Shown: in pieces, positions 1 to 54,300 of the stretch
How positions within the stretch are numbered: the stretch's first letter is position 1
How the letters are laid out: every line of letters begins with the position of its first letter
Assembly: GCA_003220495.1 (NCBI GenBank)
Contig: QHSP01000047.1
Coordinates: forward strand, 1-54,300
Direction of reading: 5' to 3'
Origin: Candidatus Rokuibacteriota bacterium
GTDB lineage: Bacteria > Methylomirabilota > Methylomirabilia > Rokubacteriales > CSP1-6
DNA: 54,300 bases
Notes under the pieces: generated by a model
What the model was told of the DNA's origin: nothing
What the model saw: the letters and a program-made list of their open reading frames with translations, nothing else
Database searches by the model: none
Position numbers and translations under genes: made by a program

Positions 1-50
1 GACGTAGATCCCCGACGGCAGCTGGAGACGTAGATCCCCGACGGCAGCTG
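1..50. repeat. 26-bp tandem duplication at window edge
   Basis: The 24 bases at 1-24 recur exactly at 27-50, giving a tandem unit of 26 bp. As 26 is not a multiple of three, it throws the solute-binding protein out of frame after the residues QLPSGIYV. It lies at the extreme end of the sequence, so an assembly-end artefact is as likely as a real mutation. Confidence 0.8.
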
Positions 51-1562
51 GACGTAGTACTGCTGCCTCGCCAGATAGCGCTGCAGGTCGTGGATGACCT
101 CGCGCCGCTTCGCCACGTCGAAGATCCGCCGCTGGCGGATCAACATGTCGGTGACGATCGGGTCGTCGACATGGCTCTGGTTCTTCGCCTCGCCTGGATA
201 GTGCATGCCGAACAGGAAGTTGTCGGGATCGAGGAACGGGGTCTGCGGCCCGAACGTCATCGAGTCGAACTTCCCGAAGTAGCAGCTCGCGATGAAGGCG
301 CCGTACTCGCGCTGGTCGAGCTTCGTGGTGATCCCGATGGTCTTGAGATCCTTGAGGACCAGCTGGGCGTTGTCGCTGAGGAGCGTCGAGCCGTACGTCG
401 TGAAGCACAGGCTCGCGGCGAAGCCGTTCGGATATCCAGCCGCGGCGAGCAGGCGCCTGGCCTCGGCGGGGTCGTGCCGGAAATACTTCGCGCTGTCGCC
501 CATCTGACTGATCGGCAGCGCCCAGTCGACAAGGCCCGCCGGCACCGCCGCGTTGAGATTCCCCGCGCCCTCGAACGAGGTATCGATCATGCCTTGCCGA
601 TCGATCGCGAGCGACACCGCCTGCCGCACCCGGACGTCCTTGAACGGCGGCTGATCCGTTCGCATGGAGATGTGCGTCTCGACGTTGCTCGGGAACTCCG
701 CCGTCCGGAGGTTCGGTCGCTTCTGCTTCAGCGTCTCCTTGATCTGGACCCAGTCCGTCCGATTGATGCTGCCCGGGAATTCCCAGCCCAGGTCGTACTT
801 GCCGGCCAGGAACGCGGCCATCCGTGAGGCGTTGTCCTCGTCGACGAGGTACTCGATTCGATCGATGTAGGGAAGGCCCGGGACGAAGTAATGCGGATTG
901 CGGATGAACGTGAGTCCGACGTTCGGCCGGTAGTGCTCGAGCATCCAGGGACCGGTTCCGACCATCGCGTCGGATTTTCTGAGGTCGCCGAACTTTTCGA
1001 CGCATTCGCGCGCGACGATCGCGACGGCCATCGGATTGGCGAGCACGTCGAGCAGCCACGAGAACGGCTCTTTCATGATGAACTTCACCGTATACCGATC
1101 GACCGCCTCGACACGATCGACGGAGCTCAGCATGTACGACATCGGGTTCCCCTTGACCGTGAGGAACCGCTCGATTGTGTAGCGCACATCGTCGGCGGTG
1201 AGCTCGCGCCCGTTGACGGGCGGCTTGGGATGCCACCGCACTCCGCGGCGCAGCTTGAAGATGTACGTCGTCTCGTTGGGCTGGCTCCACGACTCCGCGA
1301 GGTCGCCCTCGATCGCGAATGTCGCGGGCGCAACGCTCGGCCCGGCTTTGTGCTTCACCAGGCGGCTGTGCGTGAAGGTGTTTGGAATCTGCACCCGATA
1401 GGCCGTCTGCAGCATCGGGTCGAACATCGGAGGATCCCATCCCCGAATGGTCAGCGTTCCGCCTCGTTTGGGGCCCTGCGCGCGAGCCGCCGAAGCAGTC
1501 AGAGTCGCGCCGGCGAGCGCCATACCGCTCAGCGCGAGAAGATCGCGACGGGAGAGAGTCAA
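1..1562 (-). CDS. Peptide/nickel-type ABC transporter solute-binding protein (partial)
   Basis: Family-5 extracellular solute-binding protein, the periplasmic receptor of an oligopeptide/nickel-type ABC importer. It starts at TTG (1562-1560) with a strong ribosome site AAGGAGG at 1568-1574 on the minus strand, five bases upstream. The N-terminus carries a twin-arginine-like signal (SRRDLLAL, hydrophobic stretch, cleavage near ARA-Q). The mature part shows typical family features: a GGTLTI start, an LRRGVRWHP segment and an ELTADDVRYTIER segment. About 520 residues are visible and the C-terminus lies outside the window. The frame breaks at the edge, because a 26-base unit is repeated at 1-50 and shifts the reading frame. 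No permease genes are visible here. The transported ligand cannot be told from sequence. Confidence 0.88.
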   Translation of the reverse strand, partial: MTLSRRDLLALSGMALAGATLTASAARAQGPKRGGTLTIRGWDPPMFDPMLQTAYRVQIPNTFTHSRLVKHKAGPSVAPATFAIEGDLAESWSQPNETTYIFKLRRGVRWHPKPPVNGRELTADDVRYTIERFLTVKGNPMSYMLSSVDRVEAVDRYTVKFIMKEPFSWLLDVLANPMAVAIVARECVEKFGDLRKSDAMVGTGPWMLEHYRPNVGLTFIRNPHYFVPGLPYIDRIEYLVDEDNASRMAAFLAGKYDLGWEFPGSINRTDWVQIKETLKQKRPNLRTAEFPSNVETHISMRTDQPPFKDVRVRQAVSLAIDRQGMIDTSFEGAGNLNAAVPAGLVDWALPISQMGDSAKYFRHDPAEARRLLAAAGYPNGFAASLCFTTYGSTLLSDNAQLVLKDLKTIGITTKLDQREYGAFIASCYFGKFDSMTFGPQTPFLDPDNFLFGMHYPGEAKNQSHVDDPIVTDMLIRQRRIFDVAKRREVIHDLQRYLARQQYYVQLPSGIYVSSCRRGST

Positions 1563-1773
1563 GGCGGCCTCCTTGCGTCGATGGGTCTTTCTCAGCGCCT
1601 GTTAGCACGACACGGCGAGCAGCGCAATCGGCGTCGGGCGGGGCAGGACGTTCTTCGCACGGATGCTCGGGAAAGCGGCAGAGTCTTCCGGGATGCCGGG
1701 TCGCTGAGCATGAGGGACGGGGCCGCGCAGGCTAAGCGATTGATTTTCTGAACCCCGCTCTCGGACCACTCTC
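1563..1773. other. Intergenic region between divergent genes
   Basis: This gap separates the minus-strand solute-binding protein from the plus-strand ANTAR regulator. Apart from the ribosome site of the former (1568-1574), I see no gene in it. It is where enhancer sites for a sigma-54 activator acting on the promoter at 1774 would be expected, but I could not make out a clear NtrC-type palindrome. Confidence 0.5.
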
Positions 1774-1788
1774 TGGCACCCGGCTTGC
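1774..1788 (+). promoter_or_regulatory. Sigma-54 (RpoN) promoter of the ANTAR regulator
   Basis: TGGCAC-CCGGC-TTGC matches the -24/-12 consensus TGGCAC-N5-TTGC at every fixed base. The diagnostic GG (1775-1776) and GC (1787-1788) are ten bases apart. With C1788 at -12, transcription would begin near 1800, three bases before the ATG at 1803. This supports that start codon over the upstream TTG (1785) and GTG (1797). Confidence 0.75.
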
Positions 1789-1802
1789 GAACAGCCGTGA
1801 CC

Positions 1803-2399
1803 ATGGCGAGCGAGGGGCCGAAGGGCGACCCACGCTGGCGGGTCGCGATTCTCGACGATCACGAGCGCTCGCGCGCGGCGCTTCGGGCCGCAATTTGGGC
1901 GGCGGGCGGTGAGGTGATCGGCGAGGCGGTACGCTGCGCCGATGCGCTCGCGCTGGTGCGGCGCGCGACGCCGGACGTCGCCGTGTGCGCGGTGGGACTG
2001 CCGGACGGCGACGGTGTCGAGGTGGCGCGTCAGCTGATCGAGACCGGTTGTCCCGTCGTGCTCTTCACGAGCCACACGCGCCAGGAGCTCGTCGACCGGG
2101 CGCGCTCCGCCGGCGTGATGTCCTATTTGCTCAAACCGCTTCGCTCGGCCGAGCTGGCGCCCGTCCTCGACCTGGCGGTCGCGAGGTTCGGCGAGACCCG
2201 CGCCTTGCGCCGCTCGCTGGAAGAACGGAAGGTCATCGAGCGGGCGAAGGGCCGGTTGATGGCCCGCTACCAGCTGACCGAGGACGAAGCGTTTCGCCGG
2301 CTCCGTCGCGCCGCGATGGATAGCCGCCGTCCCATGGTCGAGATCGCCAGAGCTCTGCTCGTGTCGGAGTCAGTCGCGTCGGACGTGCCTACGCATTGA
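1803..2399 (+). CDS. ANTAR-domain response regulator (AmiR/NasT type)
   Basis: A 198-residue two-domain regulator. Residues 12-130 form a CheY-like receiver with the acidic pair D18-D19, the switch Thr (LFTSHT) and the Lys of LLKPL. The phosphorylatable Asp is replaced by Ala63 (CAVGLP, where DxGLP is usual), so phosphotransfer is unlikely. Residues about 140-190 are an ANTAR RNA-binding helix bundle (VIERAKGRLMARY, then TEDEAFRRLRRAA). ANTAR proteins such as AmiR, NasR and EutV bind tandem hairpins in leader RNAs and relieve termination or change translation. The gene lies just upstream of the urea transporter, whose leader has two fitting hairpins. Control by nitrogen status is suggested by its sigma-54 promoter. 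ATG 1803 was chosen from the predicted transcript start. Confidence 0.88.
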   Translation: MASEGPKGDPRWRVAILDDHERSRAALRAAIWAAGGEVIGEAVRCADALALVRRATPDVAVCAVGLPDGDGVEVARQLIETGCPVVLFTSHTRQELVDRARSAGVMSYLLKPLRSAELAPVLDLAVARFGETRALRRSLEERKVIERAKGRLMARYQLTEDEAFRRLRRAAMDSRRPMVEIARALLVSESVASDVPTH

Positions 2400-2454
2400 G
2401 CATTAGCCCGGCCTCATCGCTCTCCAAGATACCGAAAAGAAACACATAGCCTTC

Positions 2455-2470
2455 CGGTACGGCCTTTGCT
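2455..2470 (+). promoter_or_regulatory. Sigma-54-like promoter of the urt operon
   Basis: CGGTACGGCCTTTGCT fits the sigma-54 pattern: GG (2456-2457) and GC (2468-2469) are ten bases apart, and the -12 element TTGCT is perfect. The -24 element CGGTAC matches four of six consensus bases (TGGCAC). The predicted start is about 2481, immediately before the paired hairpins. This would give urtA its own nitrogen-linked promoter in addition to read-through from the ANTAR gene. Confidence 0.6.
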
Positions 2471-2484
2471 GATACCGAGGCCAG

Positions 2485-2531
2485 CCTGCGGCCAAAGACG
2501 CTCGCGGGAGGCGCGCCAATGACGTCGCGAC
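2485..2531 (+). promoter_or_regulatory. Tandem ANTAR-type hairpins in the urtA leader
   Basis: Two adjacent stem-loops. P1 pairs 2485-2493 with 2500-2508 around the loop AAAGAC (2494-2499): nine positions with one C-C mismatch and two G-U pairs. P2 pairs 2510-2517 with 2524-2531 around the loop AATGAC (2518-2523), with two mismatches. Both loops are six bases with A at position 1 and G at position 4, the known ANTAR recognition signature, and the two hairpins resemble each other in sequence. They lie between the ANTAR gene and urtA, right after the predicted sigma-54 start. No U-tract terminator follows, so the mechanism may be translational or RNA-stability control rather than antitermination. 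Confidence 0.65.
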
Positions 2532-2560
2532 CGAGACCACCCACACGAAAGGAGACTGCA

Positions 2561-3868
2561 ATGGCGGAGTTTTCACGTCGCGACTTCATCAAAGGGGGCC
2601 TGCTGGCATCCACGGCGGTCGGCGCCGGCCTCAGCTTCCCCAACGCCCTGAGGGCGCAGGAGACCGTCAAGATCGGTGTCCTGCACTCGCTCTCGGGGAC
2701 GATGGCCATCAGCGAGGTCTCGCTCCGAGACGTCGTGCTCATGGCCGTCGAGGAGATCAACGCGAAGGGCGGCGTGATGGGCAAGAAGATCACGCCCGTC
2801 GTCGTCGATCCGGCTTCGAACTGGGATCTGTTCGCGGAGAAGGCCAAGCAGCTCCTGCTGCAAGACAAGGTCGCGTGCGTCTTCGGCTGCTGGACCTCGG
2901 TCAGCCGCAAGTCGGTGCTGCCGGTCTTCGAGAACAACAACGGCCTGCTCTTCTACCCCGTTCAGTACGAAGGCGAGGAGTGCTCGAAGAACGTCTTCTA
3001 CACCGGCGCCACGCCGAACCAGCAGCTGGTCCCGGGCGCGGAGTATCTGATGTCGAAGGAAGGCGGCAGCTACAAGAAGTTCTACCTGCTGGGTACCGAC
3101 TACGTCTTCCCGCGCACGGCCAACAAGATCCTGCGCGCGTTCCTGCTCGCCAAGGGCGTGCCGGCCGCCAACATCGAGGAAGAGTACACGCCGTTCAACC
3201 ATCAGGACTATCAGACGATCGTCGGCAAGATCAAGCGGTTCTCATCGGGCGGCGGCGCCTGCGTGCTCTCGACGATCAACGGCGACAGCAACGTGCCCTT
3301 CTACAAGGAGTTCGCGAACCAGGGGCTCCGCTCCGAGAACGCCCCGATCATGGCCTACAGCGTCGCCGAGGACGAGCTGCGGGGTATGGACACGTCGGCC
3401 CTGGTCGGGCACCTCGCCGCCTGGAACTATTTCCAGTCGGTGGACGTGCCCCAGAACAAGAAATTCGTCCAGGCGTTCAAGAACTACAGCGAGAAGACCA
3501 AGCTGCCGGGGGGCGCCAAGCGCGTCACCGACGACCCGATGGAGGCCGCCTACTTCGGCGTCTACATCTGGAAGCAGGCGGTGGAGAAGGCGAAGAGCTT
3601 CGATGTCGACCCCGTCCGCAAGGCCGTCTACGGCCAGACGTTCGTGGCGCCGGGCGGCCCGATCAAGATGCACGAGTACAACCAGCACACCTACCGGCCG
3701 GTACTGATCGGCGAGATCATGAAGGACGGCCAGTTCAAGATCATCAGCCGGGTGAAGGGCACGGGCCCGAGCGGTACGGTCGAGCCGGAGCCGTGGAGCA
3801 AGTACACGAGCCCGGACAAAGGCTGTGACTGGGTCAACCATCAGGGCACGTATCAGAAGAAGGCGTGA
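2561..3868 (+). CDS. urtA: Urea ABC transporter substrate-binding protein UrtA
   Basis: A 435-residue receptor of the branched-chain-amino-acid/amide class that captures urea (or short amides) outside the membrane and delivers it to UrtBC. The start is ATG 2561 with the ribosome site AAAGGAG at 2548-2554. The N-terminus is a twin-arginine signal (SRRDFIKGG, cleavage near LRAQE). Typical motifs follow: KIGVLHSLSGTMAISE, FGCWTSVSRKSVLPV, PVQYEGEECSKNVFY and LGTDYVFPRTANKIL. It is the first gene of urtABCDE and overlaps urtB by four bases. The close match to the UrtA pattern and the adjoining urease genes make urea the likely ligand. Confidence 0.95.
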   Translation: MAEFSRRDFIKGGLLASTAVGAGLSFPNALRAQETVKIGVLHSLSGTMAISEVSLRDVVLMAVEEINAKGGVMGKKITPVVVDPASNWDLFAEKAKQLLLQDKVACVFGCWTSVSRKSVLPVFENNNGLLFYPVQYEGEECSKNVFYTGATPNQQLVPGAEYLMSKEGGSYKKFYLLGTDYVFPRTANKILRAFLLAKGVPAANIEEEYTPFNHQDYQTIVGKIKRFSSGGGACVLSTINGDSNVPFYKEFANQGLRSENAPIMAYSVAEDELRGMDTSALVGHLAAWNYFQSVDVPQNKKFVQAFKNYSEKTKLPGGAKRVTDDPMEAAYFGVYIWKQAVEKAKSFDVDPVRKAVYGQTFVAPGGPIKMHEYNQHTYRPVLIGEIMKDGQFKIISRVKGTGPSGTVEPEPWSKYTSPDKGCDWVNHQGTYQKKA

Positions 3869-5532
3869 TCTCCCGTCTCACCGTACTCCTTTCTCTGGTC
3901 GCGTGGCTCGCCGCGGGAGCGGCGGGCCACGCGGCCGCCGCTCCCGCGGCCTCCCCCGAAGTCGCCGCGGCGCTCACCGATCTCACCGGCGACGACGCGG
4001 ACAAGCGGGAAGCGGCCGTCACCGTGATTGGCCAGACGCGCGATCCGAAGTGGATTCAATTCCTGAGCGCGCTCCGCGACGGTAGCGTCTACGCGCGCAC
4101 GCGCGCCGGCCAGACCGAGCTCGTGGTCGGTGGCAGCAAGGCCACGAAGGGCGACCAGGACGTGATCGACATCAGCGCCGCCTACGATCGCGCGTCGCTC
4201 GGCACGGTGCCGCTGACCGATCTCAAAGAAGTGCCGGCCGACCGGCGCCTCCGTCTGGCCATCAAGCCGTTCCTCGACGCCGATGAGACGCAGGCGCAGC
4301 TCGCCGACCCCGACGCCGCCGTACGGCGCGGCGCCGCCGTGAAGCTCGGCAACCAGGCCGTTGCCACCGCCGCACCCGTCGTCGAAGACGCGCTGAAGAA
4401 GGAATCCGATCGCTGGGTGCGCCACGCCCTCGCGGAGGCGCTGGCGCTGATCCACCTGGCGAACGGCACGCCGGCCCAGCGCGCCTCGGCGGCGCGGAGC
4501 CTCGGCGATCTCCATTCGGAGAGCGCGGTCCCCGCGCTCCAGCGCCTCGTGACGGACAGCACCGCGTCGCCGGCGGAACGCGGGGCGGCGATGCACGCGA
4601 TTCGAGGCATCGAGCGCTGGGGCCTCTTGACGCGCACCGTCGAGACCCTGTTCCAGGGCGCTTCGCTCGGCTCGATCCTGCTCCTGATGGCGCTCGGCCT
4701 CGCCGTCGTCTTCGGGCTGATGGGCGTGATCAACATGGCCCACGGCGAGCTCATGGCGCTCGGCGCCTACGCGACCTTCGTCGTGCAGAACTGGTTCCGC
4801 GCGGCGTGGCCGGCGCACTTCGACTCCTACTTCCTGGTGGCGCTGCCCGTCTCGTTCCTGGTGGCGGCCGCCGTGGGGCTGGTGCTCGAGCGCGGCGTGA
4901 TCCGACTCCTCTACGGACGGCCGCTCGAGACGTTGCTGTTGACGTGGGGCGCCTCGCTGATCATCCAGCAGGGGCTGCGCCTCTGGTTCGGCGCGGCGAA
5001 CGTGGACGTGAGCTCGCCGTCGTGGCTCTCGGGCGGCGTCCCCGTGATGGTCGGGCTCACCTTGCCGTACAACCGCGTGTTCATCATCGGGCTCGCGGCC
5101 GTGTCCGTGGCCGCGATGTACTGGCTGCTCTTCCGGACCAGCGCGGGCCTCCGCATCCGTGCCGTGACCCAGAACCGCGCGATGAGCTCGTGTCTCGGCG
5201 TCCGCGCCGGTGTGGTGGACGCGACGACGTTCGCATTCGGCGCCGGGCTCGCGGGTCTCGCCGGCTGCGCGCTCACGCAGATCGGCAACGTCGGCCCATC
5301 GCTCGGCCAGAACTACATCGTGGACTCGTTCATGGTGGTCGTCACCGGTGGTGTCGGCAAGCTCGCAGGGACGATCCTGGCCTCGGCCGGCCTCGGGAGC
5401 CTCACCAAAGGGATCGAGCCCGCGCTCGGCGCGGTGTTCGGCAAGGTCGCGATCCTGGTCGGTGTCATCCTCTTCCTGCAGCGGCGGCCAGCGGGCCTCT
5501 TCGCCACGCGGGGACGGAATGCCGAAGCGTGA
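3865..5532 (+). CDS. urtB: Urea ABC transporter permease UrtB
   Basis: A 555-residue permease of the LivH type. It starts at GTG 3865 inside the urtA stop (GTGA overlap). The first 20 or so residues are a signal peptide. A periplasmic HEAT-like region of about 200 residues follows (for example PDAAVRRGAAVKLGNQA), an extension that is usual for UrtB and absent from ordinary LivH. The membrane part begins near residue 260 (ASLGSILLLMALGLAVVFG) with the GVINMAHGELMALGAY motif and ends with TGGVGKLAGTILASAGLGS. It forms the inner-membrane channel with UrtC. It overlaps urtC by 14 bases. Confidence 0.95.
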   Translation: MISRLTVLLSLVAWLAAGAAGHAAAAPAASPEVAAALTDLTGDDADKREAAVTVIGQTRDPKWIQFLSALRDGSVYARTRAGQTELVVGGSKATKGDQDVIDISAAYDRASLGTVPLTDLKEVPADRRLRLAIKPFLDADETQAQLADPDAAVRRGAAVKLGNQAVATAAPVVEDALKKESDRWVRHALAEALALIHLANGTPAQRASAARSLGDLHSESAVPALQRLVTDSTASPAERGAAMHAIRGIERWGLLTRTVETLFQGASLGSILLLMALGLAVVFGLMGVINMAHGELMALGAYATFVVQNWFRAAWPAHFDSYFLVALPVSFLVAAAVGLVLERGVIRLLYGRPLETLLLTWGASLIIQQGLRLWFGAANVDVSSPSWLSGGVPVMVGLTLPYNRVFIIGLAAVSVAAMYWLLFRTSAGLRIRAVTQNRAMSSCLGVRAGVVDATTFAFGAGLAGLAGCALTQIGNVGPSLGQNYIVDSFMVVVTGGVGKLAGTILASAGLGSLTKGIEPALGAVFGKVAILVGVILFLQRRPAGLFATRGRNAEA

Positions 5533-6652
5533 GACGGTGGCGCTCGGGATCGGCGCGATCGTCGTCGCGGTCGTGCTGCCCCTGTGCAACATGCTGCCGG
5601 CGGGCTCACCGCTCGCGATCTCGAACTTCACGCTGAACCTCTTCGGCAAGTTCCTCACCTACGCGATCCTGGCGCTCGGGCTCGACCTCCTGTGGGGCTA
5701 CGCGGGCGTGCTGTCGCTCGGCCACGGCGTGTTCTTCGGCCTCGGCGCCTACGCGATGGGCATGCACCTCATGCTCGAGATCGGCTCGAAGAGCGTCTAC
5801 CAGAGCTCGCTGCCCGATTTCATGGTGTGGAACCAGGTCACCGTGCTGCCGCTCTTCTGGCGGCCCTTTCACAGCACCGCGTTCACGCTCGCGGCGATCG
5901 TGCTGGTCCCGGCGCTCTTCGGCTTCGCCTTCGGCTATCTCGCGTTCCGGAGCCGGATCCGGGGCGTCTACTTCTCGATCATCACGCAGGCGCTGGCGCT
6001 CAGCGCGTGGCTCGTGTTCAACCGCAACGAGATGAACCTCGGCGGCACCAACGGGCTCGCCGACTTCAAGACGGTCTTCGGATTCCCGTTGCACCAGCCG
6101 TCGACCCAGCGCGGCCTCTACGTCGTGACGGCGCTGACCCTGATCGGCGCGTACCTGCTCTGCCGCTGGATCACCTTGACCCGCGCGGGCAAGGTGCTCG
6201 TCGCCATCCGCGACAGCGAGACGCGCGTGCTCTTCTCCGGGTACTCGCCGGCTGCTTACAAGCTCTTCGTGTTCGTCGTGTCCGCGGCGCTCGCGGGGGC
6301 CGCCGGCGCGCTCTACGCGCCGCAAGTCGGCATCATCACGCCGGCGAAGATCGGAGTGCTGCCGTCGATCGAGATGATCGTGTGGGTCGCCGCGGGTGGA
6401 CGGGGCACGCTCTACGGCGCGGTGCTCGGCGCGTTCGGCGTGAACTGGATCCAGAGCTGGCTCACCACGAGCTACCCCGACCTCTGGCTTCTTTTCCTGG
6501 GCGGCCTCTTCATGAGCGCGGTGCTGTTCTTCCCGGACGGCGTGGTTGGCGCCATCGGCCGACTCGGCGGGCGCGTCCGCCGGCTCGTGTCGCGCCGGTC
6601 CGACCGGGCGGTCTCGACCCCCAGTGTCTCGCTCGGGCGGCCCATGCCATGA
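5519..6652 (+). CDS. urtC: Urea ABC transporter permease UrtC
   Basis: A 377-residue LivM-type permease that pairs with UrtB. ATG 5519 lies within the end of urtB and gives MPKRETVALGIG, followed by the first membrane helix; longer upstream reading in this frame is only the shadow of urtB. Family motifs visible are LGLDLLWGYAGVLSLGHGVFFGLGAYAMG, shown here only as its ends LGLDLLWGYAG and LGHGVFFGLGAY, then NLGGTNGLADF, AIRDSETRVLFSGY and VAAGGRGTLYGAVLGA. It ends in an Arg-rich cytoplasmic tail and overlaps urtD by four bases (ATGA). Confidence 0.95.
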   Translation: MPKRETVALGIGAIVVAVVLPLCNMLPAGSPLAISNFTLNLFGKFLTYAILALGLDLLWGYAGVLSLGHGVFFGLGAYAMGMHLMLEIGSKSVYQSSLPDFMVWNQVTVLPLFWRPFHSTAFTLAAIVLVPALFGFAFGYLAFRSRIRGVYFSIITQALALSAWLVFNRNEMNLGGTNGLADFKTVFGFPLHQPSTQRGLYVVTALTLIGAYLLCRWITLTRAGKVLVAIRDSETRVLFSGYSPAAYKLFVFVVSAALAGAAGALYAPQVGIITPAKIGVLPSIEMIVWVAAGGRGTLYGAVLGAFGVNWIQSWLTTSYPDLWLLFLGGLFMSAVLFFPDGVVGAIGRLGGRVRRLVSRRSDRAVSTPSVSLGRPMP

Positions 6653-7438
6653 CGCCACCTCCGCCGGCCGATCAGCCCACTCGCGCCGCCAGCATCATCT
6701 ACCTCGAAGACGTCACGGTGAACTACGACGGCTTCAAGGCGTTGAGCCGCCTCAACTTCTTCATGGACCGTCGCGAGCTCCGGGTCGTCATCGGCCCCAA
6801 CGGCGCCGGCAAGACGACCCTGCTCGACGTCGTGTCGGGGCGCGTCAAGCCCGAGAGTGGCCGCGTGATCTTCGGCCACAACACCGATCTCCTCCCGCTC
6901 CGCGAGAACGAGATCGCGCAGCTCGGCGTCGGCCGCAAGTTCCAGACCCCGTCGGTCTTCGTGAATCTCACCGTGTGGGACAACGTCGAGCTGTCGCTCC
7001 GCCGCGCCTCGAAGGGCGTGTTCGCGGCGCTCCGCCAGCGCGACGCGCGCGAGGAGCGCGATCGCATCCTCCGGACCCTGGAGACGGTGAAGCTCGCCGA
7101 TCGTGCCGACGGCAAGGCCGGAGCGCTCTCGCACGGCGAGAAGCAGTGGCTCGAGATCGGGATGGTGATCGCGCAGGATCCGGAGCTCCTGCTGGTCGAC
7201 GAGCCGGTTGCCGGCATGACCGACGAGGAGACGGAGCGGACCGGCGCGCTGCTCGAGTCGATCGCCGCGGACCGGTCGGTGCTCGTCATCGAGCACGACA
7301 TGGAGTTCGTGCGGCAGATCGCGCGTCAGGTGACGGTGCTCCATCAGGGGGCCGTGCTGTGCGAGGGGCCGGTCGAGCAGGTCCAGAGCGACCCGCGCGT
7401 CCTCGAGGTCTATCTGGGACGGCGGCGCGAGGAGGCCG

Positions 7439-7452
<14 letters not shown>
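6649..7452 (+). CDS. urtD: Urea ABC transporter ATPase UrtD
   Basis: A 267-residue cytoplasmic ATPase of the LivG type that powers urea import through UrtBC. It shows a Walker A (GPNGAGKTT, near residue 50), a Q-loop region (RKFQTPSVFVNLTVWDN), the ABC signature LSHGEKQWLEIGM, Walker B LLLVDEPVAGM and the switch His in VIEHDMEFVRQ. LSHGEKQ is the usual form for UrtD and LivG. ATG 6649 overlaps the urtC stop, and its own end overlaps urtE by 14 bases, so translation is probably coupled. Confidence 0.95.
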
Positions 7453-8128
<676 letters not shown>

Positions 8129-8151
8129 GAAGCGAGTCAGGAGGCTCGACG

Positions 8152-8454
8152 ATGCATCTCACCCCGCGCGAGCAGGAGAAGCTCCTCGTCTTCACCGCGG
8201 CCGAAGTCGCCCGCCGGCGACGCGGGCGCGGCCTCAAGCTGAACTACCCGGAGGCGCTCGCGCTCATCACGGCCGAGATCCTCGAAGGCATTCGCGACGG
8301 CCGGAGCGTCTCGGATCTGATGGCGTCGGGCCTCGACATCCTCGGCCGCGACGACGTGATGGAAGGGGTGCCCGAGATGCTCGAGGAGGTGCAGGTCGAG
8401 GGGACGTTCCCCGACGGCACCAAGCTCGTCACCATTCACCACCCTATTCGCTAA
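8152..8454 (+). CDS. ureA: Urease subunit gamma UreA
   Basis: A 100-residue gamma subunit of urease (urea hydrolysis to ammonia and CO2 in the cytoplasm). The sequence starts [14 protein letters not shown] and includes [28 protein letters not shown] and the terminal [11 protein letters not shown], all hallmarks of UreA, at the usual length. A ribosome site AGGAGG lies just upstream of ATG 8152. Unlike standard ureABC operons, a 228-base gap with a large inverted repeat and then an acetyltransferase gene separate it from ureB. Confidence 0.96.
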
Positions 8455-8510
8455 CTCTCCGGTCTTCTTGCTCATGTCAGATCTCTTGGCGGCTTGGTGG
8501 GTTGGCGTGG

Positions 8511-8649
8511 CCGGGCGCGCGTGGGAGGGCGGGGGCCCCCGGCTGGCTGCGTCACCCGCTCGCCCGAATCGCGGCTCGTCGAGCCGCGGGCGGGACGAGG
8601 GGGTCCCACTTCGCCAGCCGGGGGCCCCCTCCCTCCCACGCGCGCCCGG
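8511..8649. repeat. Long inverted repeat (37-bp arms) between ureA and the GNAT gene
   Basis: The arm 8511-8547 is the reverse complement of 8613-8649 with a single mismatch (position 8530). The 65-base loop holds a further perfect 8-bp hairpin, 8570-8577 with 8581-8588. It could be a small transposable or REP-like element, an attenuator, or an mRNA-stabilising structure inside the urease operon. There is no U-tract, so it is not a standard intrinsic terminator. Confidence 0.85.
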
Positions 8650-8682
8650 CGGGCCACGTTCCGGCCGGCGAGCGTCTCTTCC

Positions 8683-9252
8683 ATGAACGCGAGATCGGAA
8701 CGCGCGGCGACTGGATCGGTCGTGATCGAGGTGCTTGGTATCGACTCTGCCATGCGAGAGCTGACGGGGTTGGTGGTGTTGCTCAAGGACGCGGTGGATT
8801 CAGGAGCATCGGTGGGGTTCTTGCCGCCGATGGCGGAGGCCGAGGGGCAGGCGTACTGGCGGAGTGTGGTCGAGGCGGTGCGGGAGGGGTCGTGTGTCTT
8901 GCTGGGGGCGCGCGAGGCGGATGGGACGCTCGTCGGCACCGCGCAGCTCTTGCTGGCGACCCGGCCGAACGGGTCGCATCGGGCCGAGGTGGCCAAGGTG
9001 ATGGTTCACACGAAGGCGCGCCGCCGGGGGATCGGGCGCGCGCTCATGCTGGCGATCGAGGCGCGCGCGCGGGGACTCGGCCGCACCACCCTGGTGCTCG
9101 ACACGCGGCGGGGCGACCCGTCGGAGGGGCTCTACACAGCAGTCGGCTACACCCTCGCGGGAGTGATCCCGCGATATGCGCGCAGCGCGAATGGCGCCCT
9201 CGATCCGAGCGCGTTGTACTACCGGTTGTTGACCGAAGGAGACCAACCGTGA
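8683..9252 (+). CDS. GNAT family N-acetyltransferase inside the urease operon
   Basis: A 189-residue acetyl-CoA-dependent acyltransferase. The GNAT core is visible as [19 protein letters not shown] (motif A, with the pyrophosphate-binding R-x-x-G-x-G/A as RRRGIGRA) and the C-terminal segment [21 protein letters not shown] 8683 is chosen because the open frame upstream of it lies within the inverted repeat and is low-complexity Arg/Gly/Pro. Its stop overlaps the ureB start (GTGA), so it is translationally coupled to urease. The substrate is unknown. Candidates would be a small amine, or a nitrogen-metabolism protein. Confidence 0.88.
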
Positions 9253-9595
9253 TTCCCGGCGAGTATCTGCTCGGTGAGGGCGACATCATCGCGAATCAGG
9301 GCCGCCGAACGGTCGAGCTGACCGTGACCAACACAGGCGATCGCCCGATCCAGATCGGCTCGCACTTCCACTTCTTCGAGGTCAACCGCGCGCTCCGCTT
9401 CGAGCGCGCTCGAGCGTTCGGGATGCGGCTCAACGTGCCGGCGGGCACGGCCGTGCGCTTCGAGCCCGGCGACGAGAAGCGCGTCACGCTCGTCGAGCTC
9501 GGCGGGACGCGCCGCGTCTTCGGCCTGAACGCGCTGACCGAGGGCGGCGGCCGCGAGCAAGCGCTCGCGAAGCTCGCGGCGTGGGAGCGCCGCTC

Positions 9596-9599
<4 letters not shown>
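9249..9599 (+). CDS. ureB: Urease subunit beta UreB
   Basis: A 116-residue beta subunit of urease. It starts at GTG 9249 ([13 protein letters not shown]), overlapping the acetyltransferase stop. Family motifs are present: [21 protein letters not shown], seen here as [16 protein letters not shown], then [20 protein letters not shown] and [10 protein letters not shown]. Length is normal. It overlaps ureC by four bases (ATGA). Confidence 0.96.
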
Positions 9600-11313
<1,714 letters not shown>

Positions 11314-11314
<1 letters not shown>

Positions 11315-11913
11315 TGGGCGGCCCCGAAATGGCCCCCCATACCCCCCCATCCGCGGCGCGATCGAGCCCCAGGCTCGATCGTTCTGGCGGTCAACCCGCT
11401 TCATCGGGTGGCAGTCAGCCCGTTCCTTCGTCGGGCAGTCAGCCCGTTGCATCGTCTGGCGGTCAACCCATCGTGATTACCCAGCTTCCGGCCGGTGTCG
11501 GCGAAGCGGAGCTGGCCGGACGCGTGCGGGACACGCTCGTGCTGACGGCCGACGAGCGGCGATGGGGGCGGCGGCGGGTGACGACGACCGGTGGGCGGAC
11601 GCTCGCGCTGGCGTTGCCGACCGGCAGCGTGTTGAAGCCGGGGGCGGTCTTGCACGTCGAGCCGGATTGGTTCGTGGTCGTCGAGTGCGCTGCGGAGCCT
11701 TGCCTGGCAGTCACGCCGGCGTCGCGCGAGGAGGCGCTGCGTGTCGCGTTCGAAGTCGGCAATCGCCACTTCAACCTGGCGCTCGACGGTGAGCGGCTCC
11801 TCGTTCCGGATGATCCGGGGATGGACATCCTCCTCACGCGGATGAACGTCCGATTCGAGCGGGTGCGCGCACCGTTCGTGCCGATCGGTGGAGGTCAGCG
11901 TCATGACCGGTGA
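11314..11913 (+). CDS. ureE: Urease accessory protein UreE with N-terminal repeat extension
   Basis: UreE carries nickel to the urease assembly complex. The recognisable part begins near residue 54 (IVITQLPAG) and includes TADERRWGRRRV, LALALPTGSVLKPG, VGNRHFNLALDGERLLVPDDP and the C-terminal RFERVRAPFVP. In the segment VGNRH the conserved His of the UreE C-terminal domain is present. From ATG 11314, which overlaps the ureC stop (TAATG), the protein has 199 residues with a 53-residue Ser/Gly/Gln/Pro extension built from an 8-residue repeat. Starting instead at GTG 11473 gives 146 residues, closer to ordinary UreE. No clear ribosome site marks either. It ends in GGGQRHDR, without a His-rich tail. 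Confidence 0.85.
11352..11384. repeat. Perfect 10-bp hairpin at the start of ureE
   Basis: CGATCGAGCC and GGCTCGATCG flank a three-base loop in the stretch 11360-11382, between the ureC stop and the 24-bp repeats. If ureE starts at the downstream GTG 11473 this would be an untranslated hairpin, possibly tuning expression of the accessory genes relative to the structural subunits. Confidence 0.55.
11386..11473 (+). repeat. 24-bp tandem repeat, 3.7 copies, in frame in ureE
   Basis: Units at 11386-11409, 11410-11433 and 11434-11457, plus a partial unit at 11458-11473. Each is 24 bp (eight codons) and they read GGQPASSG, GSQPVPSS, GSQPVASS and GGQPI in the ureE frame. The period being a multiple of three and the silent change CAA/CAG fit a translated repeat, but an intergenic repeat that happens to be open is not excluded. 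Confidence 0.8.
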
Positions 11914-12591
11914 TCCCGCGCTCCTGACCTTGCTGCAGTTCGCCGACGGACTGTTCCCAGCCGGCGGCTTCGCGCACTCGTTCGGGCTCGAGACCTACGT
12001 GCAGGACGGGCGGGTGCGCGACCGGCACGATCTCGAGATGTTCGTCGCCGCGCACCTCGAGGGCTCGGCCGGTCCGGCCGATGCGGCCGCCGCCGCGATC
12101 GCCGTCACGCTCGCACGCCGGGACGACCCGGCGGCGTGGATCATGCTCGACGCGCGGCTCGACGCGATGAAGACCGTCCCGGAATTCAGGGTCGCCAGCC
12201 GCCAGATGGGTCGGCAGACGCTCCGGATCGCTGCCGGCATCGGCGGCGATTCGTTTCTCGCCCATCTGGCCCGCGCCGTCGACGACGGGCGCGCGTCGGC
12301 TCACCACGCGACGGTGTTCGGCGCGGCGGTGGGTCGTGGCGGCGCCGATCCCGAGCGCGCGGCGGCGGCGTACCTCTACGCGAGCGCGTCGCTGCTGGTG
12401 GGGGCCGGCCTCCGGCTCATCGCGCTCGGGCAGCTCGACGGCCAGCGCGTGCTCGCGGCGATGCGAGGCCCAATCGAACGGCTGGCGACGGCGGCGGCGC
12501 TCGCCACCGTGGACGATCTGTGGAGCTTCAATCCGGCGATCGAGATCGCGGGGATTCGTCACGCGGCGCTCGACATGAGGTTGTTCAGGTC

Positions 12592-12595
<4 letters not shown>
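11903..12595 (+). CDS. ureF: Urease accessory protein UreF
   Basis: A 230-residue chaperone that acts with UreD and UreG in nickel insertion; it gates the GTPase of UreG. ATG 11903 gives [19 protein letters not shown] followed by [11 protein letters not shown], the UreF signature; it lies 11 bases inside ureE. Further family features are [11 protein letters not shown] and, near the end, [21 protein letters not shown]. It overlaps ureG by four bases. Confidence 0.95.
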
Positions 12596-13214
<619 letters not shown>

Positions 13215-13218
<4 letters not shown>

Positions 13219-14069
13219 CGGCCGGCGCAGCGCTCGAGGCCGCCCGCGTCGGGCGGGACGGCGCGCTGAGCCTCCGCTTCGAGCGGCGCGGTCCCGCAAC
13301 CGTCGTCGCGGGCTGCCGGTACACGCTGCCGCTCCAGGTCCTGGCGCCCGTCGCGCTCGACGACCCCGCGGCAGTCGTCTCGATCCTGAATCCGACTGGT
13401 GGGCTCGTGGGCGGCGACCGGCTCTCGATCCACGTCCACGCGGCGGCGGGAGCGCACGCGGTTCTCACGACGCCTTCGGCGACCCGGGTGTACCGGACCG
13501 AGGGCGAGCCGACCGTGCAGTCCGTGCGGCTCTCGGTCGGTCCGCGCGCCGTCGTCGAGTGGGTGCCCGACCACACCATCCCGTTCGCGGGCTCGGCGCT
13601 TCGCCAGTCGATCGACGTCGACCTGGACGAGACCGCCGGTCTCATCCTCGTCGACGCGTTCTCCGCCGGCCGGATCGCGCTCGGCGAAGCGTGGCGGTTC
13701 GCCGCCCTCGAGAGCGCGGTGTCGATCCGCGACGCGCGCGGCTGGCTCCTCCACGATCGGTTCGTGCTGCGCGGTCGCGCCGGTCACCCGGCCTTGGGCG
13801 GGCTCGGCTTCACCGAGTCGCGCCCATACTTCGCGTCGATCGCGGTCATGGGAGGATTCGACCGCGATCGCTTCGCGGCCGACGTCCAGCACCTCGCCGC
13901 GGGCGGTGAAGCCGCGCGCCTCGGGGTGGCGGGGCTCCCGCGCGGCGGGGCGCTCGTCCGCTGCCTCGCGCCGACCGCGCCGACGCTCGTCGACTCGGTC
14001 GAGGGCTGCTGGCGGGTCGCGCGCCGGGCGCTTCTCGGGCTCCCTCCGCTCGCCCTGCGCAAGGGTTAG
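13215..14069 (+). CDS. ureD: Urease accessory protein UreD (UreH)
   Basis: A 284-residue scaffold that binds apo-urease and recruits UreF and UreG. GTG 13215 overlaps ureG. It shows [50 protein letters not shown] and [12 protein letters not shown], all UreD hallmarks (the first written without its flanks). UreD is the least conserved accessory protein, but these segments and its place at the end of the operon make the call firm. No standard terminator follows; the next gene starts 82 bases on. Confidence 0.94.
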
Positions 14070-14132
14070 ATCTGGCCCGCCTCGGCGCCGGACCGCCTCT
14101 TACTTCCGGTGGCGAAAATGCGATGTTTCCGT

Positions 14133-14138
14133 TACACT
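14133..14138 (+). promoter_or_regulatory. Possible -10 element before the DUF47 gene
   Basis: TACACT lies 13 bases before the ATG at 14152. The base of highest weight for a -35 element 17 bp upstream (TGGCGA, 14110-14115) matches TTGACA at only three of six positions, so this is a weak call resting on the -10 alone. Confidence 0.35.
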
Positions 14139-14151
14139 CTGGTTCGGGTCA

Positions 14152-14769
14152 ATGTTCAATCTGATCCCGAAGGAAGTCCGGTTCTTCGACTACTTCGAGC
14201 AGCAGTCCCAGCACATCATCCGGGCCGCCGCCTTGCTGCACGAGATGGTCCACAACTTCGGCGACGCGCGGGCCAAGGCCCACGCGATCAAGGAAGTCGA
14301 GCACCAGGGCGACCACGTGACGCACGAGATCATCAAGAAGCTCAACACGACGTTCATCACGCCGATCGACCGTGAGGACATCCACGACCTGGCCTCGCGT
14401 CTCGACGACGTGCTCGACTACATCGAGGCGGCCGCGGAGCGGCTGGTCGTCTACCGCATCAAGGAGCCCACCTCGGCCTGCCGGGCGATGGCCGAGGTCA
14501 TCGTGCTCACCTCGCACGCGACAGACCGCACCATCAGGTGCCTGCGAACGATGGACCCAGGGTTTCACGAGCACACCGTCGAGGTGAACCGCCTCGAGAA
14601 CACCGCCGACGTACTGCTGCGCGACAGCCTCGCCGCGATGTTCGAGGAGGCGAGCGACCCCATCGAGGTCATCAAGTGGAAAGAGATCTACGAGACGATG
14701 GAGATCGTGACCGACCGGTGCGAGGACGTCGTCAACGTGATCGAGGGGATCATCCTCAAGATGGCGTGA
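14152..14769 (+). CDS. DUF47 / PhoU-like Pit accessory protein
   Basis: A 205-residue all-helical protein starting MFNLIPKEVRFFDYFEQQS, as in DUF47 (PhoU-related) proteins that are encoded next to Pit transporters and modulate them. Visible family segments are EHQGDHVTHEIIKKLNTTFI (written here as its core GDHVTHEIIKKLNTTF), PIDREDIHDLASRLDDVLD and KWKEIYETMEIVTDRCEDV. Upstream reading in the same frame is the shadow of ureD. The phosphate transporter gene begins 15 bases downstream, so the two form an operon. Confidence 0.93.
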   Translation: MFNLIPKEVRFFDYFEQQSQHIIRAAALLHEMVHNFGDARAKAHAIKEVEHQGDHVTHEIIKKLNTTFITPIDREDIHDLASRLDDVLDYIEAAAERLVVYRIKEPTSACRAMAEVIVLTSHATDRTIRCLRTMDPGFHEHTVEVNRLENTADVLLRDSLAAMFEEASDPIEVIKWKEIYETMEIVTDRCEDVVNVIEGIILKMA

Positions 14770-14783
14770 TCTCGGGCTGAACG

Positions 14784-15776
14784 GTGCTCACCGCCGTCGT
14801 CGTCATCATCTTCGTCGCGCTCGTCTTCGACTTCATCAACGGCTTCCACGACGCCGCCAACTCGATCGCCACCGTCGTGTCGACTCGCGTGCTGACCCCG
14901 CTGCAGGCCGTGGCGTGGGCGGCGTTCTTCAACGTCGTCGCCGCGTTCGGCTTCGGCGTGAGCGTGGCGCGGACGGTGGGCAAAGGGGTCGTCGACACGG
15001 CGGTGGTCGATCAGTGGGTGATCCTGGCCGGGCTCATCGGCGCCATCGTGTGGGACCTGATCACGTGGGTGTGGGCCCTGCCGACCAGCTCCTCGCACGC
15101 GCTGATCGGCGGCTTCGCCGGCGCGGCCGTCGTCAAGGCGGGGTTCGGCTCGCTCGTCCCGGCCGGCCTCGTCAAGATCGGCGCGTTCATGATCCTGGCG
15201 CCGCTGATCGGCCTCGTCGTCGGCTTCGCGACGATGGTGCTGGTCATCAACGTCTTCAAGCGCGCGACGCCCGGCCGGGTGGACAAGGTCTTCCGTCGCG
15301 GCCAGCTCCTGTCGGCGGCCGCCTACAGTCTGGGGCACGGCACCAACGACGCTCAGAAGACGATGGGGATCATCGCCGTCCTGCTCTTCACGACCGGCCA
15401 CCTCGGCCCCGAGTTCTACGTGCCGTTCTGGGTCGTGCTCGCGGCGCACGCCGCGCTCGGCCTGGGGACGATGGCCGGCGGCTGGCGCATCGTGAAGACC
15501 ATGGGGATGCGGATCACGAAGCTGCGGCCCGTCGGCGGCTTCTGCGCGGAGACGGCGGGCGCGATCACGCTGATCGGCACCGCGTTCGCGGGAATTCCGG
15601 TGAGCACCACGCAGACGATCAGCGGGTCGATCATGGGCGTGGGCGCGATTCAGCGCTTCTCGGCCGTCCGCTGGGGTGTCGCGGGGAGGATCCTCTGGGC
15701 GTGGATCCTCACCATTCCCGCCTCGGCGATCGTGGCGGCCGCCACCTGGATGCTGCTACACCTCGTCGGCGTCTGA
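14784..15776 (+). CDS. Inorganic phosphate transporter, Pit/PHO-4 family
   Basis: A 330-residue, about 10-helix inner-membrane phosphate (probably metal-phosphate symport) transporter. The duplicated PHO4 signatures are both present: FDFINGFHDAANSIATVVST near the N-terminus and SLGHGTNDAQKTMGII near residue 175. Two further repeat elements are WALPTSSSHALIGGF and GIPVSTTQTISGSIMG. GTG 14784 follows the DUF47 gene closely. The stop codon lies inside a strong hairpin shared with the converging TAXI gene. Confidence 0.95.
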   Translation: MLTAVVVIIFVALVFDFINGFHDAANSIATVVSTRVLTPLQAVAWAAFFNVVAAFGFGVSVARTVGKGVVDTAVVDQWVILAGLIGAIVWDLITWVWALPTSSSHALIGGFAGAAVVKAGFGSLVPAGLVKIGAFMILAPLIGLVVGFATMVLVINVFKRATPGRVDKVFRRGQLLSAAAYSLGHGTNDAQKTMGIIAVLLFTTGHLGPEFYVPFWVVLAAHAALGLGTMAGGWRIVKTMGMRITKLRPVGGFCAETAGAITLIGTAFAGIPVSTTQTISGSIMGVGAIQRFSAVRWGVAGRILWAWILTIPASAIVAAATWMLLHLVGV

Positions 15777-15799
15777 CCCGGGCACGGTCAGGCGCCGAC
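15765..15799. terminator. Bidirectional hairpin between converging pit and TAXI genes
   Basis: Fourteen bases 15765-15778 pair with 15786-15799 (one G-U) around a seven-base loop. It covers the pit stop codon and ends just before the stop of the minus-strand TAXI gene. The U-tract is poor on both strands, so it may work as a transcript-end barrier rather than an efficient intrinsic terminator. Confidence 0.5.
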
Positions 15800-15803
15800 G
15801 GCC

Positions 15804-16796
15804 TTACTGGTCGAGCGCTCCCTTGATCGCGTCGAAGACCGGATTCTGAGTGCTGCGCTGCCCGGGCGCGCTCGTCGCGGGCGCCGCCTTGCCGAGGAAC
15901 TTCCGGACGCAGTCGTACTGCTCCCAGCCCCGGAGCGGGTAGTTGAGGTCGACCACCTTCCACTTGGCGTGGCCGTTCTTCTGGAGGCTGTCCAGCCCCC
16001 GCGACACGAGCTGCGCGAAGCGGCCGATGTTGTCGCAATCCCGGCGGCGGAAATCGAACGACACGAGCACCGCCTTGACCGCCGCCGTGTTGATCGCGGC
16101 CGTCTGCCACGGATAGGTCCCCGCCGGAATCTCGGCTTGCGGGTAGAACTCGAGGACGCTCTTGTTCATGATCGGGATCAGCTCGAGCCCGTCCTTGTCG
16201 GTGACGTCCTCCTTGAGGAGCTTCACCGGATAGCCGGCCACGTAGAACATCGCGTCGATGCGGCCCGCCTTGAGCTCGGCCAGCGCCTCGCCCGTGTCGA
16301 TCGGCACCATCTCGCTCGGCGCGACTTCCGACAGCTTGAAGAGCAGGCGCGCGGTGAGGTAGGTGCCGCTGCCATCCCGGCCGACGGCGACCCTGCGTCC
16401 GGCCAGGTCGTCGAAGTCGGCGATGCCCTTCTTGCCGAGCAGGTGGATCTCCTCGTTGTAGAGCGGGAAAACCATCTTCGTCTTCCGCGCGATCTGCTTG
16501 AGCACAGGGTCCGACTGCACGCGCGAGACGAACGCCAGGACGTCGGACTGCACGATGCCCATCGGCACGCCGGGCCGCTGGTAGACCGCGTACACGTTTT
16601 CGATCGAGCCCTTCGACGGAAAGACGTTCAGGTTGATCCCCGCGGGCTTGACGAGCTTCTGCAGATCGAGGCCGAACTGATAGTAGGTGCCTTTCTCGCC
16701 GCCGGTGATCAGCCCGAGGTCTTCGACGGCCGCGGGCGGACTCGTCCAGGCGAACAACACCAGAAGAGCCACGGAGCAGGCGATGACGGTTTTCAC
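15804..16796 (-). CDS. TAXI family TRAP-type solute-binding protein
   Basis: A 330-residue periplasmic receptor of the TAXI class. GTG at 16796 is preceded by GGAGG (minus strand, 16804-16808), seven bases away, and opens a signal peptide (KTVIACSVALLVLFAW) that a start further upstream would bury. Features are LGLITGGEKGTYYQFG, VFPSKGSIENV, KKGIADFDDLAGRRVAVGRDGSGTY, seen as RVAVGRDGSGTYLTARLL, and DAMFYVAGYPVKLLKEDV. TAXI proteins normally serve a fused DctQM (4TM-12TM) permease, but none is adjacent; it may use one elsewhere or act as a sensor. Ligand unknown (glutamate or other carboxylates in characterised members). Confidence 0.88.
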   Translation of the reverse strand: MKTVIACSVALLVLFAWTSPPAAVEDLGLITGGEKGTYYQFGLDLQKLVKPAGINLNVFPSKGSIENVYAVYQRPGVPMGIVQSDVLAFVSRVQSDPVLKQIARKTKMVFPLYNEEIHLLGKKGIADFDDLAGRRVAVGRDGSGTYLTARLLFKLSEVAPSEMVPIDTGEALAELKAGRIDAMFYVAGYPVKLLKEDVTDKDGLELIPIMNKSVLEFYPQAEIPAGTYPWQTAAINTAAVKAVLVSFDFRRRDCDNIGRFAQLVSRGLDSLQKNGHAKWKVVDLNYPLRGWEQYDCVRKFLGKAAPATSAPGQRSTQNPVFDAIKGALDQ

Positions 16797-16921
16797 GGCA
16801 AGTCCTCCCTTACTGGAGCGGCCTCGGGGCGCGCTCCCGACTCGACCGGGTGATTTTGACATGCCTGCGGCGAAATGGCCGCGAATTGTGCAGGTGAGCC
16901 GATCCGGGCGCCCGAGGCCTC
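16797..16921. other. Short intergenic region
   Basis: It separates two minus-strand genes. It holds the ribosome site of the TAXI gene and a weak GG-N10-GC pairing on the minus strand that I do not regard as a convincing sigma-54 promoter. Nothing else is apparent. Confidence 0.4.
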
Positions 16922-18271
16922 CTAGCGGAAATCTCGCGCGCGCAGATCGTAGCGGCCGATGAGTCCGTGCAGGGTCGGGCGGCTCACCGCCAGCAGGCGC
17001 GAGGCCTGCGTGATGTTGCCCCGCGTCTTGACGAGCGCCTCGACGAGGGCGCCCCGCTCCGCCCGGTCGCGAGACTCTCGGAGGGACGTCGCGGGGCGAT
17101 CCGTGACCTCGATGCCGAGGTCACGCGCCTCCACGAGCTTGCCGCGGGCCATCAAGACCGCCCGCTCCACCGCGTTCTCGAGCTCGCGGACGTTCCCGGG
17201 CCAGGGATGGTGGGCGATGGCCTCGAGCGCCGAGCCGCCGAATCGCAGCTTCCGCCGGTGCGCCCTGCAGGCGCGCTGCAGGAGCGCGTTGGCGATGAGC
17301 ACGATGTCCTCCGCACGCTCGCGCAGGGGCGGGAGGGTCAGGTTCACGACCGAGAGGCGATAGTAGAGGTCCTCGCGGAACCGCCGCGCCTGCAGCTCGG
17401 CCCTCAGGTCCTTGTTGGTCGCCGCGACGACGCGGGCGTCGACACGAAGCACCTCGCGGCCGCCGACGCGCTCGAGCTCGCGCGCCTGCAGAAACCGAAG
17501 GAGCTTGACCTGGAGGGGCGGACTCATCTCACCGACCTCGTCGAGGAAGAGGGTGCCGCCGTCCGCGAGCTCGAGCTTGCCCTTTCGCTGCATGTGCGCG
17601 CCGGTGTAGGCGCCGCGCTCGTGGCCGAACAGCTCGGACTCCAGCAAGGTGTCGGGGATCGCGCCGCAGTTGATCGCGACGAACGGCCGGTGGTTTCGCG
17701 CGCTGTTCGCGTGGACGGCGCGCGCCAGGAGCTCCTTGCCCGTTCCGCTCTCGCCCTGGATCAGCACGGTGACGTCCGTCCGGGCGATCCGGCTCACGAC
17801 CGCGAAGATCTCGCGCATGGCGGGCGTGTGCCCCAGCATGTCCGCGAACTCGATCGCGGCCTCGTTCGCGCGCTTCTCGCCCTCGGCCTCGAGCGTCCGG
17901 AGGTGGGCCGCCCGCTGGAGCACGACCTTCAGGTCCTGGAGCTGGACCGGCTTCTGGTGGTAGTCGAACGCGCCGAGCTGGACCGAGCGGATCGCGCTGT
18001 CGCGGCCGCCGTTCTCGCTGAGGACCACGACCTTGGTCGCCGGGGCGGTCTTCATGATCTGATCGAGCGTCTCCAGCCCGTACTCCGAGCTCTCCGGATG
18101 CGGGGGGAGCCCGAGGTCGAGGCTGACGACCGTCGGCTGCTCGCACCTGAGCGCCGAGAGCGCCTCGGCGCGGCCCTCGGCGAAGAAGAGCGTGAAGTCG
18201 TCGCGCAGCGCGTGCTTGAGCTGCGTGCGGATCGCTTCCTCATCCTCGACGATGAGCAGCTTGGGCTTCAT
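16922..18271 (-). CDS. prsR: Sigma-54-dependent response regulator, PrsR (PEP-CTERM box) type
   Basis: A 449-residue activator with an N-terminal receiver (residues 4-120), AAA+ sigma-54 interaction domain (about 145-380) and Fis-type helix-turn-helix (about 405-445). The receiver keeps Asp52 in [20 protein letters not shown]; the long [10 protein letters not shown] loop is characteristic of PrsR regulators, which control exopolysaccharide and PEP-CTERM genes. In the AAA+ part I see Walker A GESGTGKE, the sigma-54 loop as GAYTGA (Tyr instead of the usual Phe), Walker [12 protein letters not shown] and the arginine-finger region. The helix-turn-helix reads [23 protein letters not shown] 18271 overlaps a short remnant resembling a histidine-kinase end. 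Its neighbours are sugar-nucleotide and polysaccharide genes, fitting its role. Confidence 0.92.
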
Positions 18272-18405
18272 GTTCGCCCTCCCAATGGCAGACGCACGGA
18301 AACGGCGGCGCCGGAGCCGTCCGGGCTCGACCCGTCGACGGCTCCGTGGTGGGGCGCCTCGCGGAGGCGCCCGAGCAACGACGTCATTCCGTTCTGGGCG
18401 CGCAT
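18268..18405 (-). pseudogene. Possible remnant of the C-terminus of a PrsK-type histidine kinase
   Basis: A 45-codon frame upstream of prsR, overlapping it by ATGA. It ends [18 protein letters not shown], which resembles the end of a kinase ATPase domain (GxxxxVxLP). In related genomes the kinase gene prsK lies exactly here. The preceding uridine kinase stop (18411-18409) is in the same frame, so everything upstream of this tail is gone. It could also be a short chance frame. The identification rests on position, overlap and a short motif only. Confidence 0.4.
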
Positions 18406-18408
18406 CGT

Positions 18409-19026
18409 CTAACGCTGGTGGGCGCCGGCCAGTCCATCGACTCGGCGGCGGCGCACGAGCGCGATGACCTGGTCGACGGCGTCGTCGAGAGGCCCCTCGT
18501 TGATGACGATGTCGTCGGCGTGAACGCGGGTCGCTTCCACGTACCGCTCGTGCGCGGGACGGGCCGAGCCCAAGTACTGGAACAGCACCTGCTCGACCGT
18601 GCGACTGCGGTCGGCGAGGTCCCGCCGGATCCGCCGGATGAGCCGGAGGTCGGCCGGCGCGTCGACGAACACCTTCACGTCCAGGAGCGAGCGCAGAGAC
18701 TCCCACCACAGGGTGAACAGGCCTTCGACGAGCACGAGCCGCGCGGCGGCGACCACGGCCGCGCCGGTGCGCCCGTGCGCCTCGCGCGAGTACACCGGCT
18801 TGCGGATCGCTTCGCCGCGCCGGAGGCCCTCGAGGTGGGCGACGAGCAGCGCCGTGTCGATCGCCGCCGGCTCGTCGCCGACTGGGCTCCGCTCCTCGGG
18901 CGGCAGGTCGCTACGATCGAGCGTGTACGACTCGAGATCGATCACGCAGCCGCCGATGCGTTCGACGAGGCCCCGGACAATCGAGCTCTTTCCCGAGCCG
19001 GTGCCGCCGCCAAGCCCGATGATCAT
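18409..19026 (-). CDS. udk: Uridine kinase family P-loop kinase
   Basis: A 205-residue nucleoside kinase (uridine/cytidine to UMP/CMP with ATP or GTP). It has Walker A GLGGGTGSGKSS, an IDLESYTLDRSDLPPEER segment in place of the usual DxYY, VYSREAHGRTG, the LVLVEGLFTLW Walker-B-like segment, and the lid RRIRRDLADRSRT, which matches the Udk pattern RRxxRDxxxRGR. ATG 19026 overlaps the stop of the upstream dehydratase gene by four bases. A phosphoribulokinase-like role is less likely at this size. Confidence 0.85.
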   Translation of the reverse strand: MIIGLGGGTGSGKSSIVRGLVERIGGCVIDLESYTLDRSDLPPEERSPVGDEPAAIDTALLVAHLEGLRRGEAIRKPVYSREAHGRTGAAVVAAARLVLVEGLFTLWWESLRSLLDVKVFVDAPADLRLIRRIRRDLADRSRTVEQVLFQYLGSARPAHERYVEATRVHADDIVINEGPLDDAVDQVIALVRRRRVDGLAGAHQR

Positions 19027-20000
19027 CGTGCGAGCGCCTCCACGTCGGCCTGGACCATCATGCGCACGAGACCGGGAAAGTCGACGTCGGGCTCCCAGCC
19101 GAGCTCCTGGCGAGCCCTGGCTGCGTCGGCCCGGGAATCACGAATTTCCCCCACGCGCAGCAAGCGCGGATCGACCTCGACGAATTCCTCGAGTGTCGAG
19201 ATGGCGAGCTCGTCGCCTTTCACGGTGTGTAGCTCGACCAGCGTCTGCGCGACGAAGTCCGCCACGCTGTGCGATATGCCGGTCCCGAGAACATAGTCCT
19301 TGGGCGCGGGCTGCTGGAGCATCGCCTGCATCGCCCGCACGTAGTCACCCGCGAAGCCCCAGTCACGGCGGGCCCCGAGGTCGCCGAGCTTGACCTTGGT
19401 CCGATCGCCGTGCGCCCACGCCGCTGCCGCTCGCGTGATCTTGCGGGTGACCATCTCCGGGCGGCGCCGAGGCGACTCGTGGTTGAAGAGAATCCCGCTG
19501 ACGGCATAGATGCCCCTGCGCCGGTACGCGTCGCAGAGCCTGTGAGCGGCCATCTTCGAGATCCCATAGGGTGAGGTCGGACGGAGCGGTGTCTGTTCGT
19601 TGCAGCGGCCCTCGGCATTGCCGAACACGTCCGAGCTCGACGCCTGGTAGACGCGCGTATCCGGTCGACGGCGTTCCACGATGCTCAGAAGGCGCGCGAG
19701 ACCTCCGACGTTGATGTCGAACGTCTGGTCCGGCATCTCCCAGCTCGTCGGGACGGAGCTTTGACCGGCGAGGTTGTACACTTCGTCCGGCCACGCGCGT
19801 CGAAATGCTGCATCGAGCGAGGCCTCATCACGCAGGTCGCCGCGGAGCAGCTCGATCCGGTCGGAGATCGGCGCGAGCCAGCTGGTCGCTCCCGGGTCGC
19901 GCCGGACGAGACCGTAGACCTTGTTGCCGAGGCCAACCAGATATTCGGCCAAGTAGCTGCCGTCTTGACCGGTGATGCCAGTGACCAGGGCCGTCGTCAT
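19023..20000 (-). CDS. GDP-mannose 4,6-dehydratase family sugar-nucleotide enzyme
   Basis: A 325-residue short-chain dehydrogenase (extended SDR), probably converting GDP-D-mannose to the 4-keto-6-deoxy sugar for fucose, rhamnose or related surface glycans. It has the NAD(P) motif TGITGQDGSYLAEYL, the YNLAGQSSVPTSWEMP segment, the catalytic Ser region QASSSDVFG, the YxxxK pair SPYGISKMAAHRL, NHESPRRRPEMVTRKI and DLGARRDWGFAGDYV. These motifs are specific to GMD. ATG 20000 gives the expected MTTALVTG start. An upstream ATG at 20057, eight bases after the previous stop and with a GAGGTG ribosome site, would add 19 Arg-rich residues and is a real alternative. Confidence 0.9.
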   Translation of the reverse strand: MTTALVTGITGQDGSYLAEYLVGLGNKVYGLVRRDPGATSWLAPISDRIELLRGDLRDEASLDAAFRRAWPDEVYNLAGQSSVPTSWEMPDQTFDINVGGLARLLSIVERRRPDTRVYQASSSDVFGNAEGRCNEQTPLRPTSPYGISKMAAHRLCDAYRRRGIYAVSGILFNHESPRRRPEMVTRKITRAAAAWAHGDRTKVKLGDLGARRDWGFAGDYVRAMQAMLQQPAPKDYVLGTGISHSVADFVAQTLVELHTVKGDELAISTLEEFVEVDPRLLRVGEIRDSRADAARARQELGWEPDVDFPGLVRMMVQADVEALAR

Positions 20001-20064
20001 CGACGGCGCCCCGCGGCCTTCGCCTCGGCGATGGGGACGTGCACGTGAGCCCTCCATCGGCTTG

Positions 20065-20856
20065 TCACCTCTGCGGCCAGACCTGGCCGTCGAGCCCGGG
20101 TGGCCGAAGCTTGAGGGCGACGCGGTGCAGAAGGCGCATGCGCAGCGCGCGAGCGACTCCCGGGAGATAGCCCCGCGGCTCCCGGGCGAGAATCGCGCCG
20201 AACTGCGTCTCCGACGTGTCCCTGAGCACGGTGACCCGGTTCACGACCGCCCCGCGAGGCTGGGCGGGCCAGCCACCAGAGGCGCAGACGGCCTTGTAGC
20301 CGGCCTCTCGGACCTCGTCGATCACACGGCGGTCGACCAGGCCGAAGGGCGCCGCCAGGAAGTTCACGCCGCGCCCTGTGTGATCCTCGATGACACGCTT
20401 CGAGGTCCGGACCTCGTTTCGGAGAAGTTGCGGCGGCAGGGCGGTCAGTGGGCCGTGCGAATGCGAATGCGATTGAAACGACATGGCAGCCCGCTGCATC
20501 TCGCTGATCCGGCTCCAGGTCAGATAGCCAGGCTGCCCCACTCTGCTCGTGTTGATGAAGAACTCGGCCCGCACGCCGGCCGCCAGGAGAAGCGGAAAGG
20601 CCACTTCGTAGTCCGCGGCGCGCCCTTCGTCGAAGGTCAGCACGACCGGCGTGTGCCCGGGCTGATCGCCGTCGTCGCGCCGGGCCCAGGCGTCATAGAG
20701 TCTGACCACCCGATGCCCGCACTCGCGGATGGAAACCAGCTGCCAGCCCAGCGACACCGGCGTGACCCAGTGACTCGCGAGGCGGGCGTTGACGTCGGGA
20801 GGGGGCGAAGTCCCGAGCCCGTCGTAGTGAAGCACCGGGATGCCCCGCAACGTCAT
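20065..20856 (-). CDS. Polysaccharide deacetylase (NodB-like)
   Basis: A 263-residue carbohydrate esterase 4 family protein. The first metal motif reads VVLTFDEG (TFDD is usual, so the second Asp is Glu), the zinc-binding pair is in SFQSHSHSHGPL, and a later motif is FLAAPFGLVDRRV (usually RxPxG, here AAPFG). It may remove N-acetyl groups from an exopolysaccharide. I see no signal peptide at MTLRGIPVLHYDG, which fits either a cytosolic or a missing-leader form. It starts three bases after the yvcK stop, so it belongs to the same operon. Changes in two catalytic motifs leave activity uncertain. Confidence 0.82.
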   Translation of the reverse strand: MTLRGIPVLHYDGLGTSPPPDVNARLASHWVTPVSLGWQLVSIRECGHRVVRLYDAWARRDDGDQPGHTPVVLTFDEGRAADYEVAFPLLLAAGVRAEFFINTSRVGQPGYLTWSRISEMQRAAMSFQSHSHSHGPLTALPPQLLRNEVRTSKRVIEDHTGRGVNFLAAPFGLVDRRVIDEVREAGYKAVCASGGWPAQPRGAVVNRVTVLRDTSETQFGAILAREPRGYLPGVARALRMRLLHRVALKLRPPGLDGQVWPQR

Positions 20857-20859
20857 GAC

Positions 20860-21933
20860 TCAGGCGCCCGCGCGTGTGCCGCTTCGATAAGCCAGCGTGA
20901 GGAGCGCGCGCGCCAGCTTCCCTGGATCGTGTCGCACGTCATTTCCGGGTGCGAGCAGGTCGCCCTCGTGAACCGTGTGGCCGAGCGCCTTGAGAAGTGC
21001 GACGTCCGCCCGGACTTGCACTGCGCCCAGCGCGCCGTACCGCGCGATCGGCTCGGGCGCGATCGGCGCGGTATTGATGAAGATGTCGTGGATCGGCATC
21101 GTGGGTGCGTGCCGGCGGATGGCAATGAGGTGGTCGACCGCGGTGTGCCCGTCGGTCTCGCCGGGCTCCGTCATGAGATTCATAACGTGGACGACCCGAG
21201 CCCGTGACCGGGTGATTGCCTCGGCGATCCCACGGGGGAGCAGCGCCGCGACGAGGCTCGAGTAGAGGCTGCCCGGACCGAGCACGATCAGGTGCGCCCG
21301 CTCGAGCGCATCCACCGCTTCGGGCAGCGCGAGCGCGTCGGCCGGATGGAGCCGCACCTTGCGGATCGGGCTTCGCGCGCTCGCCATGCGGGACTCACCC
21401 TCGATCACGGTGCCGTCGGAGAGCTCGGCGTGGAGCCTGACGTTCCGGGCCGTGGCCGGCAGAACGAGACCGCGCACCGAGAGCAGGCGTCCCACTCGAG
21501 CCACCGCCTTGGAGAAATCACGCTCGAGCTCCGTGAGCGCCGTCAGGATGAGGTTGCCGAGGCTGTGGCCGGCGACCTCGCTCCCGCCGGCGAAGCGGAA
21601 GGCGAACAGATCGGACAGCACCGGATCGCCTCCGGCGAGCGCCAGCAGACAGTTGCGGACGTCGCCGGGGGAGGGGACCTGGTAGGTCGCACGAAGCTTG
21701 CCGGAGCTACCTCCGTCGTCCGCGACGGTCGCGATCGCGGTCAGTCGCGTCTGGTCTCGCTCTGGATTCCAGGGGGGCGACTCGAAGAGGGTCGCCCGGA
21801 GGCCCCGGAGCACCATGGGCAACCCCGTGCCGCCGCCGAGCGCCACGACGCGAAGGTCGGGAAGGGCTCCGTCGCTGGGCCAGCTCACGCGCGACGCCTC
21901 GGCGGCCGTCGCGACGATCGACGGGATGGCCAT
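20860..21933 (-). CDS. yvcK: YvcK/CofD-like gluconeogenesis factor
   Basis: A 357-residue nucleotide-sugar-binding protein of the YvcK family, needed for cell-wall and morphology homeostasis on gluconeogenic carbon in bacteria where studied; YvcK binds UDP-GlcNAc. Motifs are VVALGGGTGLPMVLRGL, TVADDGGSSGKLR, SPGDVRNCLLAL, HSLGNLILTAL, LIVLGPGSLYSSLVAALL and NLMTEPGETDGHTAVDH. CofD proper (coenzyme F420) is related, but the GDVRNCL and HSLGNL pattern fits YvcK. It is the first well-supported gene of the yvcK, deacetylase, dehydratase, uridine kinase run. Confidence 0.9.
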   Translation of the reverse strand: MAIPSIVATAAEASRVSWPSDGALPDLRVVALGGGTGLPMVLRGLRATLFESPPWNPERDQTRLTAIATVADDGGSSGKLRATYQVPSPGDVRNCLLALAGGDPVLSDLFAFRFAGGSEVAGHSLGNLILTALTELERDFSKAVARVGRLLSVRGLVLPATARNVRLHAELSDGTVIEGESRMASARSPIRKVRLHPADALALPEAVDALERAHLIVLGPGSLYSSLVAALLPRGIAEAITRSRARVVHVMNLMTEPGETDGHTAVDHLIAIRRHAPTMPIHDIFINTAPIAPEPIARYGALGAVQVRADVALLKALGHTVHEGDLLAPGNDVRHDPGKLARALLTLAYRSGTRAGA

Positions 21934-21936
21934 GGC

Positions 21937-22389
21937 CTAAAGCCCCTTCGCCGCATGGGGAGCGACTGATTCCTGAAGGTAGCGCGCGAGCGACTGACGC
22001 ACGACCGCCCGCTTCGTGTATGCGTACACGAAGGTCTCGCCTTGCACGATGTAGGACTGGACGACGCCGCACTCCTGGAGCTTCAACAAGGCCAGTCGCG
22101 TGGATAGCACGTCCCGATTGATCCACCACTCCGCGATGCCCCGCGCGGTATCGACGGCCTCGTTGTGGCGCATCAGGTACTGCACGATCTCGCGGCACAC
22201 TGCATCGCGCCCGAGAAGGTCTCGGAGCGCCGGCGTCATCCTGCGGCGATTCGACTGCGGAGCCAGCTTCAATGCGGCGTGGTGAGAGAGCACAAACGAG
22301 GCCAACGCCGTAACTGGCTGCGCGAACGACGTTTTGGTAATCCGGAAAAATTCGAATCGCGCGCGAAGCCCTAAAATCTTGCGCGTCAT
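21937..22389 (-). CDS. Small winged-helix-like protein, function unknown
   Basis: An open frame of 150 codons ending three bases before yvcK. The C-terminal 100 residues look like a real domain: LRDLLGRDAVCREIVQYLM, then AEWWINRDVLSTRLALLKLQ, then a probable wing ECGVVQSYIVQGETFVYAY, compatible with a MarR/ArsR-like winged helix. The first 50 codons are richer in A+T and of different composition, so the true start may be ATG 22239 (100 residues). Neither ATG has a clear ribosome site, and ATG 22389 abuts a hairpin. The insertion sequence sits about 50 bases upstream and may have displaced the original promoter. I cannot name the family. Confidence 0.6.
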   Translation of the reverse strand: MTRKILGLRARFEFFRITKTSFAQPVTALASFVLSHHAALKLAPQSNRRRMTPALRDLLGRDAVCREIVQYLMRHNEAVDTARGIAEWWINRDVLSTRLALLKLQECGVVQSYIVQGETFVYAYTKRAVVRQSLARYLQESVAPHAAKGL

Positions 22390-22406
22390 CCCGCAAAGAT
22401 TGCGGG
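22390..22406. other. Perfect 7-bp hairpin upstream of the winged-helix gene
   Basis: CCCGCAA and TTGCGGG enclose a three-base loop. It adjoins the upstream ATG (22389) on the minus strand. It could hide that start codon or mark an old terminator. No U-tract is present. Confidence 0.5.
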
Positions 22407-22441
22407 GACGGGAAGACGGTCGGGTGATCCCAGCCGGCTAG

Positions 22442-23983
22442 GAGTCTGTCGGAGAAAAGTGAGTGACCACGGGGGGCGCAGTCGCTAACGTGTTGGCCAT
22501 GACGAAAGCGTTTCGGCCGTACACGCTGGACCAGCAGTTGCTGCTGCCGCCCGACATGCGGCAGTGGCTGCCGGAAGGCGACCTGGCGCTGTTCATCAGC
22601 GACGTGGTGGACGAGCTGGATCTGTCAGTCATCTACGGCTCGTATGAGACGGGCGACGGGCGGGGCCAACCGCCGTATGACCCAGCGATGCTGGTGAAGG
22701 TGCTGCTCTATGCCTACTGCACGGGCCTGCGGTCGTCGCGGAAGATCGAGCGCGCGACCTATCGCGATGTCGCCATCCGCGTGTTGGCCGGCGACCAGCA
22801 TCCCGACCACGACAGCATTGCCGCGTTCCGCCAGCGCCATTTGCCGGCACTGGCCGGGCTGTTCGTGCAAGGTCTGCGGCTGTGCCAGGCCGCGGGCCTG
22901 GTGAAATTGGGTCATGTGGCGCTGGACGGGACCAAGGTGCAGGCCAATGCCTCCAAGCACAAGGCGATGAGCTATGCGCGGATGAACGAATCGGAGCATC
23001 AGCTCGAGCGCGAAGTGCGAGCGCTGCTCGACCAGGCGGTGCAGGCCGATGCGGCCGAGGACGCGCAATACGGCGCGGGGCAGCGCGGCGATGACCTGCC
23101 GGTCGAGCTGGCGCGCCGGGCGAGCCGACTCGCCAAGATCCGGGCCGCCAAGGCGGTGCTGGAACAGCAGGCGCGCGACGAGGCCGCGCGCGCCGCTGAC
23201 GCCGGGCGGGCGAAGGTGACGGCGCGCGAGCAGCGGGTGGGCTCGGCCAAGGGCCGGGTGCCCAACGTCCCGGACCCCGCGCAGGCGCAGCCGGCGCCCG
23301 GGGCGCAGTACAACTTCACAGACCCGGCCTCGCGCATCATGCTGGATGGGGCGAGCAAGAGCTGGGTGCAGGCCTACAACGCGCAGGCCGTGGTGGATGC
23401 CCAGGCCCAAGTCATCGTGGCCTGCACCGTCACACAGGAGGCCACCGACGTCCAGCAGTTCGTGCCGTTGCTGACTCAGGTGCAGACCAACACCGGCCAG
23501 CGGCCCTCGATTGTGACGGCCGATGCCGGCTATTTCAGCGAAGCGAATCTGACCGCCGCCGCCGTCGAGGGCATCGACTGTTACGTGCCGCCGGACCGGC
23601 ACTCGCATGGCCGGGCCGCGGCGCCGACCGCGCGGACGCGGAGCGCGGTCGCGGAGTGGATGCGCGAGAAGCTGCGCGCGCCCGAAGGCCGGCAGGTCTA
23701 CGCACGCCGCAAGGCGATCGTCGAGCCGGTCTTTGGCCAAGCCAAGGAGGGCCGGGCCTTTCGGCGCTTCTTCTTCCGCGGCTACGACAAGGTCGCCGCG
23801 GAGTGGGCGCTGATCTGCCTGACCCACAATCTGCTCAAGCTCTTCCGAGGGCGGACGTGCCCGCAACCAGCGTAGCCTCGCGGCCGTGATCTGCTTCGCC
23901 ACGCCTCGACTCGTAAGTGGGGTCGCGCGCATCCACGCAACCGGCCGGCTCCAACGCGCCATGACCATTACGCCGACAGGCTC
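22442..23983 (+). mobile_element. IS1182-type insertion sequence
   Basis: A 1542-bp element. The left end GAGTCTGTCGGAG and the inverted right end GAGCCTGTCGGCG form terminal inverted repeats (11 of the first 13 bases match). It is flanked on both sides by CTAG (22438-22441 and 23984-23987), a palindromic four-base target duplication. It holds one transposase gene with no internal stops, so it looks intact and recent. The right copy of CTAG supplies the TAG stop of the neighbouring minus-strand regulator. Confidence 0.88.
22499..23875 (+). CDS. IS1182 family DDE transposase
   Basis: A 458-residue transposase, full length for the group. It starts at ATG 22499 (MTKAFRPYTLDQQLLLPPDM), a usual IS1182-family start; the frame is open 12 codons further up. 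The N-terminal DUF772-type region contains GQPPYDPAMLVKVLLYAYC and RATYRDVAIRVLAGDQHPDH. The catalytic DDE residues are expected in HVALDGTKVQANASKH, TADAGYFSEAN and, near the end, RKAIVEPVFGQAKEGRAFR, where the usual Asp, Asp and Glu are visible. Codon use is as GC-rich as the host's. Confidence 0.95.
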   Translation: MTKAFRPYTLDQQLLLPPDMRQWLPEGDLALFISDVVDELDLSVIYGSYETGDGRGQPPYDPAMLVKVLLYAYCTGLRSSRKIERATYRDVAIRVLAGDQHPDHDSIAAFRQRHLPALAGLFVQGLRLCQAAGLVKLGHVALDGTKVQANASKHKAMSYARMNESEHQLEREVRALLDQAVQADAAEDAQYGAGQRGDDLPVELARRASRLAKIRAAKAVLEQQARDEAARAADAGRAKVTAREQRVGSAKGRVPNVPDPAQAQPAPGAQYNFTDPASRIMLDGASKSWVQAYNAQAVVDAQAQVIVACTVTQEATDVQQFVPLLTQVQTNTGQRPSIVTADAGYFSEANLTAAAVEGIDCYVPPDRHSHGRAAAPTARTRSAVAEWMREKLRAPEGRQVYARRKAIVEPVFGQAKEGRAFRRFFFRGYDKVAAEWALICLTHNLLKLFRGRTCPQPA

Positions 23984-25432
23984 CTAGGCGCTCGGGACGA
24001 GACCGCGGTCGGGGCCAGTCGTGGCGTCCACATCCCGGCCGTACGCCTTGAGCTTGTACTGCAGGCAGCGGACGCTGATCTGGAGCAGCCGGGCGGCCTC
24101 GGTGCGGTTACCGTGGACCTTGTGCAGGGTCCTGAGGATATGGCGGCGCTCCACCTCGCTCATCGGGAGCCCCGCTTCGAACAGCCCCGCGGGTACCGGA
24201 GCAGGCGCGGCGGCTCCATTCGAGAACTCTCCGGCGAAGAGATCTCGATCCGTCAGCGTGTCGCCCTCGGCAAGGACGACGGCCTGCTCGAGGAAGTTCT
24301 CGAGCTGCCGAATGTTGCCCGGCCACGGCAAGGTCATCATGCGCCTGAGAGTCGCGGGCGCGACGCGCGTGACCCTTTTGCCGTACAGGCTCCCGAACCG
24401 CTGCAGGAAGTGATCGACCAGGCGGGGGATGTCCTCGATCCGCTCGCGGAGCGGGGGCACCTTGATCATGAAGACCGCGACCCGGTAGTAGAGGTCCTCC
24501 CGGAACGTGCCCTGCGCCACCGCCGCCCTGAGATCCTTGTTGGTCGCCGTGATGAGCCGGATGTCCGTCCGGATGGCCTTGGTCCCGCCCACCTTGCAGA
24601 ACTCGCGGCTCTGAATGACGCGGAGGAGCTTGGCCTGGAGCCTCGGACTCAGCTCGCCCAGCTCGTCGATGAACAGCGTCCCGGTGTGGGCCAGCGCGAA
24701 GACGCCTTCGCGATGCTCCGTCGCGCCCGTGAACGCCCCCTTCACGTGACCGAAGAGGTGGCTCTCCATCAGGCCTTCGGGAATCGTGGTGCAGTCGAGC
24801 GTGATCAGCGGACGATCGCGGCGCGGACTCGCGTAGTGGATCGCGCGCGCGATAAGCTCCTTGCCCGTGCCGCTCTCGCCGTGGATGCAGACGTTGACGT
24901 CGCCGACCGCCACCTTCGTGATGCGCGCGAAGATCTCCGCAATCTGCGGCGATTCGCCGATGATGCCGTGATAGGCCGGCGGGATGGGCGCGGGCGACCG
25001 CTCGACGGGACTCCGTGCCGCCCGCAGCGCTTGCGTCAGCACCTGCTCGAGCAGCGCGCTCGAGCTCGGCCGCGCCACGCAATCGACGTGAGGGAGCTGG
25101 GTCAGAGACTGGATCCTGTCGTCGTCGAGCGCGTCGACGAACGCCAGCACGCGACCTCGGTAGCCCGAGCGCTCGACGCGGGCCGCGACCTCCCGGCCGG
25201 TGAGACCGTTGGTCACGTTCACGATCAGGAGGTCCGGAGCTCTGCGCGCGTCGAACGCGAGCGACAGCTCGTGCAGCGATCCGGCGAGCGTCGTCGTGGC
25301 GCCCACCGAAGACAGAACTCGACGTGCGATTTCGCCGAGACTCGAGCTCTCATCGACGATGACTACGCGCACGACTCGCCTCCGCGGTCCGGCAATTCTG
25401 ACAGGGTGCTCGGGGTCAGGCAAGGACTCCAT
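23984..25432 (-). CDS. Sigma-54-dependent activator with degenerate receiver
   Basis: A 482-residue activator. Residues 20-130 resemble a receiver but carry VVIVDESSS in place of the DD pair and Asn72 (LLIVNVTNG) where the phosphoryl Asp should be. The AAA+ domain (about 165-400) is complete: Walker [10 protein letters not shown], sigma-54 loop GAFTGA, Walker B GTLFIDELGEL and PPLRERIEDI. The C-terminal Fis-type helix-turn-helix reads NRTEAARLLQISVRCLQYKL. ATG 25432 is preferred. The frame stays open to 25666, but those 78 extra residues are basic and low in complexity. The stop codon lies in the CTAG target copy of the insertion sequence. It may activate the sigma-54-like promoter at 26259-26273. 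Confidence 0.88.
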   Translation of the reverse strand: MESLPDPEHPVRIAGPRRRVVRVVIVDESSSLGEIARRVLSSVGATTTLAGSLHELSLAFDARRAPDLLIVNVTNGLTGREVAARVERSGYRGRVLAFVDALDDDRIQSLTQLPHVDCVARPSSSALLEQVLTQALRAARSPVERSPAPIPPAYHGIIGESPQIAEIFARITKVAVGDVNVCIHGESGTGKELIARAIHYASPRRDRPLITLDCTTIPEGLMESHLFGHVKGAFTGATEHREGVFALAHTGTLFIDELGELSPRLQAKLLRVIQSREFCKVGGTKAIRTDIRLITATNKDLRAAVAQGTFREDLYYRVAVFMIKVPPLRERIEDIPRLVDHFLQRFGSLYGKRVTRVAPATLRRMMTLPWPGNIRQLENFLEQAVVLAEGDTLTDRDLFAGEFSNGAAAPAPVPAGLFEAGLPMSEVERRHILRTLHKVHGNRTEAARLLQISVRCLQYKLKAYGRDVDATTGPDRGLVPSA

Positions 25433-25926
25433 CGCATCGTCGACGCCGTTCCGGAAAGGCGCGGTGAGAGCCTCCCCGCGTCGCGAGGCTCCCGCACCGC
25501 TCGCGACTGGCAGAGCGCTCGGAGCTCGTCGAGGTAGGCGAGGCTTGAATCGACGGGCGAGCGTGGGGCTACGTCCTGCCGGTCGTGTGCGAGCGCTCGC
25601 CGCCCGGTCTGGTCCACGAAGCCGATGGATGAGCAAAGCGAATACCAATATGTGGTTGAGATCCAACCTTCCGGATCAGTTGCACATTTTGCGCACCCGC
25701 AATAGTTGCGTCCGGAGCGGCGCTGGAAGAGACTTGATCAACGCCCAGAAGATTTTCGGGGGGAGACGGCGAGAGCCGCCTTTGAAATCAGCCACATCGA
25801 TTCCATCGAGCCACCGATCAGCTCGCTGATCAAAAGCTGAACACGTTTGCGCGCTCTCGAGCCGGAACTCACCGTCCTGAGAGTGCTAACCTTGGCTCGA
25901 ACGGCGCCGGCCGCGCCGGGTGACGC
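25433..25926. other. Intergenic region of about 490 bp
   Basis: It lies upstream of the degenerate-receiver activator and downstream of the small minus-strand protein. It is locally less GC-rich around 25640-25720. Long open frames here on either strand are of shadow type. It should hold the promoter of the activator, but no convincing -35/-10 or -24/-12 pair was found. Confidence 0.45.
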
Positions 25927-26190
25927 CTAGAGCCGCGGCGCGGGATCGTCGTCCGGGAAGGTCAGGATCACGTGCGATCGGACCTGAAGCTCCAGATCGA
26001 TCTCTCGTCGGGTTCGCCGTTCTGATCGTCGACGATCCGCCTCCTGACCATGACCTGGGGATCGTCGCCTCCGCTCCGCACATCGCCGGTCGAGGATCAC
26101 CTCGACGTTCCCGTCGTCGCGGAATCGCTCGAGAAGATACTCGTACAGGCGGGTCTCGTGGCGGGAGACGAGAAAGAGATGGCGGGCCAT
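25927..26190 (-). CDS. Small protein of an unnamed DRR-rich family (copy 1)
   Basis: An 87-residue protein, ATG 26190, giving MARHLFLVSRHETRLYEYL. It has a short beta-strand start, an amphipathic segment (YEYLLERFRDDGNVEVILDRR), a basic stretch with repeated RRR/DRRR, and a C-terminal strand SHVILTFPDD; the longer segment is best described as residues 15-35. It resembles the divergent gene at 26363 (shared pattern: strand, Y-[FE]-Y, V-[EK]-V-[IL]-LDRR, then Arg-rich, then a Val/Ile strand), so the two are paralogues. Such proteins occur as hypothetical proteins in related lineages. A sigma-54-like promoter lies upstream. Function unknown. Confidence 0.65.
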   Translation of the reverse strand: MARHLFLVSRHETRLYEYLLERFRDDGNVEVILDRRCAERRRRSPGHGQEADRRRSERRTRREIDLELQVRSHVILTFPDDDPAPRL

Positions 26191-26258
26191 TGGCCTGTCT
26201 ATTGTCTGTCGACACTGTGCATGGCAGGTCATTTTTCCCTCCGAGAATCGAATCGGCA

Positions 26259-26273
26259 GCATGCGCAATGCCA
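26259..26273 (-). promoter_or_regulatory. Sigma-54-like promoter before the small DRR protein
   Basis: On the minus strand, TGGCAT-TGCGC-ATGCT has GG and GC exactly ten bases apart; it differs from consensus at one base of the -24 element and one of the -12 element. The predicted start near 26247 leaves a leader of about 57 bases to ATG 26190. The next gene downstream on the same strand is a sigma-54 activator. Confidence 0.5.
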
Positions 26274-26362
26274 TTCGAGAAAGCTTTGAAATGCTTGGCT
26301 CTTTCGGGACAGCTGAAATGGCCGAGCGACCAACTTGGAAGATTTTCCGACGGGGATGATCG

Positions 26363-26584
26363 GTGCCGCGGGTGATCATCGTCGTCGCCCGGGACCGCGT
26401 CGAGCTGTTCGATTACTTCGAGCAAGTCTTCGCCGGGATGCCGGATATCAAGGTCCTCCTCGACCGGCGCATCCTGCCGCCTGGCGTCTCGCCTGGGAGC
26501 GCGGGCGGTCCTGGCCACCGGGAACGACGGGATATCTACGACGAGCTCCAGCAGCGGGGCTTCGTGATGATCCGCCTTGGATGA
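26363..26584 (+). CDS. Small protein of an unnamed DRR-rich family (copy 2)
   Basis: A 73-residue protein starting at GTG 26363 (MPRVIIVVARDRVELFDYF). It contains DIKVLLDRRI, a Gly/Pro loop, HRERRDIYDELQQRG and a final strand FVMIRLG. It parallels the divergent copy at 25927-26190 in layout and key residues, but its Arg-rich middle is shorter. ATG/GTG choice is uncertain and no strong ribosome site is seen. It ends 34 bases before fdrA. Function unknown. Confidence 0.6.
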   Translation: MPRVIIVVARDRVELFDYFEQVFAGMPDIKVLLDRRILPPGVSPGSAGGPGHRERRDIYDELQQRGFVMIRLG

Positions 26585-26592
26585 TCGGACCC

Positions 26593-26598
26593 TATAAT
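26593..26598 (+). promoter_or_regulatory. Consensus -10 element (TATAAT) before fdrA
   Basis: A perfect TATAAT in otherwise GC-rich sequence, 20 bases before ATG 26619, with the ribosome site GGAGG between. No good -35 element lies 16-18 bp upstream, so an activator may be needed. Confidence 0.55.
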
Positions 26599-26618
26599 GC
26601 GACGACTGGAGGCCCGGG

Positions 26619-28067
26619 ATGCGCTTGGTGTGGGCGGTTCGGCGGAACTCGTACTTCGACTCGATCGACCTCATGCGCGTCGCCGAGCAGGCCAGGCAGC
26701 TGGCAGGCGTCGCCGAGGTCGCCGTCGTCATGGGAACGCCGCCGGGCCGGTCGATGCTCGCGGAGGCCGGGATGTGGCCGGCGGAAGCGCCAGACGCGGG
26801 GCCGTCGGACCTGCTGATCTCCGTTCGAGCCAGCACCGAAGCGGTGGCGAATCGGGCCCTCGTCTCCGTCGAGGAGCTCCTCGACACGAGCCGGGCGCCG
26901 CAGGAGCAGGCCCGCGCAGATGCGCTGCCACGTACGATCGCGGCGGCCGCGCGCCGGAGCGCAGCGACGAACGTCGCCCTCATCGCCGTTCCGGGCACTT
27001 ACGCTGCCGTCGAGGCCCATCAGGCGCTCTCGGCCGGGCTGCACGTCTTTCTCTTCAGCGATGGCGTTCCGCTTGGCGATGAGGTCGCGCTCAAACGCCG
27101 CGCGCGCGAGCGCGGGCTCCTGGTCATGGGGCCGGAATGTGGCACCGCGATCATCAACGGAGTCGGCCTGGGCTTCGCCAATCGTGTTCGCCGAGGCCCC
27201 ATCGGCGTGGTCGGCGCCTCTGGAACCGGAATCCAGGAGCTGACGACCCTCGTCCATCGCCTCGGCGGGGGTATCTCCCACGCGATCGGCACCGGGGGGC
27301 GCGATCTCCACGCCGAGGTCGGCGGGCTCACCTCCCTTCAAGGTGTCGCCGCCCTGGGCACCGACTCTGGTACGCGGGTCCTGCTCATCGTCTCGAAGCC
27401 GTCGTCGCCGGCGGCCGCCGACGCCGTGCTCCGGGCCGCCGTCGAAACCCGGAAGCCCGTCGTGGCCTGTCTGCTCGGATATGACGGCGCGACGCCGCAG
27501 GGGGTGCACACGGCGGCGACGCTCGAGGAGGCCGCGACCACCGCGGTGAAGCTCGTCGCCGGCACGGTCCGCCCGCTCGAGCGGCCGCGGACGCCGATCG
27601 CCGGCGTCCGCGGCGCGATTCTCGGCTTCTTCACCGGCGGAACGCTGTGCGACGAGGCGCGGCGCCTCGCTGGCGATGCGACGGCGCATCGCTTCGTCGA
27701 TTTCGGCGCCGAGGAGTACACGCGCGGACGGCCTCACCCGATCATCGATCCGAGCCAGCGGAACGCCGCCATCGTCGCCGCCGCCGCCGACGGAAGCGTC
27801 TCGGTGCTGCTGCTCGATCTCGTCCTCGGCGATTGCGCCCACTCGGATCCAGCGGCGGCCCTTCGTCCGGCTCTCGAAGAGGCGCGCGCGCGCCGCCGCG
27901 GGCGCGACCTGGCGATCGTCGCGCACGTCGTCGGCACCGACGAGGACCCGCAGGGTCTCGAGCGGCAGGAGGAAGAGCTCCGGAAGCTCGGCGTCATCGT
28001 CTGCGCGAGCAATCGGATCGCCGCCGAGACGGCGCGGGCGCTCGCCGAGGGCCGCGATGCCGTCTGA
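26619..28067 (+). CDS. fdrA: FdrA-like acyl-CoA synthetase/transcarbamylase subunit
   Basis: A 482-residue protein related to the succinyl-CoA synthetase alpha subunit. It shows NVALIAVPGTYAAVEAHQAL, FSDGVPLGDEVALKRRA, LLVMGPECGTAIINGVGLGF and IGVVGASGTGIQELTTLV, all FdrA hallmarks; the phosphohistidine-type segment is GTGGRDLHAEVGG. In E. coli, FdrA (AllF) works with a DUF1116 protein (AllG) and a DUF2877 protein (AllH) as oxamate carbamoyltransferase in allantoin breakdown. Here the DUF1116 gene follows with an 11-base overlap, but no DUF2877 or carbamate kinase gene is in view. A nitrogen-recycling role is inferred. Confidence 0.88.
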   Translation: MRLVWAVRRNSYFDSIDLMRVAEQARQLAGVAEVAVVMGTPPGRSMLAEAGMWPAEAPDAGPSDLLISVRASTEAVANRALVSVEELLDTSRAPQEQARADALPRTIAAAARRSAATNVALIAVPGTYAAVEAHQALSAGLHVFLFSDGVPLGDEVALKRRARERGLLVMGPECGTAIINGVGLGFANRVRRGPIGVVGASGTGIQELTTLVHRLGGGISHAIGTGGRDLHAEVGGLTSLQGVAALGTDSGTRVLLIVSKPSSPAAADAVLRAAVETRKPVVACLLGYDGATPQGVHTAATLEEAATTAVKLVAGTVRPLERPRTPIAGVRGAILGFFTGGTLCDEARRLAGDATAHRFVDFGAEEYTRGRPHPIIDPSQRNAAIVAAAADGSVSVLLLDLVLGDCAHSDPAAALRPALEEARARRRGRDLAIVAHVVGTDEDPQGLERQEEELRKLGVIVCASNRIAAETARALAEGRDAV

Positions 28068-29478
28068 AGCCGAGCTCCTTCGCGACCCGCTCGGGGCCGT
28101 GGTCGTCGGCCCCGAGCTCTTCGCCTCGGCGCTCGGCGCTCAGGGTGTCCCGGTCAGGCGAGTCGACTGGCAGCCGCCGTCCGCGACGGGCGATCTCGGC
28201 TCGCTCTGGTGCGAGGCCGTGGACGCTGCGAACCGCGTCACCCTCGACCGGATCCTCGCCGCGCATCAAGTCTTGATCGACGTGCGCCCGGCGATCGACG
28301 TGGTGCCGGGCATGACGCGCGAGACGGTGCTCCACGCCGGGCCGCCGATCGCGTGGGAACGGATGAGCGGCCCGATGCGCGGCGGCATCGTCGGCGCGCT
28401 GATCTACGAAGGATTGGCGACGACCTGGCAGGACGCGGAGCGGCTCGTCACCAGCGGCGCCATTCGCTTCGATCCCTGCCATCATCATGCGACCGTCGGA
28501 CCGATGGCGGGCGCCACGACCGCCTCGATGCCGGTCCTGGTGATCGAGAACCGGACCGCTGGAAACCGCGCCTACTCGACGATCAACGAGGGGCTCGGCA
28601 AGGTCCTCCGGTACGGCGCCTACGCGCCGGACGTGATCGATCGGCTGCGTTGGTTCAGGGACGTCGTCGGCCCGGCGCTCGGCGAGGCGGTCCGGCGAGC
28701 GGGCGGTGTCGACCTCCGGGCGCTCATCGGCCAGGCCGTGCAGATGGGCGACGAGTGCCACAACCGCAATCGCGCCGCGTCCGCGCTGCTGATCAAGGCG
28801 CTCGCCCCCGAGATCGCGGCGCTCGACCTCGCGGCGTCCGAACGGAAACGGGTCCTCGCATTCGCGGCGTCCAACGAGCACCTGTTCCTGAACGTCGGAA
28901 TGGCCGCCTGCAAGGCCGCGCTCGACGCCGCCCACGGCGTGCCCGATTCGACGATCGTGACGGCGATGGCGCGCAACGGCACCGACTTCGGGATTCGCGT
29001 GGGTGGGCTCGGCGACCGGTGGTTCACCGGGCCCGCACAGACGCCCGAGGGGCTCTACTTCCCCGGGTTCAGCGCCGGCGACGCCAATCCCGACATCGGT
29101 GACAGCGCCATCACCGAGACAGGCGGTCTCGGCGGCTTCGCGATGGGCGGCGCGCCGGCGGTCGTTCAGTTCGTCGGCGGCACACCCGCGGACGCGCTCG
29201 AGCACACGCGGCTCATGTACGAGATCACGCTCGGCGAGAGCTCCGCCTATCGACTGCCCGCGCTCGATTTTCGCGGCACGCCGACCGGGATCGACGTCCG
29301 GCTGGTAGTACAGACCGGGATCCTCCCGCAGATCGACACGGGCATGGCGCATCGCGAGCCCGGGGTGGGGCAGGTCGGCGCCGGTCTCGTCAAGCCGCCG
29401 CGCGTCTGCTTCGACCGCGCGTTCGAGGCGCTCGTACAGGCGCGCGCGGCCGCCGGCTCGACCCCGCGGCGCCCCTGA
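28057..29478 (+). CDS. DUF1116 protein (YlbE/AllG-like)
   Basis: A 473-residue protein. ATG 28057 lies 11 bases inside fdrA. The family signature is clear: IDVVPGMTRETVLHAGPPI, RFDPCHHHATVGPMAGATT, VIENRTAGNRAYSTINEGLG, GQAVQMGDECHNRNRAAS, NEHLFLNVGMAACKAALD and MARNGTDFGIRVGG. In E. coli the relative YlbE (AllG) is one of three subunits of oxamate transcarbamylase. Several Cys/His and Asn/Arg clusters suggest a metal or carbamoyl site. It is followed after four bases by a CoxL-like gene. Confidence 0.9.
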   Translation: MPSEAELLRDPLGAVVVGPELFASALGAQGVPVRRVDWQPPSATGDLGSLWCEAVDAANRVTLDRILAAHQVLIDVRPAIDVVPGMTRETVLHAGPPIAWERMSGPMRGGIVGALIYEGLATTWQDAERLVTSGAIRFDPCHHHATVGPMAGATTASMPVLVIENRTAGNRAYSTINEGLGKVLRYGAYAPDVIDRLRWFRDVVGPALGEAVRRAGGVDLRALIGQAVQMGDECHNRNRAASALLIKALAPEIAALDLAASERKRVLAFAASNEHLFLNVGMAACKAALDAAHGVPDSTIVTAMARNGTDFGIRVGGLGDRWFTGPAQTPEGLYFPGFSAGDANPDIGDSAITETGGLGGFAMGGAPAVVQFVGGTPADALEHTRLMYEITLGESSAYRLPALDFRGTPTGIDVRLVVQTGILPQIDTGMAHREPGVGQVGAGLVKPPRVCFDRAFEALVQARAAAGSTPRRP

Positions 29479-29482
29479 GCCG

Positions 29483-31888
29483 ATGACCACGCGAAGCATC
29501 GGGGCGCGCATCCCGCGCAACGAGGATCCGCGGCTCCTGCAAGGTCTCGGCTGCTTCGTCGACGACGTGAATCCGCCCGGAGCGCTCCACGCGGCATCGC
29601 TCCGGAGCCCGCACGCCCACGCGCGGATCGCGCGGATCGACGCGACCGCCGCTCGGCGCGTGCCCGGCGTCCGTCTCGTGCTGACGGCGGTCGAGCTCGG
29701 CGAGCTGAATCAGCCGGCGCCGCTGTTGATCCCGCACCCGACCTTGACGCACGCACGCACCCAGCGGCCGCTCGCCGTCGACGAGGTGCGCTACGTCGGC
29801 GAGGTGGTGGCCTTCGTCGTCGCCGACAGCCGCTACATCGCCGAGGACGCGATGGCGCTCATCGAGGTGCAGTACGAGCCCCTGCCGGTCGTGACCGAGC
29901 TGGCGAGCGCGCTCTCGTCCGGGACACCGCGGGTGCACGCCGACGTGCCCGACAATCGCGCCGCGCGCTTCCGCCAGACCGTCGGCGACGCGGAGGCCGC
30001 GCTGGCGCGCGCCCCTCGCGTCCGGCGCGAACGGCTCGCGATCGAGCGGAGCTGCGGCAGCCCGATCGAGGCCCGCGGGGTGGTGGCCGAGTGGGACGCT
30101 CGGCGACGCGTCCTGCGAGTCTGGGACTCGACGCAGGCGCCGCTGCCCATCAAGAACGGCCTCGCCGGACTTTTCGGACTGCCCGAGTTCAACGTGGAAG
30201 TCGTGGCGCCCGACGTCGGAGGCGGCTTCGGGACGAAGATCATGCTCTTTTACCCGGAGGAGATCCTGGTCCCGCACGCCGCGATCGCGCTCGGACGCCC
30301 GGTGAAGTGGACGGAGGACCGGCGCGAGCACCTCATCGCGGCCAATCAGGAGCGCGGCCAGATCCACGACGTGGAGGTCGGGTTCGACGAGACCGGCCGG
30401 ATCCTGGCGCTGCGCGATCACTTCGTCCACGACACCGGCGCCTACACGCCGTACGGTATCGTCGTCCCGATCATCACATCGACCCAGCTTCCCGGGCCGT
30501 ATCGCCTGCCGCACTACACGGTCGAGTTCGAGGTCGCCTACACCAACAAGGCCGCGGTCTCTCCCTACCGTGGCGCGGGCCGCCCCCACGGCGCCTTCGT
30601 CATGGAGCGCACGATCGGGCTGATCGCGCGCGAGCTCGGGCTCGAGCCAGCGGAAGTGCGGCGTCGTAACTTCGTTCAACCCGACGAGTTCCCGTGGGAC
30701 GTCGGGCTCACGTTCCAGGACGGGGCGCCGACGCGCTACGACAGCGGAAACTATCCGGCTGGGCTCGCGATGGCGGTCGAGATGATCGGCGTCGCAGATT
30801 TTCGCCGGCGACAGGCCGAAGCGCGCCGGGCCGGCCGCTATCTCGGGCTCGGGCTCGGGTGCTACGTCGAGGGCACCGGGATCGGCCCATACGAGGGGGC
30901 GCACGTCCGTGTCGAGCCGAGCGGCAAGGTCCTCGTCGCGACCGGCCTGACCACGCAGGGGCAGGGGCACGGCACGACGTTCGCGCAGATCGCCGCGGAG
31001 GTGATCGGCTGTAGCCCGGCCGACGTCTCCGTCGTCACCGGGGACACCACCAAGTTCAACTGGGGTGCCGGCACGTACGCGAGCCGCGGCCTGGTGACGA
31101 GCGGCAACGCGATCCACCGTGCGGCGATCGCGGTCCGCGAGAAAGCGCTTCGCCTGGCGGCGAGCCTGCTCGAGGTCTCTCCGCACGACCTGGAGCTGGC
31201 CGATGGGCGCGCGAGGGTCAAGGGCGTTCCCGGCAAGGAGCTGACGCTCGGCGCCCTGGCCACGGTCGCCAACCCGATCCGCTACGCGTACGGGAAGGGC
31301 GCGGCCGAGGCCGCGCTGAGGCTCGTCAAGCCGCGCGAGGGCCCCGTCCTCGGTGAGGACGAGGAGCCGGGGCTCGAGGCGCGTGGCTACTACGCGCCGG
31401 CGCAGTCGACCTTCGCCAGCGGCTGCCATGCCGCGATCGTCGAGGTGGATGTCGACACCGGCAATCTCACGATCCTCCGCTACGTCGTCCAGCACGACTG
31501 CGGCATCCTGGTGAATCCAATGATCGTCGAAGGGCAGATCCGCGGCGGCGTCGCGCAGGGCATCGGCGGCTCGTTCTACGAGCGCATCGTCTACGACGCC
31601 AGCGGCCAGCCACTCACCACGACCTTCATGGACTTCCTGATGCCGACCGCGCTCGAGATCCCGGAGATCGAGATCGGCCACATTGAAACCCCGTCACCGC
31701 TGAACGCGCTCGGGATCAAGGGAGTGGGCGAGGCCGGGGCGATCCCCGTTCCGGCGCTCGTCGCCGAGGCGATCGACGACGCGCTCGCGCCGCTCGGCGT
31801 CCGCGTGCGCGAGATGCCGCTCGACCCCGACCGACTGCGGCGCTTGATCGACCAAGCGCGTGGCTCCTCGGTCATCCGGGGAGGCTGA
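29483..31888 (+). CDS. Molybdopterin-binding large subunit, xanthine dehydrogenase/CoxL family
   Basis: An 801-residue catalytic subunit of a molybdenum hydroxylase. It begins IGARIPRNEDPRLLQGLG, as in CoxL proteins, and has VAPDVGGGFGTK (about residue 245), SPYRGAGRPHGAFVMER (about 360), TTQGQGHGTTFAQIAAEV, AGTYASRGLVTSGNA and KGVGEAGAIPVPALVAEAI with the catalytic Glu. The active-site loop is PYRGAGR, the so-called form II pattern, not the AYxCSFR of true CO dehydrogenase, so CO is unlikely as substrate. Small (FeS) and medium (FAD) subunit genes are missing from this window. The co-directional FdrA and DUF1116 genes suggest hydroxylation of an N-containing substrate, but this is inferred. 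Confidence 0.9.
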   Translation: MTTRSIGARIPRNEDPRLLQGLGCFVDDVNPPGALHAASLRSPHAHARIARIDATAARRVPGVRLVLTAVELGELNQPAPLLIPHPTLTHARTQRPLAVDEVRYVGEVVAFVVADSRYIAEDAMALIEVQYEPLPVVTELASALSSGTPRVHADVPDNRAARFRQTVGDAEAALARAPRVRRERLAIERSCGSPIEARGVVAEWDARRRVLRVWDSTQAPLPIKNGLAGLFGLPEFNVEVVAPDVGGGFGTKIMLFYPEEILVPHAAIALGRPVKWTEDRREHLIAANQERGQIHDVEVGFDETGRILALRDHFVHDTGAYTPYGIVVPIITSTQLPGPYRLPHYTVEFEVAYTNKAAVSPYRGAGRPHGAFVMERTIGLIARELGLEPAEVRRRNFVQPDEFPWDVGLTFQDGAPTRYDSGNYPAGLAMAVEMIGVADFRRRQAEARRAGRYLGLGLGCYVEGTGIGPYEGAHVRVEPSGKVLVATGLTTQGQGHGTTFAQIAAEVIGCSPADVSVVTGDTTKFNWGAGTYASRGLVTSGNAIHRAAIAVREKALRLAASLLEVSPHDLELADGRARVKGVPGKELTLGALATVANPIRYAYGKGAAEAALRLVKPREGPVLGEDEEPGLEARGYYAPAQSTFASGCHAAIVEVDVDTGNLTILRYVVQHDCGILVNPMIVEGQIRGGVAQGIGGSFYERIVYDASGQPLTTTFMDFLMPTALEIPEIEIGHIETPSPLNALGIKGVGEAGAIPVPALVAEAIDDALAPLGVRVREMPLDPDRLRRLIDQARGSSVIRGG

Positions 31889-31920
31889 GCATCCCGTCGA
31901 GCTCGGTTCTGGCCGAGCTG

Positions 31921-32781
31921 GTGATGCTCGGCGCCAATGTCGTCTACGGCACGTCGTACGTCGTGGCGCGGGTGACGCTCGAGCGCGTCCCGCCCGCAAT
32001 GCTCGCGTTCTCGCGTCTCGCCCTGGGAGCGCTGGCGCTCGGGCTGTTCGCCCGGCGTCAACGCGCGAAGCCGCTGTCCGGCGCCGACCGCCGCGCGATT
32101 GCGTGGATGGGGATTCTCGGCTTCGCCGGCGCGTACGTCGGCTCGAACTGGGGGATCGCGCACTCCACGGCGACGAACGCGGCGCTCTTGATCACGGTCG
32201 AGCCGGTCGCGATGATCCTCCTGAGCCCGTGGTATCTCGGCGAGCGGCTGTCCCGGCGGGGCGCGCTCGGCGCGACGCTCACGATCGTCGGGACCGTGGT
32301 CCTCGTCGTCAACGGGATTCCGGGCGTGACCGAGAAGCTCGCGCCGCACTGGTCGGGCGACCTGGTGCTCGTGCTCGCGGGGATCGCGTACGCGTCGTAC
32401 TCGCTCTTGGGGCGCCGCGTTCTGGAGCGCCACGCTCCGCTCGGTGTCACGATCCGATCGCTCGTGTGGGGCGCGGCGGCGCTTCTGCCGCTCGCCGGAC
32501 TCGAGTGGCTTTCAGGAGCTCGGCCGGCCTGGACTGCCACGGCCGTCTCCGGCACGCTCTATCTCGCCGTCGTCGTTACCGCGCTCGGTTACGTCGTCTG
32601 GAACTGGGCGCTCGCGCGCGTCCCGGCCCCGCGGGCCGCGATCTTTCTCAACATCCAGCCGATCGTGGGAGCGCTGCTGGGCACGCTGCTGCTGGGCGAA
32701 CCGATCACGCCCTTCACGGTCCTCGGCGGCGTTCTGGTCGTGACCGGCCTGGCGGTAGCGTTCGGACCCGGCGCCCGGTGA
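31921..32781 (+). CDS. EamA/DMT-family permease
   Basis: A 286-residue, ten-helix inner-membrane protein of the drug/metabolite transporter family, with two EamA repeats: first GANVVYGTSYVVARVTLERV, then AIAYASYSLLGRR-like segment (IAYASYSLLGRRVLE). Also typical are NWGIAHSTATNAALLITVEP and FLNIQPIVGALLGTLLLGE. The start is uncertain: GTG 31921 or ATG 31924, with no ribosome site; it follows the CoxL-like gene by 32 bases. The exported or imported compound is unknown. Confidence 0.88.
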   Translation: MMLGANVVYGTSYVVARVTLERVPPAMLAFSRLALGALALGLFARRQRAKPLSGADRRAIAWMGILGFAGAYVGSNWGIAHSTATNAALLITVEPVAMILLSPWYLGERLSRRGALGATLTIVGTVVLVVNGIPGVTEKLAPHWSGDLVLVLAGIAYASYSLLGRRVLERHAPLGVTIRSLVWGAAALLPLAGLEWLSGARPAWTATAVSGTLYLAVVVTALGYVVWNWALARVPAPRAAIFLNIQPIVGALLGTLLLGEPITPFTVLGGVLVVTGLAVAFGPGAR

Positions 32782-32784
32782 CTG

Positions 32785-32790
32785 TATACT
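32785..32790 (+). promoter_or_regulatory. -10 element placing transcription start at the LOG-family start codon
   Basis: TATACT lies exactly seven bases before GTG 32798. The start site expected from this spacing is the start codon itself, giving a leaderless mRNA. The -35 candidate is weak (TTCGGA at 32761-32766, 18 bp away). It lies over the stop region of the EamA gene. Confidence 0.5.
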
Positions 32791-32797
32791 CGAAGTC

Positions 32798-33829
32798 GTG
32801 ACCGAGCCTCGACGCTACCAGCTCCAGAACGACGCCGCCAACCGCCTGATCGCCGACCTGCTCGACGTCGAAGAAGTGCCGGCCGAGCGCCGCGGGTACT
32901 ATCAGCAGCTGCTGACCACCGCGCTCAAGCTCCACGAGGACGGCGCCGGGACGGCCGACCTCAAGATCACCAACACGGAGCTCAAAGAGCTGCGTTACGC
33001 CTACAAGGTGTTCGCGCCGTACGCCGGTGTGCGCAAGGTGACGGTCTTCGGCTCGGCCCGCGCCGCCTCGAGCGAGGAGGCGATGGCCAGCGCGCGACTC
33101 TTCGGCAAGCGCATGACCGACGTGGGTTGGATGGTCGTCACCGGGGCCGGCGCCGGCATCATGGGCGCGGCCCAGGAGGGGGCGGGGGGCGAGAAGAGCT
33201 TCGGGCTGAACATCCGCCTGCCATTCGAGCAGGAGGCCAATCCCTGGATCGCCTCCGATCCCAAGCTCATCACCTTCAAGTACTTCTTCACGCGCAAGCT
33301 CTTCCTGGTGAAAGAGGCCAGTGGCGTGGCGCTGTTCCCCGGCGGGTTCGGGACGATGGACGAGACCTTCGAGCTCCTCACCTTGATGCAGACGGGCAAG
33401 TCGGCGCTCGTCCCGGTCGTGCTGATCGAGGCCGGGCCCAAGCCGTACTGGCGCATCTGGCACCGGTGGATCGCGGGCACCCTGGTCGAGCGCGGGCTCA
33501 TCGATCCCGAGGACACCTCGTTGTTCAGGATCGTCGATACGCCCGACGAGGCCGTGGCCGAGATGACGGGCTTCTATCGCGTCTACCACTCGTCGCGTAT
33601 CGTCGGCGACGATCTGGTCCTCCGGCTGACCCGGCCCTTGCAGGCCGCTCAGGTCGCCGACCTTCAGGACAAGTTCGCCGACATCCTCAAGGGACCGGCG
33701 AGGCTCGAGCCGGGCCCGGTGCCCCAGGAGCTCAGCGAGTTCCCCGAGCTCGCGCGGCTGATCCTCCCGTTCGACCACCGCTCGTTCGGCCGACTCCGCC
33801 AGCTGATCGACTTCGTCAACCAGCTCTAG
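32798..33829 (+). CDS. LOG-family (TIGR00730-like) nucleotide-binding protein
   Basis: A 343-residue Rossmann-fold protein of the LOG / lysine-decarboxylase-like group. Diagnostic elements are VTVFGSARAASSEEAM, VVTGAGAGIMGAAQEGA and the PGGFGTMDETFE motif (PGGxGTxxE). Proteins of this family are phosphoribohydrolases releasing cytokinin-like bases from nucleotides, or nucleotide-recycling enzymes in bacteria. It is longer than the compact LOG proteins (about 190 residues) because it has an N-terminal helical region and a C-terminal tail of about 90 residues. GTG 32798 was chosen from the ORF and the -10 spacing. Confidence 0.87.
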   Translation: MTEPRRYQLQNDAANRLIADLLDVEEVPAERRGYYQQLLTTALKLHEDGAGTADLKITNTELKELRYAYKVFAPYAGVRKVTVFGSARAASSEEAMASARLFGKRMTDVGWMVVTGAGAGIMGAAQEGAGGEKSFGLNIRLPFEQEANPWIASDPKLITFKYFFTRKLFLVKEASGVALFPGGFGTMDETFELLTLMQTGKSALVPVVLIEAGPKPYWRIWHRWIAGTLVERGLIDPEDTSLFRIVDTPDEAVAEMTGFYRVYHSSRIVGDDLVLRLTRPLQAAQVADLQDKFADILKGPARLEPGPVPQELSEFPELARLILPFDHRSFGRLRQLIDFVNQL

Positions 33830-33918
33830 TCGGTCCCCGGGCGGCTGCCCCGGTCCCCCCCGACCGCGTCTTTCACGAGAGATGGCCCGCGGTGTCTCAG
33901 TAGGCGAGGGAGGGATAC

Positions 33919-34632
33919 ATGGCGCGCGCGGACCGGCTCCAGTCGGGATTTCTCGTTCTGGCAGATATTTCAGGGTTTACGGCGTTCGTGACTGCGACCG
34001 AGCTCGAGCACGGCGCTGAGGTGACCGGAGTGCTGCTGGGTGGGGTGATGGAAGCCCTGGCGCCTCCTCTGGAGATCCAGGAGCTGGAAGGCGACGCCGT
34101 CTTCGCGCTGGCCCCGGACGACGCCGCAAAGACTGACCGGGCCCTCATGGAGGCGTTCAGTCGCGCATTCCAGGCCTTCAGCGAGCGGCAGCGTGAGATG
34201 TCCCTGGACACGAGCTGTCTGTGCCGGGCGTGCCGCGGCGTGCTCGGCCTGAGCCTCAAGCTGATCGTCCATCACGGAAGCTTCATGCGGCAGACCGTGC
34301 GCGGGCGCTCGCGCGTCGCCGGCCCGGACATCATCCTGGCTCACCAGTTTCTCAAGAACGACGTCGAGCCCCGAACGTACGTGCTCTTCACGGACGCCGC
34401 GGTGGAGCGCCTCGGGATCGACCCCACGGCCGCCGGCATGGAGCGCTACACGGGCAAGTACGCCCACTTCGAAGAGATGGACTGCTTCGTGGTCTCTCTC
34501 GACCGCTTCGGGCGGCGCGGCGAGGGCGTCAGCCCCGAGATGCTACTCGGGCTCCGGTCGCTCCTGGGTGACCTGACACTCGGTGCAGACCCAGGTACGC
34601 AGGACGACCTTCGTTCGGTCGTCGCGGCGTAG
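33919..34632 (+). CDS. DUF2652 protein with cyclase-like N-terminus
   Basis: A 237-residue cytoplasmic protein starting MARADRLQSGFLVLADISGF; the ribosome site GAGGGAGGG precedes ATG 33919. FLVLADISGFTAFV resembles the first strand of class III nucleotidyl cyclases (F-x-D-I-x-G-F-T), followed by LEIQELEGDAVFALAP where the second cyclase metal Asp would be. A Cys-rich patch TSCLCRACRGV lies near residue 98. Whether it cyclises nucleotides is unknown; DUF2652 has no assigned function. Its last 90 bases overlap a minus-strand zinc-ribbon gene tail to tail. Confidence 0.85.
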   Translation: MARADRLQSGFLVLADISGFTAFVTATELEHGAEVTGVLLGGVMEALAPPLEIQELEGDAVFALAPDDAAKTDRALMEAFSRAFQAFSERQREMSLDTSCLCRACRGVLGLSLKLIVHHGSFMRQTVRGRSRVAGPDIILAHQFLKNDVEPRTYVLFTDAAVERLGIDPTAAGMERYTGKYAHFEEMDCFVVSLDRFGRRGEGVSPEMLLGLRSLLGDLTLGADPGTQDDLRSVVAA

Positions 34633-34731
34633 GGTCCACGCGATGAAGGCCAGGCGCCCGCAGTTGGGACAGCGCTCGGGTCGGGCGTTGGGCGGGAGAA
34701 TCGACGGCAGCCACGGGATCTTGGCGGGCAT
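34543..34731 (-). CDS. Small zinc-ribbon protein
   Basis: A 62-residue protein with two knuckles, CPNCG (residue 21) and CTEC (residue 50), spaced as in rubredoxin-like zinc ribbons. ATG 34731 has no ribosome site, but TATGAT lies eight bases before it on the minus strand, so its mRNA may be leaderless. It diverges from nadE over a 48-base gap and overlaps the end of the DUF2652 gene. Function unknown; the regular Cys pattern and promoter make it a credible gene despite its size. Confidence 0.65.
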   Translation of the reverse strand: MPAKIPWLPSILPPNARPERCPNCGRLAFIAWTLRRDDRTKVVLRTWVCTECQVTQERPEPE

Positions 34732-34779
34732 CGCACCCGATCATAACAGGTGACCCCGGGGCCCAGTACAATAGGGGCC
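34732..34779. promoter_or_regulatory. Divergent promoter region, zinc-ribbon gene and nadE
   Basis: Only 48 bases separate the two start codons. On the plus strand TACAAT (34767-34772) is seven bases before the nadE ATG. On the minus strand TATGAT (34745-34740) is eight bases before the zinc-ribbon ATG. Both transcripts would begin at or next to their start codons. Neither -35 is good. Confidence 0.5.
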
Positions 34780-36504
34780 ATGAGACGGCTCCGTGTCGCC
34801 CTGGGGCAGATCAACCCCACGGTCGGCGACTTCGACGGCAACGTCCGCATGATCGTGGACGCGATCGAGCGGGCGCGCGCGCTCGGCTCCCAGCTGGTGG
34901 CCTTCCCCGAGCTCGCGATCACCGGCTATCCGCCCGAGGATCTCCTGTTCAAGCCCGCCTTCATCGAGGCGAATCTGAAGGCGCTCGACGAGGTGACACG
35001 CGTCTCGCGGGGGCTCTCGGTCGTGGTGGGCTTCGTCGACAAGCGCGACGACATCTTCAACGCGGCGGCCGTGCTGCACGACGGAGTCAGAGCCGGGGTC
35101 TATCACAAGCAATATCTGCCGAACTACGGCGTCTTCGACGAGAACCGCTACTTCCAGGCGGGCACCGAGACCCAGGTCTTCGCGGCGGGCGAGACGACCT
35201 TCGCCGTGAACGTGTGCGAGGACATCTGGTACCCCGCGGGACCGACCACGGTGCAGGCCCTCGGCGGCGCCGAGCTCCTCGTCAACATCAACGGCTCGCC
35301 CTACCATGCCGGCAAGGCCCGCTTCCGCGATCAGCTGGTGTCGACCCGCGCAGTGGACGATCTCGTGTGCGTGGCCTACGTCAACATGGTGGGTGGCCAG
35401 GACGAGCTCGTGTTCGACGGCGCCAGCATGGTCGTGAACGAGCACGGTGAGTGCCTCGCGCGCGGGCGGATGTTCGAGGAGGACCTGGTCGTCGCCGACC
35501 TCGACCTCGAGGCCGTCTTCCGCGCGCGGCTGCACGACTCGCGGCGGCGCAAGGAGAAGCTCGTCGTCCGCGAGAGCGCCACCCGCGTCTCGCTGCCGCC
35601 GCTGCCCACGCCCGACGCGCCGCCGCTCTCACCGCGTGAGGTGCCCGCGCTCACCCCGGTCGCGGAAGTGTTCGGGGCCCTGGTCCTTGGTACGCGCGAC
35701 TACGTCCGGAAGAACGGGTTCAAGCGCGTGGTCATCGGTCTCTCGGGCGGCATCGACTCGTCGCTGGTCGCCGCGGTCGCCGTCGAGGCGCTCGGCCGCG
35801 AGAACGTGGCGGGCGTGGGGATGCCGTCCGCGTACTCGTCGGCGGGGACGCGGCGCGACGCCCAGCGGCTGGCCAAGCACCTCGGCATCGAGTTCCTGAC
35901 GATCCCGATCACGCCGCTGCTCAACGCTTACAAGCGGACCCTCGGCAAGGCGTTCAAGGGGATGAAGGAAGACGTCACCGAGGAGAACATCCAGGCCCGG
36001 ATCCGGGGCAACCTCCTCATGGCGCTCTCGAACAAGTTCGGCTGGCTCGTGCTGACGACCGGCAACAAGAGCGAGTACAGCGTGGGCTACACGACGCTCT
36101 ACGGTGACATGGCCGGCGGCTTCGCCGTCATCAAGGACGTCCCGAAGATGCTGGTCTACGACGTCGCGCGCCACGTCAACGCGCGCGCCGGCCGGCCGGT
36201 CATTCCCGAGACCGTGTTCACGCGGGCGCCCTCGGCCGAGCTACGGCCCAACCAGACCGACCAGGACACGCTGCCGCCCTACGACGAGCTCGACCGCATC
36301 CTCGAGGGCTACGTCGAGGAGGACCAGGGCGTGAACGATCTGATCGCCTGCGGATTCCCGCCCGATACGGTGCGCCGCGTCGTGTCCATGGTCGACGCGA
36401 ACGAGTACAAGCGCCGTCAGGCCCCGATCGGCGTCAAGATCACCCCGCGCGCATTCGGCCGCGACTGGCGCCCGCCGATCGTCAACCGCTTCCGCGAGCG
36501 CTAG
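34780..36504 (+). CDS. nadE: Glutamine-dependent NAD+ synthetase
   Basis: A 574-residue two-domain enzyme making NAD+ from deamido-NAD, ATP and glutamine. Residues 1-280 are a nitrilase-type glutaminase with the Glu of FPELAITGYPPEDLL, the Lys of YHKQYLPNYGVFDE and the Cys of VNVCEDIWYP. Residues 300-574 are the synthetase, with the PP-loop GLSGGIDSSLVAAVA, TTGNKSEYSVGYTTLYGDM and KDVPKMLVYDVARHVN. ATG 34780 gives MRRLRVALGQINPTVGDF, a standard start; frames upstream are only open sequence. It has a probable leaderless promoter. Confidence 0.96.
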   Translation: MRRLRVALGQINPTVGDFDGNVRMIVDAIERARALGSQLVAFPELAITGYPPEDLLFKPAFIEANLKALDEVTRVSRGLSVVVGFVDKRDDIFNAAAVLHDGVRAGVYHKQYLPNYGVFDENRYFQAGTETQVFAAGETTFAVNVCEDIWYPAGPTTVQALGGAELLVNINGSPYHAGKARFRDQLVSTRAVDDLVCVAYVNMVGGQDELVFDGASMVVNEHGECLARGRMFEEDLVVADLDLEAVFRARLHDSRRRKEKLVVRESATRVSLPPLPTPDAPPLSPREVPALTPVAEVFGALVLGTRDYVRKNGFKRVVIGLSGGIDSSLVAAVAVEALGRENVAGVGMPSAYSSAGTRRDAQRLAKHLGIEFLTIPITPLLNAYKRTLGKAFKGMKEDVTEENIQARIRGNLLMALSNKFGWLVLTTGNKSEYSVGYTTLYGDMAGGFAVIKDVPKMLVYDVARHVNARAGRPVIPETVFTRAPSAELRPNQTDQDTLPPYDELDRILEGYVEEDQGVNDLIACGFPPDTVRRVVSMVDANEYKRRQAPIGVKITPRAFGRDWRPPIVNRFRER

Positions 36505-36536
36505 GCCTCGGGCCGGCGGCCCGCCGGGGCGCGGTC

Positions 36537-37496
36537 ATGGCGCATGCACGACCGTTTCGGTTCGGAGTGTTCGGGGAAAACGCCCGGTCGCGCGAGGCCC
36601 TGCTCGACACGGCGCACCGAGCCGAGGATACGGGATTCTCCACCTTCCTGATCCGGGATCACTTCATCGAGGAACCGTTCGGGCATCAGCTGGCCCCGCT
36701 GGCGGCCCTCGCCACGGTGGCCGGCGCGACGAGCCGACTGCGAGTTGGGAGCCTGGTTCTTTCGAACGACTACCGGCATCCGGTGATGCTCGCCAAGGAG
36801 ATCGCGACGCTCGACGTGCTGTCGAGCGGCCGTGTCGAGCTGGGGCTCGGGGCGGGCTTTTCGCAGGCCGAATATGACGGTGCCGGCATCCCGTTCGATC
36901 CGCCTCGTGTCCGGGTCGACCGCCTCGAGGAGTCGATTCACGTTCTCAAGGGGCTTTTCTCGGAGGGGCCGCTCACGTTCTCCGGCACGCACTACGCGGT
37001 GACGCGCCTCGACGCCTTTCCGAAGCCTGTGCAGCGCCCGCATCCGCCGCTGCTGATCGGGGCCGCGGGCAAGCGCATGCTCTCGATCGCGGCACGCGAA
37101 GCCGATATCATCGGCTTTCAAACCGTGTCCACGGCGAACGGGATGATGACGAACGATCCCGGCGGCCGTCTGCCCCAGGCCGTCACCCAGAGGGTCGAGC
37201 AGGTGCGTCAGATCGCGGGTGAGCGATTCGGCCGGATCGAGCTGAGCATGGTGGCGACGGTCGTCTTCGCCGAACAGCCGCGTCAGGAGGCCGAACGGTT
37301 CGCGCGCGAGAGAGGATGGGAGGGCCTCTCCGCCGAGCAAATCCTAAAGATGCCGTCGGTCTTCATCGGCTCGACGGATCACATCGTCGACGAGATGCGC
37401 GCGCGCCGTGAGCAGTACGGATTCTCCTACTACGTCGTGCTCGACCGCGCCATGGCGCAGGCCGCTCCGCTCGTCAGCCGCCTGGCCGGGACGTGA
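36537..37496 (+). CDS. LLM-class F420/flavin-dependent oxidoreductase (TIGR03621-like)
   Basis: A 319-residue luciferase-like TIM-barrel oxidoreductase. It begins with FRFGVFGENARSREALLDTA and contains RVGSLVLSNDYRHPVMLAKE, LDVLSSGRVELGLGAG and RPHPPLLIGAAGKRMLSIAAR. These match LLM enzymes that use coenzyme F420 (or FMN). The substrate is unknown. No F420-biosynthesis genes are in view. ATG 36537 lies 32 bases after the nadE stop. Confidence 0.88.
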   Translation: MAHARPFRFGVFGENARSREALLDTAHRAEDTGFSTFLIRDHFIEEPFGHQLAPLAALATVAGATSRLRVGSLVLSNDYRHPVMLAKEIATLDVLSSGRVELGLGAGFSQAEYDGAGIPFDPPRVRVDRLEESIHVLKGLFSEGPLTFSGTHYAVTRLDAFPKPVQRPHPPLLIGAAGKRMLSIAAREADIIGFQTVSTANGMMTNDPGGRLPQAVTQRVEQVRQIAGERFGRIELSMVATVVFAEQPRQEAERFARERGWEGLSAEQILKMPSVFIGSTDHIVDEMRARREQYGFSYYVVLDRAMAQAAPLVSRLAGT

Positions 37497-37622
37497 GCCC
37501 ATGAGCCCGCGCGAGAGGTCGGGCCTAGAGATATTCCAGGCCGAAGGGATTCTTCTTGCCCACGCGACGGCGACCTGCGCCATCTTGCGGCCGCAGTCCG
37601 GCTAGCAGCTTCCTCGGCTGAG

Positions 37623-38489
37623 ATGCGCGTCGTCGTCAACGGGGTGCGGCTCTTCTTCGACGTGGAAGGCGCGAGCCTCGTGCCCGACGGCCCCGTGATG
37701 CGGGAGAAGCCGACGCTCCTCCTGCTCCACGGCGGCCCGGGCCTGGATCACTCGATCTACAAGCCCGCGTTCTCCGCGCTGGCCGACATCGCCCAGGTCG
37801 TCTTCCTCGACCATCGCGGCCACGGCCGCAGCGATCTCGGCTCTCCGGAGACCTGGACCCTGGCGCGGTGGGCCGACGACGTCCGCGCATTCTGCGACGC
37901 GCTCGGGATCGCGCATCCGATCGTCTACGGCGCCTCGTTCGGCGGCACGGTGGCCCTCGCGTACGCCACGCGCCATCCGACCCATCCCGCCAAGCTCATC
38001 CTGGTGAGCACCGAGGCCGCGGGCGATACGCACCTGGATCGGCGCGTGGCGCTGTTCGAGCGCTTCGGAGGTCCGGAGGTCGGCGCGCTGGCGCGCCGAC
38101 GCTTCATCGAGGGCCGGGGCCACACTGACGTGGCGTCCGTCGAAGCCTGGCTTCGCCTGGCTTTCCCGCTCTACACGCGGACGCCGCGCAATCCTGACGT
38201 CGCGCGACGTGCGGTTCGCCATCCCGAGGTCACGCACTGGTTCACCCGCCCGGGCGGCGAAGGGCACACGTTCAACTTGGTTCCGGATCTCTCACGCGTG
38301 CAGTGTCCGACGCTCGTGCTCGGCGGGGAAGACGATCCGATGACGCCGATCGAATGTCAGGCCGCTATCGCGGCAGCGCTCCCGGCGCACCTGGTCCGGT
38401 TCGAACGCTTTGCCGGATGCGGGCACGCGGTGCTGCCGGACGCGCCGGAGCGCGCCCTGGCGGTGATCCGGGAGTTCATCGCGCGCTAG
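37623..38489 (+). CDS. Alpha/beta hydrolase, proline-iminopeptidase-like
   Basis: A 288-residue cytoplasmic hydrolase. The oxyanion motif HGGPGLDHS (residues about 40) and the nucleophile elbow GASFGG are as in S33 peptidases and related esterases; LDHRGHGRSD and the terminal GCGHAVLPDAPERA with the catalytic His are also seen, and VLGGEDDPMTP holds the acid. The substrate may be a peptide or ester. The end overlaps the stop of the converging VOC gene by four bases. Confidence 0.88.
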   Translation: MRVVVNGVRLFFDVEGASLVPDGPVMREKPTLLLLHGGPGLDHSIYKPAFSALADIAQVVFLDHRGHGRSDLGSPETWTLARWADDVRAFCDALGIAHPIVYGASFGGTVALAYATRHPTHPAKLILVSTEAAGDTHLDRRVALFERFGGPEVGALARRRFIEGRGHTDVASVEAWLRLAFPLYTRTPRNPDVARRAVRHPEVTHWFTRPGGEGHTFNLVPDLSRVQCPTLVLGGEDDPMTPIECQAAIAAALPAHLVRFERFAGCGHAVLPDAPERALAVIREFIAR

Positions 38490-38887
38490 CCGTAGACGGT
38501 GAACTCGACCAGGTTGTCGTCGGGGTCGCGGAAGTACACGCTGGTCGACGTGCCGCGCGCGCACGTGCGCGGTCCGGGGCCGGCCTCGGGCTTGATGCCG
38601 TTTTTCTGCAGGAGCGCGAGGATCTCGTCGACGGTTCCGCCCCACTCGAGACAGAAGTCGGCGCCGCCCACCGTCGGGCGCCGCGCGCCGAGATAGCCCG
38701 GACGCGCGGGCGCGTCGGGCCCGTGGACGTTGATCTTCTGCGCGTCGTTGATGCGGATCGTCGCCATGTCCGGCCGCCCCGGTCGCTTCTCCCACGCGAT
38801 CGTGAAGCCGAGCCCCTCGTAGAAGCGCAAGGTGCGCTGCAGATCGCCCGCGACGATCACCCAGTGGTCGATGCCCTTGATTGCCAT
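38486..38887 (-). CDS. VOC-family (glyoxalase/dioxygenase fold) protein
   Basis: A 133-residue vicinal-oxygen-chelate protein. It begins MAIKGIDHWVIVAGDLQRTL at ATG 38887, with GGGAGAG-like ribosome sequence on the minus strand; an ATG eight codons up is less likely. It ends with DPDDNLVEFTVYG, where Glu is the usual metal ligand, and His8 is the first ligand. It could be a dioxygenase, isomerase or resistance protein of the Fos type. No substrate can be assigned. Confidence 0.86.
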   Translation of the reverse strand: MAIKGIDHWVIVAGDLQRTLRFYEGLGFTIAWEKRPGRPDMATIRINDAQKINVHGPDAPARPGYLGARRPTVGGADFCLEWGGTVDEILALLQKNGIKPEAGPGPRTCARGTSTSVYFRDPDDNLVEFTVYG

Positions 38888-38928
38888 CGTCGTCTCTCCC
38901 GTCTGATTCACCGTCGCGCCTCGGCCGG

Positions 38929-38946
38929 GCGGGGCCCCAGCCCCGC
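38929..38946 (-). terminator. GC hairpin downstream of the beta-propeller gene
   Basis: GCGGGGC and GCCCCGC pair around a four-base loop in the 82-base gap after the beta-propeller gene (minus strand). No U-tract follows, so it is a weak terminator or an mRNA 3'-end protector. Confidence 0.35.
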
Positions 38947-38969
38947 GACGGCCTGCAGCGCGAACCGCG

Positions 38970-39878
38970 TCACACGCGCGTGTACTTCACGACGCGGCGG
39001 GGGCGTCCCCACGCGCCGGGCCGCACCACGTAGAGATCACCGCGCGAGTCGCCCCAGATGCCGTGACACGAGCGGAAGCTCGGATCGCCCCATTGCGCCA
39101 GTCGCCCGCCGTCGAGCGTCAGGACGCTGACCAGCCCACCGTTGTGCTCGGGGATGTAGACGACGTCGTCGGCGTCTACGTAGAGGGCCGCCGGGCCGAT
39201 CAGCTTGGTCGGCCAGATCTCGAGCAGCTTGCCGTCCTGGTCGAACACCTGCACGCGGTCGTTCTCGCGATCGCACACGAGCACGCGCCCGCGGCGGTCG
39301 ATCCACACCCCGTGGGGCAGGTTGAACTGTCCCGGACCCGTACCCGGCTCGCCCCAGGAGAAGAGATACGTGCCGTCCGCGGCGAACTTGTGCACGCGCG
39401 CGTTACCGTAGCCGTCGGTCACGAACATCTCGCCCGACGGTGTCAGGGCGATGTCCGTCGGCAGGTTGAAGGGGCCGCCGCCGTGCGTGACGTTCCGGTA
39501 GGCGGCCGAGCTGAAGTCCTTCGGATCGACCCCGGTGTCCGAACGGTACCCGCGCGTCCCGACGGTCTTCAACAGCGAGCCCGTGGGGCTGAAGTAGAGC
39601 ATCTGCCCGTGATCGCGGTCCACGATCCAGAGATTGTCCTGGGCGTCGGCGCGGATCGTGTGCGGAAACGCGAAGAGTCCCGCGCCCCACGACGAGAGCA
39701 CGTTGCCGCCGCGGTCGAAGACGATGATCGGATGCTCGGGCGACCGGCTGAAGCCATAGACGCGATCGCGCGAGTCGACCGTCACCGCCGCGACCGGGAT
39801 CGTCCAGCCGGCGGGAAGCTTGGCCCAGTCGTCGTCGACTTCGTAGGAGTACTTGCCGTTTCCGACTCTCGTGCTCAC
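38970..39878 (-). CDS. NHL-repeat six-bladed beta-propeller protein
   Basis: A 302-residue protein made of NHL-type repeats, such as AFPHTIRADAQDNLWIVDR, FNLPTDIALTPSGEMFVTD, FNLPHGVWIDRRGRVLVCDR and GPAALYVDADDVVYIPEH. It resembles the lyase domain of peptidyl-alpha-hydroxyglycine amidating lyase, but no signal peptide and no metal-site residues I can verify are visible, so a structural or ligand-binding role is as likely. A run AAGGGGG-like ribosome site precedes ATG 39878. Confidence 0.85.
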   Translation of the reverse strand: MSTRVGNGKYSYEVDDDWAKLPAGWTIPVAAVTVDSRDRVYGFSRSPEHPIIVFDRGGNVLSSWGAGLFAFPHTIRADAQDNLWIVDRDHGQMLYFSPTGSLLKTVGTRGYRSDTGVDPKDFSSAAYRNVTHGGGPFNLPTDIALTPSGEMFVTDGYGNARVHKFAADGTYLFSWGEPGTGPGQFNLPHGVWIDRRGRVLVCDRENDRVQVFDQDGKLLEIWPTKLIGPAALYVDADDVVYIPEHNGGLVSVLTLDGGRLAQWGDPSFRSCHGIWGDSRGDLYVVRPGAWGRPRRVVKYTRV

Positions 39879-39924
39879 GTGACGCCCCCTTCCATGTCTG
39901 TCTGCCGCTCGTGGCCTTCAGAGC

Positions 39925-41670
39925 TTACCCCGCGACACCCTCCATCTGCAGGGTGTAGAGCCGGCGGTAGAGACCGTCGCGCGCCAGGAGCTCGTCGTGG
40001 CGCCCGACCTCCGCGATTCGCCCCTCGTGCACCACGACGATGCGGTCGGCGTTGCGCACGGTCGCGAGCCGGTGGGCGATGACCAGCACCGTGCGCCCCT
40101 GCATCAGCTCGGCCAGCGCCTGCTGGATCATGAACTCGCTCTCGGCGTCGAGGTCCGACGTGGCCTCGTCGAGGATCAGGATCGGCGGATTTTTCAGAAA
40201 CGCGCGCGCGATCGCGATGCGCTGGCGCTGGCCGCCCGAGAGCCGCACGCCGCGCTCGCCCACGAGCGTCTGATAGCCGTCGGGGCAGCCGGCGATGAAC
40301 TCCTCGGCGTGCGCCTGACGGGCGGCGCGGACGACGTCCTCGAACGGGGCACCGAGCCGACCGTAGGCGATGTTGTACAGGATCGAATCGCTGAAGAGGA
40401 ACGTCTCCTGGGTCACGATGCCGATCAGGGCGCGAAGCGAAGCCTGGCTGACGTCGCGCAGGTCGTGGCCGTCGATCGCGATCCGCCCGGCGCTCACGTC
40501 GTGGAAGCGCGGCAGCAGGTCCATCAAGGTCGACTTGCCGGCGCCGCTCATGCCCACGAACGCGACCACCTCACCGCGGCCCACCGTCAGCGACACATCC
40601 CGGAGCGTGAGCTCCTCGGAGTCGGTATGCCGGAAGCTCACGTGCTCGAACGCGAGGCTTTCGCGGAAGGCGTCGAGCGCCACGGCGTTCGGGCGGTCCG
40701 CGATCGCCGGCGGCAGATCGAGGATCTCGAAGACTCGCTCGACGGACGAGGTCGACTGCTGCACCGTATTGACGATCCGCGAGAGCTGCCGCACCGGACC
40801 ATAGAGGAGAGCCACCGCCGCGGTGAACGAGAAGAAATCACCGGGCGTCATCGTGCCGTTGATGACCTGCTGGCCGCCGTACCAGAGGGCGCCCATGATG
40901 CCGAAGGCGGCCAGCACTTCCATGAGCGGGTCGGTGATCTCGTCGGTGCGGTGATCCTTGAGCGCAAGGGACAGGAGCCCGCGGTTGACGCGGTCGAAGC
41001 GGTCGATCTCGTGCGACTCGCGCCCGAACGCCTTGACGATCTTCGTCCCCGAGAACGCCTCGTGGAGGAGCACGTTCAGCTCGGCGATCTTCTGCTGCGA
41101 CCGTTTGTTGATGCGATAGAGCCGCCGGCCGATGGCGCGTACCGCCACGCCGACGAAGGGGAAGACCACCAGCGCGATCACGGCCAGCCGCCAGTCGCGC
41201 ACGAACATGACGGTCGCGAGCGCGACGACCATCACCGTCTGGCGGATCGTCATGACCAGCACCGTCGACGACAGACGCGCCAGGCGGTTCACGTCGGTCA
41301 CGACCCGCGACATCAGCTCTGCCGTGTGCCGGCTCGTGAAGAACGACAGCGACATCCGCTGCAGGTGCGCGTAGAGGTCGCGACGGAGCCGCGCGATCAC
41401 GCGCTCGCCGATCGAGGCCATCAGGTACGACTGGCCATAGCGGGCCAGACCCTTGGCGATATACGCGGCGAGGAACAGGAGGGGGATGAGCTTCAGCATC
41501 CTCGCGTCGCGGCGGATGAAGACGTCGTCCATCGCCGGCTTGACGAGCCAGGCGATCGTGCCCTCCGTCGCGGCGACCACGATCGCGAGCACGGTGCCGA
41601 TGACCAGCGCCGGGACATGCGGGCGGAGGTAGCCGAGCAGGCGCCGGTAGAGGTCGGCCCGGATGCTCAC
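39925..41670 (-). CDS. ABC exporter, MsbA/multidrug type
   Basis: A 581-residue half-transporter. Six membrane helices (residues about 15-320) precede the ATPase. The ATPase has Walker A GMSGAGKST, Q-loop ITQ in IGIVTQETFLFSDSILYN, signature LSGGQRQRIAIARAFL, Walker B LILDEATSDLD and the switch His in IAHRLATVRNADRI. It is likely to flip lipid A, an undecaprenyl-linked glycan or a drug. GTG 41670 overlaps the glycosyltransferase stop (GTGA). Together with the adjoining glycosyltransferase and aminotransferase it may export a surface saccharide. Confidence 0.93.
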   Translation of the reverse strand: MSIRADLYRRLLGYLRPHVPALVIGTVLAIVVAATEGTIAWLVKPAMDDVFIRRDARMLKLIPLLFLAAYIAKGLARYGQSYLMASIGERVIARLRRDLYAHLQRMSLSFFTSRHTAELMSRVVTDVNRLARLSSTVLVMTIRQTVMVVALATVMFVRDWRLAVIALVVFPFVGVAVRAIGRRLYRINKRSQQKIAELNVLLHEAFSGTKIVKAFGRESHEIDRFDRVNRGLLSLALKDHRTDEITDPLMEVLAAFGIMGALWYGGQQVINGTMTPGDFFSFTAAVALLYGPVRQLSRIVNTVQQSTSSVERVFEILDLPPAIADRPNAVALDAFRESLAFEHVSFRHTDSEELTLRDVSLTVGRGEVVAFVGMSGAGKSTLMDLLPRFHDVSAGRIAIDGHDLRDVSQASLRALIGIVTQETFLFSDSILYNIAYGRLGAPFEDVVRAARQAHAEEFIAGCPDGYQTLVGERGVRLSGGQRQRIAIARAFLKNPPILILDEATSDLDAESEFMIQQALAELMQGRTVLVIAHRLATVRNADRIVVVHEGRIAEVGRHDELLARDGLYRRLYTLQMEGVAG

Positions 41671-42788
41671 GCCGACCTCGTCTCGACGAGGCGGCGATAG
41701 AGCGCCTCGGTCGCGTCGAGCTTGGCGCGGAGCGAGAAGTGCGCGTCCACGCGCTTGCAGCCGGCGCGCGCCATCGCCTGGGCCCACGTCGGGTTCTCGA
41801 TCACGCGACGGAGCGCGCGCGCCAGCGCCTCCGGGTCGCGCGGGGGCACGAGCAGGCCGGTCTCGCCGTCGATCACCAGCTCGGACATGCCGGCCAGATC
41901 GGTGGCGACCACCGGGCGCTCGCAGGCGAGCGCCTCGCGGATCGAGCCGGTGAGCCCCGCGCCGGCATAGGAGGCGTCGACGACCACGTCCGAGGCGGTC
42001 AGGATCTGCGGGACGTCCTCGCGGTGGCCGAGCACGAGCACGCGGCCGTCGAGCCCGCGCCCGCGCGCGTGTGCGCCGAGCTCCGCGACGCGCGGCGGCG
42101 GCGCCCCCACGAAGAGCAGTCGCGCGCGAGGTACGTCCGGCGCGATCTGCGCCACGGCGTCGAGCACGTCCCGCCAGCCACGCCAGGACCGAACCCCGAT
42201 CTGCGTGATCAAGAAGTGCTCGGGGGCAAGGCCGAGCTCCCGCCGGATCGGCTCGCCGTCGAGGCCGGGATGGAAGCGCTCGACGTCGGTCCCCGAGTAG
42301 ATCACCTCGATCTTCTGCGCCTGCACGCCCGTCGCGACGAGGTCGCGCTTGATCGACTCGCAGACCGCGACGATCGCGTGCACGCGACGGCTCGTGTACC
42401 CCAGCCGCCGCGCTCGCGGGACGTGGAAGCTCACGCCCCGGTTCAGGACAAGCCGGGACCGCGCGCCCATGAGCCCGGCGAGCAACGCGAGGGTGCGGGC
42501 GCGGCCCTTGTGCGCGTGAGCCACCTGGATGTTGCCGGCCCGGATCACCTTCGCGAGACGCCACGCCGCGCGGACGTCCCACGCGCGCTGCATCGGGACC
42601 GGGACGTAGCCGACACCCGCCTCGCGCATCCGCTCGGCCCAGAGCTCGCTCGGCGGCGTCGCGACGGTGACGGCGTGACCGCGGGCGGCCAGGCCGATCG
42701 CGAGGTCGCGCAGCTGGATCGCGGCGCCGGTGAAGTAGTCGGCCTTCGGGTACAGCTGCAAGATCCGGAGGGAGGAGCTGGTAGTCAC
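41667..42788 (-). CDS. Glycosyltransferase family 4
   Basis: A 373-residue GT-B glycosyltransferase. It starts at GTG 42788 and has LRILQLYPKADYFTGAAIQL, VAHAHKGRARTLALLAG, KIEVIYSGTDVERFHPG and the donor-site region ASYAGAGLTGSIREALACERP with the EX7E-like Glu pair (SIREALAC ... SELVIDGETG). It probably adds a sugar to a lipopolysaccharide or other glycan. GTGA overlaps occur at both ends, so it is coupled to the aminotransferase and the ABC exporter. Confidence 0.92.
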   Translation of the reverse strand: MTTSSSLRILQLYPKADYFTGAAIQLRDLAIGLAARGHAVTVATPPSELWAERMREAGVGYVPVPMQRAWDVRAAWRLAKVIRAGNIQVAHAHKGRARTLALLAGLMGARSRLVLNRGVSFHVPRARRLGYTSRRVHAIVAVCESIKRDLVATGVQAQKIEVIYSGTDVERFHPGLDGEPIRRELGLAPEHFLITQIGVRSWRGWRDVLDAVAQIAPDVPRARLLFVGAPPPRVAELGAHARGRGLDGRVLVLGHREDVPQILTASDVVVDASYAGAGLTGSIREALACERPVVATDLAGMSELVIDGETGLLVPPRDPEALARALRRVIENPTWAQAMARAGCKRVDAHFSLRAKLDATEALYRRLVETRSA

Positions 42789-43867
42789 GCTCCGAAGAAG
42801 GCGCGCACCGTGGCGATCACGCGATCGATTTCCTCGTCCGCGTGGTCGGCCGACATCGGCAAGGTGAGGATTTCCTCGACGAGCCTTTCCGTGCGCGGCA
42901 GCGGCGGCGGCGAAAGGTGCTCGACCGGGGGCTGGCGATGCGTCGGGACCGGGTAGTGGATCCCGGTCTGGATCCCGCGCTCCTTGAGGAACTTCGCCAG
43001 CTCGGCGCGGCGCGGTGTGCGCACCACGTAGAGGTGATAAACGTGGCGGCCGTGCTCGCGCTCCTCGGGCAGGGCGAGGGGCAGGTTGGCGAGCCCGTCC
43101 GCGTAGCGGAGCGCGAGCGCGCGCCGGCGCTCGTTCATCGCGTCCAGGCGCGGCAGCAGCACGCGGAGCGCCGCCGCTTGCAGCTCGCTGAACCGCAGAT
43201 TGAAGCCGAGCTCGGCGTGCACGTTCTTGTCGAGTCGGCCGTGGTCCCGCAGCCGGCGGCAACGGTCGGCGATCTCGTCGTCGCGGGTGAGGACGGCGCC
43301 GCCGTCGCCCATGCCCGGCAGGTTCTTCGACGGATAGAAGGAGAACACGGCGGCGCGGCCGAAGCTGCCGACCCGTCGTCCGTCCCACTCCGCTCCCTGG
43401 GCCTGCGCGCAGTCCTCGAGGATCCAGATCCCGAGCCGCGAGGCCAGCCGCTCGACCGCCGCGAGATCGACGGATTGGCCATAGAGGTGGACCGGGACCA
43501 TCCCGACCGTGCGGGGAGTCGCCTTCGCCTCGGCGTCGCGCGTATCGAGGGTGTAGAACTCGTCCGCGTCGACGAAGACGGGGGTCGCCTCGGCTACGCA
43601 GATCGCCTCGACGGTGGGGAACGCGGTGTGTGACGGCACCAGCACTTCGTCGCCCGCCTTCACGCCGAGCGCCCGGAGCGCGAGCCAGAGGGCCGCGGTG
43701 GCGGAGCTCGTCAGCACCGCGTGCTTCACACCGGTCGCGCTCGCCAGCTCCGCCTCGAGCTGCCGGCACTGCGGACCCAGGATGTACTGGCGCGAGTCGA
43801 TGGCGGCCAGGACCGCCCGCTTGATCTCGTCGTCGACCGGCGGGCGCGACAACGGGACGAACGTCAC
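42785..43867 (-). CDS. DegT/DnrJ/EryC1-type sugar aminotransferase
   Basis: A 360-residue PLP enzyme transferring an amino group to a keto-sugar nucleotide. Features are ILGPQCRQLEAELASATGVKHAVLTSSATAALWLAL (shown in part as GPQCRQLEAEL and TSSATAALWLAL), GDEVLVPSHTAFPTVEAI, ILEDCAQAQGAEWDGRRVG and the PLP-binding Lys in FSFYPSKNLPGMGDGGA. GTG 43867 overlaps the flavin-reductase stop. A product such as a 4-amino sugar for the surface glycan is likely. Confidence 0.93.
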   Translation of the reverse strand: MTFVPLSRPPVDDEIKRAVLAAIDSRQYILGPQCRQLEAELASATGVKHAVLTSSATAALWLALRALGVKAGDEVLVPSHTAFPTVEAICVAEATPVFVDADEFYTLDTRDAEAKATPRTVGMVPVHLYGQSVDLAAVERLASRLGIWILEDCAQAQGAEWDGRRVGSFGRAAVFSFYPSKNLPGMGDGGAVLTRDDEIADRCRRLRDHGRLDKNVHAELGFNLRFSELQAAALRVLLPRLDAMNERRRALALRYADGLANLPLALPEEREHGRHVYHLYVVRTPRRAELAKFLKERGIQTGIHYPVPTHRQPPVEHLSPPPLPRTERLVEEILTLPMSADHADEEIDRVIATVRAFFGA

Positions 43868-44355
43868 TGGGTGGCCCCGGACAGACGATCGTAGCGACCG
43901 CGGTAATAGACCAGCGGCAACCCGGCCCCGGCCCGCGCGCGCTCGACGCGGCCGACGAAGATCGAGTGGTCGCCCTCGAGATGGACGTTGACGGTCGCGC
44001 ACTCGAGCTGGGCGAGCGCGTTGTCGAGGAGCGGCAGGCCCAGCGGGCTCAAGGTGAACGGCACGCCCTCGAACTTGTTCTCGATCTTCGTCGTCGCGAA
44101 CCGGCGCGACACGCCCTCCTGGTCATGACACAGGATGTTCACGGCGAACACCTTGCCCGCGACCAGCGCCGGGTAGCTCTGCGACTTGTGATCCACGCAG
44201 ACGAGGATCAGCGGCGGATCGAGCGACACCGAGGTGAAGGCGCTCGCGGTGAGGCCCGTCGGATGCCCATCGCGATCGCACACCGTGATCACCGTCACCC
44301 CGGAAACGAAATGGCTCAGGGTATGGCGGAATTCGTCGGGAGAGATCACCCGCAT
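43864..44355 (-). CDS. Flavin reductase-like (FMN-binding) protein
   Basis: A 163-residue FMN-binding split-barrel protein of the flavin reductase family. It contains GVTVITVCDRDGHPTGLTAS, SLDPPLILVCVDHKSQSYP, FAVNILCHDQEGVSRRFA and LAQLECATVNVHLEGDHSIF (all motif ends within the family). It supplies reduced flavin to a monooxygenase or serves as a small oxidoreductase. ATG 44355 is the first start, but the -10 TACAAA ends immediately before it. The in-frame GTG 44349, six bases further on, fits the expected transcript start and may be the true start (161 residues). Confidence 0.88.
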   Translation of the reverse strand: MRVISPDEFRHTLSHFVSGVTVITVCDRDGHPTGLTASAFTSVSLDPPLILVCVDHKSQSYPALVAGKVFAVNILCHDQEGVSRRFATTKIENKFEGVPFTLSPLGLPLLDNALAQLECATVNVHLEGDHSIFVGRVERARAGAGLPLVYYRGRYDRLSGATQ

Positions 44356-44384
44356 TTTGTAGCAGGTCAGTGACGAGAATGCAA
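44356..44384 (-). promoter_or_regulatory. Promoter of the flavin reductase gene
   Basis: TTGCAT (minus strand, 44384-44379) and TACAAA (44361-44356) are 17 bp apart. The transcript should start about seven bases on, at GTG 44349, implying a leaderless message. It lies back to back with the mrp promoter. Confidence 0.6.
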
Positions 44385-44422
44385 GGTTTCGCGCATAGAT
44401 AGAGGGGACGCGCGCGATCACG

Positions 44423-44450
44423 TTGAAAGCGTTCGACGCTCCTGTATAGT
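44423..44450 (+). promoter_or_regulatory. Promoter of mrp
   Basis: TTGAAA (44423-44428) and TATAGT (44445-44450) are 16 bp apart, each with a single deviation from the sigma-70 consensus. ATG 44458 is seven bases after the -10, so the message should begin at the start codon. This is the best sigma-70-type promoter in the window. Confidence 0.7.
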
Positions 44451-44457
44451 CGCCCCT

Positions 44458-45567
44458 ATGGTCACCCAGGACGCCGTGCTGGATGCGCTGCGGGCGGTGA
44501 AGGATCCGGACGCGCAGCAGGATATCGTGTCGCTCGGGCTCATTCGCGACCTGACCATCGCCGAATCGCAGGTCACCTTCACGCTCGCGTTCACGAATCA
44601 GTCCGCGGCGTCGAAGGCCACCCTGCACAGCATGGCCTCGCGGGTCGTGGAACGCGTCCCCGGCGTGTCGAAGGTCCTGGTGAAGATGGGCTCCGGGCAA
44701 CCCGCGCGCCCCGCTCAGGCGGCGCAGCATTCTCACGGCCAGGGCCAGGCGCACGGTGCGACGAAGGCCGAAGACTTAATCCCCGAGGTGAAGCAGACGA
44801 TCGCGGTCTCGTCGGGCAAGGGGGGCGTCGGCAAGTCCACGGTCACCGTGAACCTCGCGGTGGCGCTGCGCCAGGCGGGCGCCGCGGTCGGCATCATCGA
44901 CTCCGACGTCTACGGGCCGGACATCCCGCTCATGCTGGGCTCGCGCGGGCGGCCCGGGATGTTCGAGAACCGGATCATCCCGGTCGAGGCGCACGGCATG
45001 AAGATGATGTCGATCGGCCTGCTCGTGAACGAACGGGAGCCGCTCGTCTGGCGCGGTCCGATGATCCACTCGTTCATCCAGCAGATGCTCAAGGACGTCA
45101 ACTGGGGCGCGCTCGACTATCTCGTCTTTGACATGCCACCGGGGACCGGAGATGCCCAGCTGTCGCTCTCGCAGGTCATCCCGCTCTCGGGCGTGGTGAT
45201 GGTGACGACGCCCCAGGAAGTCGCGCTGCTCGACGTCCGCAAGGCGATCGCGATGTTCCAGAAGCTCAACGTGCCGATCCTCGGCGTCGTCGAGAACATG
45301 AGCTACTTCGTGGCGCCCGACACCGGCAAGCGCTACTCGATCTTCGGGGAAGGCGGCGGCCGGAAGCTGGCCGACGAGTACGGCGTGCCGCTCCTCGCGC
45401 AGGTCCCGCTCGACCCCGCCACGCGGCTCGCCGGCGACGAGGGCACCCCGATCACGCTGCGCGTGCCCGACTCGGCGCAGGCGCGGACGTTCCGCGAGCT
45501 GGCCGTGGCGGTGCGGCAGCGTCTCGACGAGCTGGCCGCGGTCAGGCCGCTGCCGAAGATCGGCTGA
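44458..45567 (+). CDS. mrp: Mrp/ApbC-type iron-sulfur cluster carrier ATPase
   Basis: A 369-residue P-loop NTPase. Residues 1-85 are a MIP18/DUF59 domain (ALRAVKDPDAQQDIVSLGL). A linker rich in His/Gln/Ala follows (residues 80-100). The ATPase has the deviant Walker A SSGKGGVGKST, DSDVYGPDIPLMLGS, the FDMPPGTGDAQLSL Walker B region and VVENMSYFVAPDTGKRYSIFG. The usual CxxC cluster-binding pair near the C-terminus (CPxC) is replaced by FVAPDTG, so a cluster may be bound differently or not at all. It assembles or carries Fe-S clusters, or is a division-type ATPase. Confidence 0.92.
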   Translation: MVTQDAVLDALRAVKDPDAQQDIVSLGLIRDLTIAESQVTFTLAFTNQSAASKATLHSMASRVVERVPGVSKVLVKMGSGQPARPAQAAQHSHGQGQAHGATKAEDLIPEVKQTIAVSSGKGGVGKSTVTVNLAVALRQAGAAVGIIDSDVYGPDIPLMLGSRGRPGMFENRIIPVEAHGMKMMSIGLLVNEREPLVWRGPMIHSFIQQMLKDVNWGALDYLVFDMPPGTGDAQLSLSQVIPLSGVVMVTTPQEVALLDVRKAIAMFQKLNVPILGVVENMSYFVAPDTGKRYSIFGEGGGRKLADEYGVPLLAQVPLDPATRLAGDEGTPITLRVPDSAQARTFRELAVAVRQRLDELAAVRPLPKIG

Positions 45568-45587
45568 TCGCGAAGGGACCCGACGCC

Positions 45588-46214
45588 GTGCCGCCGTTGA
45601 TCCTGCCGATCTTCCCGCTGCCCGACGTGACGTTCTTCCCGCACACGCTGCTGCCGCTCCACGTCTTCGAGGCGCGCTATCGCGCGATGGTGATGGACGT
45701 GCTGGCGCGCGACCGCCGGCTCGCGGTCGTCAAGCTCGTGCCCGGCTTCGAGGCCACGTACGCCGGCAAGCCCGCGGTGCATCCGGTGGCCGGCGCCGGC
45801 GAGATCGTGAGCTGGGAGCGGCTGGCGACCGGCCGCTACAACATTCTCGTCAAGGGTGAATGGCGCATCCGGATCGAGGGCGAGCGGCCGAGCGACACCC
45901 TCTACCGGATCGTCACCGCGCAGAAGCTCGAGGACGTGGCGCCGCCGACGGACGTCTCGGCGGCGCTGGCGCGCATTCGAGCCGCGTGCGGCCGTCTGCT
46001 GCAGGCGCTCGATCGTCCGCCGGACCTCCTCGACACCGCGCTGGCCGAGGGACAGGCCCCAGGCGTGATCGCCGACCGGATCGCTGCGGCCGTCGTGCCC
46101 GACCCCGCGCTCCGCCAGGAGCTGCTCGAGATCCTCGACGTCACGCGCCGCCTCGAGCGTCTCGGCGCGGCACTCGATCAGCTCGTGAACGAGCTCCGCC
46201 GAGGACGCGAATGA
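45588..46214 (+). CDS. Lon N-terminal (LON substrate-binding) domain protein
   Basis: A 208-residue stand-alone Lon-N domain. It starts at GTG 45588 (MPPLILPIFPLPDVTFFPH) after AAGGGA and has LLPLHVFEARYRAMVMDVL, GAGEIVSWERLATGRYNILV and GEWRIRIEGERPSDTLYRIV. These proteins lack the AAA+ and protease parts of Lon; their role is unknown, perhaps substrate binding or RNA/peptide recognition. It overlaps the PDZ gene by four bases. Confidence 0.88.
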   Translation: MPPLILPIFPLPDVTFFPHTLLPLHVFEARYRAMVMDVLARDRRLAVVKLVPGFEATYAGKPAVHPVAGAGEIVSWERLATGRYNILVKGEWRIRIEGERPSDTLYRIVTAQKLEDVAPPTDVSAALARIRAACGRLLQALDRPPDLLDTALAEGQAPGVIADRIAAAVVPDPALRQELLEILDVTRRLERLGAALDQLVNELRRGRE

Positions 46215-46882
46215 GCGCCAGGCCGATCGCGGCCGTGATCTTCGTGTTGATCCTCGCCGCGACGGCGTCGGCGATCGACGCGGCCCAGTGGGCGTGGCTG
46301 GGCGTGCGCATCCGGGATCTCTCCGAGCAGGAGATGAACGAGATCTCCTCGCGTCACGGATTGCGCGAGGGGTTCGGCGTGTTCATCGTCGACGTGATCG
46401 AAGGGACGCCGGCCCAGACGGCGGGGCTCAAGACCGGTGATCTGGTCGTCGCGTTCGAGGAGCGCCCGGTGACCGAGACGCGGGTGCTCCAGCGCCTGGT
46501 CGCCGCGTCGGCGCCGGGCCGAGACGTGCACCTCACGGTGCTCCGCGCCGACGGGCGGCGCCGCCTCGACGTGCGCCTGGCCGCGATGCCTCGCGCGGTC
46601 ATCGGGGAACGAATCGGGGCCGAGTTCGGTTTCGTCTTGCGAGACGCCGAGCCCGGCGCGTCGACCGCCCTGGCCGTTTCGGCGGTCGTGCCGAAGAGCC
46701 CCGCGGAGCGAGGAGGCCTCGAGGCCGGCGACGTGATCCTTCAAGTCAACGAGCTGGCTGTCGTGACCCGTGAGGCGATGCGCGAAGCGCTCGCCGACGC
46801 CGGGCTCGAGGCGCCGCTGAGGTTGATAGTGCGGCGTGGCGGCAACCGCCTGTCGCTGGTCCTCAAAGCGCCGGGCGCCTGA
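46211..46882 (+). CDS. Exported two-PDZ-domain protein
   Basis: A 223-residue protein. Residues 1-24 are a signal peptide (PIAAVIFVLILAATASA). Two PDZ domains follow, first WLGVRIRDLSEQEMNEIS ... GVFIVDVIEGTPAQTAGLKTGD, second VSAVVPKSPAERGGLEAGDVI. This layout is that of a DegP/HtrA or RseP tail without the protease, so it probably binds peptides or partner proteins in the periplasm. It overlaps the Lon-N gene (ATGA) and ends the mrp operon. Confidence 0.88.
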   Translation: MSARPIAAVIFVLILAATASAIDAAQWAWLGVRIRDLSEQEMNEISSRHGLREGFGVFIVDVIEGTPAQTAGLKTGDLVVAFEERPVTETRVLQRLVAASAPGRDVHLTVLRADGRRRLDVRLAAMPRAVIGERIGAEFGFVLRDAEPGASTALAVSAVVPKSPAERGGLEAGDVILQVNELAVVTREAMREALADAGLEAPLRLIVRRGGNRLSLVLKAPGA

Positions 46883-47096
46883 CCAGAGTGGCCGGGCGCC
46901 ATGGCCGGGCGTATTTTTGACGGCCGGGGCGTCTTTTATTGACGCTCGATCGTATGTGACGTATTTATTGACAGCCTGCGCGCCGCTCGAATAGTTTTGT
47001 GGGCGGTGGTCCGACCGCTTCGCTCGTGTCTCGTCCTTGGATGATCTGCCGCCGACGGCCATCTACTTCATGTCCTCGACTCCCAGGAGGTGCTCC
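46883..47096 (+). promoter_or_regulatory. Promoter region of the TRAP operon with triplicated TTGAC motif
   Basis: Three related motifs, at 46910-46923, 46930-46945 and 46960-46974, share CGT-T-T-rich-TTGAC. Two make plausible promoters: TTGACG (46939) with TATTTA (46962) at 17 bp, and a perfect TTGACA (46968) with AATAGT (46990) at 16 bp. The leader to ATG 47097 would be about 90-125 bases. The triplication suggests a repeated operator. It is the most A+T-rich stretch outside the insertion sequence flanks. Confidence 0.55.
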
Positions 47097-48239
47097 ATGA
47101 ACGATCCGCATGCGGTCAACGTGAGCCCGCGACGGAAGTTCTTACAAGGCGCGGCACTGGCCGCGACGGGCGCGGCGACGCTCGGCTTTCCGATGGTCGC
47201 CAAGGCTCAGGGCCCGATCTCGATGCGCTGGCAGAGCACGTGGCCCCAGAAAGACATCTTCCACGAGTACGCCCTGGACTTCGCCAAGAAGGTCAACGAC
47301 ATGACGGGCGGCGACCTCAAGATCGAGGTGCTGCCGGCCGGCGCGGTGGTGCCGGCTTTCGGTCTGCTCGACGCCGTCTCGAAGGGGACGCTCGACGGCG
47401 GTCACGGCGTGCTCGTGTACCACTACGGCAAGCAGACCGCGCTGGCGCTCTGGGGTTCGGGCCCCGGCTACGGCATGGACGCCAACATGCTGCTGAGCTG
47501 GCACAAGTACGGCGGCGGCAAGCAGCTCCTCAACAAGCTCTACGCGTCGATCGGCGCCAACGTCGTCTCGTTCCCGTACGGTCCGATGGCGACCCAGCCG
47601 CTCGGCTGGTACAAGAAGCCGATCACCAAGCCCGACGACTTCAAGGGCCTCAAGTTCCGCACCGTCGGCATCTCGATCGACGTGTTCCAGGGGCTCGGTG
47701 CGGCGGTCAACGCGCTGCCCGGCGCGGAGATCGTCCCGGCCATGGACCGCGGCCTGCTCGACGCCGCCGAGTTCAACAACGCGACGTCCGACCGCATCCT
47801 CGGCTTCGCCGACGTCTCCAAGGTGTGCATGCTGCAGAGCTATCACCAGAACGCCGAGCAGCTCGAGATCACGTTCAACAAAGCCAAGTTCGACACGCTG
47901 CCGGAGAAGATGAAGGCCGTCATCGAGAACGCCGTCGAGGCGGCGTCGGCCGACATGTCGTGGAAGTCGATCGACCGCTACTCGAAGGACTACATCGAGC
48001 TGCAGACCAAGGACAAGGTGCGCTTCTACAAGACGCCGGATGCGGTGCTCCAGAAGCAGCTCGAGATCTACGATCAGGTCGCCGACAAGAAGGCGACGGA
48101 CAACGCGCTGTTCAAGGAGATCGCGGAGTCCCAGAAGGCGTTCGCCGCGCGGGCGGTGAAGTGGGACCTCGACACCAACGTCAGCCGGCGCATGGCCTAC
48201 AACCACTACTTCGGCAAGCCGGCCCCCAAGAAGAGCTAA
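47097..48239 (+). CDS. dctP: TRAP transporter substrate-binding protein DctP
   Basis: A 380-residue periplasmic receptor. ATG 47097 follows AGGAGG (47085-47090) by six bases. It has a twin-arginine signal (SPRRKFLQGAALAATG, cleavage near AKAQG). Features are MRWQSTWPQKDIFHEYALDF, WGSGPGYGMDANMLLSWHKY, PDDFKGLKFRTVGISIDVF with the TRAP Arg that salt-bridges the ligand carboxylate, and LPGAEIVPAMDRGLLDAAEF. It resembles the mannitol/chloroaromatic-type and ketoacid-binding TRAP receptors. The ligand is probably a 2-keto or hydroxy acid, but this is inferred. dctQ follows after a 201-base gap with direct repeats. Confidence 0.93.
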   Translation: MNDPHAVNVSPRRKFLQGAALAATGAATLGFPMVAKAQGPISMRWQSTWPQKDIFHEYALDFAKKVNDMTGGDLKIEVLPAGAVVPAFGLLDAVSKGTLDGGHGVLVYHYGKQTALALWGSGPGYGMDANMLLSWHKYGGGKQLLNKLYASIGANVVSFPYGPMATQPLGWYKKPITKPDDFKGLKFRTVGISIDVFQGLGAAVNALPGAEIVPAMDRGLLDAAEFNNATSDRILGFADVSKVCMLQSYHQNAEQLEITFNKAKFDTLPEKMKAVIENAVEAASADMSWKSIDRYSKDYIELQTKDKVRFYKTPDAVLQKQLEIYDQVADKKATDNALFKEIAESQKAFAARAVKWDLDTNVSRRMAYNHYFGKPAPKKS

Positions 48240-48315
48240 TCACTCCGTGCTCGAATCTCTGCGCGCCGGCCATCCGGGACCGACCGGCTGGCCGGCCGCG
48301 GTCGTCGCGCCTGGC

Positions 48316-48436
48316 AGTGCGCGCCGCCGGCCGTCGCGGGGCTGGGGTCCCGCCGGCCGAGGCGCGCCTATGAGTGGTAGTGCGCGCCGCCGGCCGTCGC
48401 GGGGCTGGGGTCCCGCCGGCCGAGGCGCGCCTATGA
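48316..48436. repeat. Tandem 58-bp repeat between dctP and dctQ
   Basis: Two identical 58-bp units, 48316-48373 and 48379-48436, have a five-base spacer (period 63). Each unit is an imperfect palindrome: GCGCGCC near its left end pairs with GGCGCGC near its right end, with a further CGGCCG arm inside. A degenerate related segment precedes at 48265-48315. The second copy ends four bases before the dctQ start, so the hairpins could dampen or stabilise the message between receptor and permease genes. Confidence 0.85.
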
Positions 48437-48440
48437 TCAG

Positions 48441-49124
48441 ATGAGCGCCCGGCGCGTGATCGGCACCGTCGACCAGATCAGCTACTGGTCCGGCAAGGCG
48501 GCGGCCTGGCTCATCGTGGCCTTGACGTTCGTCGTGGCCATCGAGGTCTTCAAGCGCTACATCCTGAACGCGCCCACCGCGTGGATCTTCGACTTCAACA
48601 ACATGCTGTACGGCTCGCTCTTCATGCTGTGCGGCGCCTACGCGCTGGCGCTCGGCGGGCACGTGCGCGCCGACTTCGTCTACATCTATATGAAGCCGCG
48701 CGCGCAGGCGGTGATGGATCTGCTCCTCTACTTCCTGTTCTTCATCCCGGGCATCCTCGGACTCATCTACGCGGGCTACGACTACGCCGCCATCTCCTGG
48801 CGCATCGGCGAGCACTCGACCGTGACTGCCGAGGGCCCGCCGGTCTATCACTTCAAGTCGGTCATTCCGATCGCCGGCGTCCTGGTCATGCTCCAGGGGC
48901 TGGCCGAGATCGTCCGGTGCGTCGAGTGCCTGCGCACGGGCGCCTGGCCGGCGCGCCTGGAAGACGTCGAGGAGATCGACGTGATCGAGACGCAGCTCTC
49001 GCGCAGCGAGTACGTGGACGAGGAGTCGCGGCGGCAGGCGATGGAAGGCGCCCACGCCATCGACGAGGCCGCGCGCCACCGCAGCGTGGTCGACGAGACC
49101 GAGCGGCAGAGCCGGACGCCGTGA
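48441..49124 (+). CDS. dctQ: TRAP transporter small permease DctQ
   Basis: A 227-residue inner-membrane protein with four helices: AAWLIVALTFVVAIEVF, FNNMLYGSLFMLCGAYALAL, MDLLLYFLFFIPGILGLIYAG and KSVIPIAGVLVMLQGLAEIV. The HVRADFVYIYMKPRAQAV segment is typical of DctQ. After the last helix there is an unusual acidic tail of about 60 residues (ARLEDVEEIDVIETQ and onward) absent from short DctQ. It overlaps dctM by four bases (GTGA). Confidence 0.92.
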   Translation: MSARRVIGTVDQISYWSGKAAAWLIVALTFVVAIEVFKRYILNAPTAWIFDFNNMLYGSLFMLCGAYALALGGHVRADFVYIYMKPRAQAVMDLLLYFLFFIPGILGLIYAGYDYAAISWRIGEHSTVTAEGPPVYHFKSVIPIAGVLVMLQGLAEIVRCVECLRTGAWPARLEDVEEIDVIETQLSRSEYVDEESRRQAMEGAHAIDEAARHRSVVDETERQSRTP

Positions 49125-51175
49125 GCGATCCCGCGCTCGGTCTCACGATGCTCGGCCTCATCGTGGCGGCGATCATGATGGGCTTCCCGACCGCCTTCAC
49201 CCTGATGGGGCTCGGGATGATCTTCGGCTACATCGCCTTCTGGGTGCCGGGGGGCCACTGGTACGACAACCGCATCTTCGACCTGATCGTGCAGCGCACC
49301 TACGGCGTGATGACGAACGATACCTTGCTGTCGGTGCCGTTGTTCGTCTTCATGGGCTACATCATGGAGCGCGCGGCGCTCGTCGACCGCATGTTCCACA
49401 GCGTCCAGCTCGCGTTCCGGCGCGTGCCCGCCTCGCTCGCCGTCACGACCTTGCTCGTGTGCGCGTTCTGGGGCATCGCCTCGGGCATCGTCGGCGCCGT
49501 CGTCGTCCTGATGGGTGTCATCGCCATGCGGCCGATGCTGAACGCCGGCTACGACGTGAAGCTTGCCTCGGGCGCCATCACGGCGGGCGGGACGCTCGGC
49601 ATTCTCATCCCCCCGTCGGTCATGCTGATCGTCTACGCGGCGGTGGCCGGACAGTCGATCGTCAAGCTCTACGCCGCGGCGATGCTGCCGGGCTTCTTCC
49701 TGACGTTCCTCTATCTCGTCTATATCCTCGGCTGGGCGATCATCAACCCGAAGATCGCGCCGAAGCTGCCGCCCGATCAATACCGCGTGAAGGTGCCGGA
49801 GTACTTGAGTCGGCTCGAGCGCGGCCGGGCGCGTCGGGTCGTCGGCGGTGTTCTCGCCGCCGCGCTTCGTCCGAGCCTTCTGGGCGGAGCCACCGGGCCG
49901 GATGGTCGTCCTGTCGGCTATCGCGTGATCGCCCACAACCTGCTCGTGCTCTCGGTGCCCCTGCTGCTGACCGTCGGGACGTTCGCCGCGACGTGGTGGT
50001 ACGTGGTCGTCTACAACGCCCCCGAGGTGGCGACCGCCGCCGCGCCTGCTTCGCGCGTCGCGGCGTCCGCAGCGCCGGCTGCGACGGCCCCTGTCGCCGC
50101 CCCCGCCCCCGCGACCGAGGACAAGCCGCAGGAGCTGGGCGCCGCCGCCGAGTCCGAATCCGAGACGGCCGAGGGCGCCAAGAAGCCGGAAGGCCCCGAG
50201 GAGATGACGTCGCTGCGCGACACCAGTGTGGCGTCGGACGCCGGGAAGATCCCGGCGCATTTCTACGGCTGGTTCTGGGGGACGGCGGCCGCGTGCGGGC
50301 TCTTGCTGTTCTTCTACTTCTGGCGCATGGACGGCGAGCAGCTCGAGATCTTGAAGGAGCTCTGCGCCTCGGTGGTTCCGCTCGGCGTGCTCACGGTCGT
50401 GGTCCTCGCGGTGATCCTGTTCGGCATCTGCACCGCGACCGAGTCGGCGGCCATCGGCGCGCTGGGCGCGCTCTATCTCGCCGTGATGTCCAAGTTCGTG
50501 CGGCCCGTGCTCTGGTGGAGCCTGATCGGGTTCGTCGTCGGTATCACCCTCGGCATCTACGAAGGCGAGGACTTCGCGTCGCTCCTGGTGGCGGGGTCGA
50601 TCGGCGGCACCTTGCTCGGCACCGTGGTGCCCGGGCTCTGGTATCTCCGGAGCTCGGTGGAGCTCCGTCAGAACGTCAAGGAGTCGACGTTCCTGACCGC
50701 GAAGACCACCGCAATGGTGTGCTGGCTCTTCGTCGGCTCCGCGCTGTTCTCCGCGGTGTTCGCGCTGCACGGCGGCCAGGGATTGATCGAGCGCTGGGTG
50801 CTCAGCATGAATCTCTCGCCGCTCGGCTTCCAGTTCCTGGCGCAGGTGATCATCTTCCTGCTCGGCTGGCCGCTCGAGTGGACCGAGATCATCGTGATCT
50901 TCTGCCCGATCTTCATCCCCCTGCTGACCCACTTCAACGTCGACCCGATTCTCTTCGGCACGATGGTCGCGGTGAATCTGCAGGCCGCCTTCCTGTCGCC
51001 GCCGGTCGCGATGTCGGCCTTCTACCTGAAGGGCGTCTCGCCGAAGCACGTGACGTTGAATCAGATCTTCGCAGGAATGATGCCGTACATGCTCATCGTC
51101 TGCCTCTGCCTCGTGTTCATGTACATCTGGCCCGGCATGACACTCTGGCTGCCGGAATTTCTCTACGGCAAATAG
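49121..51175 (+). CDS. dctM: TRAP transporter large permease DctM, enlarged
   Basis: A 684-residue large permease, when about 430 is usual. The N-half (to about residue 225) shows PTAFTLMGLGMIFGYIAFW, LSVPLFVFMGYIMERAALVD, GIASGIVGAVVVLMGVIAM and LGILIPPSVMLIVYAAVAG. A non-standard block of roughly residues 230-400 follows: a basic segment, a hydrophobic helix, an Ala/Pro/Glu low-complexity stretch (about 300-365) and another helix. The C-half resumes at LFGICTATESAAIGALGALY (about 438) and includes LGWPLEWTEIIVIFCPIFIP and AAFLSPPVAMSAFYLKGV. An extra pair of helices also lies at about 455-520. GTG 49121 overlaps dctQ. Confidence 0.92.
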   Translation: MSDPALGLTMLGLIVAAIMMGFPTAFTLMGLGMIFGYIAFWVPGGHWYDNRIFDLIVQRTYGVMTNDTLLSVPLFVFMGYIMERAALVDRMFHSVQLAFRRVPASLAVTTLLVCAFWGIASGIVGAVVVLMGVIAMRPMLNAGYDVKLASGAITAGGTLGILIPPSVMLIVYAAVAGQSIVKLYAAAMLPGFFLTFLYLVYILGWAIINPKIAPKLPPDQYRVKVPEYLSRLERGRARRVVGGVLAAALRPSLLGGATGPDGRPVGYRVIAHNLLVLSVPLLLTVGTFAATWWYVVVYNAPEVATAAAPASRVAASAAPAATAPVAAPAPATEDKPQELGAAAESESETAEGAKKPEGPEEMTSLRDTSVASDAGKIPAHFYGWFWGTAAACGLLLFFYFWRMDGEQLEILKELCASVVPLGVLTVVVLAVILFGICTATESAAIGALGALYLAVMSKFVRPVLWWSLIGFVVGITLGIYEGEDFASLLVAGSIGGTLLGTVVPGLWYLRSSVELRQNVKESTFLTAKTTAMVCWLFVGSALFSAVFALHGGQGLIERWVLSMNLSPLGFQFLAQVIIFLLGWPLEWTEIIVIFCPIFIPLLTHFNVDPILFGTMVAVNLQAAFLSPPVAMSAFYLKGVSPKHVTLNQIFAGMMPYMLIVCLCLVFMYIWPGMTLWLPEFLYGK

Positions 51176-51181
51176 CACTCG

Positions 51182-51202
51182 GAGGGGGGCTTTGCCCCCC
51201 TT
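51182..51202 (+). terminator. Likely terminator of the TRAP operon
   Basis: A stem of about nine pairs (GAGGGGGGC with GCCCCCCTT) with a TTT loop, seven bases after the dctM stop. The following TT is short, so termination may be partial. It stands in a run of further hairpins. Confidence 0.5.
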
Positions 51203-51214
51203 CCGACGGTCGTC

Positions 51215-51324
51215 GCGCGCCTGGCGGCGCGCTCCTTCCTGCCTCCCCCCAGATTCGGATTGCGGCGGCGGAGCCGCCGCTCGAAAGGGCTTCGGATTGC
51301 GCGGGCGAAGCCCGCGCTCGAAAG
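51215..51324. repeat. Cluster of REP-like palindromes
   Basis: A 7-bp hairpin at 51215-51232 is followed by two 34-bp units, 51254-51287 and 51291-51324. Both begin TTCGGATTGCG and end CGCTCGAAAG and both hold a perfect eight-pair hairpin in the middle, but with different stem sequences. The sequence GGTCGTCGCGC-CTGGC at 51208 is close to that at 48300, so the same repeat family occurs on both sides of dctQM. Confidence 0.75.
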
Positions 51325-51396
51325 CGATCGATCAAACGCTGGACGCGATAGCTCGACCGCCGTCGTGCGATTCGCGGTGGTAATCTCGGGGGCGCG

Positions 51397-52743
51397 ATGG
51401 GTGTGAAGGATTTGCATCGGCTGGGGGCGTGCGAGGCGGCGCGGATGATTCGGGAAGGCGCCGTCACGTCGGTCGAGGTCGTGCAGGCGTGTCTGACGCG
51501 GGTGCGCGAGGTGGACGGGCAGGTGCAGGCCTGGACGTTCCTCGATCCCGAGTACGCGCTGGCTCAGGCGCGCGCCGCCGACGAGTACCGCATGTCCGGC
51601 CAGACGATCGGGGCGCTGCATGGCGTCCCGGTGGGCCTCAAGGACATCATCGACACCGCCGACATGCCCACCGAGAACGGCTCCGTGCTGCATGCCGGCC
51701 GGACGCCGTCGCGCGACGCGTCGGTGGTGTCGCTGCTGCGCGCCGCGGGCGCGATCATCATGGGCAAGACGGTGACGACCGAGTTCGCCACCCGCACCCC
51801 GGGCAAGACACGCAATCCGCACAACTCGGGCCATACGCCGGGAGGCTCCTCGAGCGGCTCGGCGGCGGCCGTGGCCGCGGCGATGGTCCCGCTGGCGCTC
51901 GGCAGCCAGACCACCGGCTCGACGATCCGCCCCGCGTCGTACTGCGGCGTGTTCGGCCTCAAGCCGACGCACGGGCTGATCCCGCGCCACGGGATGTTCC
52001 AGCTCTCGCGCGCGCTCGACCACGTCGGCCTCTTCGCGCGCTCGGTCGAGGACATCGCGCTGCTCCTCGAAGAGCTCGCAGCGTACGACGAGCGAGATCC
52101 GGATTCGCGCCCCCGCGCGCGTGTCCCGTACCGCGCCGTGGCCGCCGAGGCGCCGCCGCTGACGCCCATGTTCGCGTTCGTGAAGACGTCTCTCTGGGAG
52201 CGCGTCGACGCCGACGCCCGCGAGGCTTTCGAGGAGCTCGTCGGGCACCTCGGCGATCGCGTCGAGGAGATCGAGCTCGTCACGCCGCTGGAGGAAGTGC
52301 TCGAGTGGCAGCGCGCCGTCGGCGGCGCCGAGATCGCGATCAACCTGAGACGTGAATGGGAGAAAGGCCGCGACAAGCTCTCGGCCGCGCTTCGCGCACG
52401 CATCGAGCAAGGCCGCGAGGTGCGCGCGCTCGACTATCTCGGCGCGCTCGGTCGCGTGCCCGAGCTCAACGCGAGCCTCACGGAGCTCTTCGAGCAGCGC
52501 TACGACGCGATCCTGACACCGGCCGCCTTCGGCACCGCCCCCAAGGGGCTCGAGTCGACCGGCGACCCGGCTTTCTGCGCCGTGTGGACGCTCTGCGGAA
52601 TGCCGGCGCTCAATGTTCCGCTGATGCAGGGCGCCAACGGCCTTCCCCTCGGCGTCCAGCTGGTCGGCGCGCGACATCGGGATGCGCGGCTCCTGCGCAC
52701 CGCGCGCTGGCTCGTGACCCACCTCGCGAACGACGCGTCGTAG
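51397..52743 (+). CDS. Amidase-signature family amidase
   Basis: A 448-residue cytoplasmic amide hydrolase. The catalytic triad is visible: Lys in HGVPVGLKDIID, cis-Ser in HTPGGSSSGSAAAVA and nucleophile Ser in LGSQTTGSTIRPASYCG. Homology continues through FGLKPTHGLIPRHGMF to PALNVPLMQGANGLPLGVQL. It might release ammonia from aryl or alkyl amides; GatA is less likely as no GatBC genes adjoin. ATG 51397; a weak -10 (TAATCT) lies 10 bases upstream. There is no ribosome site. Confidence 0.92.
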   Translation: MGVKDLHRLGACEAARMIREGAVTSVEVVQACLTRVREVDGQVQAWTFLDPEYALAQARAADEYRMSGQTIGALHGVPVGLKDIIDTADMPTENGSVLHAGRTPSRDASVVSLLRAAGAIIMGKTVTTEFATRTPGKTRNPHNSGHTPGGSSSGSAAAVAAAMVPLALGSQTTGSTIRPASYCGVFGLKPTHGLIPRHGMFQLSRALDHVGLFARSVEDIALLLEELAAYDERDPDSRPRARVPYRAVAAEAPPLTPMFAFVKTSLWERVDADAREAFEELVGHLGDRVEEIELVTPLEEVLEWQRAVGGAEIAINLRREWEKGRDKLSAALRARIEQGREVRALDYLGALGRVPELNASLTELFEQRYDAILTPAAFGTAPKGLESTGDPAFCAVWTLCGMPALNVPLMQGANGLPLGVQLVGARHRDARLLRTARWLVTHLANDAS

Positions 52744-52856
52744 CGCGGCGGCATGGCGCAGGTGTAGGCATGCCGCGGTGCGTCTAGCGCCCCGTCTTCC
52801 CGAGGCGTAGGCTCTCGCGGCGAAGTCGCCAAATCCGGCCGCACGGAGGATCTCGC
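52744..52856 (+). other. Short intergenic region before the aldehyde dehydrogenase
   Basis: The gap contains only the ribosome site of the dehydrogenase (52844-52850). I see no promoter, hairpin or gene in it, so a shared transcript with the amidase is possible. Confidence 0.4.
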
Positions 52857-54300
52857 ATGGCAGACCTCGAGCGCATGTACGTCGACGGCGAGTGGATACT
52901 CGCCGAGGGCGGCGCCACCTTCGAAGTGAAGAACCCGGCCGACGCCTCCGTCGTCGCGCGCGTCGCTAACGGCGCGGTGCCGGAGATCCAGCGCGCCGTC
53001 ACCGCCGCGCACGCGGCGTTTCGCGAATGGTCGGTGCTGGCGCCCAAGGACCGCGGGAGCATTCTCCTCAAGGTCCAGGAGCTCATGCAGGAGCGGCGCG
53101 ACGAGCTCGCGCGGCTCGTGACGCTCGAGAACGGCAAGCCGCTCGAGGAAGCAAAGAAGGAAGTCCAGTTCGCGCTCGGCTACTTCGGCTGGTTCGCCGA
53201 GGAGGCTCGGCGGGTGAGCGGGGAGTGGATCCCATCGCCGCAGCCGAGTAAACGCTACTGGGTGCTGCGCCAGCCGATCGGCCCCGTCGCCGCGGTGACG
53301 CCCTGGAACTTCCCGGCGACGATGGTCACGCGCAAGATCGCGCCGGCCCTGGCCGCCGGCTGCACGGTGGTGCTCAAGCCGGCCTCGGCGACTCCGCTCA
53401 CGGCGCTCGCCATCGCGCGCATCACCGAGGTCGCCGGGCTGCCGCGAGGCGTGTTCAACGTGCTCACGACCAACCGCTCGCGGCTGGTCGGCGCCGAGCT
53501 GCTCACGCACCCGCTGATCCGGAAGATCGGCTTCACCGGGTCGACGGACGTGGGCAAGGGGATCATGGAGACGGCCGCCAAGCAGGTGACGCGGCTCTCG
53601 TTCGAGCTCGGCGGCAACGCGCCGTTCATCGTGTTCGACGACGCCGATTTCAAGGCGGCGCTCGAGGGCGCGGTGGCGATGAAGTTCCTGCGCGTCGGCG
53701 GGCAGTCGTGCATCTGCGCGAACCGGATCTACGTCCAGCGCGGGATCGCCGACACATTCATTCCGGCGTTCGTCGAGGCCGTCGGGAAGCTGAAGGTCGC
53801 CGCGGGCTTCGAGCCGGGCGCGCAGATCGGTCCGCTGATCAACGAGGAGACGCGCGCGAAAGTGCACTCCTTGGTGGAGGACGCGGTGAAGCACGGCGCC
53901 AAGCTCGAGGCGGGCGGCCGCTATCTGACTGGCGAGCCGTACGCGAAGGGGTTCTTCTATGCGCCCGCGGTCCTGACCGGCGTCACCGACGACATGGCGA
54001 TCGCGCAGGAGGAGATCTTCGGGCCGGCGGCGCCGCTGCTGGTCTTCGACACCGAGGAAGAAGTGATCCGCCGCGCCAACGCCACCAAGTTCGGGCTGGC
54101 GGCCTACTTCTACACGCGCGACATGACGCGGCTCGTTCGGGTGTCCGAGCAGCTCGAGTACGGCCTGGTCGGCGCCAACGACGCCACCGGCTACACGCAC
54201 GAGATCCCGTTCGGCGGCTTCAAGGAATCCGGCCTCGGACGCGAGGGTGGCCACGAGGGGATCGCGGAATACACGGAGGTGAAATCGGTCGTCGTCAACC
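52857..54300 (+). CDS. NAD(P)-dependent aldehyde dehydrogenase, succinate-semialdehyde type (partial)
   Basis: The first 481 residues of an aldehyde dehydrogenase; the gene continues beyond the window. ATG 52857 follows CGGAGGA by six bases. It has AVTPWNFPATMVTRKIAPAL, KPASATPLTALA, IGFTGSTDVGKGIME, the catalytic Glu in SFELGGNAPFIVF, the nucleophile Cys in GGQSCICANRIYV and EEIFGPAAPLLVF. The CIC form of the active site and the R-rich start fit succinate-semialdehyde dehydrogenase (GabD-like) best. It follows the amidase gene by 113 bases and could act on aldehydes from amine breakdown. Confidence 0.93.
   Translation, partial: MADLERMYVDGEWILAEGGATFEVKNPADASVVARVANGAVPEIQRAVTAAHAAFREWSVLAPKDRGSILLKVQELMQERRDELARLVTLENGKPLEEAKKEVQFALGYFGWFAEEARRVSGEWIPSPQPSKRYWVLRQPIGPVAAVTPWNFPATMVTRKIAPALAAGCTVVLKPASATPLTALAIARITEVAGLPRGVFNVLTTNRSRLVGAELLTHPLIRKIGFTGSTDVGKGIMETAAKQVTRLSFELGGNAPFIVFDDADFKAALEGAVAMKFLRVGGQSCICANRIYVQRGIADTFIPAFVEAVGKLKVAAGFEPGAQIGPLINEETRAKVHSLVEDAVKHGAKLEAGGRYLTGEPYAKGFFYAPAVLTGVTDDMAIAQEEIFGPAAPLLVFDTEEEVIRRANATKFGLAAYFYTRDMTRLVRVSEQLEYGLVGANDATGYTHEIPFGGFKESGLGREGGHEGIAEYTEVKSVVVN

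Follow-up and report, generated by a model that had tools for sequence, protein, structure and literature searches.

In the Pseudomonas AmiC–AmiR system, AmiR is a pseudo-receiver ANTAR protein, and the amide genes use an intrinsic terminator. NasT is a receiver–ANTAR regulator that controls nitrogen uptake genes through leader RNA, as at the nasA, nosR and nirA leaders (PMC3795266, PMC5424462, PMC6759348), and in the NasS–NasT system antitermination responds to nitrate via NasS. EutV, the receiver of which is phosphorylated, acts on the eutP leader, where two hairpins with six-base loops bearing A at position 1 and G at position 4 (A1/G4) are held at a strict spacing and the second hairpin (P2) overlaps an intrinsic terminator, according to PMC3369931 and PMC8934654. 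The Rfam narK RNA (RF03032) has a sigma-54 −24/−12 element followed by two A1/G4 hexaloop hairpins, the narK-type leaders inspected have a U-run terminator, and their sequences suggest that the narK RNA is a target of a NasT-type ANTAR protein. Sub-threshold matches to RF03032 in Burkholderiales (L167–L173) combine the sigma-54 element and A1/G4 hairpins with a U-run terminator, and are followed by NrtA-like genes and a gene for a narK-like transporter. Urea transporters themselves are listed among genes with predicted ANTAR motifs in the portion of Ramesh et al. 2012 (PMC3369931) used here, and so ANTAR control of urea uptake, which an earlier note on this DNA had called unknown, is not new as an idea. 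That portion mentions neither an adjacent ANTAR–urtA locus nor Rokubacteria.

The window analysed here is a whole 54.3-kb contig (G000:C107) from a genome all of whose close named relatives belong to Candidatus Rokuibacteriota, and the genomes used are metagenome-assembled. Its urea uptake locus has the following features.

1774..1789, plus strand: sigma-54 promoter of the ANTAR gene, TGGCACCCGGCTTGCG (from sequence; kept in 61 of 69 ANTAR loci, which include some duplicates and a few in which the promoter match is the urtA promoter)
1803..2399, plus strand: receiver–ANTAR regulator gene, NasT/AmiR-like (Pfam ANTAR 2.9e-22, Response_reg 4.6e-17)
2455..2470, plus strand: sigma-54 −24/−12 promoter of urtA (from sequence; kept in 32 of 36 urtA leaders)
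2485..2508, plus strand: hairpin P1, hexaloop AAAGAC at 2494–2499 (fold, conservation, covariation, model R1)
2510..2531, plus strand: hairpin P2, hexaloop AATGAC at 2518–2523 (fold, conservation, covariation)
2548..2554, plus strand: Shine–Dalgarno (SD) sequence of urtA, AAAGGAG (from sequence; kept in relatives)
2561..3868, plus strand: urtA, urea ABC transporter substrate-binding protein (TIGR03407, 567.8 bits)
3865..11314, plus strand: urtB, urtC, urtD, urtE, ureA (gamma), ureB (beta) and ureC (alpha), the remaining operon as far as read (NCBIfam UrtB–UrtE and urease subunit models above cut-offs)
near 8494–9252, plus strand: acetyltransferase-like reading frame ahead of ureB, inside the operon

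The first gene of urtABCDE–ureABC is urtA. In agreement with the earlier note, the ANTAR gene ends about 160 bases before it (stop at 2399, urtA ATG at 2561, gap of 161 nt), and inspection of the sequence shows the −24/−12 element, with GG at 2456–2457, GC at 2468–2469 and 10 bases between them, giving a predicted start near 2481. The locus resembles the NasT systems in that a receiver–ANTAR regulator would act on nitrogen uptake genes through leader RNA, a likeness extended in relatives by nrtA-like targets and a nirA-like neighbour; it differs from NasS–NasT in that the ANTAR gene has no NasS gene beside it and the transporter putatively controlled is that for urea. A sigma-54 element with tandem ANTAR-like hairpins at much the same distance behind it is already the layout of the narK RNA, but the urtA leader lacks a U-run terminator and precedes a different gene. 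Membership of the urtA leader in the Rfam family was rejected, as whole-model alignment of the window leader with RF03032 gave 25.4 bits, under the gathering score of 43.2, and RF03032 did not detect this leader in a search of 65 kb (E up to 1) or of the whole genome.

The ANTAR domain encoded just upstream of urtA is the only one in the genome, and EutV and Rv1626 are homologues of the protein. Since the phospho-acceptor Asp of the receiver is replaced by Ala in every homologue aligned across this position, the sequence identifies the protein as a pseudo-receiver like AmiR, in contrast to EutV. Most of the residues through which EutV contacts RNA (taken from PMC8934654) are conserved: the window protein has R142, K143, E146, K149, E160, R168, M172 and R175 unchanged, with D in place of N173, P in place of R177 and F in place of Y164. 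The start codon at 1803 lies just past a predicted sigma-54 start near 1800, leaving the mRNA nearly leaderless, and in 61 of the 69 loci (among L002–L142) the start codon is usually 2–5 nt past the predicted start, so that a sigma-54-driven, apparently leaderless ANTAR mRNA is conserved across loci. No dedicated sensor gene was found near the ANTAR gene, and a search of the genome for sensor families yielded 40 PF13433 and 13 PF13379 matches, too many paralogues for any to be assigned as the partner.

An ANTAR orthologue followed by urtA is found across the family, and where the contig extends far enough, nearly all Rokubacteria have the ANTAR gene upstream of urtA. Rokubacterial genomes without the ANTAR gene are mostly without urtA as well, and the same-family genomes that lack it (G005, G009, G014, G019, G022, G027, G028 and G031) have no urtA at the threshold used. 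In G017, urtA and the ANTAR gene are on separate contigs and the urtA hairpins are kept, indicating that the motif does not simply come along with the 3' end of the ANTAR gene. In three genera (g18, g14 and g8) the promoter is ahead of the ANTAR gene, and the hairpins still lie between this gene and urtA, the second hairpin of L014 deviating from the consensus. Both arrangements favour a regulator acting in trans and tell against hairpins that merely accompany the neighbouring gene.

The positions and loops of the two stem-loops in the window are those that the earlier note gave, and each stem contains mismatches on which that note was silent. The arms of P1 (5' arm 2485–2493, 3' arm 2500–2508) have a C·C mismatch at 2492/2501 beneath the closing C–G pair, and the core pairs of P2 (2512–2529) have a C·U mismatch at 2516/2525 beneath the closing C–G pair and a G·A mismatch near the base. 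A mismatch directly beneath the P2 closing pair is frequent (L058, L062, L063, L075 and the window at 2516/2525), and it also occurs in terminator-type leaders in which the P2 3' arm doubles as a terminator arm. Also as claimed, P2 ends 16 nt ahead of the SD sequence and no U-run terminator is present in the window leader. Both hairpins form when 2481–2535 is folded by RNAfold (−20.0 kcal/mol), but this energy is no better than that of dinucleotide shuffles (z −0.27), so that folding energy was rejected as proof of the hairpins and the case depends on comparison among leaders. A model built from urtA leaders (R1), to which the window sequence itself contributed, matches 2454–2532 with 79.1 bits; a weak R1 match at 22805–22879 of the window showed no sign of function on inspection.

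The comparison covered 36 distinct Rokubacterial urtA leaders. Strict tandem A1/G4 hairpins were found by script in 23 of them, as against 5% of shuffled leaders. A loop-anchored reading, in which the loops were picked by eye and the A1/G4 counts are therefore partly by construction, placed P1 in all 36 leaders (A1 in 35, G4 in 35) and P2 in 29 (A1 and G4 in every one); L005 has no G4 in P1, and L024 has G at position 1 of P1. A MAFFT alignment of 17 leaders, in which loop positions did not serve as a guide, shows 90–100% conservation at A1 and G4 in each loop and variation at the adjacent loop positions. The closing C–G pair is present in 36/36 P1 and 28/29 P2 hairpins. The two loops lie 18 nt apart in 19 of 29 leaders and 15–19 nt apart in 27, and in each of the 32 leaders that have a promoter of their own the P1 loop is 21–27 nt from the −12 element. 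P1 is clear and P2 is not in L023, L135, L139, L160 and L162–L164, which are possibly single-hairpin ANTAR leaders.

The stems vary in a compensatory manner. The P1 stem of the window clade is GGCC/GYYC; others have GGAC/GTCC, and a second site, ahead of amtB, has GCGAC/GTCGC. Across 27 sites, 86% of cells are paired compared with 70% after shuffling, and 34 cells carry double changes compared with a mean of 11 and a maximum of 19 in 1000 shuffles, which leave shared ancestry in place. The counts are not significant in the closer set of 17 leaders, and so the support from covariation comes from the wider set and the paralogous sites. The check attached to the earlier note, covariation in both stems together with invariant A1 and G4 in related urtA leaders, thus came out in its favour, with compensatory changes present and A1/G4 nearly fixed. 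This comparative evidence marks the hairpins of the window as true targets of the ANTAR type, kept by selection. An intrinsic terminator is missing from 35 of the 36 urtA leaders, the window included, as judged by the lack of a run of four or more T; in the remaining one, L024 (G024), P2 is overlapped by a terminator.

The second site in the genome of the window, ahead of the ammonium transporter gene amtB, was found by R1 at E 0.02. A sigma-54 element and P1 are present there, and P2 overlaps the terminator GGCGCCCGA-agu-CGGGCGCC-U8, the 3' arm of P2 being the 5' arm of this strong U8 terminator (fold z −3.15). The E-value of this site is weak alone; what carries the call is that four congeners have matching sites, that P2 overlaps a terminator and that a sigma-54 element is present. 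A third type of site, also with a terminator, lies ahead of an nrtA-like gene in G034 and G076. One pattern finds eight strict sigma-54 sites in the genome, with hairpins at urtA and amtB and none at the remaining sites inspected (L083 and L087, minus strand, lay outside this inspection), and a pattern search for further targets in the same genome gave only amtB as a matching terminator-type site. P2 overlaps an intrinsic terminator at amtB and not at urtA of the same genome, and we infer classical antitermination at amtB and nrtA. Another ANTAR-type site with a terminator, L068 (G006:C9:17632-17701), lies ahead of a gene of which 83 codons were read.

Because the hairpins are genuine targets and the genome has only one ANTAR gene, control of urtABCDE–ure by the adjacent ANTAR protein is the best reading of the locus. 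The sequence elements, conserved and covarying as described, are shown by the sequences themselves, as are the lone ANTAR gene and the amtB attenuator. Under nitrogen limitation, sigma-54 polymerase would transcribe the ANTAR gene and urtABCDE–ure, and P1 and P2 would be exposed in the first 50 nt of the urtA transcript. A dimer of the adjacent pseudo-receiver protein would then bind P1 and P2, thereby licensing expression of the urea operon, and the same protein would license amtB by classical antitermination at its intrinsic terminator. The urtA leader is probably a true target RNA for ANTAR binding, which licenses the urea operon in this way, with the same protein antiterminating amtB. That the protein binds, that binding activates and how the last step at urtA proceeds are what we infer from these results. 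Against this reading count the unremarkable energies, the stem mismatches, the changed contact residues, the relatives in which P1 alone is clear, the lack of a dedicated sensor gene nearby and the missing terminator read-out, which is usual for ANTAR proteins.

The last step at urtA may be elongation control through non-intrinsic, for example Rho-dependent, termination. This is tentatively taken as the most likely step, by elimination, since neither an intrinsic terminator nor a ribosome-site switch is detectable, and by analogy to amtB. A C-rich segment of Rho type between P2 and the SD sequence is weak (mean C minus G of 0.09 compared with 0.02, p 0.03) and was left unused as evidence. Regulation of translation or of mRNA stability comes next and is possible, if rather less so. 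There is a serious possibility, falling just short of probable, that across Rokubacteria an ANTAR protein controls the sigma-54 urea operon by an undescribed ANTAR mechanism, through tandem hairpins overlapping neither an intrinsic terminator nor the ribosome site, with classical antitermination by the same protein at amtB and nrtA.

The earlier note had coupled control of the operon by the ANTAR protein, which the target hairpins and the lone adjacent ANTAR gene support, to a possible translational route, which finds no such support. By this route, ANTAR protein at P2 would alter ribosome access to the urtA start, for example by competing with a helix between the P2 arm (2520–2537) and urtA codons (2569–2588). 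Translational repression by an ANTAR protein in mycobacteria (PMC8164766) lends it precedent. Members of the window clade have GTCGCGAC as the P2 3' arm and GTCGCGAC among the twin-arginine codons; these two stretches can pair, with the SD sequence and the AUG enclosed between them, and in L006/L007 a T-to-C change in the leader is matched by an A-to-G change in the codons, which restores the pair. However, the strength of this duplex is inside the shuffled range (p 0.12–0.44) and the pairing is missing outside the window clade, so that the helix was rejected as a switch. Moreover, P2 ends 30–73 nt ahead of the ATG, too far for direct occlusion, and lies outside the SD sequence and the usual 30S footprint. 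Forcing P2 in 27 leaders changed the opening energy of the start region by −3.3 to +2.2 kcal/mol, now up and now down, so that ribosome-site accessibility gains nothing consistent. Direct translational control at the urtA start is therefore unlikely.

The comparison with AmiC–AmiR raises another way in which the protein could be governed. AmiC (1pea/1qo0) is a sequence homologue of UrtA (E 1.7e-45), and UrtA might have a second role, sensing urea for the AmiR-like ANTAR protein. UrtA differs from AmiC in being an exported transporter subunit, and its complex with the ANTAR protein is putative. UrtA has a twin-arginine motif, SRRDFIK (the match to the TAT signal model is weak and below cut-off), and on account of this motif it is expected to fold in the cytoplasm. 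By analogy with AmiC, such a sensor role is conceivable and improbable.

The hairpins could also serve as a decoy or in feedback, titrating the ANTAR protein in the manner of an EutX-type RNA, with urtA itself not directly controlled. The leader has no terminator and no overlap with the ribosome site, and sigma-54 drives the RNA and the protein alike, as would fit titration; in every arrangement, however, including those with the promoter before the ANTAR gene and with an unlinked ANTAR gene, the hairpins are directly upstream of urtA, which makes a decoy quite improbable. A further alternative, that the elements are bound as DNA, for example by an enhancer-binding protein, or are GC-rich palindromes that arose by chance, is in line with a hairpin energy not below that of shuffles and yet highly improbable, given the strand-specific A1 and G4 amid variable neighbours, the compensatory stem changes, the position just past the start site and the similar motif overlapping the terminator at amtB and nrtA.

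With the preferred reading, control of the urea operon by the adjacent ANTAR protein, what is new in the sequences compared is the conserved terminator-free form, the phylum-wide ANTAR–urtA locus and the predicted nitrogen-uptake regulon. An uncultured soil phylum would thereby gain a concrete regulon for the uptake of urea, ammonium and nitrate under one RNA-binding protein, and this genome offers a natural pair of sites, one with a terminator and one lacking it, for learning what else ANTAR binding does besides antitermination.

Two further observations concern other parts of the contig. An Rfam 5_ureB_sRNA match (58.3 bits) lies at 9751–10044 of the window on the minus strand, antisense to the coding sequence of ureC (urease alpha). 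At the contig end, positions 1–60 of the window contain GACGTAGATCCCCGACGGCAGCTGG in a near-exact tandem repeat, perhaps an assembly artefact.
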